Part shown: in pieces, positions 1 to 54,175 of the stretch | Layout: the number at the start of each line of letters is the position of its first letter | Numbering within the stretch: position 1 is the first letter of the stretch | From: Acidobacteriota bacterium | Lineage (GTDB): Bacteria; Acidobacteriota; Terriglobia; Acidiferrales; UBA7541 | Length of the DNA: 54,175 nt | NCBI GenBank assembly: GCA_003223325.1 | Contig: QHYS01000028.1 | Coordinates: forward strand, 103,787 to 157,961 | Direction: 5' to 3' | Made by a program: the position numbers and the translations under genes | Notes under the pieces: generated by a model | Told to the model about the DNA's origin: nothing | Seen by the model: the letters and a program-made list of their open reading frames with translations, nothing else | Database searches by the model: none

Positions 1-5
1 TTGCG

Positions 6-34
6 TTGACAAAGCAGAACGCGGCGCGCAAAAT
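6..34 (+). promoter_or_regulatory. Putative sigma70-type promoter of tRNA-Leu
   Basis: A perfect -35 box TTGACA at 6-11 is followed after 17 bases by CAAAAT at 29-34, which matches four of the six -10 consensus positions. The tRNA-Leu gene begins about 33 bases further on, a normal distance for a stable-RNA promoter. The assignment rests on the sequence match only. Confidence 0.5.
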
Positions 35-67
35 GATTTCGTTTTTGCCTCGTTGGTTCCCACCAAT

Positions 68-151
68 GCCCAAGTGGCGGAACTGGCAGACGCGGTAGAT
101 TCAGGGTCTAGTGCCGGCAACGGCGTGGAGGTTCGAATCCTCTCTTGGGCA
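68..151 (+). tRNA. tRNA-Leu(CAG)
   Basis: An 84-base class II tRNA. The acceptor arms GCCCAAG (68-74) and CTTGGGC (144-150) pair perfectly, with A as discriminator base. The anticodon loop TTCAGGG carries CAG, a long variable arm (TGCCGGCAACGGCG) follows, and the T loop reads GGTTCGAATCC. The outermost anticodon-stem pair is G-G instead of a Watson-Crick pair. The 3' CCA is not encoded, unlike the tRNA-Pro gene later in the window. The DNA just downstream holds gene remnants, so the locus may have been an insertion target. Confidence 0.95.
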
Positions 152-262
152 TACCACATAAGGCACATGGCCGTTTGATATTGCATTCTACAGCGTGGCC
201 GGACCCGAAGTGTGCCCTGAGGGCCGGCGCAATTCTTGGAACGCCCAGCGTTTACATTACAT

Positions 263-797
263 TCCATGGGTTTTCCGCGTAACCTGTTCTATGAAATCAG
301 ACACATGAAATTCGTGCAGACTCCTACGGAAACGGTCCAACTTTTCCAATATCAGGCCATCTGGCGTGAGGTTTGGACGGACGCAAACTCCCCGCCAATA
401 TTGGCAAGCCCGGAGGGCCCGACCCGAGGTGGTACGGATACTCGGTGGGCCGGTGGGAAGGAAACACATTTGTGGTCGAGACCACCGGCGTTGATGATCG
501 GAGCTGGCTCGACGTGTATGGCAATCCGCATAGCGTTGAAATGCGCGTGGAAGAGCGCTACACCCGGCTGGAACATGGCCATTTGAAACTCGCCGTCAGT
601 GTCGATGATTCCAAGGCCTACACTAAACTTTTCTCGCCCAGCCGGGACTAGTCTTCAGACTGGCTACCAAGACGGGCGTCGCTGGGATGGTCGCATGGTC
701 CACAGGGGAGCTGCCGGAGCAGATGTGTGTGCCATCAGAGGCCGCCAACTATGAGGGACTCGTCGCCGCTCCCGCTGCCGGCAAAACCGGCAAATAG
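263..797 (+). pseudogene. Remnant of a secreted protein of the WR-[DE]-IW-DGR-LP family
   Basis: This is the C-terminal part of a protein family that has two intact members here (minus 17124-18041, plus 18266-19099). Homology starts near GFPRNLFYE (about 266), reads through IWREVWTD, and then must change frame near 373 to continue as GRKLPANIGKPGGPDPRWYG and SVGRWEGNTFVVETTG. A third frame is needed after about 645 to reach the family ending (EQMCVPSEAANYEGL, stop at 795-797), which matches EERLCIPSQVVEYLKA in the intact paralogue. The N-terminal 150 or so residues and the signal peptide are missing. With two frameshifts and a 5' truncation it cannot make a normal product. The function of the family is not known. 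Confidence 0.8.
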
Positions 798-852
798 CAT
801 GAATCGTCCCTAAGTTAAGTTAAGTTAGACGAATGGGAGACAGAGGCGAGCC

Positions 853-1212
853 GTGAAGAAATCGCTTATTTTCGTTACGAGTTCAGTTCTCGTCATTATC
901 GCAACTGGCTGGGTCTTTTCGGCACGCTCCGCCGCTACTCAAGAAGGGCTTCGGGGAGTCGACAGCAAGGGGGCGAGATTTACACCGAGAAGTGCTTCTT
1001 GGATCGCGGCGTGCACACCTCTTGGTGGACCCGGCGCGAACAACTAAGTACGAACCAGGTAGTCACAGTGGTGTTGCCGATCAAGGAGGGAAAGCTGCTG
1101 AAGATCCGCAAAGGCACCACTCCGGAACCGATGCACCGAGAAATCTACGACGCTGCAGATACCGGCGGAGGTCATGAAGCCGGTCAAGACTTGGCATGAA
1201 CCCACGACATAG
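853..1212 (+). pseudogene. Frameshifted small secreted protein
   Basis: A start with a hydrophobic signal peptide (MKKSLIFVTSSVLVIIATGW) opens a short frame. The conserved-looking body lies in a second frame (GEIYTEKCFLDRGVHTSWW, then LSTNQVVTVVLPIKEGKLLK and GTTPEPMHREIYDA), and the plausible C-terminus lies in a third (LQIPAEVMKPVKTWHEPTT, stop at 1210-1212). I read this as one small exported protein of about 110-120 residues broken by two single-base indels, near 965 and near 1150. No function is recognised. It follows another decayed gene and precedes an intact gene on the opposite strand. Confidence 0.6.
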
Positions 1213-1371
1213 TGACGGAATGAAATGGCAACTCCTTGCAAACCAAACAGTTCGCTCCGACGAGCGCGGAAGTTAGTTAGGTTAAGGACGACTAGTTGAT
1301 GAATATCGGGGACCTGCAGCAAGACAACAAGACAAGAAGTCCAGGCCCGGCTTATTTCGAACAGGCCTAGG

Positions 1372-2256
1372 CTAATCCTCGTGGCTAACTCGGGCAAGAA
1401 CTGCATCACGTGTTTGTCCGAGAGTTGCTTGCATGGAATTTCTCGGCAAGTGTTCGACTATCGGATTCACCAACCAGCGGAGCATGATTGGAACGTCACG
1501 ACTTAGCCCGAGGGCCTCCATTTCGATGTATACTCCCCCGTCGCTCTCCTCGAACTTTGTAAAGCTATACAGCCGCCAAATATAGCCGGGGCCCTGGTCT
1601 GGAGGAAGGGCGCGCATATCCGGCAAACCGAATTTTTCAATCGCCTGCAACCGAGTGCTCTGCGAGATGCTGTACCAGCGCTTTGCGCTCACCTGGACGT
1701 ACCGCGTCTCATATTCACCTTTCATTGCTGCCGTTACGAAAAGCACTTTCTGCATCAACAGCATCGAAAACCTGTCGTCATTTCCCGCGGCGTCTAATTC
1801 CTTGGCCTCAACCACCGCCGGCTTGAAAATCTCCGAGTACCGATCGTAGTCGCGAGTGACGGCCAGAACGTCGGCAATCGTGGCCTTGGGAATGAACACG
1901 GCCCCCATCCAGTCATGAATGAGCCCGTGGGGCGCCGTTGCTGGGTGGCCGTCGCCCTCACGCCAGACTAGAGTCTCGCCTGCTTGCACATGAAGGCGCC
2001 TCTCGGGCAAGTCGCTTATCCGGAGAAAGGAGGACTCTCTGGCGCGTGCCTCCGCGCGCAGACACGCTGAACGAACATAACTATCCCACGCAACCCGGGT
2101 TTGCTCCTTCAATTCGCTTGCGGCTGATTGTGCGGGAGTTGAAACTAGTGCTAGCAGCGCAAGCACAATCAGTACAAAATAGCCGTGATTTGCGCTGTCG
2201 CTCTTTCCCCTCTGCTTGCGAGCAAGTCTGACCGGAACTCGTCTTGAACAAGCCAT
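1372..2256 (-). CDS. Secreted START/SRPBCC-like protein
   Basis: A 294-residue protein. The start at 2256 is preferred over one 30 codons upstream because AGGAG lies six bases before it and an export signal follows (basic residues, then YFVLIVLALLALVSTPAQSA). The mature part has the layout of a START-type lipid-binding fold: the segment DWMGAVFIPKATIADVLAV, a central stretch with YDRYSEIFKPAVVEA, strands such as YETRYVQVSAKRWYSIS, and a closing amphipathic helix with LVNPIVEHLPRNSMQATL. Homologues are usually annotated only as hypothetical; the ligand is unknown. It stands alone, facing the sigma54 activator with about 340 bases between them. The fold is assigned from sequence pattern and is less certain than the reading frame and secretion. 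Confidence 0.75.
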   Translation of the reverse strand: MACSRRVPVRLARKQRGKSDSANHGYFVLIVLALLALVSTPAQSAASELKEQTRVAWDSYVRSACLRAEARARESSFLRISDLPERRLHVQAGETLVWREGDGHPATAPHGLIHDWMGAVFIPKATIADVLAVTRDYDRYSEIFKPAVVEAKELDAAGNDDRFSMLLMQKVLFVTAAMKGEYETRYVQVSAKRWYSISQSTRLQAIEKFGLPDMRALPPDQGPGYIWRLYSFTKFEESDGGVYIEMEALGLSRDVPIMLRWLVNPIVEHLPRNSMQATLGQTRDAVLARVSHED

Positions 2257-2599
2257 CGCTTCTCCTGCCGACCTGATGGAGGCTATTTGAAGTTCCAAAC
2301 TATAGTTCCTCTTGGGGTTAGATGCCATGTGCCTCTCCGAGAGCATATTTCGTTTTCGGCTGTCAGTGCTACGATCTTCAGCAAACTACCTTAAGAATCC
2401 GGAAGTAGAAGGGCATTCAGGTTGCCAAAGCCTGACCTGTCTCTGGAACTCTCGGAATCACGTTGATTTATCGTGAGATAGACGAAGAGGGGTAGGTACT
2501 AGTCAAATTGACATGCCGGTATCCGTGCCAGCTGGGTGGCACTGCCTGTCTGTTTTCCGGCAACGCGGGGAACCTAAGCGGCGCGAGAATACGTAAAGC
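2257..2599. other. Intergenic region between divergent genes
   Basis: About 340 bases separate the secreted START-like gene (minus) from the sigma54 activator (plus). A TTGACA is present at about 2509-2514, but I see no convincing -10 partner and no good GG-N10-GC sigma54 element. No RNA gene or repeat is apparent. Confidence 0.4.
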
Positions 2600-4753
2600 T
2601 TGTATCCGGACGGCAGCTCGATGCATCTGAGCTCTTATCCCCGAGAGGTACAGGTCGCGATGTCAATGGCAGCGGGAGCAGCAACCCTGATCGAGCAGGA
2701 GCCGGTACGCTATGAAGCCCTGATTCGCGTCTCACAAGCGATAGGCGTGCACCGCGATCCCGCGGAGCTATTCAGAGTCCTGATGAACGAACTCCGCTCG
2801 GTCGTGAAATTCGATAGCATCGGCGTCGTTCAATACGACGAAGCGGGTAACGAAATTGCTTGGCATCTGGCCGAAAAGTGCAAGGAGATGACCGATCGGC
2901 CGTGCAAGGAGTTACCTCAGGAAGAGAGCATACCGTGGTGGGTGTATCAACATCAGCAAGCCCTGGTGATCCCTTGGTTCGAGCGGGAGACCCGCTTTCG
3001 TCGGGCGCTCGATCTCATCCGCGCGTGTGGGATGCAATCCGGATGCGCTTTTCCGCTGACCACGGTGCATCGCCGGCTTGGCGTTCTTTTTTTGGGTAGT
3101 GAAGAACCCGAAGCCTACTCCGAGGAGGACGTCTCCTTTCTTTCGCTCGTTGCCGGTCAGATCGCGCTGGCGATAGACGATTCCCTGAACTTTGAGGCTT
3201 CGCGAAAAGCGCAAGAGCAGCTGAAGCTCCTCCTTGATTTGACGAATAGTGTTGTCTCAACGTTGGATCTGCGTGAGCTCCTGCGAAATATCTCTGCGAA
3301 CCTGCGCCGCGTGATGCAGTGCGATTTTGTGGGCGTCGGGTTGCCAGATGCCGGAAACGGAACTCACTTGCGACTTTACGCCGTAGATTTCCCGGAGAGC
3401 AAAGGATTCATCCGGGAAGAAAGCCTCATACCGATCGAGGGGAGCCCCCCAGGCATCGCTTTCAAGACAGGCGAGCCGTACGTGGCTACGATCCGCGATG
3501 TAGCTCAGATGACTGCGGATTCCCCGCCCTCGGCGGAAGGCTTCAGGGTAGGCTGTGTCTTGCCGCTTATGAGCCGAGGACGCATACACGGAGTCTTGAA
3601 TCTTGCTCGCCGCGAAGAAAATGCTTTTAGCCCGGGTGAGGTTCGGTTCTTGATGCAGGTGGCGAGCCAGATCGCGATTGCCGTGGAGAACGCGCTCGCG
3701 TACAGCCAGATAGCCGAACTGAGAGACAAGCTCGCCCAGGAAAAGCTCTATCTGGAAGATGAAATTCGTAGCGAGATGAACTTCGAAGAGATCGTGGGCA
3801 CGAGTGCCGTCTTGCGCCGGGTTTTGAAGCAAGTGGAGACGGTCGGGCCCACGGAATCGACGGTCCTTATTTATGGCGAGACAGGAACCGGGAAGGAACT
3901 GATAGCCCGCGCGCTTCACAATCTAAGTCCTCGCCACTCCAACGCGTTTGTGAAGTTGAATTGCGCGGCCATTCCGACCGGTCTGCTCGAAAGCGAACTT
4001 TTTGGCCACGAAAAAGGCGCGTTTACCGGCGCGATCGCACAACGCATTGGCCGCTTCGAACTGGCGAACCGTGGCACTGTTTTTCTGGACGAAATCGGCG
4101 AAATCCCGCTCGAGTTACAACCAAAGTTGCTGCGCGTTCTGCAAGAGCGAGAATTTGAGCGCCTTGGCAGCACCCGGACGCTCCGCACGGACGCTCGCTT
4201 GATCGCCGCGACCAACCGTGATTTGACAGCCATGGTCGAGGAGCAGAAATTCCGCTCCGATCTGTTCTACCGGCTGAACGTGTTTCCGGTTCGCCTTCCA
4301 CCGTTACGTGAGCGTCCCGAAGATATTCCTTTGCTTGTGCGTCATTTCACGCAGCAGTTCGCCCGGCACATGAACAAGAGAATCGAAACCATCCCGGCGG
4401 AGACCATGGCTGTCCTGTCCGATTACCACTGGCCCGGCAACATCCGCGAACTGCAGAATGTGATCGAGCGTGCTGTAATCCTAACCTCGGGCCCAGTGTT
4501 GCGGGTGGTGCTCTCAGATCTCAAAACCAACAGTGCTTCTGTCCCAGCTTCGGAAAGCCGGCCCGAAATCCCAAGGAACATGCAACGCGTTCTCGAAGAG
4601 ACCGAACGCAAGCAAATTCTGGCCGCGCTGGAGGAGACGCGATGGGTGGTTGCAGGTCCCAAGGGCGCCGCAGCTCGTCTGGGAATGAAGCGCTCCACTC
4701 TGCAGGTCAGGATGCAGAAGCTGGGAATTGCTCGCAGCAGTAAGCCAAACTAA
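2600..4753 (+). CDS. Sigma54-dependent activator, GAF-GAF-AAA+-Fis
   Basis: A 717-residue enhancer-binding protein with the layout of FhlA. Two GAF sensor domains (about 40-200 and 220-375) are followed by a linker helix, the AAA+ domain (about 400-640) and a Fis-type helix-turn-helix at the C-terminus (AARLGMKRSTLQVRMQKLG). The AAA+ part has Walker A GETGTGKE (about 426), the sigma54-contacting GAFTGA loop (about 473), Walker B GTVFLDEIGEI, and the R-finger region FRSDLFYRLNVFPVRLPPLR. There is no receiver domain, so input is probably a small molecule bound by a GAF domain. The start is unsure: TTG 2600, ATG 2621 and ATG 2660 are all in frame, and AGAGG precedes 2660. Its target promoters are unknown; the plus-strand genes that follow are the obvious candidates. 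Confidence 0.93.
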   Translation: MYPDGSSMHLSSYPREVQVAMSMAAGAATLIEQEPVRYEALIRVSQAIGVHRDPAELFRVLMNELRSVVKFDSIGVVQYDEAGNEIAWHLAEKCKEMTDRPCKELPQEESIPWWVYQHQQALVIPWFERETRFRRALDLIRACGMQSGCAFPLTTVHRRLGVLFLGSEEPEAYSEEDVSFLSLVAGQIALAIDDSLNFEASRKAQEQLKLLLDLTNSVVSTLDLRELLRNISANLRRVMQCDFVGVGLPDAGNGTHLRLYAVDFPESKGFIREESLIPIEGSPPGIAFKTGEPYVATIRDVAQMTADSPPSAEGFRVGCVLPLMSRGRIHGVLNLARREENAFSPGEVRFLMQVASQIAIAVENALAYSQIAELRDKLAQEKLYLEDEIRSEMNFEEIVGTSAVLRRVLKQVETVGPTESTVLIYGETGTGKELIARALHNLSPRHSNAFVKLNCAAIPTGLLESELFGHEKGAFTGAIAQRIGRFELANRGTVFLDEIGEIPLELQPKLLRVLQEREFERLGSTRTLRTDARLIAATNRDLTAMVEEQKFRSDLFYRLNVFPVRLPPLRERPEDIPLLVRHFTQQFARHMNKRIETIPAETMAVLSDYHWPGNIRELQNVIERAVILTSGPVLRVVLSDLKTNSASVPASESRPEIPRNMQRVLEETERKQILAALEETRWVVAGPKGAAARLGMKRSTLQVRMQKLGIARSSKPN

Positions 4754-5000
4754 AGCCCCGAACGACTCTTCGTCTCGCCGCCTCTTTGTCGGTTGTGTTC
4801 GACCTTGAATTTCGTTCGGGCGTTGCTGCCACGTAATTAGCAACGTGCCGAGCTCGCGGCATCGGCGCCTTGGCACGCTGCTTTTAAATCAGTCCACAGA
4901 ATTCTCTATCTCCCGCTTCGCTAAGCGCTTCCGCTTAAAAGAAGCACAAGACTGAATTGGCATGGCGTGTGCACTCCTCCCTGCGTGGAGAAAAGACGCA

Positions 5001-5285
5001 ATGCTGCGGATCATGATCAGTGATGGCCCCGTTGAGCGACGCTGGATCCTGCAAGGCCGCCTGGTTATGCCCTGGGTTGCGGAGCTTGAGAAGAGTTGGA
5101 AGAGCTCGCGGAGCCGTCGCGATGTGCGGAGATGTGTGGTGGATCTGAGCGAAGTGACGCTCATTGATGCGCAAGGCGAGAAGCTGCTGAAGACCATGAG
5201 AAGAGCGGGGGCTGAACTGATCGCTTGTGGCGTGTACATCAAGCACGTCGTGGACGTAATCAACAACCAATGCAAGGGCGGCTGA
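5001..5285 (+). CDS. STAS-domain protein without the usual serine
   Basis: A 94-residue single-domain protein with the STAS (anti-sigma factor antagonist) fold: an N-terminal strand with WILQGRLV, an amphipathic helix, the core strand CVVDLSEVTLIDAQGEKLL, and a C-terminal helix pair. In classical SpoIIAA-type antagonists the loop reads D-S-x-G and the serine is phosphorylated; here it is DAQG, so this switch is probably missing. ATG 5001 is preferred (GTGGAG upstream, start at the first strand), but ATG 4962 in the same frame would add 13 residues. It is the first of three short plus-strand genes ending with an outer-membrane barrel. No partner kinase or sigma factor is nearby. Confidence 0.8.
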   Translation: MLRIMISDGPVERRWILQGRLVMPWVAELEKSWKSSRSRRDVRRCVVDLSEVTLIDAQGEKLLKTMRRAGAELIACGVYIKHVVDVINNQCKGG

Positions 5286-5364
5286 GAGTCCAGCCCATTC
5301 GGCACGCTGAGAAATTGTGCCAGGAGCTTGCGGCGGCGCCGTCGGCCCGGCTTGGGAGGACCCA

Positions 5365-5499
5365 ATGATCACCTATGTCCTGATCGCCGTGCTGGGGGTG
5401 TTGATTTTTCTTTGTATTCCCGATGTCGTGCATGTAGTTGGGCAAGCAGCCTCCGAGTGGGATAGAGGAAGGGATTTGTCGAAGAAACGTTCTGGCTAG
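5365..5499 (+). CDS. Small single-span membrane protein
   Basis: A 44-residue protein starting at ATG 5365, with GGGAGGA directly upstream. An N-terminal hydrophobic helix (YVLIAVLGVLIFLCI, residues 3-17) is followed by a short hydrophilic tail rich in charged residues. It lies 80 bases after the STAS gene and 20 bases before the OmpA-like gene, suggesting co-transcription. No family is recognised. The strong ribosome-binding site and the membrane helix support it being real. Confidence 0.6.
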   Translation: MITYVLIAVLGVLIFLCIPDVVHVVGQAASEWDRGRDLSKKRSG

Positions 5500-5519
5500 A
5501 TAAAAAAGGAGAAAAGAAA

Positions 5520-6143
5520 ATGGCAACAAAGAGGGTGACAGTTCTAACGGTTCTCACGGGGCTTTTGCTGTTTGGTTCCGCAGCTTTTGCGCAGGAAGAG
5601 CCGGCGTGGAAACACGGTGAGGTAAGCGTGCAGGGCACGGGTTTCTTCACCAAAGACTCAAACGGAAATGGAATTTCGCAACACGCAACCGATACCGGCG
5701 GCGTCCTCGTCGGCTATCGCTATCACTTTAATAACTGGATCGCGGCCGAAGCAAACTACGGCTACGATCGAAACACGCAACAAAATTTCACCTCCGGTGG
5801 TCCGTTCAACGTTCAGGCCAACGTGCATCAAGCCGCGGCCGCATTCGTCGTAACGCTCCCCGTGACTTACAGGCTTAACCCCTATGTCCTGGCCGGGGGT
5901 GGCGCACTGGTCTTTGATCCAACGGGCAACGCCGGCCAATCCGTGCCGGGGGCGCTGCGCCAAGCTAAAGGTGCATTTGTGTACGGTGGCGGCGTGGACT
6001 TCACGGTGGTGAGACACGTCGCTCTTCGCGCCGAGTATCGCGGATTCGTGTACAACCGTCCTGACTTCCAACTGGCCGCGCTGGACTCGAACGTTACCGC
6101 TCATACTGCGCAACCTTCGGCAGGGCTGGTGTTCCGCTTCTAA
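5520..6143 (+). CDS. OmpA-like outer-membrane beta-barrel protein
   Basis: A 207-residue protein with a clear signal peptide (VTVLTVLTGLLLFGSAAFAQ, cleavage after AFA) and a mature part of about 180 residues made of alternating amphipathic strands, such as VLVGYRYHFNNWIAAEANYG and VALRAEYRGFVYN. It ends in VFRF, with the terminal aromatic residue used by the Bam machinery. This is the pattern of small eight-stranded OmpA/OmpW-type barrels; there is no peptidoglycan-binding domain. AAGGAGA lies eight bases before the start. A strong hairpin follows the stop. Its role (structural or transport) cannot be told from the sequence. Confidence 0.85.
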   Translation: MATKRVTVLTVLTGLLLFGSAAFAQEEPAWKHGEVSVQGTGFFTKDSNGNGISQHATDTGGVLVGYRYHFNNWIAAEANYGYDRNTQQNFTSGGPFNVQANVHQAAAAFVVTLPVTYRLNPYVLAGGGALVFDPTGNAGQSVPGALRQAKGAFVYGGGVDFTVVRHVALRAEYRGFVYNRPDFQLAALDSNVTAHTAQPSAGLVFRF

Positions 6144-6159
6144 CTTGAGACTGTCTCGC

Positions 6160-6190
6160 GACCAGTGCCGCGAGTCTCGCGGCACTGGTC
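6160..6190 (+). terminator. Perfect 13-bp hairpin after the OmpA-like gene
   Basis: The arms GACCAGTGCCGCG (6160-6172) and CGCGGCACTGGTC (6178-6190) are exact reverse complements around a five-base loop AGTCT. It begins 16 bases after the stop codon. No T-tract follows, so it may be a processing or stability element rather than a classical intrinsic terminator. A competing pairing exists: GAGACT just upstream (6146-6151) can pair with AGTCTC (6173-6178), which would block the main stem. Confidence 0.6.
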
Positions 6191-6222
6191 CGGATAGCTG
6201 GCGAAGTTAGTCAGAGAGGCTC

Positions 6223-6468
6223 TTGGGACATGCTTCAATGGAACGAAATTTGGGACCCGATGAAACGCCAGAGATGCGCGCGACAAGCCTAGAAGCGAGA
6301 GACGCGTTGATGATCGAGGACATCCTCCGGCGCGCGCGCGAGATTCACCGTCAGCACGGCGGAGTCTTCGGCTACGACTTTGAAGATTGGGTCCAGGCAT
6401 GGAGCGAAGTGCCCGAAAGAAGCAGCCGAACGAAGCTCCCTCTGGCAGATGAAGGGATCCGGGACTAA
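6223..6468 (+). CDS. DUF2934-like small protein
   Basis: A protein of up to 81 residues. The central segment MIEDILRRAREIHRQHGG, followed by GYDFEDWVQAWSEV, matches the DUF2934 pattern, in which a helix is followed by GG, then D-(W)-x-x-A-E-x-E. Function of the domain is unknown. The start may be TTG 6223 (GAGAGG just upstream) or ATG 6238. It sits 30 bases before the efflux operon and is probably read with it. Confidence 0.7.
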   Translation: MGHASMERNLGPDETPEMRATSLEARDALMIEDILRRAREIHRQHGGVFGYDFEDWVQAWSEVPERSSRTKLPLADEGIRD

Positions 6469-6499
6469 TGACAGACGATCGGAAAGAGGTTTTTGAGCC

Positions 6500-7972
6500 A
6501 TGCTTTGGATTCGACAACTGATCTTGAAGGCGTTAGCGGTTTCGGCGCTTCTCTGCATAGATGCAGCCACGCCGCCGTCGCTGCTTGCACAGAACTCTGC
6601 GAGCCAGGTTCAGGTTACGGTGCCTGTGTCGCCGGTTTCCGTCTCTGGCGCTCTGGGAACTCGGAGTCCCTTCCTGGGCAGCGTCCCTACAGGCACACCC
6701 ACTGCTACGGTTCTTCCATTGTCCTTGAGTGACGCTTTGGACCGGGGGCTGAAGCACAACCTGGGACTGATCGAAAGCGACGTACGCACCCGCGCCGCAC
6801 GCGCGGAACGGCTCAGGAACTTGAGCGAGCTGCTGCCGAACATCAGTGCCTCTGTATCCCAGTTTGCTGAACAAGTAAACCTCAGGGCGTTAGGTGTGAA
6901 AATCCCCCTGCCGGGTTTCCCTGTGATCGTCGGCCCGTTTGGTGTAGAGGACGCCCGCGCGTATTGGTCCCAGAAACTCTTCGATTGGAACGCCGTGGAA
7001 AACCTGCGAGCGTCCCAGAATAGCCTGAAGGCCTCAGGCTATTCGTATAAAGACAGCCGCGACCTCGTCGTCCTAGCAGTTGCCAATGCGTATCTGCAGG
7101 TGATCTCTGATCGCGCGACGATCGAATCTCAGCAAGCGCAGTTGGACACTTCGCGGGCGTTGTACCAGAGGGCGCAGGATCAGACGAAGGCGGGCGTAGC
7201 CGCGCGGATCGACGAACTTCGCGCTGATGTCGAGCTAAAGACTCAGCAGCAGCGGCTGATCTCGGCGCAAGATCAATTGGCCAAGGACGCCTTGACCCTG
7301 GCGCGCACCATCGGCCTTCCGCCTGGACAGGAATTCTCGGTCACCGACAGCGTACCCTATGCTCCGCTGCAAGGAGTGACACTCGAAAAAGGGCTTCAGG
7401 ACGCCTATGCGAACCGTTCCGACTACTTGAGCGCCCAGCTCGAATTGCGGGCTGCGGACCTTTCTCGAAAGGCAGCCGTCGCGGAGAACTATCCCTCTGT
7501 CACTTCAGAGGTTAACTATGGCGACATCGGCCCCAATTTTGCGAACTCGCATGGCACGTTCACTGCAGCTGCCAGTGTGAATATCCCGATTTTTCAGGGC
7601 ACGCGCGTAAGAGGCGACGTCGTGGCGGCAGATGCGACGCTGCAGCAGCGGCGTGCAGAAGTGGAGGACCTTCGGGGACGAATCGACCAGGATGTGCGCT
7701 CCGCGTTTTTGGATCTGACTTCCGCCGCGGATCTGGTGAACGTGGCCGAGAGCAACAAAGAGCTTGCTCGCGAGACCCTTACCGAAGCGCAGGACCGTTT
7801 TGGAGCAGGAGTCACCGACAACATCGAAGTTGTGCAGGCACAGGAATCCGTCTCCAGCGCCGATCAAGCATATATCTCGAGCCTCTACACCTTCAACATC
7901 GCCAAAGTGCAACTCGCGCGCGCCATGGGCGTCGCGGAAAAAGCTGTGAAAACCTATCTCGGAGGGCAATGA
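6500..7972 (+). CDS. TolC-family outer-membrane efflux channel
   Basis: A 490-residue outer-membrane factor. A signal peptide (LKALAVSALLCIDAATPPS) is followed by a proline- and valine-rich linker and then two repeats of the TolC fold: long alpha-helical hairpins (for example YKDSRDLVVLAVANAYLQVI, and later DQDVRSAFLDLTSAADLVNV) separated by beta strands such as FTAAASVNIPIFQGTRVRGD. GAAAGAGG lies upstream of the ATG. It is the first gene of a three-gene operon with a membrane fusion protein (ATG two bases after this stop) and a DHA2 exporter, which together would form a tripartite pump spanning both membranes, as TolC-EmrA-EmrB does. Confidence 0.93.
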   Translation: MLWIRQLILKALAVSALLCIDAATPPSLLAQNSASQVQVTVPVSPVSVSGALGTRSPFLGSVPTGTPTATVLPLSLSDALDRGLKHNLGLIESDVRTRAARAERLRNLSELLPNISASVSQFAEQVNLRALGVKIPLPGFPVIVGPFGVEDARAYWSQKLFDWNAVENLRASQNSLKASGYSYKDSRDLVVLAVANAYLQVISDRATIESQQAQLDTSRALYQRAQDQTKAGVAARIDELRADVELKTQQQRLISAQDQLAKDALTLARTIGLPPGQEFSVTDSVPYAPLQGVTLEKGLQDAYANRSDYLSAQLELRAADLSRKAAVAENYPSVTSEVNYGDIGPNFANSHGTFTAAASVNIPIFQGTRVRGDVVAADATLQQRRAEVEDLRGRIDQDVRSAFLDLTSAADLVNVAESNKELARETLTEAQDRFGAGVTDNIEVVQAQESVSSADQAYISSLYTFNIAKVQLARAMGVAEKAVKTYLGGQ

Positions 7973-7973
7973 A

Positions 7974-9290
7974 ATGGCGCAAGAAGTTACGCTCGAAATC
8001 GAGGGAAAGGCTCAGCCAGACGCTGTGCCGGAGGCTGATCGACTTTCACCTCCAAGCTCCGGGAGTCCCCGAAGCTTTGACAAACCGTCAGCTAAGCCTG
8101 GGGCGCGGACAAAGATCCTCCTCGGTCTTGCTGCCCTGCTGTTCGTAACTGTTGCGCTCGCGGCCGGATACTATTTTTTCATGGGCTGGGAGTCCACAGA
8201 TGACGCACAAATCGATGGATATGTGAACCCCATCAGCTCGCGAGTGGCCGGTTACATTACGAAAGTCTATGCGGAAGATAACCAATATGTAAAAGCCGGG
8301 ACGCTGCTGGCGCAGATCGATGCGACGGACTATGAGGTAGCCCTCGCCAGCGCCCAGGCCACGTTGGCGAACGATCGGGCCACGGCCGACGCCAGTCAGG
8401 TGAATGTTCCCATCACGTCGGTCAACACCGCGAGCGAGATGGCCTCAGCGCAGGCGGATGTCGACAACTCGCGCGCCGGTATATCGGCTTCGCAAAAAGG
8501 ACTTGCTGCGGCGCGAGCCGCGCTCCTGCAGGCTGAAGCGAATAACGCCAAGGCTCAGGACGACGTGAAGCGCTACAAACCATTAGTTGATAGACAGGAA
8601 ATTCCGGAGCAGCTATATGTTCAGGCTGTCCAGACCGCCAATGCCACCGCCGCTGCTGTAGAGGTGGCGGCGGCGAATGTGCAAGCGGATCAAGATGCCG
8701 TCACTCAGGCGCAAGGGAACTTCGATCAGGCCGTCGCTGCGCTCGAGTCGGCTAGAACCGGACCCCAGCAAGTGCGTATTCAGCAATCCCGCGCTCTAGC
8801 GGCAGCGGCATTGGCAGACAAGTCTAGAGATGCGGTCCAGCAGGCGCAACTCAACCTGAATTACACGCGCATCATGGCGCCCGTCGATGGCCTTATTGCA
8901 AAGCGTTCCGTGCAGGTCGGGCAATACGTGGTGCCAGGCCAGCAGCTACTTGCCGTTGTGCCGCTCGACGATATTTGGGTCACTGCAAATTTCAAGGAAA
9001 CGCAACTCAGGAACGTGCGCCCGGGCGAGCCGGTGGCCATCTACGTTGATGCGTATGGTCGCGACTACAGCGGTCACGTCGAGAGCATCGCCGGTGGGAC
9101 AGGAGCCATTTTCAGCCTACTCCCCCCCGAGAATGCCACAGGCAATTATGTGAAGGTCGTCCAGCGTGTGCCCGTGCGGCTCCGCTTCGATCCGGGACAA
9201 GATCCCGACCATCGGCTTAGGCCCGGTTTGTCCGTCGAGCCGAAAGTCAATGTCAAGTGGCCCAATCGAATTGATCAGGCAGAGCGATGA
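7974..9290 (+). CDS. EmrA/HlyD-family membrane fusion protein
   Basis: A 438-residue periplasmic adaptor. A cytoplasmic tail of about 46 residues leads to one transmembrane helix (about 47-69), a first lipoyl half-motif (DAQIDGYVNPISSRVAGYI, about 77-95), a long alanine-rich coiled coil (about 120-290) and the second lipoyl half (YTRIMAPVDGLIAKRSVQVG), ending with a beta-barrel domain. This is the EmrA/VceA layout. It starts immediately after tolC and overlaps the next gene by four bases (ATGA at 9287-9290), so translation is coupled. Confidence 0.94.
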   Translation: MAQEVTLEIEGKAQPDAVPEADRLSPPSSGSPRSFDKPSAKPGARTKILLGLAALLFVTVALAAGYYFFMGWESTDDAQIDGYVNPISSRVAGYITKVYAEDNQYVKAGTLLAQIDATDYEVALASAQATLANDRATADASQVNVPITSVNTASEMASAQADVDNSRAGISASQKGLAAARAALLQAEANNAKAQDDVKRYKPLVDRQEIPEQLYVQAVQTANATAAAVEVAAANVQADQDAVTQAQGNFDQAVAALESARTGPQQVRIQQSRALAAAALADKSRDAVQQAQLNLNYTRIMAPVDGLIAKRSVQVGQYVVPGQQLLAVVPLDDIWVTANFKETQLRNVRPGEPVAIYVDAYGRDYSGHVESIAGGTGAIFSLLPPENATGNYVKVVQRVPVRLRFDPGQDPDHRLRPGLSVEPKVNVKWPNRIDQAER

Positions 9291-10879
9291 GCGAATCACC
9301 GAAACCACTGTTGACGAATCCCGAGACACCTTGGACGCCGGGGCACAATCTCTGGCTGATTGCCCTTACCGTGACGATCGCCACCTTCATGGAGGTTCTC
9401 GATACGAGCGTCGCCAATGTCGCTCTCCCTCATATCGCTGGAGGCTTGGCGGCGAGCCAGGATGAGAGCAGCTGGGTTCTGACGTCTTACCTTGTTTCCA
9501 ACGCCATCGTTCTGCCACTGAGCGGCTGGCTCTCCTCGATCTTTGGCAGGAAGCGCTTTTACATGAGCTGCGTCGCGTTGTTTACGTTGAGCTCATTTCT
9601 CTGCGGTATTGCGCCTAGCCTTCCATTGCTCATCGTATTTAGGGTCTTACAGGGTGTGGGCGGCGGAGGATTGCAGCCGAGCGAGCAGGCGATCCTGGCG
9701 GACACCTTTCCGCCCGCGAGGCGGGGCATGGCTTTCGCAGTTTACGCCATGGCGGTGGTCGTTGCCCCGGCTTTAGGACCGACAATCGGAGGGTGGATTA
9801 CAGACAACTATAGCTGGCGGTGGATCTTCTTCATGAATATACCGTTCGGCGTACTCTCGGTGTTGTTGACTTCGCTGCTGGTATCGGATCCGCCCTGGTT
9901 GAGAAGTAAAAAGAGCGGTGGCGTAAAGGTGGACTATATCGGCTTTGGCCTACTTGCCCTTGGTCTCGGCGCGCTGCAGATCGTTCTTGATAAGGGGGAG
10001 CGGGAAGATTGGTTTGAGACGCGCTACATTGTGGTTCTCACCGGCATTTCAATCATCTGTCTGCTAGCAGTTTACTTCTGGGAGCTGCACCACAAAAACC
10101 CAATCATCGAGGTTCGCCTGTTCAACGATCGTACGTTCTTGATGGCTTGCATCATGCTTTTCACGGTGGGCTTCGTGCTCTACGCAACCACGTTGTTGCT
10201 TCCACAATTGGCACAGACGCTGATGGGCTACACGGCAGAGCTCGCCGGACTGATGATCATGCCGGGAGGATTCGCTCTCATTTTGACTCTGCCCCTAGTG
10301 GGGTTCTTGCTTTCCCGCTATGACGCACGCGTCATGATTGCGTTTGGCCTGTTGTTGCTGGCGACGTCCATGTTCTTGATGGCTTATCGCTTCGACCTCG
10401 ACGTCGACTTCAAGACCATGATGTGGGCGGGCGTCTTTCAGGCGGTAAGCTTGGCCTTCCTCTTCATTCCTATTAACACCGCTGCGTATTCGTACCTTCC
10501 GCGCGAGAAGAACAACACTGCGTCGGGATTGATCAATCTGTTTCGCAACATTGGCGCGAGTGTGGGGATTTCTTTTGTCACGACCATGCTGGCGCGACGC
10601 ACCCAATTTCACCAGAGCGTGCTGGCAGCCCACGCTACCGTGTACAGCGGCCAATTTAGAGCGGCGATTCAAGGAGCGAGCCAGATCTTCATGTCCGCCG
10701 GCGCTCTGACCGCGCAGCAGCAATCATACGGTCGGTTTTACGGTTCCATACTTCGGCAATCGAACATGATCGCTTATCTCGACAACTTCTGGATGTTGGG
10801 GGTTTCCGCGCTGGCCGTGATTCCTTTCGTATTCCTGATGAAGCGGCCGCCCATGGGCACAGTAGCTGCCGGCCACTAA
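9287..10879 (+). CDS. DHA2-family drug:H+ antiporter (EmrB/QacA type)
   Basis: A 530-residue inner-membrane exporter with about 14 hydrophobic helices. Family signatures include the TM1 motif LDTSVANVALPHIAGGL, the motif A loop GWLSSIFGRKRFYM, and motif C near VVAPALGPTIGGWI in TM5. The C-terminal extension (MKRPPMGTVAAGH) is usual for EmrB. With the preceding TolC and EmrA genes it completes a proton-driven tripartite efflux pump for hydrophobic toxicants; the substrate cannot be predicted. No dedicated local repressor (TetR or MarR) is seen next to the operon. Confidence 0.94.
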   Translation: MSESPKPLLTNPETPWTPGHNLWLIALTVTIATFMEVLDTSVANVALPHIAGGLAASQDESSWVLTSYLVSNAIVLPLSGWLSSIFGRKRFYMSCVALFTLSSFLCGIAPSLPLLIVFRVLQGVGGGGLQPSEQAILADTFPPARRGMAFAVYAMAVVVAPALGPTIGGWITDNYSWRWIFFMNIPFGVLSVLLTSLLVSDPPWLRSKKSGGVKVDYIGFGLLALGLGALQIVLDKGEREDWFETRYIVVLTGISIICLLAVYFWELHHKNPIIEVRLFNDRTFLMACIMLFTVGFVLYATTLLLPQLAQTLMGYTAELAGLMIMPGGFALILTLPLVGFLLSRYDARVMIAFGLLLLATSMFLMAYRFDLDVDFKTMMWAGVFQAVSLAFLFIPINTAAYSYLPREKNNTASGLINLFRNIGASVGISFVTTMLARRTQFHQSVLAAHATVYSGQFRAAIQGASQIFMSAGALTAQQQSYGRFYGSILRQSNMIAYLDNFWMLGVSALAVIPFVFLMKRPPMGTVAAGH

Positions 10880-10899
10880 TAGCGTGCGCTAACAAGGAG

Positions 10900-11139
10900 A
10901 CGAAGAGCCAAGAAAAGGTAGCTTTGGTGACAGGGGTTTCCTCTGGAATTGGACAGGTCATTTCGAGCGTGTTTATTATAGTCGGGCGCGAGGCCAAATT
11001 CATTGCATGGTTGAGGAAATTTGCTCCGGATAGTCTCTTCGACAAGGACCTTCGTAAACAGTTCAAACTGGCGTCAGCCCGAATAGGAATCTTAAGGAGT
11101 AACAGCCGGCGAGGGAGAACAGCGGCTGTATGGACTTGA
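10900..11139 (+). pseudogene. Internally deleted short-chain dehydrogenase
   Basis: The sequence KSQEKVALVTGVSSGIGQ is the N-terminal Rossmann signature of an SDR (TGxxxGIG). It is followed almost at once by VGREAKFIAWLRKFAPDSLF and DKDLRKQFKLA, the typical extreme C-terminus of the same family. The middle of about 200 residues, with the catalytic Tyr-Lys pair, is gone, and the deletion kept the frame. No ATG lies in frame at the expected place: ACG (10900) or AAG (10903) follows AAGGAG, suggesting a lost start codon. GTG 10924 is inside the Rossmann motif. The gene is dead as an oxidoreductase. Confidence 0.75.
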
Positions 11140-11532
11140 TGCCTGGGAAGAGTCGCCGTATTACACGGATCGCGAACGAGCGGCTTAACAAAATATCCGA
11201 GAGGGTCATGTGTCGGATGAAGTGTATCAGCAGGTACAAAAAAATTTACGGAGTAGTGATCGACACCGTGCCGAGATTCATTACTCCGTTGCCCGATTGA
11301 GCCCGGACGTTAAACGTTGCCGTAACCGGGTTGCTTCCCCGCCTCCACCGCCACGCAGGAATCAACTTATGCACCGTGTTATTTTTGAAAGTGCTAACTC
11401 CCGCTCATTGCCCTTGCCGGTCGGCACCTTCATTACGCCGGTTCTGAGGCAATCGAGAACGCGGCGGCCGCGAATTCTGATAAAGTGGTAAATGATTTCC
11501 TGCATTCAAGGTCGAGATGAGAGGCCATTCGC
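11140..11532. other. Non-coding or degenerate stretch
   Basis: About 390 bases between the SDR remnant and rmlC. Short open frames exist (for example from ATG 11131, 56 codons, and from 11210) but none has a recognisable domain, a good ribosome-binding site, or a composition that makes it convincing. I see no RNA gene or strong hairpin. Confidence 0.4.
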
Positions 11533-12093
11533 TTGCAGAGGATCGCGACATCGCTTCCCGAGGTGTGGGAACTCCGCCCCCACATATTCCGCGACGCCCG
11601 TGGGTTTTTTATCGAAAGCTATAATCAAGCAAGGTTCGCCGCGGTTGGAATTGCCGACGTATTTGTACAAGATAACCACTCCTGTTCGGTTAAAGGAACT
11701 CTGCGCGGTTTGCATTACCAATTGCACCACGCTCAGACCAAGCTCTGCCGCGTCGTCGAAGGAGAAGCGCTGGATGTCGCGGTGGACATCCGCGCCGGTT
11801 CGCCGACTTTCGGAAAATGGGCGGCGGTTGTGCTGTCGGCCGTCGCGCAGAATGAGATCTATATTCCACGCGGGTTTGCTCACGGGTTCCTGGCGCTGAC
11901 AGAGCGAGTTCAGTTTCTCTATAAATGCAGCGATTTTTACGATGCAGCAGATGAACACGCCATCCTTTGGAGCGATCCCGAAATTGCAATTGCCTGGAAG
12001 GTCGCGGCGCCTGTCGTCTCTGAAAAAGATGCGAGAGCACCTACGCTTGCAGAACTGCCCCGCGAGTTGCTGCCCGTTTACCCGAGCACATGA
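11533..12093 (+). CDS. rmlC: dTDP-4-dehydrorhamnose 3,5-epimerase
   Basis: A 186-residue cupin enzyme that epimerises dTDP-4-keto-6-deoxyglucose at C3 and C5, the third step of dTDP-L-rhamnose synthesis. Family motifs: ELRPHIFRDARGFFIESYN, QDNHSCSVKGTLRGLHYQ with the catalytic His, KLCRVVEGEALDVAVDIR, and IPRGFAHGFLAL. The most likely start is TTG 11533, as the protein begins at the normal family position and no ATG fits. It overlaps rmlD by ATGA at 12090-12093. rmlA and rmlB are not in the window, so the first two steps must be encoded elsewhere. Confidence 0.93.
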   Translation: MQRIATSLPEVWELRPHIFRDARGFFIESYNQARFAAVGIADVFVQDNHSCSVKGTLRGLHYQLHHAQTKLCRVVEGEALDVAVDIRAGSPTFGKWAAVVLSAVAQNEIYIPRGFAHGFLALTERVQFLYKCSDFYDAADEHAILWSDPEIAIAWKVAAPVVSEKDARAPTLAELPRELLPVYPST

Positions 12094-13106
12094 GCAGGCT
12101 TAACGACGTGAGTAAAGAAGTATCAAATCCCAGGATTCTTCTCACCGGCAAAACTGGCCAGGTCGGTCGGGCGTTAGCGCCGCTGCTAGACCGAATGGGC
12201 GAATTGACGGCACTCGATCGGCGGCAACTCGATCTCAGTAGACCGGATGAAATTCAGCGCGTAATCCGCGGCCTGCTGCCGGACTTGATCGTTAACGCAG
12301 GAGCGTATACAGCCGTAGATCGGGCTGAGTCAGACGAAGCGGCGGCGCGGGCCATTAATGCGATTGCGCCGGGAGTCTTAGCTGAAGAGGCCAAACGGCT
12401 CGGCGCGCTTCTAGTGCATTACTCCACCGACTATATATTCGATGGGACCAAACGAACGCCTTACGATGAAGATGATCCGCCCAATGCATTGAACTTGTAT
12501 GGAAGAACAAAGCTGGAAGGAGAGCGAGCCATTCGGCAGATTGGGCCGGCATATTTGATCTTTCGCACGGCGTGGGTCTATGCGCGAGAAGGCCGCAATT
12601 TCTTATTAACTGTCCTTCGCCTGGCAACGGAAAAAGAGGAGTTGAGGATTGTTCGAGATCAGGCGGGCGCCCCGACCTTGAGCTTAGAGATCGCCGCGGC
12701 CACAGCGGGAGTTCTGTCAAAAATTTTCGCACCCGCAAATGGCACGCGGCCCTGGTCTGAAACCAAAGGCATTTACCACATGACTGCCGGCGGCGAAACG
12801 ACTTGGTATAACTTTGCGCAACTGATTTTGGAATTGGCTTCGCGCCAACCGCGGGTCGGGGATTGGTTTGCAGCGGCTACCAACAACCGGCCCCTGATGA
12901 CCCGGCGGATTGTTCCCATCGCGACCGACGAGTTCCCCACGCCCGCCCGCCGTCCAGCTTATTCGGTGCTTGCCAACAGGAAATTGAATGCCACGTTTGG
13001 CGTGAGGCTGCCACACTGGGAGATGCAGTTGCGCGCGGTCTTTTCAGGGTGCGCATCTGATATGCGTACGCCGGCCACAAACGAGGAGCAAGGGGCGGAA
13101 AAATAA
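12090..13106 (+). CDS. rmlD: dTDP-4-dehydrorhamnose reductase
   Basis: A 338-residue extended SDR that performs the last step of dTDP-L-rhamnose synthesis, NAD(P)H-dependent reduction of dTDP-4-keto-L-rhamnose. The N-terminal nucleotide site reads ILLTGKTGQVGRALAPLL, followed by DLIVNAGAYTAVDRAESDE, the STDYIFDG segment, and the catalytic Tyr-x-x-x-Lys in LYGRTKLEGE. The C-terminal substrate part (VRDQAGAPTLSLEIA) is typical. About 14 codons precede the Rossmann strand, more than usual. Translationally coupled to rmlC. A six-pair hairpin (GCGCCT/AGGCGC, 13119-13138) lies between it and the next gene. Confidence 0.94.
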   Translation: MSRLNDVSKEVSNPRILLTGKTGQVGRALAPLLDRMGELTALDRRQLDLSRPDEIQRVIRGLLPDLIVNAGAYTAVDRAESDEAAARAINAIAPGVLAEEAKRLGALLVHYSTDYIFDGTKRTPYDEDDPPNALNLYGRTKLEGERAIRQIGPAYLIFRTAWVYAREGRNFLLTVLRLATEKEELRIVRDQAGAPTLSLEIAAATAGVLSKIFAPANGTRPWSETKGIYHMTAGGETTWYNFAQLILELASRQPRVGDWFAAATNNRPLMTRRIVPIATDEFPTPARRPAYSVLANRKLNATFGVRLPHWEMQLRAVFSGCASDMRTPATNEEQGAEK

Positions 13107-13164
13107 GAGGCCATGGAGGCGCCTTGCCCGTGAGGCGCGATGCAAATTTGGGAGGATCGCTCTG

Positions 13165-14133
13165 ATGCGTTATGTGGTCACCGGCGGCGCCGGGTTTATA
13201 GGCTCGAATACAGTGGATGAGTTGGTACGCCGGGGACATTCCGTCACCGTGCTCGACGACCTCTCCGGCGGTAACGAGGCCAACCTCGCGAGCGTCCGAG
13301 AGCGGATCACATTCATTCGGGGCACGATCAGCGACAGAGACACCGTCGAAAGGGCCTGCCGTGGCGCCGACTACGTGCTCCATCTGGCCGCGCGCACTTC
13401 CGTGCCGCGCTCTGTTAAGCAGCCTCTGGAGACGAATCAAATCAATGTGGATGGCACATTGAACGTTCTCGTCGCCGCGCGGGATGCTGGTGTGCGCCGC
13501 GTGGTCTTTGCCAGTTCTTCCTCCGTTTATGGTGACACGCCCACTCTACCGAAGAATGAAGGCATGCCGCCCGCGCCAATTTCTCCTTACGGCGTTTCCA
13601 AGCTAGTGGGCGAGCTGTATGGCCGAGTCTTTCACCGTATCTACGGGCTCGATTTCGTAGCTCTGCGCTATTTCAATGTGTTTGGGCCGCGCCAGGATCC
13701 TGGTTCGCCGTACTCGGGGGTGCTCTCGCTGTTTATAACGGCCATGCGCGATGGCGGCCAGCCTTCCGTTTTTGGCGACGGAGAGCAGTCGCGCGATTTT
13801 ACCTTCGTCCAGAATGTGGTGATCGCGAATTTACAGGCCTGCGAGACGCCCGGGATTGCTGGCCGGATAGTTAACCTTGGAACCGGAGCACGCTACACGC
13901 TAAATTACACCTTGCGATTACTCGAGGGATTTGCCGGCAGGCCAGCCAAGCCAAAATACGACGCTCCGCGCGAGGGCGATATCCGCAATTCCCAGGCGGA
14001 CATTTCCCTGGCCACCGAGACGTTTGGATACAAAACGCACGTCAATTTTGAAGAAGGTCTGCGCAAGACTTGGGATTGGTACTGCTCGCAACCCAGGTCG
14101 TTCCGCCAGAATCGAACACGAATACTTCCGTAA
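13165..14133 (+). CDS. NAD-dependent sugar-nucleotide epimerase (UDP-hexose 4-epimerase type)
   Basis: A 322-residue extended SDR with GGAGFIGSN at the NAD site, HLAARTSVPRSVKQPLETNQ, the ASSSSVYGD catalytic serine region, and YGVSK as the active-site pair. The RYFNVFGPRQDP and DGEQSRDFTFVQNVV motifs are typical of UDP-glucose/UDP-GlcNAc 4-epimerases of the WbpP/GalE-like group, so it probably makes a hexose donor for surface polysaccharide. GGGAGGA lies upstream of the ATG. The final residues (about SFRQNRTRILP) are encoded by DNA belonging to the IS630 remnant that follows, so the natural C-terminus was replaced; the catalytic core is intact. Confidence 0.88.
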   Translation: MRYVVTGGAGFIGSNTVDELVRRGHSVTVLDDLSGGNEANLASVRERITFIRGTISDRDTVERACRGADYVLHLAARTSVPRSVKQPLETNQINVDGTLNVLVAARDAGVRRVVFASSSSVYGDTPTLPKNEGMPPAPISPYGVSKLVGELYGRVFHRIYGLDFVALRYFNVFGPRQDPGSPYSGVLSLFITAMRDGGQPSVFGDGEQSRDFTFVQNVVIANLQACETPGIAGRIVNLGTGARYTLNYTLRLLEGFAGRPAKPKYDAPREGDIRNSQADISLATETFGYKTHVNFEEGLRKTWDWYCSQPRSFRQNRTRILP

Positions 14134-14374
14134 AGGCGCATGGACCTATCTGGCGGCATGGGAGGTGCATCGGGCCAAGGTGTTCGGTCCGCTGCGAAAA
14201 GAAAGCGGCATTGCGCCGGTCGATCGCCTGATTGAGGAAGTCATGAGCCGAGAGCCTTATAAGTCAGCACGTCGCGTTTTCTGGATCATGGACAACTGCT
14301 CCGCCCATCGCGGCCAAAAGGCGGTTGCACGCATTGTGGCCGCGAGGCTAGATTTTCTGCGGCACAGCTTGTAA
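14094..14374 (+). mobile_element. IS630-family transposase fragment
   Basis: In a different frame from the upstream epimerase, 14097-14374 reads ARIEHEYFRKGAWTYLAAWE, then IAPVDRLIEEVMSREPYKSA and RRVFWIMDNCSAHRGQKAV. This is the middle of an IS630-type DDE transposase, including the second catalytic Asp in the DNxSxHRG motif. Both the N-terminal helix-turn-helix half and the C-terminal part with the catalytic Glu are missing. No terminal repeats can be recognised. It forms the new 3' end of the epimerase gene. Confidence 0.82.
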
Positions 14375-14393
14375 GGACTGCGTCATTCCCTCA

Positions 14394-14861
14394 TCAGTTC
14401 GGGAGCACACCCGTCTTCGTCCATTGGCAGATCGTTTCGATATCGTCTTGCGAAAGTTTTGCCGTCCGGTGTACTAGCAGATATGAGGTTAGGGGCATGT
14501 CGCCCGTCTGCATCTGACGGCACATCGCCTGGAAGCGCTCGCGCGTATATTCCGCCGGATTCTTGGTATCGCGGCGGAACCACTCGGAGAAATTCACGTG
14601 GCGGCGTCCACTATCCACGTGATCGATGACGAACCAAGATACCGGCGCCACGTTGCTGTACCATGGCCAGCGCGTTAAATCAGAGTGGCAGTCGTCGCAG
14701 GCGCGTTGCAGTATGCTTTCGATCTTCGGGGGCACGAACACTACTGCTTCCAAAGTGTGCGACTGGTCCACGGGAGGATTGGTGCGCGCAGGTCGAATTA
14801 ACTGAATACCTGCGACCAAACCACAAAATCCAAGCAATGCGCCCCGCAGGAATCCGGGCAA
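14394..14861 (-). CDS. Haem-binding-domain protein (c-type, one CxxCH)
   Basis: A 155-residue protein with an N-terminal hydrophobic segment (FLRGALLGFCGLVAGIQLI) acting as anchor or signal, followed by the haem_bd domain: VPPKIESILQRACDDCHSDL contains CDDCH for covalent haem c, then TRWPWYSNVAPVSWFVIDHV and DSGRRHVNFSEWF, all typical of this family. The distal part has QMQTGDMPLTSYLLVHRTAKLS. It probably works in periplasmic electron transfer. A lone gene between the IS fragment and the MFS carrier. Confidence 0.88.
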   Translation of the reverse strand: MPGFLRGALLGFCGLVAGIQLIRPARTNPPVDQSHTLEAVVFVPPKIESILQRACDDCHSDLTRWPWYSNVAPVSWFVIDHVDSGRRHVNFSEWFRRDTKNPAEYTRERFQAMCRQMQTGDMPLTSYLLVHRTAKLSQDDIETICQWTKTGVLPN

Positions 14862-15007
14862 CTAAAATTGGCTCCTCATATAGTCTGTCTGATAACTCGA
14901 TAGATTTGTGGTCGCGGTACCATAGTTTGCAGAAAAAATTAGCTCCATGCCGTTCCGAGCGAAGCCGGGGTAGTAGTGTCAGCTGAGTTCGTTCAGGCCT
15001 AGGTCGC

Positions 15008-16246
15008 CTAGGTGCTCATTTCGTTGGGCCGCAAGCCCAGTGCTAAAACAGCACCAACCGCGCAAAGCAAGGACATTTGAATTACCCCCGCGAATAGCCA
15101 ACCGCCGTGCGTGGCCAATGCACGGATCATATAGCCGCCAAAGGCGGCGCCGCCATACAGGCTGGTGACAAACATGCCCGAGCCTTTGCTGGCCAGGTTA
15201 CTCCTCAGAGATTTCACGTGGTAGGCCGCAAGACTTACGTAGAGGACCGCGCTCCCCACGACGCCGTAGATACAAGTCAGGATCTCCCGGGTCAGGGCCG
15301 ATGGCGCCAACTGAAAAAAGAGATAGCCCAGGACGGCGATGCATACGAAGGCGCCGCTCAGCACGATTCGCGGCGAAAAACGATCCCCCACCCAGCCGCC
15401 GGCGATCGAGGTAAGGGCTCCTATGGCGAAAAAGCCCACTACGAAGCCTGCAAGCCTGGGCGTGTAGTGCAGATTCTCCTGAAGAAATGACGCATAACTG
15501 CCGAGGAATCCATACATGCTGAGCCCATGGATCAAACAGAGAATCGTAAGGAGCACGCTATTCCTATTCCATAGACTCAGCGAACCGCCCGCGGTAATGC
15601 GTGCTTGCCCTTGGCCGCGCGTCTCGCTGAACCAGGAGCGCACGCTGGCCACGATTATGGCAATCATGATAAAGCCGAATAGTCCGAAGGCAATCATTGG
15701 AGCGCGCCAGGTAGCGTATTTCGTCAGTAGCACGCCGGCCAGCGACGAGCCCACAAATCCACCGATGCCGTAGCAGAAGTTGACCGACCCGATAGCCGCC
15801 GCCTTGTAGGTCACAAAATAGGCTGCCGCCAAAGCAAACATCGAAGTGGCCAGCATGGCCATCCCTATTCCTTGTGCCGCCAGGCAAAACAGCATTCCCC
15901 AGAATCCATGTGTGGCCGTGGTCAGAGCAGTGGCCCCGGAAAAAATCGCGATGCCCACCAGCATCACAGCCTTGCGGGAAAAGCGGGCAAGAATATAGCC
16001 AGTCGTCAAACCTCCGACGCCAAGGCCGAGAGTAAAGATTGTAGTGAGCAGCCCGGTAAGCGCCGGTGAGAAGGAGAATTCACGCCGCACGTACGGCGCG
16101 ACCACAGGAAAGAGGTATCGGTCCGCCGCCATGAGCACGTAGGAGAGCAGCAGTACGCAATAAATGGCCATCGCTACTGAGCGCGTGCCGGCCTGCTCAC
16201 GAGGCGCAGCATTTACGTCGATGGCCGATACTTGGGTGTTATCCAC
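15008..16246 (-). CDS. MFS transporter
   Basis: A 412-residue major facilitator superfamily carrier with about 12 hydrophobic helices. The loop between TM2 and TM3 reads GYILARFSRKAVMLVG, a variant of MFS motif A, and the central loop is short and charged (RSWFSETRGQGQARI). The N-terminus before TM1 has about 24 polar residues. The substrate is not predictable; the closest general pattern is that of sugar/anion symporters or drug exporters. It stands alone on the minus strand. Confidence 0.88.
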   Translation of the reverse strand: MDNTQVSAIDVNAAPREQAGTRSVAMAIYCVLLLSYVLMAADRYLFPVVAPYVRREFSFSPALTGLLTTIFTLGLGVGGLTTGYILARFSRKAVMLVGIAIFSGATALTTATHGFWGMLFCLAAQGIGMAMLATSMFALAAAYFVTYKAAAIGSVNFCYGIGGFVGSSLAGVLLTKYATWRAPMIAFGLFGFIMIAIIVASVRSWFSETRGQGQARITAGGSLSLWNRNSVLLTILCLIHGLSMYGFLGSYASFLQENLHYTPRLAGFVVGFFAIGALTSIAGGWVGDRFSPRIVLSGAFVCIAVLGYLFFQLAPSALTREILTCIYGVVGSAVLYVSLAAYHVKSLRSNLASKGSGMFVTSLYGGAAFGGYMIRALATHGGWLFAGVIQMSLLCAVGAVLALGLRPNEMST

Positions 16247-16602
16247 GCGTGAAATCCTTCATTTGGCCGGAGTATACGCTACAAAGCAACTTCTGGGAAA
16301 GGCTCAACGGCAAGTGACAGATCAGGTGAACGATGATAGGGCGGAAGTAGCGGACAAGCATGATACGCGGTTGGCGGTAGAGCTTCACGATCACGGCGGG
16401 CTTGCTCGGGCTTGCCGTTCACGAAGCCAGCATTGCGAACAAACCGGAAATTGGTCTGCAGGGGTGAACGACTGAGCAATTTCGGCGAACGGCGGGTGAG
16501 GAGGAACATTTCGGTCGCGCTGTCCTCATAGGAGCGATTCCCCGCACCTGCCAAACCATTCGAATAGGCGGAGGAGTTCAAAACGGCTATTGAATGGTAA
16601 GG
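16247..16602. other. Intergenic region without recognisable gene
   Basis: About 355 bases upstream of the MFS gene and downstream of the DUF6152 gene. An open frame of about 100 codons exists on the minus strand (16279-16581), but it has no domain, odd composition and no ribosome-binding site, so I do not call it. Promoter elements for the MFS gene are probably here but not clear. Confidence 0.4.
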
Positions 16603-17079
16603 TTAATTCTTAGACTTGTCGGCCTCGGCTTTATCCCGGCGTTCTTGATCTTCCTTTGTCAACGGGCCGGCATAATTCCCAGAGCCCGCTTGCCTCGAGT
16701 ACCGCATGACCACGGTCCCATCGGCTCTCTTGATCTGGTCGATCACGCCATTGGGTACGCCGGACTTCGCCGGCCGGAGGACCAGAACAATTTCGTCGCC
16801 CGGCTTGAACGTCTGTTTGGTCCACCCATCATCAGCCATCATCGATTCTGGAGAAGCGACTTCGCCCGTCCACTGCACAACTTTGCCGCTGTCGTCCTTT
16901 GTAGTCCAAACGAGCAACACATGGGGATTTCTCCAAATATAGTCCACCACGGTACCCTTTAGTGTCACTTCGTTTGTCGACCACGCTGCGTTCCCGTGAT
17001 GTGCCAAAACACGAGAGGTCAACATTGGTAGTAGAGCGATACCAGCCAGCACTGCAACCATGGGCATACGTCGCAACAT
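16603..17079 (-). CDS. DUF6152 family secreted protein
   Basis: A 158-residue exported protein. The signal peptide ([19 protein letters not shown]) ends just before AHHGNAAW, the His-His start of DUF6152 domains, followed by [33 protein letters not shown] and [14 protein letters not shown]. The tail is highly charged. AAGGAGGAGG lies upstream of the ATG. The family is frequent in Acidobacteriota; its role is unknown, but genes for it often lie next to the paralogous secreted family encoded just upstream on the same strand here, 44 bases away, so they are probably one unit. Confidence 0.88.
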
Positions 17080-17123
17080 ACTTCCCCTCCTCCTTCTTTA
17101 CACTGATTCAAGCACGACCCGCA

Positions 17124-18041
17124 CTATTTCGGAACCGTGGGTATCGTATTCTCATTGTTAAAATTGATGCTGTCAGACGGGACGCAGAAATTTTCTGCCA
17201 TTTCCGTGTTGGGGATCAACGTGGTCGTTCCGTTTGTCGTCCAGGACGCCGTATATACCTTCGGGTCGATAATCGTCAGCGTCACCTGAAGCAATCCGTA
17301 GTTCAGCCGCTTATAACGTTCCTCGATCCGCATTTCGTCGCTGTGGGGAAATCCGCCTGGTCTCCCGGTTCCAAAACGCTGAACTGGAGTTTGAGCAAGC
17401 CAGGACCTGTTGTCATAGCCATTCGACTCAATCACGAACGTATCTCCCTCCCACCTGCCGACGGCATATCCCAGGTAACGTGGAATCGGAGGATTCGCCG
17501 GCAGTTTGCGCCCATCAGTCCAGATGTCTCGCCACGTATGACCCCACTCAAAGAATTCTAAGACACGGTTTGGCAATGTAACAAACTCAACTCCAAAGTT
17601 GAATGTTAGCAATCGTGGCCAACCCAGAGGATCACAAACATTCGCTGGATCCTTTGAATTCCACTGAGGTGAATCACTTTGATTGGCCTCGAATAACTTC
17701 TGCCCGTAAGGTGTGAAAGCGGGAGCCGCTGTTATATTCAGCGGAATACCATTGACCGTTAGGTCGTTGGGATTGCCGTTCCAGATTCCTGATATATCAT
17801 GCGCATTAAACGTGCGTGTATCTACGTTTGCCTTCTTCCGGTCTGCTGCCGCGTAAGCTCCGTTCTCGCAGTGTGCACAGGCCTTCCAGCCCGGACCAGG
17901 AGTAACCAAGGGCACCTCGAACCCCGGCTTTGGAGGTTTTGAATCAGCGGTTTGGCCGGGGGCGCCCTGCTGGGCAAATGCGACCGGCTCTAGGGTAAGC
18001 AGCATCGCTGAGAGCAAAATGCTGAACGCAAACTTGCGCAT
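17124..18041 (-). CDS. Conserved secreted protein, paralogue 1
   Basis: A 305-residue exported protein with signal peptide FSILLSAMLLTLEPVAFAQ. Characteristic segments are FTPYGQKLFEANQS, NVCDPLGWPRLL, FFEWGHTWRDIWTDGRKLP, YLGYAVGRWEGDTFVIESNG, DEMRIEERYKRLNYGLLQVT and the closing ENFCVPSDS. These match the plus-strand paralogue at 18266-19099 and the remnant at 263-797 in order. The conserved Trp/Asp/Arg clusters suggest one globular beta-rich domain. A C-x-x-C (CAHC, about residue 56) is unique to this copy. Function is unknown. It precedes the DUF6152 gene in the same direction. Confidence 0.88.
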   Translation of the reverse strand: MRKFAFSILLSAMLLTLEPVAFAQQGAPGQTADSKPPKPGFEVPLVTPGPGWKACAHCENGAYAAADRKKANVDTRTFNAHDISGIWNGNPNDLTVNGIPLNITAAPAFTPYGQKLFEANQSDSPQWNSKDPANVCDPLGWPRLLTFNFGVEFVTLPNRVLEFFEWGHTWRDIWTDGRKLPANPPIPRYLGYAVGRWEGDTFVIESNGYDNRSWLAQTPVQRFGTGRPGGFPHSDEMRIEERYKRLNYGLLQVTLTIIDPKVYTASWTTNGTTTLIPNTEMAENFCVPSDSINFNNENTIPTVPK

Positions 18042-18265
18042 TTTGTTAAACCTCCCTCATCAGAAGCGTGACGCTATCCCGGACCAACCGGAATCTGCCA
18101 CTGGACTTAAGAATGGCAACGATTGTACGCCTATTTCTCCGGCGAAGAATGTGTGAAAAGATTCTCATCTGGAAGGCCCCAACGGTTTGTAATCCGGTGT
18201 TTCGTGGTACTTTTCGGCCCCGGGGATTGGGGCGAGGCAACCCGAACCGGAGGAGGACTGTGGAA

Positions 18266-19099
18266 ATGCGAAATCCGTTCACGGGCGCAATCGCGGGCTT
18301 GGCAGTTCTGATTCTTTCCTCGATTGCCATGACCCAGCCTCAGCAGGGAACTTACGAAGCCCCCCTGTGGAAATATGACGGTCGCAACAGAAGCGCTGGT
18401 CCGGGCGGGCCCGCTCCTGTGCATGATCTGAGCGGGTCTTGGGCAGGGCCGCGCTCTGGGGCAGGGGTGCCGGATTCCAAACCAGGAGATGTCCCTTCTA
18501 TGACGCCCTTGGGGCAAAAGCTGTTCAGTGCCAATAAGAGCCTGCAGAAGTACAACCCCGCAGGGACGAATGATCCCGTGGTAAGGACCTGCGATCCGTT
18601 AGGGTTTCCACGCGCCGACAAGTACTCGATCATGGAAATGGCGTTCGCCACGATGCCGGACCGAATTGTTGTGCTGTACCCGTTCCAGCAACAATGGCGC
18701 GAAATCTGGATGGACGGCCGAGAACTCCCCAGGAACGTGGGAGCGACAGAAAAGGGAGCTCCCGACCCGCGGTATTACGGGTATTCTGTGGGCCACTGGG
18801 AGGGGGATACCACGCTCGTTGTCAATACGACTGGCCTGGATGACCGGACGTGGCTCACGGAGGCTGGGTATCCTCATAGCATCGATGCACAAGTGCAGGA
18901 GCACTTCACTCGTACCGACCACAACGACTTGGAGCTGACTCTGACGATTGACGATCCAAAGCTGTACACGAAGCCTTTTTCGCTCGGCACGGAGTATTTC
19001 AGATGGGTTCCGAATCAGTTTCTTGAGGAGAGGCTCTGCATACCGTCGCAGGTCGTCGAGTACTTGAAGGCAGTTGGCGATCCCGCCGGCAAGCCCTGA
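18266..19099 (+). CDS. Conserved secreted protein, paralogue 2
   Basis: A 277-residue exported protein. ATG 18266 is chosen because GGAGGAGGAC lies just upstream and a signal peptide follows directly (FTGAIAGLAVLILSSIAMTQ); the frame is open for another 66 codons upstream. Family segments: MTPLGQKLFSANKSLQKYNP, RTCDPLGFPRADKYSIME, FQQQWREIWMDGRELP, YYGYSVGHWEGDTTLVVNTT and EERLCIPSQVVEYL. It is transcribed away from paralogue 1 across a 224-base gap, so the two probably share a control region. Function unknown. Confidence 0.88.
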   Translation: MRNPFTGAIAGLAVLILSSIAMTQPQQGTYEAPLWKYDGRNRSAGPGGPAPVHDLSGSWAGPRSGAGVPDSKPGDVPSMTPLGQKLFSANKSLQKYNPAGTNDPVVRTCDPLGFPRADKYSIMEMAFATMPDRIVVLYPFQQQWREIWMDGRELPRNVGATEKGAPDPRYYGYSVGHWEGDTTLVVNTTGLDDRTWLTEAGYPHSIDAQVQEHFTRTDHNDLELTLTIDDPKLYTKPFSLGTEYFRWVPNQFLEERLCIPSQVVEYLKAVGDPAGKP

Positions 19100-19264
19100 C
19101 TAACACGGTCCACTGCGGGCGAGGCACAGTTGGTGCGCTTAGCTAGGGGGGTGGTTTTGTGGAGGATCTTTCTTAAAGTGGGGACAATGAAGGTATCGTC
19201 TGGAAGTCACTTGGAAATGAACACTTATAGACAAAGGGGTGGGGTATGCCACAGGGTTACTGGG

Positions 19265-19630
19265 CTAGTTCCCCCGAAGTGAGCCGCCCTGAGCCGGGGC
19301 CCAGTCCGGATGCGTGAATTCGATGCCCCAGAATCGCGGCGCCGGAGTGACAAATTCGATGCCCACCCGGCGGCCCTTGTCGGAATCTTCGCCGACATAG
19401 ACAACGCGACATTCTTGCTCGTCGGCCGTGAACGGATTGGTTAGAACGAGAATGGATCCCATCTCCAAATCCTGGTCGAAGTAGAGCAGCGCTCCATGGG
19501 CGCTGATAACAATGGTTTCGCAGACGTGGCGAAAGCGGCGGCCCTGCTGATTCTTGCCCGCGAGCAACACCCGAATGCGCATGAAGACTCGAGAACTGCG
19601 TCGTTCGCGTTCATAGACGGCTGGGGGCAT
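19265..19630 (-). CDS. PilZ-like domain protein
   Basis: About 121 residues if started at ATG 19630; a TTG at 19702 would add 24. The N-terminal RRSSR fits the RxxxR motif of PilZ domains, and the following strands (VISAHGALLYFDQDLEMGSI, then EQECRVVYVGEDSDKGRRVG and IEFVTPAPRFWGIEF) match the fold. The second c-di-GMP motif D/N-x-S-x-x-G is only partly kept: the acidic residue is Val (VISAHG), so c-di-GMP binding is doubtful. This type is abundant in Acidobacteriota and often annotated simply as PilZ. It is divergent from the dipeptidase gene. Confidence 0.78.
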   Translation of the reverse strand: MPPAVYERERRSSRVFMRIRVLLAGKNQQGRRFRHVCETIVISAHGALLYFDQDLEMGSILVLTNPFTADEQECRVVYVGEDSDKGRRVGIEFVTPAPRFWGIEFTHPDWAPAQGGSLRGN

Positions 19631-19800
19631 GACACATTCATGGTCAGACAATGTCTCGTGTGCGGTCAATCTTGCAATAGGTTCGCGTGTCCTCGAGGAC
19701 AACTGGCCATGCGGACAAGAGCGCGACTCGGGTCCTCTTGTGTCCGCTTGCAGCGAAGGTGCCGGGCTCCTAGAATCGGGACGGTGCTTCGGGAGGGCAG

Positions 19801-21165
19801 ATGGAGCTCAACGAGTACATCGAACGAAAGCGTAACGAGCATCTGACGGATCTTTACGAATTTCTGCGCATACCCAGCATCAGTGCGCAAGCAGAGCACA
19901 AACAGGACGTTGAGCGTGCGGCGCAGTGGGTTGCGGACCGATTGCAGCGCGTTGGCCTTGATGCGGTCGAAATCGTCCAGACGAAAATGCATCCCTTGGT
20001 TTACGGCCAATCCCTGCAAGCGCCTGGTAAGCCCACCGTCCTTTTCTACGGGCACTACGACGTCCAGCCGCCGGAGCCGCTGGAGTTGTGGACCTCGCCG
20101 GCATTCGAGCCGACTGTCCGCGACGGCAGTCTCTATGGACGCGGGACCGCAGACGACAAAGGCCAAGTGCACATCCATATCCGCGCGCTGGATGCTTTGA
20201 GGCAGACAGGGGCAATGCTTCCGATAAACCTCAAGGTGATTATCGAAGGAGAGGAAGAAGTTGGCAGCGAAAACCTCTGGGACTATGTAAATCACAACAA
20301 GTCAAAGCTTAAGGCCGACGCCCTGGTCGTTTCCGACACGGCCATGTTGGCCCCCGGAGTGCCCTCGATTACCTACGGCTTGAGAGGCCTGAACTACTAT
20401 CAAATGGACCTAGCGGGGCCTGGGCAGGACCTGCATTCTGGAGTCTTCGGCGGCGCCGTGCCGAATCCGCTCACCATATTGACGGAGGTTTTTGCGAAGC
20501 TGCACGATAAGAATTTTCGCGTGGCGGTACCTGGCTTCTACGACGACGTGGCCGTCGTGTCTCGTGCCGAGCGCAAGGCGCTCAACGCGCTTCCCTTCAA
20601 CGAGAAAGAGTTCCGAAAGACCGTGGGAGCGCCGGCGCTATGCGGTGAAAAGGGCTACACCGTCGTCGAACAACTTTGGTGTCGCCCCACGCTGGAGCTC
20701 AACGGAATATGGGGAGGCTATATTGGTGAAGGCGCAAAGACGGTCATACCATCTAAAGCGCATGCCAAATTCTCTACGCGCCTTGTGCCAAACCAGGATC
20801 CGGCCAAAATTGCGCGTCTCGTGGAACGTCATATACACAGGCTGATTCCCCGGCAGGTCACCTGCAATTTCCAGGTTCTGAGCACGGGCAAACCTTGGGT
20901 AGCGCCCTACACACATCCGTTTTTTGAAGTCGCGCACCAGGCTCTGGAAACGGGATTCGGCGAGCGCGCGGTTTTCATCCGGGAGGGCGGATCGATTCCG
21001 TTTGTGACACAGATGCACGACACCTTCAAAGTGCCCTGCCTTTTATTAGGGTTCGGGTTGCCTGACGAGAATGCACATGCCCCAGACGAGCACATTTTGC
21101 TTGAGAATTATTTTGGAGGCATTAAATCCATGGCCAATTTTTATCAAGGATTGGGCAACCTCTAG
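19801..21165 (+). CDS. M20-family dipeptidase
   Basis: A 454-residue cytosolic metallopeptidase of the M20 family (ArgE/DapE/carnosinase-like). Metal ligands and catalytic residues are all present: GHYDVQPP (His85, with Asp87 as its partner), GTADDKGQ (bridging Asp about 118), EGEEEVGS (catalytic Glu and ligand about 151-152), VSDTAM (Asp), and NAHAPDEH near the C-terminus. The central dimerisation domain carries LHSGVFGG and EFRKTVGAP, as in broad-specificity dipeptidases. The start is ATG 19801, with GGAGGG shortly before. It probably hydrolyses dipeptides with zinc; exact specificity is unknown. Confidence 0.93.
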
Positions 21166-21361
21166 GCAGCGGATTGGTTCCTTTGCATTTACTAACAGAA
21201 TTCTTGATTCTTGTGCGGCTGACGTGAGATGGGCCTTGCAGTAGTTAGAAGCAGGCAGCCTATCAGGAGCCGCATGCCTTGCAACTGTGCCGGAATGGTT
21301 CTATCTAGCCTAGTGTCATGTCGCGAAATATCAATTTTCTGCGGCTTTTTTGCATTTTCTC

Positions 21362-21390
21362 TTGCGTTGTGCCGGGACTCTCTTTATAGT
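21362..21390 (+). promoter_or_regulatory. Putative promoter of the HU gene
   Basis: TTGCGT at 21362-21367 and TATAGT at 21385-21390 are separated by 17 bases, close to the sigma70 consensus on both sides. The HU start codon is about 76 bases downstream. The preceding 200 bases hold no recognisable gene. Confidence 0.5.
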
Positions 21391-21465
21391 GTCGCGCGTG
21401 CGCGGCCCTGGTTCGGGCCTCCACGAGGGCTCGAAGAAACGCTAAGAGGAGGGGAGACGAACGAG

Positions 21466-21759
21466 ATGGCAAAGCCGATGAGTAAGTCCAAGATTGTGGG
21501 CCATCTGGCGGAGAAGTGCGAGACGCCGAGGAAAACGATCAGCTCATTTTTTGACGAGCTTTTCAAATTGGCCGTGAAGGAGTGCAAGGGCGGCGCGGGC
21601 AAATTCGTAATTCCAAATCTGGGGCGTGCCGTGAAAGCCCATCGCAAAGCGCGCATGGGCCGCAACCCGCAGACCGGCGAACCGATCAAGATTAAAGCGA
21701 AGACTGTAGTGCGTTTGCGTCCCGCTAAGGCCTTCAAAGACGCGGTTTTGGGCGCATAA
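21466..21759 (+). CDS. HU-family DNA-binding protein
   Basis: A 97-residue nucleoid protein. ATG 21466 is chosen because AGAGGAGGGG lies just upstream and the HU fold begins there, although the frame is open further upstream. The two N-terminal helices (MSKSKIVGHLAEKCETPRKT, then ISSFFDELFKLAVKEC) are followed by the beta arm with FVIPNLGRAVKAHRKARMGR, NPQTGEPIKIKAKTVVRLRP and the final helix AKAFKDAVL. The GRNPxTGE arm tip that intercalates into bent DNA is intact. Single gene with its own likely promoter. Confidence 0.93.
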   Translation: MAKPMSKSKIVGHLAEKCETPRKTISSFFDELFKLAVKECKGGAGKFVIPNLGRAVKAHRKARMGRNPQTGEPIKIKAKTVVRLRPAKAFKDAVLGA

Positions 21760-21943
21760 CCCCAAAATCCGCATCTTCGAGGTCTAATACGCTGTGGAAA
21801 CTTCGGTAACGAGCGTGGATGCCGGAGGCTCGGATTCTGGCCGCCGAGGTATCGGCATCGTGCTATTTAGCCGTATCTCTGCGATAGGGTCCTGCCTGTA
21901 GCTACGTCGTCGACAATCAGTGGCATAATGATTGCGAAAGCGT

Positions 21944-23308
21944 ATGCCGATCTCTCAGGCACCCTCCGGCCTTCTGGCCGACTTATATGAATTGACGATG
22001 GCGGCGGGGTACCTCGAAACGCACTTCGAGGCCCGGGCAACTTTCGAGCTTTTCGTCCGCAACCTCCCTCCCAAGCGAAACTTCCTCATTGCAGCCGGTT
22101 TGCAGCAGGCTTTGGACTTTCTGGAAGCTGTCCGCTTCAGCTCCGAGGACATTGCTTACCTTCGCCGGCATCCCGCCTTCGCCCGAATTAGTGCGGATTT
22201 TTTCGATTCTCTGGCGGCATTTCGGTTCTCCGGCGATGTTTGGGCGCTGCCGGAAGGGACGGTTTGTTTTCCTGGCGAGCCGCTTCTGCGTATCACGGCG
22301 CCGATCGCCGAAGCGCAGATCATGGAATCCGCGCTGCTCGCAACGATCAGTTTCCAAACTATGATCGCCTCGAAAGCGGCACGTGTGGTCAAAGCGGCGG
22401 CCGGACGGCCCATAGTCGAGTTCGGCACGCGCCGCGCTCACGGAACAGAATCCGGTGTGTTGGCTGCGCGCGCGGCCTATATTGGCGGGTGCCAGGGAAC
22501 TTCCAATGTTCGCGCCGGTCAATTATTCGACATTCCCACTTACGGCACGCAGGCCCATTCCTGGATTATGGCCCACGACAAAGAAGAGGAAGCCTTTGCT
22601 CGGTTCATGGATATTTTCCCGCACCATTCGGTGTTACTGTTGGACACCTATGATGTACGCGTTGCCCTCGAGAAAGTGATTGCAATCGGACGCAAACCTC
22701 GCGGTGTACGGCTGGATAGCGGCAACCTGGCCGCCGACAGCGTCTGGGTGCGCCGGAAGCTGGATGAAGCGGGGTGGGGAGACGTGGAGATTTTCATCTC
22801 CGGCGACCTTGATGAGGAGCGGATTTCATCATTGCTGAATGCCGGAACCCGGGTGGATACATTTGGCGTTGGCACTTCGCTTTCCACGTCCTCAGACGCA
22901 CCATCGCTTAGCGTTCTTTATAAGTTGGTCGAAGTGGAACGAGGTGGCGAAGTGCGGGAGGCGGCGAAGTTCAGCGCCGCCAAGGTAACTTACCCTGGCC
23001 GCAAGCAGGTCTACCGTGAGATCGATACTCGAGCCAATTATATGGGTGATGTGATTGCGCTCGAGGGTGAGCATATCGGGGGCGAACCGTTGCTCGTGCC
23101 GGTAATGCGCGCAGGAAAACGCGTGAGCCAAGTCCCGCCATTGGCAGAACTGCAGAATCGCTGTCAATCCCAGATCGAACGCTTACCTGCCGAAGTTCGC
23201 GCGCTGGAAGTTTCTGACCAGGCTTACCCCGTGCGCCACAGCGCGCGGCTGGAAACGCTGCTCGAAGAGGTTCGCGAGCGTATCGCTCGAACGGCGTCGC
23301 GCCCTTAG
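21944..23308 (+). CDS. pncB: Nicotinate phosphoribosyltransferase
   Basis: A 454-residue enzyme forming nicotinate mononucleotide from nicotinate and PRPP with ATP hydrolysis, in the Preiss-Handler NAD salvage route. Family signatures: LLADLYELTMAAGYLE at the N-terminus, VEFGTRRAHG, YIGGCQGTSNVRAGQLFDIP, GTQAHSWIMAHDKEEEAF, VRLDSGNLA and FGVGTSLSTSSDAPSL. The length is normal. ATG 21944 is chosen; TTG 21932 in frame is possible. It is followed directly by a nicotinamidase-like gene, which would supply its substrate. Confidence 0.94.
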   Translation: MPISQAPSGLLADLYELTMAAGYLETHFEARATFELFVRNLPPKRNFLIAAGLQQALDFLEAVRFSSEDIAYLRRHPAFARISADFFDSLAAFRFSGDVWALPEGTVCFPGEPLLRITAPIAEAQIMESALLATISFQTMIASKAARVVKAAAGRPIVEFGTRRAHGTESGVLAARAAYIGGCQGTSNVRAGQLFDIPTYGTQAHSWIMAHDKEEEAFARFMDIFPHHSVLLLDTYDVRVALEKVIAIGRKPRGVRLDSGNLAADSVWVRRKLDEAGWGDVEIFISGDLDEERISSLLNAGTRVDTFGVGTSLSTSSDAPSLSVLYKLVEVERGGEVREAAKFSAAKVTYPGRKQVYREIDTRANYMGDVIALEGEHIGGEPLLVPVMRAGKRVSQVPPLAELQNRCQSQIERLPAEVRALEVSDQAYPVRHSARLETLLEEVRERIARTASRP

Positions 23309-23316
23309 GAGTTTTG

Positions 23317-23961
23317 GTGATTTCCCGCCGGATCATCTTTTGGGACGTTGATACTCAGGTCGATTTCATGCTGCCGGGCGGGAAACTCTACGTTCCCGGC
23401 GCTGAAAAGCTGATTCCGAACTTGGGCCGGCTCACCGATCAAGCCCGTAACGATCGCGTTTTTCTCGTTTCCGACGCATGCGTCCATACGCCGGATGATC
23501 CGGAATTTCAGCGATTCCCGCCACACTGCGTGCGCGGCACCCCAGGTGCGGAAATCATTTCAGAGACCATCGCGCGGCGGTTTCTCATTCTGCCGGATCG
23601 GCGCGAGGCCTCGGTTCCGCGTGATTTATCGCCGTACCAGCAAGTCATTCTCGAAAAGCAGACGCTCGACGTCTTTGATAACCCACACACAGAAACAGTG
23701 ATCGGGCGGCTGAAGGAATTTACCGATGCTGATGCCGAGTTCGTCGTCTTCGGAGTGGTCACCGAATACTGTGTGCGGTGCGTCGCGAAAGGGCTGCTCG
23801 AGCGCGGCCGGCGAGTTGCTTTGGTAGAAGATGCCATCAAGACGTTGAAAACGGAGGACGGGGATAGCGCCCTCGCCGAGATGAAGTCCTTGGGGGCCAG
23901 AATGATCAATAGCCGCGAAGCAATCGACGAGCTCGGGGCATCAAAAGCAAAACAAGCGTGA
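23317..23961 (+). CDS. Nicotinamidase/isochorismatase-family hydrolase
   Basis: About 214 residues. GTG 23317 is chosen because AGGAG overlapping the pncB stop lies five bases upstream; TTG 23314 is also in frame. The catalytic triad of the family is visible: Asp in FWDVDTQVDFMLPGG, Lys in ILEKQTLDVFDN, and Cys in VVTEYCVRCVAKGLLERG. Immediate coupling to pncB makes nicotinamide to nicotinate hydrolysis the most probable reaction, giving a two-step NAD salvage operon. Metal ligands (DACVHTPDDPEF region) differ from E. coli PncA, so another amidase substrate cannot be excluded. Confidence 0.87.
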   Translation: MISRRIIFWDVDTQVDFMLPGGKLYVPGAEKLIPNLGRLTDQARNDRVFLVSDACVHTPDDPEFQRFPPHCVRGTPGAEIISETIARRFLILPDRREASVPRDLSPYQQVILEKQTLDVFDNPHTETVIGRLKEFTDADAEFVVFGVVTEYCVRCVAKGLLERGRRVALVEDAIKTLKTEDGDSALAEMKSLGARMINSREAIDELGASKAKQA

Positions 23962-23992
23962 GGCCGGAGCGACCGTCCGGCTGGCAGTTATG

Positions 23993-24355
23993 TTATAGAG
24001 TCCTTATGTAGGAAATCAGTTCGCGAATCTGCTCAGGTTTCATGCTCTCCTTGAAGCCGGGCATGTTTTTCCCTCCGACTTCGATCCACTTGGTCAGGCT
24101 GGCATCAGTCACCTTCTTCCCGTCAGAAAACGTGAGCCGCGGATACAGCCCTTTCAGTCCCGGCCCGATTTTCTGAGCTGTGGTGTCCGTGAAATGACAG
24201 GAGGCGCAGTGCTGGTGAAAGAGCTCCTTTCCCGAAACCGTTTGTTGAGCGGCGGAAGCGATACCGGCCGATTTTGCTCCCGAGTCTTTCCGCAAGCCCT
24301 GAGCAGAGACGGCGACAGCGGGTAATATGGCGATCAGCGCTACCGCTAGGAACAT
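23993..24355 (-). CDS. Secreted monohaem cytochrome c
   Basis: About 120 residues from ATG 24355, which starts a signal peptide (MFLAVALIAILPAVAVSAQG); the frame is open upstream, and a longer start with a basic n-region is possible. The mature domain is a class I cytochrome c: GKELFHQHCASCHFTD holds the haem site CASCH, KIGPGLKGLYPR is the usual second segment, and NMPGFKESMKPEQIRELISY contains the Met axial ligand. It follows the POT transporter on the same strand after about 70 bases. Probable periplasmic electron carrier. Confidence 0.9.
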   Translation of the reverse strand: MFLAVALIAILPAVAVSAQGLRKDSGAKSAGIASAAQQTVSGKELFHQHCASCHFTDTTAQKIGPGLKGLYPRLTFSDGKKVTDASLTKWIEVGGKNMPGFKESMKPEQIRELISYIRTL

Positions 24356-24423
24356 GCTTGTGCCGCGTTCTTGGATATACCGCCGTTCCCACAAAATGCT
24401 CGTTCCAAGCAGTCCTCTGTATT

Positions 24424-25746
24424 CTAACCGACCGGCAAGGAATCCCCCGCCGCAGCGGGCTTGACAACTATATTGTAAATCCACATCAGCAGCGCCGTCG
24501 CGAATCCAATCGCCGAAACCACCCACCACATCTGTTCGGGCCGATGCAGTACATCACCAAAATAATGCACCAGATATCCTCCCAGCTTGCCGCCGATCAG
24601 GTAACCAATGGCAATAGGGAGGAAGGCATAGCCCATATAGGTGCCTTGTTGTCCGGGCGGCGCCAGTCTGGAAACATATTCGTAATATCGAGGTGATTGC
24701 GTGATTTCGCCGAGCGCCAGGATGAAAAGCGCCCCGATCACGAAGCCGGTGCTTGCATGCAGCAGTAAGACCAGCCACGAAAAGCTGGAGATCAGGATGC
24801 CCAGCGTCATCGCCGTAAAAGGCGGTATTCTACGTGTCAGGTAACTCACCACAATCTGAAACAGAATTACCGTAGCCGGATCGACCGATAGCAAAAGATC
24901 GATTTTAGCATTGGGGTCGACGTACCCTCGGATAAAGAGCGGCAGTGCGATGAATTCCTGCCAGAAAATGATCCAGAAACCAGAAAAAATCAGCAGGAAG
25001 ACAACGAACTGGAAATTCGCGAGAACGACCAGCATATTCCTCAGCGCGGCAATTATCGTGGGAACGGATTGCTCGCCCGAGCGGCTGGGCTCTTTGTAAA
25101 AAACGAGAGTGGCAAAAAACATCAGGAGGACGAAAAGCGCCGATACGCGAAATACGTTTTCGATACCCAGTGACCGGCGGACGAGAAAAGCGACAATGGG
25201 ACCTAGCGTTCCGCCGATATTGACCAGGGTGTAGTATATGGAATACCCAATTGAGCGTACGGACTCGCTCGATGCTCGCCCGGTCGTTCCGGCGACGCAC
25301 GGCTTTACGACCGACGGGCCAAGCGCAGGAATCATCAGGACCAGCAGCACGACCCAAAAGAGAGGAAACGCCTGTCGCAGGGGAGCCATCCAAGCTGCGG
25401 TGAGAGAGCCCATCAGAAAGTATCCGGCTGCAAGCGTCAGATAGGCCAAGGCTAACGAATTGCGGAAGCCAAAGCGATCTGCCAGGCTGCCGCCCAGAAT
25501 CGGAAGAAACCAGACCGCGAAGCCAAATAGCCCCATGAGCGTTCCTGTCTGCTCTGTCGAAAGGTGAAGGGACTCGTGCAAGAAGATGGCCAGGACGGCG
25601 GCTTGTCCGTAATAAGCCAGTCGTTCAAAAAGCTCAGTGATGTTGGCCACCCAGAAGGCAGGTTCGAAGCCGCGACGAATTTCGAGCAGCCGCTCCTTGA
25701 GACGCAAGGGCTCCCTTTCTACTTGGTTTATGCGTGTCGTGGGCAT
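24424..25746 (-). CDS. POT-family (proton-dependent oligopeptide) transporter-like MFS protein
   Basis: A 440-residue integral membrane protein with about 12 helices. The first helix carries FWVANITELFERLAYYGQAA, which contains the E-x-x-E-R proton-coupling motif of POT/PTR2 transporters, and GFAVWFLPILGGSLADRFGF follows, similar to the PTR2 signature. It is therefore likely to import di- or tripeptides with protons, though it is short for the family and lacks the extra two helices of bacterial members. The substrate remains inferred. It is divergent from engA. Confidence 0.82.
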   Translation of the reverse strand: MPTTRINQVEREPLRLKERLLEIRRGFEPAFWVANITELFERLAYYGQAAVLAIFLHESLHLSTEQTGTLMGLFGFAVWFLPILGGSLADRFGFRNSLALAYLTLAAGYFLMGSLTAAWMAPLRQAFPLFWVVLLVLMIPALGPSVVKPCVAGTTGRASSESVRSIGYSIYYTLVNIGGTLGPIVAFLVRRSLGIENVFRVSALFVLLMFFATLVFYKEPSRSGEQSVPTIIAALRNMLVVLANFQFVVFLLIFSGFWIIFWQEFIALPLFIRGYVDPNAKIDLLLSVDPATVILFQIVVSYLTRRIPPFTAMTLGILISSFSWLVLLLHASTGFVIGALFILALGEITQSPRYYEYVSRLAPPGQQGTYMGYAFLPIAIGYLIGGKLGGYLVHYFGDVLHRPEQMWWVVSAIGFATALLMWIYNIVVKPAAAGDSLPVG

Positions 25747-25820
25747 CCTACGGCCTCGTTATGCCCTGGCCATCTTATAGGATAAGCTGAGCCAAGGGGA
25801 GCCAGGGAAGTCCCGGGTAG

Positions 25821-27284
25821 ATGAATCACATACTGCCATCCATCGTTATCGTCGGACGTCCCAATGTCGGCAAATCGACGCTCTTCAATCGACTCACGGG
25901 AACTCGCCGGTCGATTGTCACAGACGAGCCGGGAATTACTCGCGATCGTATTTACGGCACTGCTACCTGGCGCGGCCGGCCGTTCGAAATCGTCGATACG
26001 GGAGGTCTGTTGCCCGACGACCATGCTCCCATCCCGCGCGAAATTCTCAAGCAAGCGCAAGCGGCCATTGCTGATGCGACGGCTCTCGTGCTGGTGGTGG
26101 ACGCTCGTGCTGGCGCGACTCCTCTCGATTTGGAGCTGGCCCGGCATTTATGGCGAACGGGCAAGCCGTTCGTCGTAGCCGTCAACAAAGTCGACACGCA
26201 GCGACAGCAGGATCTAGCAGCTCAATTTTACGAGATTGGCGCAGAGGTATTTCCTCTCTCCGCGGAGCACGGATTAGGGGTTGATAATCTCCTCGACGAA
26301 TTGACGCGCGATTTCCTTCTTACAGAAGCCGACAGCAGCGCGGCCGCGCATCGGGAAGTGCAGGTCGCCATCATTGGCCGGCCCAACGTCGGCAAGTCCA
26401 CGTTGCTGAATCAATTGGCCGGCGGGGAGCGTTCCCTCGTTTCGGCCGAACCCGGAACCACGCGAGACGCGGTGGATACCGTCGTCCTCCGCGACAGCAA
26501 GAGCTATCGCCTTATCGACACCGCCGGCATTCGGCGCAAAGGCAAAACCCATCTGATCGCGGAGAAATTGAGTGTAATCATGGCCCGCAGACATCTCGAA
26601 CGCGCCGACATCGGGCTCCTGGTGGCCGACGCGGCCATCGGCGTTACCGCTGGTGACGCGACGATTGCCGGCTATGCCCAGCAGTCCGGTCGCTCCGTGA
26701 TCGTGGTCATGAACAAGTGGGATCTGGCGCTAGAAAAAGCTCGGGAAGCCGCCCAGAAGGCCCGGAAGCACCGTGGGGAGCAGCCGCAGGAGAGACAAAT
26801 TCGAAATGCGCAGCGGCTCTCACCGGATCCTACACGCCTCGGGGCGGAATACGAAGTCTTGGTGCGCGAAAGGTTTAAGTTTTTGGCTTACGCGCCAATT
26901 GTTTTTATTTCAGCGCTGACCGGGGAGCACGTCGAAAAACTGTATGGCCTCATCGATCGAGTGGCTGAGGCGCGGAAGCGCCGAATATCTACGGGGGAGC
27001 TGAATCGCTGGCTGGCCGACGTCGATCTCGCGCGCGGAACTTCGCCCGCGGCCCACCGCGTGAAAATCTACTACATGACACAATCCTCGTCTTCGCCGCC
27101 GACTTTTATTCTGTTCACGAACCAGCGCCAGAAGTTGCATTTCAGCTACGAGCGCTTCCTGGAAAATCGGTTGCGTGAGCATTTCGATTTCTTTGGATCG
27201 CCCATCCGTTTTATCCAGCGCTTTCGGCAACGCGCGCGTGACGATAAGGAACATTCGGCGCAAAAGCGGCGCAGTGCCAATTGA
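25821..27284 (+). CDS. der: Ribosome biogenesis GTPase Der (EngA)
   Basis: A 487-residue essential GTPase for 50S subunit assembly with two tandem G domains and a KH-like C-terminal domain. Each G domain has GRPNVGKSTL (about residues 12 and 187), switch I threonine (GITRDR, GTTRDA), DTAG/DTGG (G3), NKxD (VNKVD, MNKWD) and SA (G5). A charged insertion in the second G domain (about residues 310-345, RKHRGEQPQERQIRNAQRL) makes it longer than the E. coli enzyme. The KH-like part ends with PTFILFTNQRQKLHFSYERF and a basic tail. Start ATG 25821. Confidence 0.96.
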   Translation: MNHILPSIVIVGRPNVGKSTLFNRLTGTRRSIVTDEPGITRDRIYGTATWRGRPFEIVDTGGLLPDDHAPIPREILKQAQAAIADATALVLVVDARAGATPLDLELARHLWRTGKPFVVAVNKVDTQRQQDLAAQFYEIGAEVFPLSAEHGLGVDNLLDELTRDFLLTEADSSAAAHREVQVAIIGRPNVGKSTLLNQLAGGERSLVSAEPGTTRDAVDTVVLRDSKSYRLIDTAGIRRKGKTHLIAEKLSVIMARRHLERADIGLLVADAAIGVTAGDATIAGYAQQSGRSVIVVMNKWDLALEKAREAAQKARKHRGEQPQERQIRNAQRLSPDPTRLGAEYEVLVRERFKFLAYAPIVFISALTGEHVEKLYGLIDRVAEARKRRISTGELNRWLADVDLARGTSPAAHRVKIYYMTQSSSSPPTFILFTNQRQKLHFSYERFLENRLREHFDFFGSPIRFIQRFRQRARDDKEHSAQKRRSAN

Positions 27285-27317
27285 CTTGGCTGCCAATCGG
27301 CATAGGATAGAGCCCTA

Positions 27318-27728
27318 ATGTCCGGCAACGGCCATCAGGAAATCACCGCGGACAAGAATCTGTATCGCATCGGCGAAGTCAGTCGCCTGACCGATACGAA
27401 GCCCTTCGTGCTGCGTTATTGGGAAACGGAATTCCCCACGTTGCAGCCTGTGAAGAGCCCGAAGGGACACCGGCTTTATCGGCGAAAAGATGTCGATACG
27501 GTGCTCACGATAAAGCGGCTGTTATATGACGAAGGGTTTACCATCGCCGGCGCCCGCCGTCACTTGCGAGACGTTGGCGAAGGGCCGATCGAATTGGCCT
27601 CCCGGGCCAGCGAGGTGAAGGGCGCCCCGGCGGCTCAAGCCAACGCCTCACGCAATATCAGCCGTAAGGTGCTGCTGGACTTACGAGATTCGCTGCGCAC
27701 GTTCTTGACGCTGCTGGAAACCGAGTGA
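27318..27728 (+). CDS. MerR-family transcriptional regulator
   Basis: A 136-residue DNA-binding protein. The winged helix spans NLYRIGEVSRLTDTKPFVLR, then YWETEFPTLQPVKSPKGHRL and YRRKDVDTVLTIKRLLYDEG, followed by FTIAGARRHL and a short C-terminal coiled coil. The pattern KPFVLRYWETEFP is typical of the small MerR proteins that lie near der or tRNA genes in Acidobacteriota, with no cysteine sites for metal. The inducer is unknown. It is 33 bases after der and may be co-transcribed. Confidence 0.9.
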   Translation: MSGNGHQEITADKNLYRIGEVSRLTDTKPFVLRYWETEFPTLQPVKSPKGHRLYRRKDVDTVLTIKRLLYDEGFTIAGARRHLRDVGEGPIELASRASEVKGAPAAQANASRNISRKVLLDLRDSLRTFLTLLETE

Positions 27729-27792
27729 TAGGCTCAAAAGCTGTATCTCCGGCCTTTGCCAACGGGTGAGTACAAGCGCTTATGCGAACGGT

Positions 27793-27869
27793 CGGGACGT
27801 GGCGCAGCCTGGTAGCGCGCACGCTTGGGGTGCGTGAGGTCGCTGGTTCAAATCCAGTCGTCCCGACCA
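27793..27869 (+). tRNA. tRNA-Pro(GGG)
   Basis: A 77-base tRNA including an encoded CCA (27867-27869). The acceptor arms CGGGACG and CGTCCCG pair perfectly. The anticodon stem CACGC/GCGTG closes a seven-base loop TTGGGGT, giving anticodon GGG. The T arm GCTGG-TTCAAAT-CCAGT is canonical. It lies between the MerR gene and surE. Confidence 0.95.
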
Positions 27870-27947
27870 CTTTTGCGCGGAACCGACACCACCGAATGAC
27901 CGCCCCTAACGCGTTACTTTCGGCCCTACCAGCCCTCCACAAGTGAC

Positions 27948-28724
27948 ATGCCTGATATTTTGGTTACCAATGACGACGGAATTCATGCCCCAGGTTTGCG
28001 GGCATTGGTCAAAGGTCTCGCTGGCTTGGCCACTGTGAGCGTGGTAGCGCCTTGCCAGGAGCGCAGCGCTGCAGCTCAATCGCTAACGGTTCGCCAGCCC
28101 ATCTATTGCGAACAAATAGCAGAACGAGAATGGGCCATCGAGGGAACGCCCGCTGATGCGATGATGGTGGCGCTGCATCGGTTATCTCCGAAACCTCCCG
28201 ACCTAGTGATCTCAGGAATCAACAGGGGGCCCAATCTAGGTGAGAACGTGTTCTATTCCGGCACCGTCGGCGCAGCCACTGAGGCCGTTATCAATCACAT
28301 TCCGGCATTCGCCGTCTCTCTGGCGCACCGCGGAAATGGATTCATCTATGAGCATGCCGCGCGGTTCGCCCGCCGGCTTGCGGAACTTATCCTGCGCGAG
28401 GGGCTGTCCACCGAGGTACTGCTTAACGTAAATGTGCCCCTTAACTGGAAGGGGGGTGTGCGCTTCACGCGCCAGTCCGGCAAATTGACCCGTACGGTCC
28501 TCCAAGAAGGCGCGGACCCTCGTGGTCGAATCTATTACTGGCTCAGCGAGGAGCCAGTCCCCGGCTTTCCTGACCCTGATAGCGATTATGCCGCTGTTTT
28601 TGCCGGCCACGTGTCTATAACCCCCATCGAGTTGGAACGTACCCATGAGCCTTCGCTGAACAGCCTCTCCCACTGGGCCGATCTCCTGGAGACCAGCCAC
28701 AAAGGCAGCGTCGCTCCGCTTTGA
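27948..28724 (+). CDS. surE: 5'/3'-nucleotidase SurE
   Basis: A 258-residue nucleotidase that dephosphorylates nucleoside 5'- and 3'-monophosphates and is linked to stationary-phase survival. The metal site NDDG (residues 8-11) sits in ILVTNDDGIHAPGL, followed by VVAPCQERSAAAQSLT, WAIEGTPADAMMVAL, PDLVISGINRGPNLGENVFY and SGTVGAATEA, all diagnostic. Length is normal. It begins 78 bases after tRNA-Pro. A small palindrome follows the stop. Confidence 0.95.
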   Translation: MPDILVTNDDGIHAPGLRALVKGLAGLATVSVVAPCQERSAAAQSLTVRQPIYCEQIAEREWAIEGTPADAMMVALHRLSPKPPDLVISGINRGPNLGENVFYSGTVGAATEAVINHIPAFAVSLAHRGNGFIYEHAARFARRLAELILREGLSTEVLLNVNVPLNWKGGVRFTRQSGKLTRTVLQEGADPRGRIYYWLSEEPVPGFPDPDSDYAAVFAGHVSITPIELERTHEPSLNSLSHWADLLETSHKGSVAPL

Positions 28725-28725
28725 T

Positions 28726-28787
28726 AATAAGGCCTGTAGTATCAGACTAATAGACATATCTCAATAATGAGGAATATGGGCCTTATT
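28726..28787. repeat. 9-bp inverted repeat after surE
   Basis: AATAAGGCC at 28726-28734 is the exact reverse complement of GGCCTTATT at 28779-28787, with 44 bases between. It begins just after the surE stop codon. No T-tract follows. It could be a weak transcript-end structure or chance. Confidence 0.35.
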
Positions 28788-29156
28788 CCCGAATTTTCAC
28801 TCGATCTCGGCAAGTTTTGACCACTCCTGGCTATTACCCTTATGTTTCAATATCTTAGAAAACATCAACGCTCATTTCTTCCTAGTACACCGGTACCCAA
28901 ACAAATGAAGCTTTTCGTCCATGGCCGATTGGCACCGCCAAAGACTAAATTGCTTCCATCATCGAGGGGTTCAGGCCCTTGGTAGGAAGTCCAGAGGGAA
29001 CCCGGTCGTCGGCATCGTTCGCGGCACAAGGTTTTGCGGAGCTTAGGCCAAGAAAGCTGGCCCGATCTCAACAGAGAGAAATCGAACGGCTGAGGAGGAG
29101 CCGACATAACGGCAGCCGAGCGCTGCCGACAGAAGTTACGAATTTGGAGGATAAAC
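28788..29156. other. Intergenic region upstream of rlpA-like gene
   Basis: About 370 bases with AT-rich DNA at 28790-28900 and no convincing gene on either strand. One open frame on each strand passes 90 codons but lacks domain features and ribosome-binding sites. The promoter of the rlpA-like gene is presumably here. Confidence 0.4.
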
Positions 29157-29672
29157 ATGCAGCCCAAGCTACGAATGGCGGTCACAATTTTCGCAGCAAG
29201 CCTGCTGTCGGCTTCCATGATTTCCGCGGCATCTCGAGCCAGGACGCCTAGACGCAAGGTTGAGTCTCACTTCGTCGGGATCGCCTCCTGGTATGGAATA
29301 CAGCATCAAGGCCTGAAAATGGCCAATGGCAAGAGATTCGATCGCCACAAATTGACTGCGGCATCTTGGTATGTGCCGCTGGGAACAGTGCTTCGCGTGG
29401 TCAACTTGGAAAATGGCAGATCCGTTACAGTCACGGTAACTGACCGCGGCCCCAATCTCCGTCTGCATCGGATTCTCGATCTCTCTGAAGCCGCGGCCTG
29501 GAAGTTAGGTTACGTCGAAAAGGGATTGACCCCGGTTTTTGTTTCTCCGCTCCTATCCTATACGCCGCAACATGCGCAGCTTCGCCGCACTCTAGTGCCG
29601 CCCGGTGCCGCTCTCGTGGCCGCCTACACCGCCCCAGAACCTCTTTCGGCATTGCGTGCGCCTGCGCCCTGA
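29157..29672 (+). CDS. RlpA-like septal-ring lytic protein
   Basis: A 171-residue exported protein with signal peptide (MAVTIFAASLLSASMISAAS) and a double-psi beta-barrel domain typical of RlpA: VGIASWYGIQHQGLKMANGK, RFDRHKLTAASWYVPLGTVL, VVNLENGRSVTVTVTDRGP, and RILDLSEAAAWKLGY. The catalytic Asp (TDRGP) and the SWYG motif are present; the SPOR domain of E. coli RlpA is absent. TTGGAGGATAA lies before the start. It is not lipidated as far as can be seen, because no Cys follows the signal. Expected role: cleavage of denuded glycan strands. Confidence 0.9.
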   Translation: MQPKLRMAVTIFAASLLSASMISAASRARTPRRKVESHFVGIASWYGIQHQGLKMANGKRFDRHKLTAASWYVPLGTVLRVVNLENGRSVTVTVTDRGPNLRLHRILDLSEAAAWKLGYVEKGLTPVFVSPLLSYTPQHAQLRRTLVPPGAALVAAYTAPEPLSALRAPAP

Positions 29673-29737
29673 TTTTTCTCGGCTCGCTTCAATTCAAAGA
29701 CTAGTCTGGCTGTTGACAGACGCTTTCTGGGCTCAGG

Positions 29738-30980
29738 TCAATTGCGCATAGGAGCTACGTGGAGCAGCAGGGCTAGCATTCCTGAGAAGACCATGCAAAC
29801 CAGAAGAAAGACCAATCCTGGCGTAAACGAGTTTGTTAGCGTCCGCAGATAACCGATAAAAAAGGGGCCGGCGAATCCGCCCAAGTTGGCGACCGAATTG
29901 ATCAATCCAATCGACGCGGCGGCAGCGGACTCGGTAAGGATCGCCGTGGGCAGAGCCCAGAAGCTAGGCATGAAAGCCGTCGTGCAGGCCCCGACGATGA
30001 CCATGCAAAGGAAAGCTAAAGACAGATGAGAGCTCAAACGAATGGCAACAACCAGGCAACCCGCGCCAAGAAACAGCGGAAGGGCCGTGTGCCATCGCCT
30101 CTCCGCGGTTCGATCCGAGTGCCAGCCATTCCAGATCATAGCGGCGAGGCCGGCTACATAGGGTAAGGCGGAGAGGAGAGTGACGGCCATGTTTGGCAGG
30201 TTTGTGGCCCGCTGCACGATCGTGGGAAACCAGATCACGAACCCATAGATTCCGATGATTGCGAAGAAATAAACTAGCGTGAGGAGAATCACTTGGCGGC
30301 TGCGCATGGCTTGCCATATCGTCAATCCAGGCGCGTTCATCCGTAGCCAGCCAGTGCGCTTGGGGTGGCCAGTCCGTGAGATAAACAACCGTCAAAATCC
30401 CGAACAAAATTGCGGGAACTCCCTCCACCACGAATAGCCATCTCCAGCTCGCGATACCCGCCCAATGCTGACTGAGAATCCATCCCGCTAGAGGTGATCC
30501 GATGATGCTGGACATGGGGATCGCAGCCATGAAGATCGCTCCCGCTTTGGCGCGATCTTCGTTGCGAAACCAATGTGTGAGATAGACGACGATACCCGGG
30601 AAAAACCCTGCTTCCGCAACTCCGAGCAGGAATCGAGCCACATAGAACTGACGTGGGGTGTGCACCGCCGCTATGAGGATGGTAACCAATCCCCACGTCA
30701 CCAGGATCCTTGCAATCCACTTGCGTGCGCTCCAGCACTCCACGATCAGCGCTCCCGGTATTTCAAAAAGGAAGTATCCGATGGAGAAAATGCCCGCGCC
30801 CAGCCCAAAGACGCGATCGCTGAAGTTCAGGTCGCGGGACATCTCCAGCCCTGCATAACCCACATTGACTCGGTCGAGAAAAGCGATTACGTAGAGAACA
30901 AAAAGAAATGGCAGGAGGCGGCGGGCGATGCGATGCCTCGTGCGCTGCCCTACATCCGGCCAGGCTGCGGTAGCAGACAT
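29738..30980 (-). pseudogene. MFS anion:cation symporter gene broken by a deletion/frameshift
   Basis: Reading from 30980 the frame encodes the first half of an ACS-type MFS carrier (LLPFLFVLYVIAFLDRVNVG, FSIGYFLFEIPGALIVE, GVAEAGFFPGIVVYLTHWF, WRWLFVVEGVPAILFG) up to WLATDERAWID near 30325. The second half (LTIWQAMRSRQVILLTLVYF, IWFPTIVQRATN, SIGLINSVANLGGFAGPFFI) is in another frame starting near 30338 and stopping at 29738. The usual cytoplasmic linker of 10-30 residues is missing, so a small deletion with a frame change best explains it. Each half is well preserved, so the event is recent, or a sequence error must be excluded. Confidence 0.82.
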
Positions 30981-31068
30981 TTCGGTTCAGCGTTTGTAGC
31001 ATAATTCGGTCGTTTGCGAGGAATCTGCCCAGAAATGAAGTGTAGCGAATTCGTGCTGCGAGGCTTGA

Positions 31069-31563
31069 GTGACGACGCGAGTGGCCATTCTTGACGATTA
31101 TCAGCAGGTAGCTCTTACACTGGCCGATTGGAAGAGCCTGGGCTCGGACGTCAACGTCCAAGCATTTCACGAACGGTTGTCGGGCAAAGATGCCCTGGCG
31201 GAACGCCTGGGCGATTTTGAAGCGATCGTGGCCATGTGCGAGCGAACCCACTTTCCTCGGTCGCTGTTGCAACGTTTGCCGAAGCTGAAGCTTCTCGTGA
31301 CTACGGGGATGCGGAATGTAGCCATGGACGTCAAGGCCGCCGCCGAACTCGGAATCGCGGTGAGCGGAACGGGTCTGCTTACGCCCCGGACGGCCGAGCT
31401 TACCTGGGGGTTGATGATTGCTTTAGCGCGTCACATCCCCCAAGAGGCTCAGCAGATGCGCGGCGGAGGGTGGCAGACCACCGTAGGGGACCGGTCTGAA
31501 TGGCAAGGTGCTTGGAATATTGGGCTTGGGAAAGCTGGGCGGCGAAGTCGAGCGGCCGGGCCT
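31069..31563 (+). pseudogene. Truncated D-2-hydroxyacid dehydrogenase
   Basis: The first 140 residues match the N-terminal half of the D-isomer-specific 2-hydroxyacid dehydrogenases: VAILDDYQQVALTLADW, FEAIVAMCERTHFPRSLLQR, LKLLVTTGMRNVAMD and TAELTWGLMIALARHIPQEA. Near 31490 a frameshift interrupts WQTTVG; the neighbouring frame continues TGLNGKVLGILGLGKLGGEV, the GxGxxG NAD site, and then homology stops. About half of the enzyme, including the catalytic His and Glu, is absent. It cannot be active. Confidence 0.82.
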
Positions 31564-31652
31564 ACGCCTCCAGCGAAGCCACCGATCACTTGAAGAAACT
31601 TCCCGAAGGCGGAGCCTTACGAGATCGACTCACTGCCAAGCTTGACTCGGTG

Positions 31653-31907
31653 TTATGCAATTTTCTCGTCGGATTCGTGCTTCGGGTCCGCTTTTGATAG
31701 GTCGTCGGCAAATTCCGCCTCAATCTGTGCACGGTCGGTAGGCGCTGGAAGATCGGTATGAGTGTGCGTGTAGATCATCGTGGCTTCGACCGACTCAAGT
31801 ATTTCCGCACTGGCTGAAAATCCAGTAGTCAGCAATTGGTAGCTAAATCTGACCTTCTTTCCACCGGGCAATTTCTGAATCCATTCGTCATATTCCTGAA
31901 CCGCCAT
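31653..31907 (-). CDS. Hypothetical small protein
   Basis: An 84-residue open frame of unknown family with start ATG preceded by GAGGGTGG. It has a compact, mixed composition: WIQKLPGGKKVRFSYQLLTT, then ILESVEATMIYTHTHTD and an acidic C-terminal tail. There is no signal peptide or membrane helix. It lies between the dehydrogenase remnant and the insertion sequence. The reading frame may be real, but I cannot assign a function. Confidence 0.45.
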   Translation of the reverse strand: MAVQEYDEWIQKLPGGKKVRFSYQLLTTGFSASAEILESVEATMIYTHTHTDLPAPTDRAQIEAEFADDLSKADPKHESDEKIA

Positions 31908-32108
31908 TACGTAACCACCCTCATACTACCGACCGTCATGTGGTGTCAACGAATTCGAAGCTGGGCCCGCCAATTTCGCACTGCAGTAGACAGGATCTTC
32001 GCACGTAAATCGTAACCTGCCCATTGGCAAAGCGTTACCAGGGAAATTCGCACAGAGGACTTTCGCACTTACGTTTTCGGTGCGTCCGTGCCATTATCTT
32101 ACAGTCAT

Positions 32109-32471
32109 ATGAAGGCAAGTAGGGCGTTATCCAAGCTCTCCGACCTGGCGTTGCAACAGCGCCGGCGTGGACTCGCCAAGATGCTACCACCGGCCGAGGA
32201 GACCCTGAGGGGGTCGTTGATCGAGCGCTATCTCACCTGCGGAAATCCATCTTGCAAGTGTGCACGCGGCGAGCGGCATGGTCCGGTATGGTATCTGACC
32301 ATCACCTTGGGTCCGGGCCGGACGACCAGCGCGGTGGTGCCGTCGGAACTTCTGGAACGGGTGCGCCACTGGATTGAGAACTACCGTAAGGTCAAGGGCG
32401 ATCTGGAGAAGATCTCGGAAATCAACCGCGAACTGCTGCGCCGCGAGCGGAAGAAGAAACCCAGAGATTAA
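32109..32471 (+). CDS. DUF6788-like accessory protein of the insertion sequence
   Basis: A 120-residue protein from ATG 32109 (GTG 32088 is also in frame). The core segment SLIERYLTCGNPSCKCARGE, followed by RHGPVWYLTITLGPGRTTSA, has the C-x4-C-x-C arrangement and the YLT element of this small family, often found beside transposases. The C-terminal part is a charged helix (VRHWIENYRKVKGDLEKISE, ending RRERKKKPRD). Its role in transposition is unknown. It ends 58 bases before the transposase start. Confidence 0.78.
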   Translation: MKASRALSKLSDLALQQRRRGLAKMLPPAEETLRGSLIERYLTCGNPSCKCARGERHGPVWYLTITLGPGRTTSAVVPSELLERVRHWIENYRKVKGDLEKISEINRELLRRERKKKPRD

Positions 32472-32529
32472 ACGGAGGGCCGATCCGGAAGGGCTGTTTT
32501 TGTGGATTGCATATCTTACAGTTATTAGA

Positions 32530-33861
32530 ATGTACGATAGACCAAGCCACACGTTGCCATCTTTCGACGCCTATGTCGACAAGGTCTTCCATCTTCGAGA
32601 GGCCCTCCCTGCGCTCCGCGATGCCCGCCAGGATACTGAGATCCCTCCCGCCGCGGTGTTCCGGGCGCTGTTCTACGGCTTCGTCTTCCGCTTGCGCAGC
32701 TTCAAAGAACTCGAGGCCGATCTCGCTCAGCCCCAGCTCCAACAACACATCGGGGCCCCCCGTTCGTTTCGCGACGACGCCTTGCGCTACAGCCTGGCCA
32801 GCTTCGCCACCGAGCCGCTCGAACAGATGCTGGTGGCGGTCAATCGCCAGCTGAAGCGCAATAAGGCCTTGGATCCCGGGCGGGTGCAAGGCCATCTGGT
32901 CGCCGCCCTGGATGGCATCGAGGTCCTTTCCAGTTTCAGCCGTTGCTGTTCCGACTGTTTGCAGCGGCGCGTCACCTGCACGGGCGCCGATGGTCAGCCG
33001 GTCGAGCGCATCCAGTATTACCATCGTGCCGTCGGCTGCCAGATGGTCAGCAGTCCGGTCAAAGCCTTTCTCGGCCTGGAGTGGGTGGCGCCCGGAGAAG
33101 GCGAAGACAAAGCCGCGCTCCGTCTGCTGGCACGCCTGCCGGACCTCTACGGTAGCCACTTCTTCGACATCTTGTTGCTGGATTCCCTCTACGCCCAGGC
33201 CCCGGTCGTGAATCTGGCCCAGGAAGTGGGTTGGAGTTTGGTCCTCACGCTGAAACAAGAAAACCGCGACCTCTACCAGGATGCCTTCGTACTGTTCTCG
33301 ACCCGAGAGGCCGAAGATCGTTTCACAGAACAGCACCCGGGCCAGAGACGCGAGGTGCAACTTTGGAGCGAGTCCAACCTTCCTTTTACCCAGGAGTGCC
33401 CCCAGCCCGTCCGTGTGGTCCACTCCCAAGAAGCGGTCACTGAAAATCATTACCGCCGGGGCCAACGGCAGCCGGAAACCACCTTCCAGGAATGGGTGTG
33501 GATCGACACGCTGAACCCACAGATGTTTTCCCCCCGCGCCGTGTGGCGACTCGGACATAGTCGGTGGAAGCTAGAGAATAACGGCTGGAACGATCTAACT
33601 CAGAATTGGGCGCTGAAACATGGCTTCCTGCACGCCTGCAAACACCGCCCGAAACAGCCTACCGCTGAGGACCGTGCGAAGTTGGTCCCCAATCGAGGGT
33701 TGGCCGCAGTCACGCTGGTTCTGCTGCTGGCGTTCACCCTCTGTTCGGCCTTTTGCCTGCTCCACTCCAAATTGGTCCGCCGCTATCATGTTTCACTGCG
33801 CGAGGTCGCCCGGCAGTTGTACCGCTCTCTGTGCCAGCAGCCGCCCGCCCGTGCACCTTAG
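32530..33861 (+). CDS. DDE transposase (IS4-superfamily-like)
   Basis: A 443-residue transposase from ATG 32530. The catalytic triad is visible: first Asp in VAALDGIEVLS (about residue 128), second Asp in ILLLDSLYAQAPVV (about 218), and Glu in RWKLENNGWNDL (about 349), the YREK-like RWxxE signature of the IS4 superfamily. The CSDCLQRRVTC segment after the first Asp may bind zinc. The C-terminus is hydrophobic and then basic. No frameshift is seen, so the element may still be mobile. Its frame overlaps the end of the accessory gene upstream, but that longer start is unlikely. Confidence 0.87.
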   Translation: MYDRPSHTLPSFDAYVDKVFHLREALPALRDARQDTEIPPAAVFRALFYGFVFRLRSFKELEADLAQPQLQQHIGAPRSFRDDALRYSLASFATEPLEQMLVAVNRQLKRNKALDPGRVQGHLVAALDGIEVLSSFSRCCSDCLQRRVTCTGADGQPVERIQYYHRAVGCQMVSSPVKAFLGLEWVAPGEGEDKAALRLLARLPDLYGSHFFDILLLDSLYAQAPVVNLAQEVGWSLVLTLKQENRDLYQDAFVLFSTREAEDRFTEQHPGQRREVQLWSESNLPFTQECPQPVRVVHSQEAVTENHYRRGQRQPETTFQEWVWIDTLNPQMFSPRAVWRLGHSRWKLENNGWNDLTQNWALKHGFLHACKHRPKQPTAEDRAKLVPNRGLAAVTLVLLLAFTLCSAFCLLHSKLVRRYHVSLREVARQLYRSLCQQPPARAP

Positions 33862-34036
33862 TGTCGCTTCCCAGCCACCCCTCTCCATCTTGCTCTTTCT
33901 TTCCCTTATCCCTGTGAGTCCGGCCGCGTATCCCCTTTCGCCGACTGGTTGGCCCGCTCCAGCCCTGGGCATGTTGCTTGTGGCACGAAAAACGCAGTGC
34001 GAATCTACCCGACAGCACCTGCGGTGTCTGAGTGCC

Positions 34037-34631
34037 GTCTCCACAGACCTATGAATGACCACCGAGACGCGCTATGCGAAGTTTCTGCTGCAGTAGAGAC
34101 GCGCCTCGAATTTTCAAAGCTAGTCCGGCTATAATTGACCCCGCCATTTTTCTAATGAGCTCCACATGCTGGGTAGGTGCAAGCGTTGGAAGGCAGCAAG
34201 TGAACGCACTGTTCTGGTGCAACTGCATTCGTTCTCCGATCACGACCAAAAATGCATCTGCTGCGGCAAGGCTCCGTCGCGTCCCATATGGTTTTACGGG
34301 GGAACCCGAACGCGCTTCGAACGCCTGTGTAACGATTGCGGGTCCCGCGTTGGCGTCGCCTGGTCAACTTCGTATCGTCGTGCCCCGCAAGGTGCTGAGT
34401 CCTTGCAATTTTCAAGTTTAATTTGTCCAACTGCCCTGAAGAGCTTGACCAGTGAGCCGAGGATGCGATAGATACTCCGCTCATCGGGCACGGTGACGGC
34501 TGTTTACTCTGGGAGGTCCAAGTCTCACGGTGCCTTGTATCGAGGGCAGGGAGAAGCGTCGGGAGTTCCAGTTTAAGTGTGGGAGGTCTGGCGCAATCTC
34601 GGTCCTTTAAAAGAGAAAAAGGAGAAAGACG
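34037..34631. other. Gene-poor stretch with one weak zinc-ribbon-like frame
   Basis: About 590 bases between the insertion sequence and a small secreted gene. One plus-strand frame (34166-34471) encodes CICCGKAPSRPIWFYGG, then LCNDCG, a C-x2-C...C-x2-C arrangement resembling a zinc ribbon, but the rest is featureless and no ribosome-binding site is apparent, so I treat it as a possible remnant. CTGCAGTAGA at 34088-34097 repeats 31981-31990 next to the element's left end. Confidence 0.4.
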
Positions 34632-34967
34632 ATGAAAGTTAAGACGTCATCAGTATTGGCTCTCGTGGCAGCGTTCGCTTTTGGTGCAGTGATTCTCAAG
34701 GCCGCAAACATGACTCTGACCGGTGAGGTGAGCGACGCAATGTGCGGCGTCAATCATCCGATAAAGGACGCAGCTGCCTGCACCAGGGTTTGCTTAGGTA
34801 AGGGGTCTGGCTATGCGCTCGTTGTCAAGGACAAGGCTTACACGCTGAAAGCGAGCGATAAGGAGAAGACCGAACTCGATAAGCTCGCCGGCAAGATGGC
34901 CATGATTACCGGCGATGTGAACGGCACGACCATCACGGTTACATCCGTCAAGATGGCAGCCCACTAA
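34632..34967 (+). CDS. Small exported protein of unknown function
   Basis: A 111-residue protein with AAAAAGGAGAAAG before its ATG and a signal peptide (VLALVAAFAFGAVILKAANM). The mature part begins MTLTGEVSDAMCGVNHPIKD, then CTRVCLGKGSGYALVVKDKA, and closes with KMAMITGDVNGTTITVTSVK, an all-beta, OB-like pattern. It has three cysteines (one in AMCG, two in CTRVC), which may bind a metal or form a disulphide. Such proteins are common in Acidobacteriota but remain unnamed. It is a single gene. Confidence 0.78.
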   Translation: MKVKTSSVLALVAAFAFGAVILKAANMTLTGEVSDAMCGVNHPIKDAAACTRVCLGKGSGYALVVKDKAYTLKASDKEKTELDKLAGKMAMITGDVNGTTITVTSVKMAAH

Positions 34968-35116
34968 ATATCCTCAATATTCGGTCGAGTTGTCTGACGG
35001 CGGCGGGGCCTATATTGCGGTTCTTCGTCGAAACCGAGGTCCATGGCTTGGTCAGCACCTTTGGATCCTACAATAGCCTAGACTCTCCGTTCCAAGCTTT
35101 GGAATGAGTGCGCTCC

Positions 35117-35339
35117 GGTGCTTCGCGGTGGTTGCGTAGCAAGGCGAGCCAACGTTTGGCGAGCTCAGGGTCTCTCGGTGCATCCAACGTGAGATGCATC
35201 TCTCGGACACATCGAAACCGAGCATGAGAAGTTCGCCATGAATACCCGGTGCGCCCTAGGTTGGGTTCTCCGTGACCCTCCGAAAGGTCAGATCGCGGAC
35301 TTCCCTGGAAATCCTTCTCCGGCCAACGATCCGGCGGGG
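35117..35339 (-). mobile_element. Integrase-core transposase remnant, copy A
   Basis: On the minus strand the segment from 35339 reads RISREVRDL, ENPT-stop-GAPGIHGELLMLGFDVSE and RCISRWM, then continues in another frame as DAPRDPELAKRWLALLRNHR. This is the part just upstream of, and entering, the rve catalytic core of IS481/IS3-type transposases (normally ENPTWGAPRIHGELL...). A TAG replaces the Trp codon and one frameshift follows. No terminal repeats are left. A second remnant of the same element is at 50735-50920, and 25 bases are identical between the two (35211-35235 and 50893-50917). Confidence 0.8.
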
Positions 35340-35420
35340 GCTAGATATCGCTCACCATAATGAGAGCCTGTTTCCATCCAGACCACAACCTCCGCGCCAA
35401 AATCCAGAGGAGCTTATCGA

Positions 35421-35702
35421 ATGCTTCGAGCCTTGGCCGCGGATGTCTTCGCTTCAGTGCCGCGAGTTGTTGGCGATCCCTCGCAGTTTCAGCTCAGCGA
35501 AGTCAGGCAAGTCTATGCTGTTGCCAACGAGATGCCAAATATTCTTGCACAGCAGCCATGCTATTGTCGGCGGTATTACATAGCCTGCTTGATTGCTTTA
35601 CAAATCTGGAAGCCACAAATTGCGAAATATCGGTTGACGAGGTGCGGCTTGTCACGCAATTGTATCGTCGAGGCAAGACCGCGTCGGAAATTCGTGCTGG
35701 TT
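35421..35702 (+). pseudogene. Frameshifted PCYCGC-type protein
   Basis: The first frame reads VRQVYAVANEMPNILAQQPCYC, the conserved start of PCYCGC-domain (lipo)proteins. After about 35568 homology jumps to a neighbouring frame: HSLLDCFTNLEATNCEISVD, then LVTQLYRRGKTASEIRAG, the conserved second half. The few residues between (CxCGDR..GH in intact relatives) are lost. There is no clear signal peptide in front. These proteins are thought to bind metal through the cysteines; this copy is broken. Confidence 0.7.
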
Positions 35703-35841
35703 CAGCAGTACGGAGTTATGTCGGCACGACCGGACAGACAACTCATCAGTGTTCCGGCTTTCGAACACAACCCCTCATTTCCATTCGCATCTATGCTAAC
35801 ATTCACGATCTCTGGCGGGTATCCCTTGCAGTTCTCGTTGA

Positions 35842-36138
35842 ATGATGAGACGCGGACAACGACAAGGTCGTAATCGGCTCCATTTTGCGTGCCTTAGCGC
35901 CGCTATGTTGGCCGTTCTGCTGTTGGCCATCGGCGCTGGTTTCTGGCACCAGGATGCCCCGCGTTCCGAAGCTACCTGTTCCATTTGTCACCTTGCGCAC
36001 CTGACGCCGGCGCTGGGTTCTCTCCTCGCCGGCCTCTCGGCTCCGCTGGTCATCGCTTGGCATTTACCCGCTGACACGCACGTCACACAATCAGCCCCGA
36101 CCGCCCTGAGCGCGCCTCCTCGCGCTCCGCCAGCCTAG
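35842..36138 (+). CDS. Small membrane protein with CSICH motif
   Basis: A 98-residue protein with a basic N-terminus, one hydrophobic helix (LSAAMLAVLLLAIGAGFWHQ, about 18-38), and then EATCSICHLAHLTPALGSLL, containing C-x2-C-H. A second hydrophobic stretch and a proline-rich tail follow. Similar small proteins with a CxxCH-type segment lie just upstream of TonB-dependent receptor genes in Acidobacteriota, as here (131 bases). CSICH could take a haem or a metal; the function is unknown. Two ATG codons (35842 and 35845) are possible starts. Confidence 0.65.
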   Translation: MMRRGQRQGRNRLHFACLSAAMLAVLLLAIGAGFWHQDAPRSEATCSICHLAHLTPALGSLLAGLSAPLVIAWHLPADTHVTQSAPTALSAPPRAPPA

Positions 36139-36268
36139 AGACATCCGCCGCCGGCAACCGGTTTTCGCTCAGCCTCATTCGCCTCTCTTCTTACCGACCC
36201 GGTAACCACTACCCGCGGAGCTGCTCGGGGGACATCCCGCACGCTTCGCTTGGCTTCGAGGAGGCCAC

Positions 36269-38920
36269 ATGCTACGCAAGCGGTTTTCAAGTCTTGGGAT
36301 TTTGGTTTTATCTGCGGTCATGGGGGCGTTGTCTCTCGCCGCACCTTCCACATTAAGTGCCCAGTCCAATTCGGGCATCATTCAAGGCATGATCACAGAT
36401 CCTTCGAAGGCCGCGATACCGGGTGCCAAAGTGCACTTGGAAAATCCGGTCAGCCATCACGTCAATGACGTGGAAACCGATACGGACGGAAACTTTCGAA
36501 TTCCGAACGTTCCCTTCAATCCGTACCATCTCACCGTAACGGCGCAGGGCTTTGCTACCTCCGCGCAAGACGTTGATGTGCGCTCGACCGTTCCAATTAC
36601 TTTGAACATAACTCTGACGATTGGCAGCGCCACCACCAGTATCACCGTCACTGAGAGTGCCTCCGACCTCGTTGAAGAAGACGCCAATTTTCACACCGAC
36701 ATTGACCGGGGACTCTTCGATAAACTGCCGCTCGAGAGTCCGTCCTCTTCCGTGAGTTCGCTGATAACCCTCTCCTCACCCGGAGTCGTTGCGGATTCTA
36801 ATGGCCTTTTCCATGGACTTGGCGATCACGCCGAGAATTCATTTTCTATTGATGGCCAGCCCATCACCGATCAGCAGAGCAAGATCTTTTCCAATCAGAT
36901 TCCCGCCGACGCCATCCAGTCGATTGAAGTCATCTCTGGTGCGCCGCCCGCCGAATACGGTGATAAGACCAGCCTGGTCATTAACGTAACCACGCGTTCG
37001 GGCCTCGGAGAAACACGGCCGCACGGCAGCGTCACAGGATCATACGGCTCATTCCACACCAGCAACGTCGGTTTTGACCTCGGTGTCGGAGGCTCCAAGT
37101 GGGGGAACTTTATTGCCGCCAACGGGCTCAACTCCGACCGTTTTCTTGATCCGCCGGAACTTCAGGTGTTCCATTCAAAAGGCAACGAAGAAAATATTTT
37201 CGATCGAGTCGATTTCAAGCTGAGCAATGTTGATACGATTTCGGTCAATGGCCAGTTCACGCGTTCCTGGTTTCAGACGCCCAACTCCTACGACAGCCTG
37301 AATAGCGGCGCTACCGATCCGATAACTGGCAATCCGCTTGGCCCCCAGGACCAGCGCGCGGAAATCAAGACCTTCGACGTCGCGCCATCCTGGTCGCACC
37401 TTTTTGGCGCATCCGCTGTCTACACGCTCGGCGCCTTTGTGCGGCAAGATCAGTTCTTCTATTTCCCGAGCCGCAACCATTTCGCAGACTTGGGCGACTC
37501 GCTCACTCAGAAGCGTAAACTTACGAACCTAGGTCTTCGCACCGACCTCGCCTATACAAAGGGTATCCACAATTTAAAATTCGGAGTCACCTACCAGCAG
37601 ACGCTTCTTACCGAGAACTTCGCGATCGGAATAACGGATCCTACGTTTCTCGGTTCTTTAACTGACGTGAACGGTTTCTCCTGCGTAAATGCCGCCGGCG
37701 CCCCCATTGCTTCCCCCTGCACAGATCTCGCTCCGTTTGACTTGACGAGGGGAGGGAGCCCGTTTCCCTTTCAGGGGCACAAGCCGATCAAGGAGCTCGC
37801 CCTTTATGTCCAGGATACGATCACGAAGGCTAACTGGACCTTTAACCTCGGGATTCGCGGAGACTTCTATGCCGGTTTCGTCACGGACCGGCAAGCCGAA
37901 CCCCGCCTGGGGATTGCTTACAACATTAAGCCGAGCAATACCGTGCTTCGCGTTTCCTATGCGCGCGTTATGGAAACTCCTTTCAATGAAAACTTAATCC
38001 TGGCCAGCACCGCGAGCCCCATCATCGCCGATATCCTCGGCTTTCCGCCGGTGCCATCGCCGGTGACTCCGGGCCATCGCAACGAATTTCACGCCGGAAT
38101 CGAGCAGGCATTTGGGCGACATTTGGTTGTAGACACTGACTACATGTGGAAATACACGCATGGCGCTTATGATTTCAGTGCCCTGACCGCCACGACCCCA
38201 ATTTTCTTCCCGATCGAATGGCACAACTCGAAAATCACCGGCGTCTCTGCGCGTATAAACGTGCCCAATTACCATGGTCTGAGTGCATTCGTGGTTATGG
38301 GCAGCGTGGCCGCGCGTTTCTTCAATCCTCAAATTGGTGGCCTCGGTGCCGTCCTCGGAAACGGTAACGCCGTATTCCGCATCGACCACGATCAGAAGTT
38401 CCAACAGACAACACACCTTCAATACCAGCCCTTTACACGCTTGCCGTGGATCGGATTTAACTGGCGGTACGATAGCGGCCTCGTTGCGGGCGCGCTGCCT
38501 TTCGCCGTCGATGCAACGACACCCGTAGACGCAAGCGGTCTTACTCCCGATCAGCAGTTCGAAGCGGGCCTATTCTGCGGAAGCGTAGCCGCTACGCCGA
38601 CGACGCCCATTAGCTCTGCTCTCGGTCCTGACCTCTGCCCTCCCTCGCAGTACGGCTCCACGTTACTGAAAGTTCCGGCTCCCGGAACCGAGAATGACGA
38701 CCATAATCCGCCCCGCGTTGCCCCGAGGCACCTGTTCGATCTCAGTATCGGGGACGATGATGTGCTTCACTTTCACGCCGAGCGGTATAAGGTCAGCCTG
38801 CGTTTCACGGTCATCAACCTGACCAACGAGGTGGCGCTCTACAACTTCCTGTCCACGTTCAGTGGCACGCATTACGTCACGCCGCGAACCACCACCGGCG
38901 AAATCGGCTTCCACTTCTAA
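36269..38920 (+). CDS. TonB-dependent receptor with CarboxypepD_reg-like N-domain
   Basis: An 883-residue outer-membrane receptor. A signal peptide (LGILVLSAVMGALSLAAPST) precedes a carboxypeptidase regulatory-like beta-sandwich (about 33-115: IIQGMITDPSKAAIPGAKVH, GNFRIPNVPFNPYHLTVTAQ), the plug (about 140-240: FHGLGDHAENSFSIDGQPIT, AIQSIEVISGAPPAEYGD, LVINVTTRSG), and a large barrel ending GEIGFHF. This type is highly duplicated in Acidobacteriota and is thought to import large organic or metal-chelate substrates with TonB-ExbBD energy. GAGGAGG lies before the ATG. The ligand is unknown. Confidence 0.93.
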   Translation: MLRKRFSSLGILVLSAVMGALSLAAPSTLSAQSNSGIIQGMITDPSKAAIPGAKVHLENPVSHHVNDVETDTDGNFRIPNVPFNPYHLTVTAQGFATSAQDVDVRSTVPITLNITLTIGSATTSITVTESASDLVEEDANFHTDIDRGLFDKLPLESPSSSVSSLITLSSPGVVADSNGLFHGLGDHAENSFSIDGQPITDQQSKIFSNQIPADAIQSIEVISGAPPAEYGDKTSLVINVTTRSGLGETRPHGSVTGSYGSFHTSNVGFDLGVGGSKWGNFIAANGLNSDRFLDPPELQVFHSKGNEENIFDRVDFKLSNVDTISVNGQFTRSWFQTPNSYDSLNSGATDPITGNPLGPQDQRAEIKTFDVAPSWSHLFGASAVYTLGAFVRQDQFFYFPSRNHFADLGDSLTQKRKLTNLGLRTDLAYTKGIHNLKFGVTYQQTLLTENFAIGITDPTFLGSLTDVNGFSCVNAAGAPIASPCTDLAPFDLTRGGSPFPFQGHKPIKELALYVQDTITKANWTFNLGIRGDFYAGFVTDRQAEPRLGIAYNIKPSNTVLRVSYARVMETPFNENLILASTASPIIADILGFPPVPSPVTPGHRNEFHAGIEQAFGRHLVVDTDYMWKYTHGAYDFSALTATTPIFFPIEWHNSKITGVSARINVPNYHGLSAFVVMGSVAARFFNPQIGGLGAVLGNGNAVFRIDHDQKFQQTTHLQYQPFTRLPWIGFNWRYDSGLVAGALPFAVDATTPVDASGLTPDQQFEAGLFCGSVAATPTTPISSALGPDLCPPSQYGSTLLKVPAPGTENDDHNPPRVAPRHLFDLSIGDDDVLHFHAERYKVSLRFTVINLTNEVALYNFLSTFSGTHYVTPRTTTGEIGFHF

Positions 38921-39208
38921 ACGGGCTGATGGGTGCTGGTCCCGGCCCCCACCGCCACTAGTGGAATGGAACGCTCCGGTGAGAGTGCTTAGCCAACTTG
39001 GGTTAGGTTCAGCCAAGTTCGCAACGCTAGGCGTGTGCTCGATATGAAGGGCCGTACCGCCGCGGCGTTTATAGAAATAGCTTATGGGGATCTTCGCAAG
39101 GGCGAACGGGTGGATGCGATCGTTCCGCTCCGGCATATAATTATAAGCCGTCCACAGCAACTCATCGCCTTGGCCCAGCGCCGCGGCAGGAAACTGGCAA
39201 ATCAATCC
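38921..39208. other. Intergenic region
   Basis: About 290 bases between the receptor gene and the IS630 remnant. A 62-codon open frame (39035-39223) has no recognisable features. No hairpin with a T-tract follows the receptor stop. Confidence 0.35.
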
Positions 39209-39783
39209 GCGGCCTGTATCTGAATCCGCCCGAGCATGCGCTCGTGCTGTCATTGGTCGAGAAGGGCCAGATCCAACCTCTTGACCGTACCCAGCCCGGT
39301 CTGCCCATGAAAAAGGGCCGTGCTCATACGATGACGCATGATTACAAAGCGGCATGGAACCACCACGTTGTTTGCCGCTCTCAACACGCTCGACGGCAGT
39401 GTGATGGCCACTTGCGAGGAGCGTCATCGCTATCAAGAATGGCTGAAGTTCCTGTGTCTCATCGATCGCCAAACGCCCGCCGACAAACAGCTCCACCTTA
39501 TCCCACCCACAAACACCCGGCGGTTCTGCTCTGGGCGGCACGCCACAAGCGCTTTCATTTCCACTTCACGCCCACCAGCAGCAGTTGGCTCAACATGGTC
39601 GAACGATTCTTCCGCGACCTCACCGAGAATCAGCTCCGGCGCGGCGTCCTTACCAGCGTCGAAGCTCTCCAAGAACGCATTCTCGCTGATATCCAAGAAC
39701 ATAATCGCCAACCCAAACCCTTTATCTGGACCGCAAAGGCCAATGACATTCTCGAAAAAGTTAAACGCGCCAAGGCTAAGTAA
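39209..39783 (+). mobile_element. IS630-family transposase remnant, multiply broken
   Basis: Starts with [20 protein letters not shown] and [20 protein letters not shown] in one frame, shifts near 39345 to [20 protein letters not shown], then back near 39500 to [20 protein letters not shown], and ends [20 protein letters not shown] and [21 protein letters not shown] gap removes the VDNYA segment with the second catalytic Asp. The N-terminal helix-turn-helix half is missing. It is a different IS630 subtype from the remnant at 14.1 kb. Confidence 0.85.
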
Positions 39784-39883
39784 CAGGCTACCTGCGTGAT
39801 GCAGTGCTCTAGCTTGGATATCCGATTACTTCATCAAACATCCTGACGATCGAAGATCTGATTCTCCGTTGTTGAACCCACAT

Positions 39884-41302
39884 TCACTCGGTTTTGTCTC
39901 GAGACTGAAAGCCCACGCGTTGGAGTTGTCCCCAACCCCAATCACCTCGGAGGTATTGCCACAATCCCCAGAAACGCCAAAACATTTGGAGTTGGCGATA
40001 GGGAAAATGGTCCAGGAAGCAGAAAAGAATTAAGGTTGTAACATCGCGCCAGTCGTTATACCGGCGATAAGTGATTTCCTCTTGGAGCACGGAGCCAATG
40101 GAGATCACCGTGGCAAACGCGTAGCCGAACAGTAGGAAGTCTAAAAAGAAATGCCGACTAAGCACACCGAGCAGAGCAGCGGCGATGAGTGTGGTATACC
40201 CCAACAGCTCGATGACGGGCGCGAGCAGCTCAAAAATCCACAGATAGGGCAGCGCCAGCCAACCAATTCGCCCGTACCGTGGATTGAACAACATGTCGCG
40301 GTTTCGCCAGAGCACATCGAAGAGGCCCTTCTGCCAGCGCGCCCGTTGCCGGCCGAGCGATCGCAGGTCAGACGGCGCCTCTGTCCAGCAGACCGGATCG
40401 GGGACGAAATTGATGTGGTAGGGCTGGTTCCTCTCTTGTAAGAGGCGGTGCAGGCGGGTCACGAGGTCGATATCTTCACCGACTGTATCCGTGCGATACC
40501 CGCCTACCTGTTTCACTAAGTCGCGTCGAAAGACGCCAAATGCCCCAGAGATGATCATCAGCAAATTGAATTGCGCCCAACCCTCGCGACCCACTAGAAA
40601 CGCCCGTAGGTATTCGATGACTTGCAAAATTTCCAGCGGGCGATGCGGCAGGCGGATCTCGCGCAGCTGGCCCCCCGCGACTACCGAACCGTTCACCACT
40701 CGTACGATCCCTCCACTTGCCACAACGTGATGTACCTCAGTGAGCGAAGGAATCATAATGCGCAGCAATGCATCCTTTTCGAGCACTGCATCCGCATCCA
40801 CCACACAGATATAAGGGCTAGAGGCAGCATTTACGCCTGCATTTATGCAATCTGCTTTGCTGTGCCCCCATTCCTTAACCAATACCAGCAGCCGGCCGTC
40901 GTCTGGGCTTACATAAATTCGACGCATAATCTGCGTCGGGATTTCCGGAACGTAGAAAAGGTCGGTCTCGAGCAAATGAAACTCTTCAATTAGCTCTTCG
41001 AGGGTCCGATCTGTCGAGCCGTCATTAATGACAATGACCTCGAGCCCGGGGTAATCCAGCTCGAGCAGTGAATGCACGGACTCGACAATGGACTTCTCCT
41101 CGTTTCGTGCGGGTACGAGCAAAGCAACCGGGGGAGTAAGCGGTGAACTCATCAGGCGCGTCATTGGCATGCCAGCGAGATGCCGTTGGTGGACCGTGCT
41201 AGTCCACACCGCCGCGATCAAGAGCACCACGTAAATGAGATTCGACAGGAGGTAATAAGCGAACAACGTGTCATTAGAAATCTCTATGAACCGGAAGATC
41301 AC
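39884..41302 (-). CDS. Membrane glycosyltransferase family 2 (polysaccharide synthase type)
   Basis: A 472-residue processive-type GT2. One N-terminal helix (about 14-35) precedes the catalytic domain with VALLVPARNEEKSIVES, VIVINDGSTD (UDP site), VVDADAVLEKDAL (DxD metal site), VGEDIDLV (catalytic base), and LGRQRARWQKG (Q-x-x-R-W), the set seen in BcsA, PgaC and HasA. Two to four C-terminal helices follow (LPYLWIFELLAPVIELLGYT and LDFLLFGYAFATVISIGSVL). It has no PilZ domain. It is the last gene of the exopolysaccharide locus, four bases from the HEAT-protein gene. The polymer is unknown; PgaC-like length suggests a hexosamine or similar. Confidence 0.9.
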   Translation of the reverse strand: MIFRFIEISNDTLFAYYLLSNLIYVVLLIAAVWTSTVHQRHLAGMPMTRLMSSPLTPPVALLVPARNEEKSIVESVHSLLELDYPGLEVIVINDGSTDRTLEELIEEFHLLETDLFYVPEIPTQIMRRIYVSPDDGRLLVLVKEWGHSKADCINAGVNAASSPYICVVDADAVLEKDALLRIMIPSLTEVHHVVASGGIVRVVNGSVVAGGQLREIRLPHRPLEILQVIEYLRAFLVGREGWAQFNLLMIISGAFGVFRRDLVKQVGGYRTDTVGEDIDLVTRLHRLLQERNQPYHINFVPDPVCWTEAPSDLRSLGRQRARWQKGLFDVLWRNRDMLFNPRYGRIGWLALPYLWIFELLAPVIELLGYTTLIAAALLGVLSRHFFLDFLLFGYAFATVISIGSVLQEEITYRRYNDWRDVTTLILFCFLDHFPYRQLQMFWRFWGLWQYLRGDWGWGQLQRVGFQSRDKTE

Positions 41303-41306
41303 GCGG

Positions 41307-42668
41307 TCACCCCATCGGCTGTGGGACGGGACTCTCGCGTAACTGTTGGAGAACCCAGCGAGTCACGCATTGGCCGCGCCACGAGGGCGCGGAGGCAGCG
41401 AGCTGTTCCAGTGTTGGAATCAGCCGAATTTCGCCCGAACGTGCAAGTACTCGGGCTACGGCAATCCTGACGTGCAAGTCCACGTGATGCGCGAGTATGT
41501 CAACCAGGAACCGTTCTGCGCCGGCGCGGAACGCTGTGAGCAAGAGGCACTCCGTAGACTGATAGCTCGCGTCATTCGGCAACGATTCAACCAAATGCAA
41601 AAGCGCACCGGAACGTTCAAGTTCGGCGACTAGTGCCTGCATGGCGTATCGATCATGCTTCTGCCTCACCAATCCGAAAATCTCTTCGAGCTGTGCATCA
41701 AAACGGGCCAGCGCTGCCGCCGATCGTAAACGGACGTGGCGGTTGGAATCACATAAGCCTTCAACCATAAGCGGGATGGACTGCGCGTCGTGCAAGCGAC
41801 CGAGAGCCGCGATTGCCCGGAGCCGTACAAACCATTCCTCGTCGTGCACGAGGTTAGCAAGAGCGCTCAGCCCCAAGGCCGGTGCGGCTTCGCCTAGCGC
41901 CCGCGCGGCGGAGGCACGTACATCTGCTAGAGGATCGGAGGCCAAAAGCAGTAAATCCTCGCCGAGTTCTTGTGACGCAACCTCACCCAGCACTCGGGCC
42001 AATAGAGGTCGCACGCTGTCCTCGGCCCGGAGCACGTAGGAAAGCAAGAGCGAAGGGCGCAGACGGCAGCAATTGAGGAGTGCGTTCTGGAGGGGTGCCG
42101 CTGGCACTTGTAGGTCTCCCAAAACCACCCGTTCAAGAATGGGCGCGGAAGCTTCAGGCAACCCGACGCTGCCTAGTCCCCGGAGGGCGGCCAAACGTAC
42201 CTTCGCATCGGGATCACCGAGGGCCTCCGCGAGAGCAGGGATAGCTTCCGCAGCATGCATCCTCCCCAAGCAAACCAACGCGCGCCGACGCTGCCAGCCG
42301 CTGCAATGACCCGCCTCATAGATACGTATATCGAGAAGGCCACTGGAACGTAGACAGTGCATTAGCCTTTCCGCTTCTCCGGAGGGGGCCAAGTCCAACC
42401 GATCGAGCAGGATGGCCTCAACGATGTCACGGTCGAGTGAGTCGAATCGCCAGGCCTCCGGTGGCACGTTACCGCTCACTATAGCGTCCCATCGCTTGCG
42501 AATGGCAAGCGTCCGTTCATCCCGTCTGCGGAAGTAGCGACGCCGAGAGGCACGCCGTATGAAAATAAATCCAAGAAGAGAGCCGACCGCAATCGCAAAG
42601 TCAAGAATTGCTAATATGACATGGTTCTCTGGATCTAGGCGCCAAATCCAGCTAAAAATGGATCGCAT
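41307..42668 (-). CDS. Membrane-anchored HEAT-repeat protein
   Basis: About 453 residues from ATG 42668 (42680 is possible). One N-terminal helix (VILAILDFAIAVGSLLGFIF) with a very basic stop-transfer (RRASRRRYFRRRDER) anchors it, and the rest is a string of HEAT/PBS-lyase-type helical repeats: ALVCLGRMHAAEAIPALAEA, AALRGLGSVGLPEASAPILE, SAARALGEAAPALGLSALAN, AIAALGRLHDAQSIPLMVEG. Such solenoids are protein-docking scaffolds. The start lies inside the end of the porin gene (17-base overlap), so the two are translationally coupled. It probably holds the synthase complex together. No enzyme motif is seen. Confidence 0.85.
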   Translation of the reverse strand: MRSIFSWIWRLDPENHVILAILDFAIAVGSLLGFIFIRRASRRRYFRRRDERTLAIRKRWDAIVSGNVPPEAWRFDSLDRDIVEAILLDRLDLAPSGEAERLMHCLRSSGLLDIRIYEAGHCSGWQRRRALVCLGRMHAAEAIPALAEALGDPDAKVRLAALRGLGSVGLPEASAPILERVVLGDLQVPAAPLQNALLNCCRLRPSLLLSYVLRAEDSVRPLLARVLGEVASQELGEDLLLLASDPLADVRASAARALGEAAPALGLSALANLVHDEEWFVRLRAIAALGRLHDAQSIPLMVEGLCDSNRHVRLRSAAALARFDAQLEEIFGLVRQKHDRYAMQALVAELERSGALLHLVESLPNDASYQSTECLLLTAFRAGAERFLVDILAHHVDLHVRIAVARVLARSGEIRLIPTLEQLAASAPSWRGQCVTRWVLQQLRESPVPQPMG

Positions 42669-43887
42669 AGCTGAATCCAAAACTCGTTTGAGTTTGGCCC
42701 TGCGACCGGTTTTGCTTGAAGACGTAGTTGGTGAGTTCCTGACGCGAGCTCAAGGAGTATTTAAGCCCGCCACCAAACGTGCGCGCCGAAAATCGCCCAA
42801 TCTGATCGACCATCGCGAAGTTTTCTGTGCCGACGCCGAACAAGAAGTTCCCCGAGAGGGAGCGGTAAAGGGGGAAATTCAAATGAATCGAGCCCGAAGG
42901 TTGCCACTCCGCACCTAAACCTGACAAGTGGCTCCGCGCGGCCGTGCCCTCAAACGAGAAGGTCCAATCCCGAGAGAAATAGAAGACAATGCCCGGAGTA
43001 AGCACAAGCACACGAGCGTTTTGATACCAGAACCAGTGCTGGTGATAAGTTACTTCCACTCCACGCACCGGCGCCGACTCACCGAAGCTTAAGCCTCGGC
43101 CATATTCGAAAAAGCTCTCGCTCTTGGGAACGACGGCCTGGTGGTTAGCCACGGCACCGCCCAAGGTAAGGGAATCGTGCGCCGTGAGTCGATAAGTGGC
43201 ACTCCCGAGAAACCTGCCTGCCGTTTGGCCAAAGAGCTGTTGACTAATACCGGAGATGTCGGTGGACCATCGCGGGCTCATTCGAATGCTGAGTCTGGCG
43301 GTAAATGCCTCAGCAGTACGGATGTAGTTGAAGGTGTCGATATCGGTATTGAAATGAAGAACGTAACGTGTTTCGTCATCAAGGGAGGCCAAACCTGCCC
43401 GTGCATCTGCGTTGGAGGGCTGTAAAACGAGTGCCTGCTTGAATGCCACGCGAGCCTGTTCGGTGCGACCCAACCCTCGGAGGGCTTGTCCTTTACTAAG
43501 ATAGAGGTCGGATCGGTTGGGATCGATTTGCGTAGCATTTTCAAGGAGCGAGAGAGATTCTTCATACTGGTGTTTCCAAGTCAGCAAACTCGCCAAGCCA
43601 ACTAGTACGTCGACGTCGCGCGGAACAAGTACAAGAAGATGCCGGTACTGAGCCTCGGCCTTTTGCCAACGTCCTGTCCACGCCAACAGTCTGGCCCGCC
43701 ACCCGGCGGCTTCGAGATCCTCCGGCGCCTGCGCTAGGCGATTCTCCACAATCTGTAAAGCTTCTCTGAGCTGATGGGCAGCGACACGTTGGCGGATCTG
43801 TGCGTCCCAGTCAGGTCCTTGCGCTTTTGCTGGCTGGCCCACGAGCAGCCCCATCAAGGCCGCCAAGAGCAGAGAAGTATGCTTCAT
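42652..43887 (-). CDS. TPR-containing YaiO-family outer-membrane beta-barrel protein
   Basis: A 411-residue exported protein. Signal peptide MKHTSLLLAALMGLLVGQPA, then about three TPR units (WDAQIRQRVAAHQLREALQI, WRARLLAWTGRWQKAEAQYR, LYLSKGQALRGLGRTEQARV), and from about 190 a beta-barrel domain with strands such as FTARLSIRMSPRWSTDISGI and ending in SFGFSYAIHF with terminal Phe. This is the layout of YaiO and, more broadly, of PgaA-like export porins, where the periplasmic TPRs guide the polymer to the pore. It is 250 bases downstream of the GGDEF-like gene. Confidence 0.9.
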   Translation of the reverse strand: MKHTSLLLAALMGLLVGQPAKAQGPDWDAQIRQRVAAHQLREALQIVENRLAQAPEDLEAAGWRARLLAWTGRWQKAEAQYRHLLVLVPRDVDVLVGLASLLTWKHQYEESLSLLENATQIDPNRSDLYLSKGQALRGLGRTEQARVAFKQALVLQPSNADARAGLASLDDETRYVLHFNTDIDTFNYIRTAEAFTARLSIRMSPRWSTDISGISQQLFGQTAGRFLGSATYRLTAHDSLTLGGAVANHQAVVPKSESFFEYGRGLSFGESAPVRGVEVTYHQHWFWYQNARVLVLTPGIVFYFSRDWTFSFEGTAARSHLSGLGAEWQPSGSIHLNFPLYRSLSGNFLFGVGTENFAMVDQIGRFSARTFGGGLKYSLSSRQELTNYVFKQNRSQGQTQTSFGFSYAIHF

Positions 43888-44137
43888 AGGCCGTAATCGA
43901 CATCTTAACTAGAACTTCCTTGCGCTTTGGTTCTAAGTCTTTGCTGGTGTCCAAGATACAACTATGAAGCGGTCTGCAAAGAGGTCGCTCGCTTGATAGA
44001 GGCTGAAGGCAATCGAATTAAGAGCGCGGGCGTTCACTCCTGGAGACTAAGCCCTGCAAAGCTGCAAAACTCTGACCAGTTTCCGCGCAGAAAGCAAATC
44101 TATTGGAGATTTCGGCGTACAGCCGCATTCGGAAGGT

Positions 44138-44986
44138 TCACGAAAGGGGCCCTTGGACCGCCAGGGGGTGCAGGGCGGTTGACTTGCTAGAGGAGGCATT
44201 CTCAGCGCGTCGAAGTAGTTCCTCTGGTAACTCACCGGGCTGATAGGCTGCGGAGCGAATCAAGAATGGAACGACAACTCTCTGTCCAGATAATTCCACT
44301 TCTGGCGAACCGAGACGATGGAGCAGGCGAGGCACCTCCTCCACAGTGCACTCCGGGAGAAGGAGCATGAATTCGCCACCACCGAGGCTGATTGCCACAT
44401 CGGCGACACGAACAACCTGAGTGAGGATGTGGGCAAACTCCTGCAAAACCTTCCGCGCGGCCGATTGGCCCCCCAACCCGGCAATCCGAGTGAATCCCTC
44501 AAGTTCGATAAGGACGATCGTCAAAGGATAGCCATACCGGTGGCTCCGGGCGACCTCGGTCGCTAGGCGTTGATCCGCAAAGCGAGCGTTGTAAAGTCCG
44601 GTTGTGGGATCAAAAATTGCGATTTTTTCCAATTCTTCAGCACGCGTTCGAAGCCCCGCTTCGACAATCATTTGTTCGGCCAGTTTCCGCCGGAACCGTT
44701 TGATCAAAACCTGTTGGTAGACCGCGTGAATATTGAAGAGCAGAACTAAGCCTACCAACCCCCCAACGGCTCGGTTCAAGTTGTATCTGAAAAAGTCATC
44801 GGGGTCTGTCCTTATGGCGGGAAGGGCAGTCGAGACTACCGCGGTCGTCAACAATAGAGACACGATTATAGCCGTCGACCAGAGCCACCAATCTCGCCGC
44901 TCCAGCCGCCGGAGGATCTCATCGATTTGTTCTACATTGCGGTCCATCCCGTCCATAGGTAGCTCTACGCGATCGGATTTCACCAA
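44138..44986 (-). CDS. Membrane GGDEF-like protein with degenerate active site
   Basis: A 282-residue inner-membrane protein with two helices (about 36-56 and 73-92), a short coiled coil (about 93-125) and a C-terminal GGDEF domain (about 126-270). The domain start IFDPTTGLYNARFADQRL is standard. The signature is GGGEF (residues 202-206), lacking the acidic third residue; the metal/substrate segment is LIELEGFTRIAGLGG instead of D-x-D-x-F-K-x-x-N-D. Diguanylate cyclase activity is therefore unlikely. The RVAD at 193-196 is an RxxD motif exactly five residues before the signature, the position of the c-di-GMP inhibitory site. Start TTG/GTG 44986/44983 or ATG 44956. Confidence 0.88.
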   Translation of the reverse strand: MVKSDRVELPMDGMDRNVEQIDEILRRLERRDWWLWSTAIIVSLLLTTAVVSTALPAIRTDPDDFFRYNLNRAVGGLVGLVLLFNIHAVYQQVLIKRFRRKLAEQMIVEAGLRTRAEELEKIAIFDPTTGLYNARFADQRLATEVARSHRYGYPLTIVLIELEGFTRIAGLGGQSAARKVLQEFAHILTQVVRVADVAISLGGGEFMLLLPECTVEEVPRLLHRLGSPEVELSGQRVVVPFLIRSAAYQPGELPEELLRRAENASSSKSTALHPLAVQGPLS

Positions 44987-45002
44987 TTCGCAAACGTGTG
45001 TG

Positions 45003-45482
45003 CGGTCCCTTAGTACAATTGGTAGCCCACTATGAAGAAGCTACGTTTAGGATACTTGACAGTCAATTCTTGTCTGTCTTGGCTTTCCCAATGAGGCAAT
45101 CACTTGCTCTCTACGTTTACAATTCGAAACCCAATTCGCCGCGCGGCAACCGTCCAAAGAGGCGGGAGTGTTCGCAAGATGCCCAGAATTGGCGCTGGGT
45201 TTTGAGGACGATAAATCTAAACGTTGCGGCACGGAGGGTACGGGATGGTTCGTTGGGGAGGGGGTTGCGTCCGGCTGGAGTTGTGACCCAGCCTTAACTC
45301 AAATCGCCCGGCCACGCAGACGTTCGGGAACATACAGAAATCGTACGATCACAGCTTGGAAAAGGCGAAGGTTTGGTCACAATAACAGTTCGTTCCTAAA
45401 GCAAGCGGTGTTGCGTTAACCCGATAATGCGTGGAATTCAAATCGTTGCAATCTAAAGTTTGGATTTGACTCCTCCTTTCAC
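45003..45482. other. Gene-free stretch
   Basis: About 480 bases upstream of the GGDEF-like gene. Short frames on both strands lack domains and ribosome-binding sites. It presumably holds the promoter of the exopolysaccharide locus. I see no hairpin of note here; the structured repeat begins at 45483. Confidence 0.4.
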
Positions 45483-45603
45483 AATCTGCAAACTGCGCGC
45501 GGAGTCGACGAAGAAGTCGCTCTGATTCCCTCTTTCGACGCTGAAACGAGAGGCGCTATCTTGCATTACGTTTGTCCGGCTGAGTCATCTCGGACACGAC
45601 GCA
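45483..45603 (+). repeat. Structured repeat, copy 1 (two six-base-loop hairpins)
   Basis: A segment of about 121 bases sharing with 47005-47122 the blocks AATCTGCAAACT, GTCGCTCTGATTCCCTCTTT, CGACGCTGAAACGAG, and TCTCGGACACGACGCA. Two neighbouring hairpins can form: GAG(T)CGAC-[GAAGAA]-GTCGCTC (45502-45522) and CTCTTTC-[GACGCT]-GAAA(C)GAG (45530-45550), both with a six-base loop and G at loop position 4. A third small stem, GCTGAG-TCAT-CTCGG, lies near the end. Copy 1 runs straight into glutamine synthetase coding sequence. It could be a leader RNA, or simply a dispersed repeat. Confidence 0.6.
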
Positions 45604-45809
45604 AAGAAGCCGCGAAGGTCAAGAGCACCCCGGGCTCTCTTGGAGAGGTGCTCGATGCTCTTGAGAAAGATCACGACTGGCTGCTCGTAGGCGATGTCTT
45701 TACGCCAGACATGCTTGAAACCTGGATCACCTATAAGCGGGATCGCGAACTGGCTCCCGTAAACCTCCGGCCGGTGCCGCACGAGTTGTTCTTATATCTT
45801 GATCTCTGA
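45597..45809 (+). pseudogene. glnA: Glutamine synthetase C-terminal remnant
   Basis: The frame from about 45597 reads RRKEAAKVKSTPGSLGEVLD, ALEKDHDWLLVGDVFTPDML, ETWITYKRDRELAPVNLRPV and PHELFLYLDL, the last 70 residues of a type I glutamine synthetase, where the family typically has EEAAKVKQ-PGSL-EALDALE and RLRPHP-EF-LYYD. The catalytic domain (about 400 residues) is absent. Upstream the frame enters the structured repeat directly, as if a deletion had joined a leader to the last sixth of the gene. The remaining open frame starts at TTG 45561 but would make no enzyme. Confidence 0.85.
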
Positions 45810-45827
45810 TGGAACTGCTGTGGGGAG

Positions 45828-46022
45828 ATGAGGGTGGCCAGCGGACAAGTTTTAGAGTGGCAGCAGGCCTATCATGAGGCCCTGGTGGAGAGCGATCCTC
45901 AAAAACTGTCGGAAAAGATCGCTGAAGCAGAAGCATTGATTCTATTTCGCCTTCGGACTTCGGCTCAGGGAACAGAATGTGCAGTCGAACCGCGCGCCAA
46001 CAAGCGGCGAGAGCCATTTTGA
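45828..46022 (+). CDS. Small conserved helical protein
   Basis: A 64-residue frame with a conserved-looking core EWQQAYHEALVESDPQKLSE followed by KIAEAEALILFRLR. It resembles a small family in Acidobacteriota in which a Y-x-x-A-(V/L)-x-E-x-D element is followed by a helix ending in RxR, always of unknown function. It begins 19 bases after the glnA remnant (ATG 45828, or GTG 45834). The C-terminal 20 residues are basic and look less conserved. Confidence 0.55.
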   Translation: MRVASGQVLEWQQAYHEALVESDPQKLSEKIAEAEALILFRLRTSAQGTECAVEPRANKRREPF

Positions 46023-46159
46023 TTGCCGGCACACAATAGCACGCCTCCTCCCCCAATTGAAATTAGGGGTTTCCGGCGCTCGGAAGGATTTATGAACAGC
46101 CAGGGTTAACCGAACAGGATTGGGAGTAGCCCGGTTCGCATTTCCGCCGCCAAGAATTG

Positions 46160-46186
46160 ACGCCCGTAGCGGGCGTTTGTTAGTTT
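46160..46186 (+). terminator. Intrinsic terminator-like hairpin before the ANTAR gene
   Basis: ACGCCCG (46160-46166) and CGGGCGT (46170-46176) pair perfectly around TAG and are followed by TTGTTAGTTT. It is 138 bases after the small upstream gene and 27 bases before the first possible start of the ANTAR gene, so it could end the upstream transcript or act as an attenuator in the leader of the ANTAR gene itself. Confidence 0.6.
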
Positions 46187-46212
46187 GAGAAGGTCGTACG
46201 CACCGGGGAACT

Positions 46213-46932
46213 GTGTCGATACCGGTTGAATTCAACGTTGGCCAGGACCGAGCTGTAGCCGGTGGCGAGCTACAGATGATAGCGATCCGCCGCTACGGGA
46301 TAGCCCTCGTATTCGTGGCGGTTGCGTTCGTCTCAACTCTCCTCCTGCAGCGTTTCTTTCCATATCCGTTCCTTTTCGTGTTCTTTGCCGCTGTGATGGC
46401 CAGCGCCTGGTTCGGCGGCTCGAAGCCAGGATTTTTGGCGGTCCTGGTTTCAACGCTTCTGGTCGATTATTTCTTTGTCCCGCCGTTCCGTACGTTCGCG
46501 GTCGATGCTAGCGATGTTGCATATTTTGGTTCGTTCATCGCCTGTGCCGTGGTAGCAAGCTGGGTGAGCTCCTCGATGCGAAGAACCGAGGAGGCCCTTC
46601 GGCAGGCTCGTGACCAACTGGAAATCCGCGTCGCCGAACGGACCGCTGAGCTTCAGAAATCAGTTGGTGAGCTGGAGGAAAAGGAACGGCAGCGCCTGCT
46701 ATTGGAGAATGAAAAGTCCGCACTCGAGACCGAAAGGTCCGCCCTCTCGGATAAACTTGAAACGCGAAAGGCTGTCGACCGCGCTAAAGGCATATTCCAA
46801 CGCGACTTAAGGATCAGCGAGGAAGAAGCCTACCGAACGCTGCAGCGGGAGAGCCAGCAACGGCGGAGGTCAATGCGCGATATCGCAGAATCCGTCATTT
46901 TGAACGATAATCTGAAGCGCGGTACCCAATAG
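46213..46932 (+). CDS. Membrane protein with DUF4118, coiled coil and ANTAR domain
   Basis: A 239-residue protein (GTG 46213; ATG 46276 also possible). Four hydrophobic helices (about 29-46, 52-68, 73-88, 102-119) form a DUF4118/KdpD-type sensor region, marked by PFLFVFFAAVMASAWFGG and VDYFFVPPFRTFAV. A long coiled coil (about 122-185) leads to an ANTAR domain (about 183-232: AVDRAKGIFQRDLRISEEEA, YRTLQRESQQRRRSMRDIAE). ANTAR domains bind hairpins with six-base loops and act as antiterminators. There is no histidine kinase or receiver part. This would place an RNA-binding regulator at the membrane. It lies next to a glnA remnant and two structured repeats. Confidence 0.85.
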   Translation: MSIPVEFNVGQDRAVAGGELQMIAIRRYGIALVFVAVAFVSTLLLQRFFPYPFLFVFFAAVMASAWFGGSKPGFLAVLVSTLLVDYFFVPPFRTFAVDASDVAYFGSFIACAVVASWVSSSMRRTEEALRQARDQLEIRVAERTAELQKSVGELEEKERQRLLLENEKSALETERSALSDKLETRKAVDRAKGIFQRDLRISEEEAYRTLQRESQQRRRSMRDIAESVILNDNLKRGTQ

Positions 46933-47004
46933 GCTCGAAGGCAAGCCCCACGCTTCGAACGGCATCAGTCGCTTCCAAGTTTTCACGTTGACTCTTAACC
47001 TAAA

Positions 47005-47122
47005 AATCTGCAAACTTCCGGCTAGACCGACCGTTAGGTCGCTCTGATTCCCTCTTTTCGACGCTGAAACGAGGGTCCGCTTTACGATTCTTTTTTCGCT
47101 GAGCCGTCTCGGACACGACGCA
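47005..47122 (+). repeat. Structured repeat, copy 2
   Basis: A diverged copy of 45483-45603. Its second hairpin is stronger than in copy 1: CCCTCTTTTC-[GACGCT]-GAAACGAGGG (47050-47075), ten positions per arm with one T-C mismatch and the same six-base loop. The first hairpin has changed to CGACC-GTTA-GGTCG (47028-47041). The compensated stem changes argue that the second structure is kept. The repeat ends 140 bases before the start of the next gene. Confidence 0.6.
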
Positions 47123-47261
47123 GTGTCCAAACTAATCACATTCTAGGCTCGATGAAGAGTCGTTAGGTTAGCTGGGTTGGCTCTTTCTGTTGTCCGGCAG
47201 CTCGCGGCCAGCCCGGGAGACTCCGCGGACGGTTGACATTTCAGGGAGCCTATCCGCAAAG

Positions 47262-48125
47262 ATGCTGACGTTGAATACGACCCTCGCCAACTTTATCAAA
47301 ACCCAGGCCATGCCTCCTTTCGGCGTGCTGTGGGATTTAGCCAAGCAGGTCTCGAAGCTCATTCCTGAAACATGGGACAGATTCAGTTTTCGCCGCTTTT
47401 GGGGAGAAGGAATCCTGTCCACGGACGCCTATTTTGTGATGGACAGCTACGAGAATGTCCGGCTCAGAAATAACTTTAGGAATGCGGAGCCGTCTCCCGC
47501 CTCAGAAGAGCCGGAAGCATTCATTGGCACAGAAATCGTTCGTGGCTGTTTCTGTCCGCAGGCCGCCGCCATGCTCACTGCATTATTCCTGCGGCATTCG
47601 GGCAAAGTGCTGCGCATTGCGACCGACACCGAGCCAAGCCTCAAACGAGACTCTATCTTGATTTGTTATGGCACTCCCGACATGAACTTCAAGACCTTTG
47701 ACATTGAGGCCTGGTCGGGAAGCAGCTTGTGCCAATTCTTATTCACGGCTAGCGGCCAGCGTGCATTTCGGCTGGCTGGACAACTTCATTCCACTGAGAT
47801 CCGTGGGGGCGTAGTCTATGACAAAGCTATCGTCCTGAGGCTTACCAATCGCCAGGAGTCCAATCACCCTCATGTAGTCTGTGCCGGGCTCACGGAATGG
47901 GGCAGCCTGGCCGCAGTCCACTATCTGACAAAGAACTGGAAAGAGCTGCGTAAACGCTTCGATAGCTTTGGGCAGCGAAGAGACTTTTGTGTGCTCCTCG
48001 AAGTCCAGTGTGCGCAATTCGAGAACGTAAGAGAACTTACTTCAGTGGTTTGGTGGGAGCCACGGGTCAGCGCCGAGCCCCATCCTGGTGTCAAGCCATG
48101 TCTGATCCCGATGCGACATTTCTGA
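47262..48125 (+). CDS. Conserved protein of unknown function
   Basis: A 287-residue protein from ATG 47262. Conserved-looking segments are WDRFSFRRFWGEGILSTDAY, FVMDSYENVRLRN, FIGTEIVRGCFCPQAAAMLT, VLRIATDTEPSLKRDSILIC, FKTFDIEAW, and the distal GVVYDKAIVLRLTNRQ with HVVCAGLTEWGSLAAVHYLT and NWKELRKRF. In shape it recalls uncharacterised acidobacterial proteins in which D-R-F-S-F, DCE and CAGLGEWG motifs are conserved. There is no signal peptide or transmembrane helix. No function can be given. Confidence 0.7.
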   Translation: MLTLNTTLANFIKTQAMPPFGVLWDLAKQVSKLIPETWDRFSFRRFWGEGILSTDAYFVMDSYENVRLRNNFRNAEPSPASEEPEAFIGTEIVRGCFCPQAAAMLTALFLRHSGKVLRIATDTEPSLKRDSILICYGTPDMNFKTFDIEAWSGSSLCQFLFTASGQRAFRLAGQLHSTEIRGGVVYDKAIVLRLTNRQESNHPHVVCAGLTEWGSLAAVHYLTKNWKELRKRFDSFGQRRDFCVLLEVQCAQFENVRELTSVVWWEPRVSAEPHPGVKPCLIPMRHF

Positions 48126-48165
48126 TGGGAAAACACTACAGAAGGGTCTTCTTTTCCTTCGTCAC

Positions 48166-50427
48166 ATGACACCCGATCCCCTCCTCACAAAAACTCCAAG
48201 TACCGCCCGTCCGGTTGCCAGAGTTCTCGTGGCTACCACGGCCATGCTCAGCTTTATCTCCTTTTGGCGGGCCGCCGCTATCGTTCTTAATGACATGGGC
48301 TCCTCCGCCTTCTATGCCGGTGCTATCGCTGAGGAGGCCTTTGGCAAAACTGCGCCCTGGTTCATTCTGGCCATCATGCTCTTCGCCTACGCCGTTCGCG
48401 CCCTGTACATGGAGAGCTGCAGCATGTTTGTGCGTGGCGGAGTCTACCGCGTCGTTAAGGAAGCCATGGGCAGCAGGCTTGCCAAAATCTCCGTGTCCGC
48501 GCTGATGTTTGACTATATTTTGACTGGGCCGATCAGCGGCGTGTCCGCGGGCCAGTACCTTACCGGATTCTTGAATGATTTCTTCCGATACGCCCATTTG
48601 AATATTGTCCTGCCGGGAAATCTCACGGCCGCACTTTTCGCCATTGCTGTCACGCTCTATTTTTGGTGGGAGAACGTCAAAGGCATTCCCGAATCCAGCG
48701 GAAAAGCGCTGCGCATCATGTACATCACCACTGTCATGGTTGTGCTCATGCTCGCCTGGTGCGGCTATACGCTCTGGATGCGCGGCGCTCATCTTCCGCC
48801 ATGGCCCGAGCCGTCCAATATGCATTTCTCCGATCAGGCGCTCGGCTGGCTGCGTCACACAAACTGGCCATATACCATCGGCCTAATCGGCATTTTCATC
48901 GGATTGGGGCATTCGGTGCTCGCCATGAGTGGCGAGGAGACTTTGGCTCAGGTCTACCGCGAGCTCGAGCATCCCAAGATCCCCAACCTGAAAAAAGTCG
49001 GCTTCATCATTTTCGCTTACAGCCTCGTGTTTACCGCCGGCGTCTCTTTCTTTGCCGTGATGATCATTCCAGACGCAAACCGGCCCCAGTATTTCGGAAA
49101 CTTAATCAGCGGCCTGGCGATGAATTTCGTGGGGCCTTACACCCTGCGTCTGGTATTCCAGGCATTCGTCGTTCTGGTGGGCGTGCTGATGCTCGCGGGA
49201 GCAGTGAACACCGCAATTGTGGGATCGAATGGTGTGCTCAACCGGGTTTCTGAAGACGGCATTCTGCCGCAGTGGTTCCGCCAGCCGCACCGCCGCTTCG
49301 GAACTTCTTATCGCATCATCAATCTCGTTGTCGGCTTGCAGATCGCCACAATCATCTTGAGCCGCGGAAATATCTTCCTCCTGGGCGAAGCTTATGCATT
49401 CGGTGTCATGTGGAGCTTCGCCATGAATAGCGCGGCAGTCCTGGCCCTCCGTTATAAGCAGCCCGGATACCGCGAATTCCGCGTCCCGTTGAATCTGACA
49501 ATCGGAGGTGTGGAAGTCCCGGTAGGCTTAGTCCTCATTACGCTTACGCTGCTCGGCTTGTGTACGATCAATCTTTTCACCAAACAAATCGCCACCATCT
49601 CCGGCCTGATCTTTACTGCTGCCTTCTTTGCGACCTTTACGATTGCGGAAGGAATTACCAGGAAACGTGATACCGCAGGAGCAGAACTCGACCAGTTCAA
49701 TGTCGCCTCGCGTACCGAGCTGAGCACCGCGACGCTGGGCGTTCGTCCCAGCAATGTCTTGGTCCCCGTGAGCAACTACCACGCTCTCTATCATCTCGCC
49801 GCGGTGCTCGATCGCGTTAAGACCGAACGGCGGGATATCGTGGTGCTCCATGTTCAGGTCTTGCAGCGCACCGGCTCTAGCGAGGTGGAATTTGAGACCG
49901 ACCAGTTGTTTGGCAGCATCGAACAGTATCTCTTTACTAAAGCCCTTTCGATGGCCGAACAGCGCGGCAAGCCCGTTCGCCTTGCGGTGATGGCTGCGAA
50001 CGATTTGTGGGACGGCATCCTGAGAGCGGCGGTCAATCTGCAATCGTCAACAATCGTCCTTGGGCGTTCTACGAAGATGAGCCTCGCCGAACAGGCCCGC
50101 CAATTCGGCCTTGCGTGGGAAGGGCTGCCTGATCCGCGGCCCCCGTTTAACCTGGAAATCTTTACGCCCCAGGGTGAGCACGAGTTCTTCCTTCTCGGTC
50201 CGCACGCCCCGAACCTGACGAGGAATGAGGTAAACCTCGTCCACCAGCTCTGGCTGCGGCTGGGCGATCTCGTCAGGCCTGAGGAATTGCACCATCACGA
50301 TGTTGTGCACTTCGCCCTGAATGAGGTCAAACAGGAGCTGGCGCAAGGCAAGGAACAGGACGTCGCTCAACGCCTAAGGGAGCACTTGATCCAGAACAAA
50401 GCGCAACGCCAGCAGCCTCCGTCCTAG
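48166..50427 (+). CDS. APC-family amino-acid permease with USP-like C-domain
   Basis: A 753-residue inner-membrane transporter. The first 500 residues hold about 12 helices of the APC superfamily (VLVATTAMLSFISFWRAAAI, GVYRVVKEAMGSRLAKISVS, IGLGHSVLAMSGEETLAQVY). The last 240 residues are soluble and begin with SNVLVPVSNYHALYHLAAVL and IVVLHVQVLQ, then SSTIVLGRSTKMSLAEQARQ, resembling a universal stress protein-like domain, as in several permeases where it may bind nucleotides and gate transport. The second half (about 650-750) is rich in charged helix. Substrate and regulation are unknown. Confidence 0.9.
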   Translation: MTPDPLLTKTPSTARPVARVLVATTAMLSFISFWRAAAIVLNDMGSSAFYAGAIAEEAFGKTAPWFILAIMLFAYAVRALYMESCSMFVRGGVYRVVKEAMGSRLAKISVSALMFDYILTGPISGVSAGQYLTGFLNDFFRYAHLNIVLPGNLTAALFAIAVTLYFWWENVKGIPESSGKALRIMYITTVMVVLMLAWCGYTLWMRGAHLPPWPEPSNMHFSDQALGWLRHTNWPYTIGLIGIFIGLGHSVLAMSGEETLAQVYRELEHPKIPNLKKVGFIIFAYSLVFTAGVSFFAVMIIPDANRPQYFGNLISGLAMNFVGPYTLRLVFQAFVVLVGVLMLAGAVNTAIVGSNGVLNRVSEDGILPQWFRQPHRRFGTSYRIINLVVGLQIATIILSRGNIFLLGEAYAFGVMWSFAMNSAAVLALRYKQPGYREFRVPLNLTIGGVEVPVGLVLITLTLLGLCTINLFTKQIATISGLIFTAAFFATFTIAEGITRKRDTAGAELDQFNVASRTELSTATLGVRPSNVLVPVSNYHALYHLAAVLDRVKTERRDIVVLHVQVLQRTGSSEVEFETDQLFGSIEQYLFTKALSMAEQRGKPVRLAVMAANDLWDGILRAAVNLQSSTIVLGRSTKMSLAEQARQFGLAWEGLPDPRPPFNLEIFTPQGEHEFFLLGPHAPNLTRNEVNLVHQLWLRLGDLVRPEELHHHDVVHFALNEVKQELAQGKEQDVAQRLREHLIQNKAQRQQPPS

Positions 50428-50734
50428 GTCGTCGTTCGCTACCGTGAACGCGAGCAGCCCTATCAGGAGAAAAACTCGCGGCCGATTCGCCTCCCAAGTT
50501 TTTGATCGGGGTAATCCAAATTTTGCATTGGCTGGACCAAGTTCCCGTCCATGGGAAGCGTCGTGCCTGGCTCTTCGGGGGACCACGTCTAGCAACTTCC
50601 CGCCAATCGCTCTCACATCTTGATTTGGATGTCTGCGCCCAAACGGGCCTGGAGCGGAAGTTCATGATTCAAGGAACCAGGATCTTACTGGATCTGTTGC
50701 TGGCGGGATTTTTGCGCTTGGCGGGATTGCCGCC
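50428..50734. other. Intergenic region after the permease gene
   Basis: About 305 bases with no recognisable gene. An open frame of about 110 codons on the minus strand has no domain; its downstream part is probably the rest of the decayed integrase-type element to the right. No terminator with a T-tract is seen. Confidence 0.35.
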
Positions 50735-50920
50735 GGCGGAAGCAATAGAGCACACCGAAGGCAATGGTCGGAACGGTAAAGAAGTCCATCGCCGCGATGG
50801 CTTCCCGGTGATTTCGAAGAAAGCCAGCGTTTTGCTGGCTCCGGGCCTCTCGGAGCTCGTTTCATCCAGCGGGAAATCGTTCGTTCCGAGATATCGAAAC
50901 CGAGCATGAGAAGTTCGACG
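50735..50920 (-). mobile_element. Integrase-core transposase remnant, copy B
   Basis: From 50920 the minus strand reads VELLMLGFDISERTISRWMK, then RAPRGPEPAKRWLS; after a single-base loss near 50830 another frame continues RNHREAIAAMDFFTVPTIAF and GVLYCF, the start of an IS481/IS3-type rve core with its first catalytic Asp. Homology then stops. It has the same orientation as copy A at 35117-35339. Confidence 0.85.
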
Positions 50921-51058
50921 AAAAACAATTAGGTTCAACAGGAAGGGGCTCGGGTGTATAAGTGTGCCTATCTGGCAAGTCAAAACGGAAATTCCAGGTA
51001 ATACCCGTTTATTGGTTATGAGGTGCATCATGCTTGAGAGCGTTATTGGAGGTGGTAG

Positions 51059-52513
51059 ATGGCGACAAAGGGCTTCGTTGCTTTGACGGCCATCGGGCTG
51101 GCGTTGGGGGCTGCTGTTTGGGCGGCAAAACCTCCTCGCACAGGTGGAAAGGTTGACGAGACTTCTATAAGCGACAGGGCTCCGACGTTCTACAAGGACG
51201 TGCTGCCACTCGTTCAGGAGCATTGCCAGACCTGCCACAGGCCGGGTCAAATTGGGCCGTTTTCCCTCCTCGATTATCAGAGTGCTCGTCCCTGGGCCAA
51301 AGCTATCAAGAGCGCGGTCGCCGCGAGAAAAATGCCGCCTTGGTTGGCCAATCCAGAATACGGGCATTTTAACAACGACCGTTCCCTGAACCAGGCGGAG
51401 ATTGACACGATCGTGGCTTGGGCGAATAGCGGCGCGCCGGCGGGCGATCCGACGGATGCGCCGCCACCGGTTCATTGGCCCGAGGGCGGTTGGACTATTA
51501 AGCCGGATGTGACGGTTGATCTCCCACCTTATCCGGTTCCCGCCACTGGGGTCATGGAGTGGGAGCGACTAGCGATTCCGTCTCCGTTCAAAGAGGATAC
51601 CTGGGTGACGTCGGTACAGATTCTGCCAGGCGCGCCGTCGGTGGTACATCATCTGTGCTTTGATTTCCACAACCACAAACCCACGACACCCTACAACGTG
51701 TATGAATGGGTCGAAGTTCCGCGAGATGACGCCGGAGTTTCAAAGATTCACGATGGATCCGTGCAGGCGGTAGAGGGCACGGTCCATACGCGGGCAGTCG
51801 GCAGCACGGGGGAGACGCGGCGCCAGGGCCGGCCGGACATCGGCGGCGGCATCGAGTATTGCTACTTGCCTGGGTTGACGTTTGAAGATTACCGTCCTGT
51901 CCACGCCGGAATATTTGTTCCGGCGAGATCCGACATGCTCCTGAACATTCATTACACGACCAACGGTGCCGCCGTCATGGATCGAAGCAGGATCGGCTTC
52001 ACGGTCGCAAAGGTACCTCCAGCGAAGAAATTCGTCCACCAAACCAACGGCGGTGAAGGCGATGAAAGTCCAGAGAGTCCAGTGGGCGGCCAACAACAGG
52101 CCAATGAGAAACTGGCAATTCCGCCTAACGATGGCAACTATTTGGGTCCTCCGACGGATATCACGTTCAAGAAGGACACCGAGCTCGTCTCGCTCCGACC
52201 GCATGCACACGTGCGGGGAAAGAGCGTCCGCTACACCCTGATTTATCCCGATGGCCGAGAAAAAGTCGTTCTCGATGTCCCCCACTACGACTTCAATTGG
52301 CAGCTGACGTACAGAACCTCGCTGAAAATACCGAAGGGTTCGCGGATGCAGGTCCAGTTTACCTACGACAATTCGCGGAGCAATAAATACAACCCCGACC
52401 CAAGCAATTGGGTGTATTACGGAGGGCAGAGTTGGGAAGAAATGGGCGCCCCCTTTCTGGGCTTCCTCATGGACCGGAACGCGAAGGAGGAAGACGTCCT
52501 AGAGGAGCGTTGA
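51059..52513 (+). CDS. Haem-c plus copper type II monooxygenase-like secreted protein
   Basis: A 484-residue exported protein (signal about 1-23; GGAGG before the ATG). The N-terminal domain is a c-type cytochrome: LPLVQEHCQTCHRPGQIGPF with CQTCH at 56-60 and KMPPW as probable Met ligand. The rest has the ligand pattern of peptidylglycine-type copper monooxygenases in the canonical order: SVVHHLCF (His197-His198) and NIHYT (His298) for one copper, RPHAHVRG (His382-x-His384) and EEMGAPF (Met462) for the other. Together they suggest a redox enzyme fed by its own haem. The substrate is unknown. Flanked by transposon remnants. Confidence 0.85.
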   Translation: MATKGFVALTAIGLALGAAVWAAKPPRTGGKVDETSISDRAPTFYKDVLPLVQEHCQTCHRPGQIGPFSLLDYQSARPWAKAIKSAVAARKMPPWLANPEYGHFNNDRSLNQAEIDTIVAWANSGAPAGDPTDAPPPVHWPEGGWTIKPDVTVDLPPYPVPATGVMEWERLAIPSPFKEDTWVTSVQILPGAPSVVHHLCFDFHNHKPTTPYNVYEWVEVPRDDAGVSKIHDGSVQAVEGTVHTRAVGSTGETRRQGRPDIGGGIEYCYLPGLTFEDYRPVHAGIFVPARSDMLLNIHYTTNGAAVMDRSRIGFTVAKVPPAKKFVHQTNGGEGDESPESPVGGQQQANEKLAIPPNDGNYLGPPTDITFKKDTELVSLRPHAHVRGKSVRYTLIYPDGREKVVLDVPHYDFNWQLTYRTSLKIPKGSRMQVQFTYDNSRSNKYNPDPSNWVYYGGQSWEEMGAPFLGFLMDRNAKEEDVLEER

Positions 52514-52599
52514 TCAGATTGTTCCCGATTCGCGCGGGGTGGTCATTGGTGATGCCGTATAGTGCCCGATCACCCAGCGCCTTTCCATTAGTATCAAAC

Positions 52600-53240
52600 C
52601 GAGCCAACCTCTTGCCGTTTTTGATCTTGTCGTGCACCGCACCGGCTTCCCGCGGTTGTTCGATCTGGACCTGGTCGGGTTCGATGGTGACGGTCGATCG
52701 CGAGCGGTCTCCCGCGGATCTGGTGGGGCTCTTTTTTTTGTGGCCGGCTTTCTCCACCCACGCTCGGATTTCGGTCGCAGACCCCGACAGGGACTCTTGT
52801 CCCTGCAACGGATTGGAGTTTGTGCGCCAGTCCCAGCCAATCTTCGGCCGGAGCGGGTTCCAGGCTTCCTAGAGAGCAAATGGTGCGCTGGCGTGGGCCT
52901 TTGGGCGTTTGGAAGGATGCGACAAGAAGGTGATTGGTGTAGGTTTTGCCTTTGTAGGTTCGCGTCGATTTTCGAGCCACGAGAATCGGCCCCCACGTCG
53001 AGGCGCGCGGTGTGCAGATCTGCTCGACGGAAACCCAGTGCGGAGAGGACGATTCCTCCTGGAGGAGACCGATCAAGGTGTCGAGGTGCGGGGCGAGAAG
53101 ATCCTTGCGTCCGAGATGGGCGACGATGCGCTGCTTGACCTTGTCCCCTTCCCGATACGATTGCACCAGTCGGATCGGAGGTATTCGTGGTGGCCATTAG
53201 GAGCCTTGACGGAGCGCAGGAACAAGCGAGGCCTACTGAT
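52600..53240 (-). mobile_element. IS1634-type transposase, N-terminal part, inverted
   Basis: Read on the minus strand from about 53228: LFLRSVKAPNGHHEYLR, then (after a small indel near 53180) QSYREGDKVKQRIVAHLGRK, DLLAPHLDTLIGLLQEE, and further YKGKTYTNHLLVASFQTPKG and RQRTICSLGSLEPAPAEDWL. The part from about 52810 downward continues in another frame as RAWVEKAGHKKKSPTRSAGD and PDQVQIEQPREAGAVH. This is the N-terminal third of an IS1634-type transposase. The continuation (VGHQLWHQLG...) is not here but on the opposite strand at 53333. Confidence 0.8.
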
Positions 53241-53329
53241 GCACTGCACATAACGAGAAGGCCAACAATCAAGCACGCAATATGAATTACGGCCAAAATA
53301 CTTTGGCACTACATTTCACACTCCGTACG

Positions 53330-54036
53330 ATGCCCAACGTCGGACACCAGCTCTGGCACCAGTTGGGGATGAACCGGATTTTACAGCAGGCCGGACTTTC
53401 CCCACGAGCCTGCCTGTTAACCGAAGTGATGACGCTGAACCGTTTGATCTGTCCTTGCTCCGAACACGCCATGCCGGATTGGATTCGGCGCACCGCCTTG
53501 GGAGACCTCTTGCAGGAAGATTTTTCCGAGCTCGCGGACGAGGCGCTGTATCGCAACCTGGACCATCTCCATCCGCCGGCGAACGTATCGAGCGGGAACT
53601 GGCTGAGCGGGAAAAGACGATGTTCAATTTGGATGACACCGTCTATCTGTATGACTTGACCTCGACGTACTTCGAAGGCCAGGCCCAGGCCAACCCGCAA
53701 GCCCAGCGGGGATACTCGCGCGACCAGCGTCCGGATGGCAAGCAAGTCATGGTGGGATTGGTGCTGGACCGCGATGGGTTTCCGAAAGCGCATGAAACCT
53801 TCGACGGCAATCGGCAAGACCGCTTGAGTCTGGATCCGATGCTGGATGCGCTGGAGAAGCGTGTGGGCAAGAGGCTGGGCGCGACGGTGATCGTGGATCG
53901 AGGGATGGCCTTCGAGGACAACTTGGAGCAGATCCGCCGGCGCGGGCTGCACTACTTGGTTGCGGGATTACAGTCCGAGCGAAACCAATGGCTCAAGAAT
54001 GGACTTCTGCCTACGGCACTCCGCACATATCAGTAG
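53330..54036 (+). mobile_element. IS1634-type transposase, central part, frameshifted and truncated
   Basis: The plus strand reads NVGHQLWHQLGMNRILQQAG, LSPRACLLTEVMTLNRLI, DWIRRTALGDLLQEDFSELA, then after a one-base loss near 53577 RIERELAEREKTMFNLDDTV, YLYDLTSTYFEGQAQANPQA, RGYSRDQRPDGKQVMVGLVL and ATVIVDRGMAFEDNLEQIRR, until TAG at 54034-54036. The DDE residues include D in LYDLTSTYFEG and D in IVDRGM. The C-terminal part with the catalytic Glu is absent. The matching N-terminal part lies inverted just to the left. Confidence 0.87.
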
Positions 54037-54049
54037 GAGGCACTAGGAG

Positions 54050-54175
54050 GTGCAGGGCTACCAGGCAGTGGTCGAGATGCCGGCGAAGCAAATGGCCTCT
54101 TCGCATGCCCTGAAGCGGTTCTTCCGCGCCTTTGCCATTTTCCATGCCGGAGCCTTCCGCTGGGTGTTGCAGGAG
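54050..54175 (+). mobile_element. Start of a second transposase fragment, runs off the window
   Basis: From GTG 54050 the frame reads QGYQAVVEMPAKQMASSHAL, then KRFFRAFAIFHAGAFRWVLQ, and continues past the last base. The pattern (K-R-F-F-x-A-F, then RxxLQ) resembles the N-terminal part of IS1380-type transposases. A stop codon lies three bases upstream in frame, so it is likely a remnant inserted next to the truncated IS1634-type gene. The family assignment is tentative. Confidence 0.5.

Follow-up and report, generated by a model that had tools for sequence, protein, structure and literature searches.

Introduction

The ANTAR regulators characterised so far are, to our knowledge, all soluble. 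Regulators that are bound to the membrane and act as one-component transcription factors include CadC and ToxR, and these bind DNA. In the EutV-RNA structure, which shows how an ANTAR domain reads RNA, the guanine at position 4 of the loop (G4) is flipped out and stacks against Tyr164, with Arg142, Lys149 and Glu160 keeping it in place; Lys143 and Lys147 contact the RNA backbone (PMC8934654). In the known ANTAR targets, the adenine at loop position 1 (A1) is conserved, and EutV binds less well when it is mutated (PMC3369931). ANTAR-RNA control has been predicted elsewhere for Amt, PII and glutamine synthetase genes (PMC3369931). Here we describe a DUF4118-ANTAR protein and a candidate RNA target beside its gene, both encoded in a 54,175-nucleotide stretch of DNA (the window) from a soil acidobacterium.

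Results

Domain organization and predicted topology

The gene at window positions 46213-46932 (+) encodes a protein of 239 residues, whose start may be a GTG at residue 1 or an ATG at residue 22, the choice between them being unsure. The protein was characterised by frame translation, Pfam, PDB matches, hydropathy, orthologue alignment, dN/dS and AlphaFold2. It is made up of a DUF4118 module (residues 28-131), a linker (about 120-180) and an ANTAR domain (177-229). Pfam matched the first as PF13493 (E 5e-20, 71.7 bits with a cut-off of 28.4, profile positions 1-106 of 107) and the last as PF03861 (E 2.5e-18, 66 bits with a cut-off of 27.3, profile positions 2-54 of 54), and no further domain in the protein exceeded its cut-off. 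There was no HisKA or HATPase match in the protein, by which a KdpD kinase would be recognised, and no Response_reg match, by which an EutV-type response regulator would be. The best PDB sequence matches to the C-terminus were the ANTAR proteins 1s8n (E 9e-10) and 6wsh (E 1e-8), and the best to the N-terminus was KdpD 2ksf, a weak match (E 0.012).

Hydropathy analysis identified four hydrophobic stretches, at about residues 26-48, 50-70, 70-92 and 98-120. Arg and Lys sit at the helix ends expected to be cytoplasmic, and the charges fit a topology with both protein ends in the cytoplasm. We infer that the DUF4118 helices are inserted in the inner membrane. AlphaFold2, run with a thin alignment (mean pLDDT 65.8, pTM 0.25, membrane part of low confidence), predicted helices at residues 9-48, 53-67 and 70-88, an unbroken helix at 100-198 that leads into the ANTAR fold, and a last helix at 203-237; pLDDT in the linker was 84-91 from about residue 131 to 190.

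These results bear out the layout that an earlier note on this DNA had proposed. The DUF4118 module with four hydrophobic helices was confirmed by the Pfam match and the four hydropathy stretches, the coiled coil that the note placed between DUF4118 and ANTAR appears as a long helical linker within the predicted helix 100-198, and a significant ANTAR match was found where the C-terminal domain had been claimed (residues 183-232). The claimed absence of a kinase or receiver domain also held in the Pfam search. By Pfam and hydropathy, the layout is that of a membrane sensor joined to an RNA reader, neither a kinase nor a response regulator.

Conservation of the protein and of its RNA-contact residues

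Six other full-length DUF4118-ANTAR proteins were aligned and were 62-87% identical to the window protein. Among the orthologues dN/dS was 0.06-0.18, which indicates purifying selection, and the window ORF is therefore not a chance frame. The linker is conserved except that the window protein and L034, its nearest relative, have exactly seven additional residues there; because this insertion equals one heptad, the coiled-coil register would be kept, which weakly suggests in-register dimerisation via the linker. One relative (G003) has the gene broken across two frames. In G001 the gene (L074 1111-1845 = L034 8001-8735) resembles the window gene in its 5' part and the other paralogue in its 3' part, leader and downstream gene (paralogues compared: window 46213-46932 and L068 12078-12734), and is an apparent product of recombination between the two paralogous loci.

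The architecture singled out by the earlier note is real and conserved but narrow in distribution. Among the genomes examined, nearly all of them draft metagenome assemblies, full-length forms were present in only one acidobacterial family, and no match spanning both DUF4118 and ANTAR was obtained (E 1e-12) in 299 genomes from the phylum of a Paraburkholderia or in 299 from the phylum of a Desulfosporosinus.

Alignment with EutV placed R142, K143, K147, K149, E160 and Y164 opposite R185, K186, R190, K192, E203 and Y207 of the window protein, and all six residues were invariant in 7/7 orthologues. The peripheral EutV contacts R168, M172 and R177 were not kept, being Q, Q and S in the window protein. 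From these residues, the window ANTAR domain is predicted to bind hexaloop RNA.

A conserved leader RNA follows the gene

A repeat search identified an element of about 140 bases on both sides of the gene, at 45466-45603 upstream and 46988-47122 downstream. By BLAST and alignment, the downstream promoter and leader copy was found behind every related DUF4118-ANTAR gene examined. A promoter-like site, TTGACT-N17-CAAACT, lies ahead of the leader at 46988-47016 (+), and the relatives' leaders keep TTGACT and a CANANT-like second hexamer; the site is recognised from this conservation, since a consensus promoter scan found no site at these positions, the second hexamer of the site being weak.

The leader RNA element itself (model R1; 47044-47178, +) is a candidate ANTAR target with three hexaloop hairpins: hairpin 1 (47050-47075, +; loop GACGCU), hairpin 2 (47111-47128, +; GGACAC-GACGCA-GUGUCC) and hairpin 3 (47146-47161, +; GGCUC-GAUGAA-GAGUC). 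In nine leaders behind DUF4118-ANTAR genes, the stem of hairpin 1 showed compensatory changes on both sides at 6 of its 10 pairs, with a covariation score of 0.253 that was reached by 0/500 shuffles. Hairpins 2 and 3 hardly vary among the nine, and RNAalifold recovered the same three hairpins. ANTAR-target RNA was defined as a tandem of at least two stems with six-base loops joined by a linker of 2-25 bases; hairpins 2 and 3, separated by about 18-20 bases, form such a tandem, with hairpin 1 farther upstream, about 35-40 bases from hairpin 2.

The loops of 15 leaders were then tabulated. All 42 loops scored carried G at position 4, the sole position invariant across all three hairpins; hairpin 3 was not recognised in 3 of the 15 leaders, and the search pattern for hairpin 1 preferred G4, although hairpin 1 loops were also read off the alignments. 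No loop (0/42) carried A at position 1, where G or C predominated and U was rare. The missing A1 counts against reading the leader as a canonical ANTAR target. An Rfam scan of the window returned two tRNAs only, so the leader corresponds to no described RNA family.

Two other explanations of the element were rejected. A mobile repeat was discounted as the exact core pattern has one copy in the genome, and a REP-like repeat was discounted as the copies stand at operon starts and have stems with compensatory changes.

A possible terminator and the genes around the leader

An alternative hairpin and possible terminator at 47154-47186 (+), exclusive with hairpin 3, was identified from folding energies. 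Some of the hairpin 3 loop, together with the 3' arm, is taken up in this structure, which continues into a U-rich run and folds at -10.5 kcal/mol compared to -6.8 kcal/mol for hairpin 3. The L075 orthologue has a stronger counterpart (-20.4 kcal/mol) with a U-rich tail, TTTTTCTGTTTTTG. As a general rule, a terminator over hairpin 3 was not upheld, being credible only in the window and L075; because the other leaders have no clear counterpart, antitermination is likely in some leaders and unproved in general. About 70% of published ANTAR-target candidates also have no overlapping terminator (PMC3369931). A separate terminator-like hairpin, GACGCCCGTAGCGGGCGTT, lies just 5' of the ANTAR gene at window positions 46159-46177, in a region that is 81-90% conserved in the orthologues.

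The first gene 3' of the leader (47190-48125, +; 311 residues, start uncertain) is conserved, with a paralogue at L068 13003-13911, and its product gave no Pfam or NCBIfam match. The same was true of a gene of 166 residues ahead of Amt (L068 4459-4959). The next gene encodes an amino-acid permease (AA_permease_2) of 753 residues (48166-50427, +), and this is presumed to be the target operon.

The upstream copy of the promoter and leader (45466-45603, +) is truncated, with the promoter and hairpin 1 whole and hairpin 2 cut to half, and was matched by model R1 at 45521-45676 (E 0.0077). Directly 3' of it, a frame at 45561-45809 (+) carries the C-terminal 66 residues of a glutamine synthetase (Gln-synt_C, E 9.8e-7, profile positions 281-342 of 344). 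At the corresponding place in L074 (2480-2785) there is a larger glutamine synthetase remnant, recognised by eye. The remnants behind the truncated leader indicate that a leader-bearing glnA probably once stood upstream of the ANTAR gene, and that the regulator outlasted the loss of glnA.

Leaders are linked to ANTAR genes and Amt operons

The nine leaders were used to build a covariance model, which was run on the 61 genomes of the relatives' search and matched 8 of them, including six leaders that had been left out of model building. Three of these six, in the window's genus, precede Amt operons (L068 3890-4015, E 5e-9; L083, E 5e-10; L097), and the other three adjoin GAF-ANTAR genes, ahead of Amt (L080, E 4e-9; L079, E 6e-6; L078, E 8e-5). 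In L038 a weaker match falls in the interval from GAF-ANTAR to Amt. Genes for Amt, PII and permeases were identified by Pfam, except in L038, where a sequence motif was used. In 8/8 matched genomes the leader is linked to ANTAR genes or to the Amt operons of ANTAR-carrying genomes. When 396 genomes of the phylum were searched with strict filters, which may lose weak matches, the only one matched was the window's own genome. In the Amt operons, the gene starts up to about 440 bases 3' of the leader.

Loop position 1 divides the leaders. Each G1-type leader in the set compared directly follows a short DUF4118-ANTAR gene, and 5/6 of the Amt leaders near GAF-containing ANTAR genes are C1-type, which hints that the two types reflect matched protein-RNA pairs.

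Relation to split systems

In several relatives the parts of the window protein are found in separate genes of a single cluster. The gene order in L038 is DUF4118-kinase, FixJ-like (REC-LuxR) regulator, GAF-ANTAR, leader, Amt and PII; L078 has the same order up to Amt, with no PII in the stretch, and L080 has DUF4118-PAS-kinase, REC-GAF-ANTAR, leader and Amt. Over residues 17-167 the window protein shares 64% identity with a DUF4118 kinase encoded next to Amt in G006, and over residues 165-236 it shares 65% identity with a GAF-ANTAR protein of that genome. The window's genome encodes on another contig a DUF4118-GAF-ANTAR protein of 412 residues (L068 10374-11612), adjoined by a second DUF4118-ANTAR protein, near Amt and amino-acid permease genes. 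Judged from these sequences, the simplest account seems to be that the DUF4118 sensor of a kinase was fused to a GAF-ANTAR protein and that the GAF domain was then lost. In gene trees the short-form ANTAR domains cluster (83/87); the DUF4118 tree has no clear branching, and it therefore does not settle the order and number of fusions.

A different fusion was seen in many Acidobacteriaceae-like genomes (L099-L121, e.g. L100 52-1734 and L099 1480-3216), in which a HemD-like (uroporphyrinogen-III synthase) domain, named by eye, precedes GAF-ANTAR in a protein of about 560 residues. In L081 the HemD-like and GAF-ANTAR parts are adjacent separate genes.

Discussion

Proposed mechanism and alternative explanations

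The reading that we favour, and consider fairly probable, is that the window protein evolved from a split system and is a one-component ANTAR regulator, bound to the membrane, that controls nitrogen-transport genes. The domains, selection, conserved RNA-contact residues, leader structure and gene order on which this reading draws were computed; the signal, the dimer switch and antitermination are steps that we infer. The four-helix DUF4118 sensor in the inner membrane would signal via a coiled coil continuous with helix 4, which would pass the signal to a dimeric ANTAR domain, and the dimer would bind leader RNAs ahead of nitrogen-transport operons by their G4 hexaloop hairpins. The target of the window protein would be its own downstream amino-acid-permease operon and, jointly with the DUF4118-GAF-ANTAR paralogue, the Amt ammonium-transporter operon. 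As in known ANTAR systems, hexaloop binding would let the downstream genes be expressed, so that under nitrogen scarcity transcription, or possibly translation, would continue. Judging from the gene neighbourhood, the signal may be ammonium or the state of Amt, or else an ion, for example potassium, for which KdpD is a precedent. The earlier note's suggestion that leader-RNA recognition is brought to a membrane sensor is strengthened by the candidate leader behind the gene and ahead of Amt operons, and further by conservation of the EutV residues that bind G4. Points against this reading are that the membrane tether could hold the ANTAR domain off nascent RNA, that no loop has A1, that a terminator over hairpin 3 is credible in just two leaders, that three outer EutV contacts have changed, that the modelled membrane part has low confidence, and that nearly all the data come from draft metagenome assemblies, with a broken gene in G003.

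Tentatively, the protein may be more specifically a membrane receptor, made by joining a kinase's sensor to an RNA-binding domain, that responds to ammonium or to the state of Amt. It would capture transporter-gene leader RNAs at the membrane without phosphorylation, using a shifted hexaloop code with G or C in place of A1. This is possible, if doubtful; if true, it would couple nutrient sensing to transcription or to co-translational insertion of transporters.

The anchor might instead keep the ANTAR domain inactive or off the RNA until proteolysis or loss of a partner frees it, the switch being one of location and not of conformation. Membrane capture of antiterminators has a precedent, as BglF captures BglG at the membrane, and in the AlphaFold2 model one long helix leads to the C-terminal ANTAR domain, so that cleavage would release linker and ANTAR as an intact unit. 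However, neither a cleavage motif nor a protease gene was identified, and a linker that is conserved but for a shift of exactly one heptad is more in line with mechanical coupling than with a site of cutting. We regard such sequestration as unlikely.

It is quite unlikely that the protein acts by keeping the leaders of membrane-protein mRNAs at the membrane, for co-transcriptional insertion or mRNA protection, and not by antitermination. The operons identified after intact leaders do encode membrane transporters (Amt and amino-acid permease), most leaders have no consistent terminator over hairpin 3, and the distance from leader to gene start in the Amt operons would suit this role. Yet in the split relatives this leader accompanies GAF-ANTAR proteins in which no membrane domain is seen, and it thus works without a membrane tether; the leader also preceded the glutamine synthetase remnant, which derives from a soluble enzyme.

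Another improbable explanation is that only the GAF-ANTAR or DUF4118-GAF-ANTAR paralogue reads the leader, with the short DUF4118-ANTAR protein as its partner, decoy or competitor. A DUF4118-GAF-ANTAR protein is encoded in the same genome, and split relatives have GAF-ANTAR with the same leader, but the short form keeps the whole G4 pocket, and the G1-type leaders all directly follow the short gene, with the Amt leaders near GAF forms mostly C1-type. Finally, the leader might be a riboswitch, or be read by a different protein, and stand beside ANTAR genes through operon history. This would fit its place outside the described Rfam families and its non-canonical loop position 1, but is very improbable, as the three six-base loops of the leader share as sole invariant G4, the base read by ANTAR domains, and it is tied to ANTAR genes or their genomes' Amt operons in all eight matched genomes.

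Comparison with known systems

Under the favoured reading of a one-component membrane-bound regulator, the closest counterparts include the ANTAR antiterminators EutV, NasR, AmiR and NasT, with which the window system shares the G4 pocket residues, a helical dimer linker, a tandem hexaloop leader and nitrogen-related targets. In contrast to them, the window protein has a four-helix membrane sensor and no receiver, NIT domain or ligand-binding partner, and its leader has three hairpins, with G or C (rarely U) and not A at loop position 1. The earlier note's list of known ANTAR proteins was incomplete, as GAF- and PAS-ANTAR proteins are known (PMC8934654). One-component GAF-ANTAR and PAS/LOV-ANTAR (PAL) proteins likewise have sensor, coiled coil and ANTAR in one chain, and the window ANTAR part is closely related to the GAF-ANTAR proteins of acidobacteria (about 50-69% identity). 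In the GAF- and PAS/LOV-ANTAR proteins no membrane domain is seen, whereas the window protein has a membrane domain as its sensor and no longer a GAF domain. KdpD and other DUF4118 kinases share the four-helix DUF4118 followed by a coiled coil, but the window protein has no histidine-phosphotransfer or ATPase domain and its output would be RNA binding.

No paper joining ANTAR and DUF4118 was found in the literature library searched, in keeping with the earlier note's view that the layout has no known characterised precedent. What is probably new here is the membrane-anchored ANTAR layout with a candidate RNA target, the ANTAR kind itself being already known. The system would show a two-component pathway collapsing into one protein and, since split, intermediate and fused forms keep the same leader, it offers a direct test of sensor control over RNA binding and of a shift in ANTAR loop specificity. 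The Kuenenia Amt-histidine kinase similarly ties membrane sensing to ammonium transport and signalling, although there Amt itself senses and the output is a kinase (PMC5764959). As in CadC and ToxR, a membrane sensor is joined directly to a nucleic-acid-binding domain, but where those bind DNA the window protein would bind RNA, and a membrane-anchored ANTAR protein with its likely RNA target alongside would carry the idea of a one-component membrane regulator from DNA to RNA.
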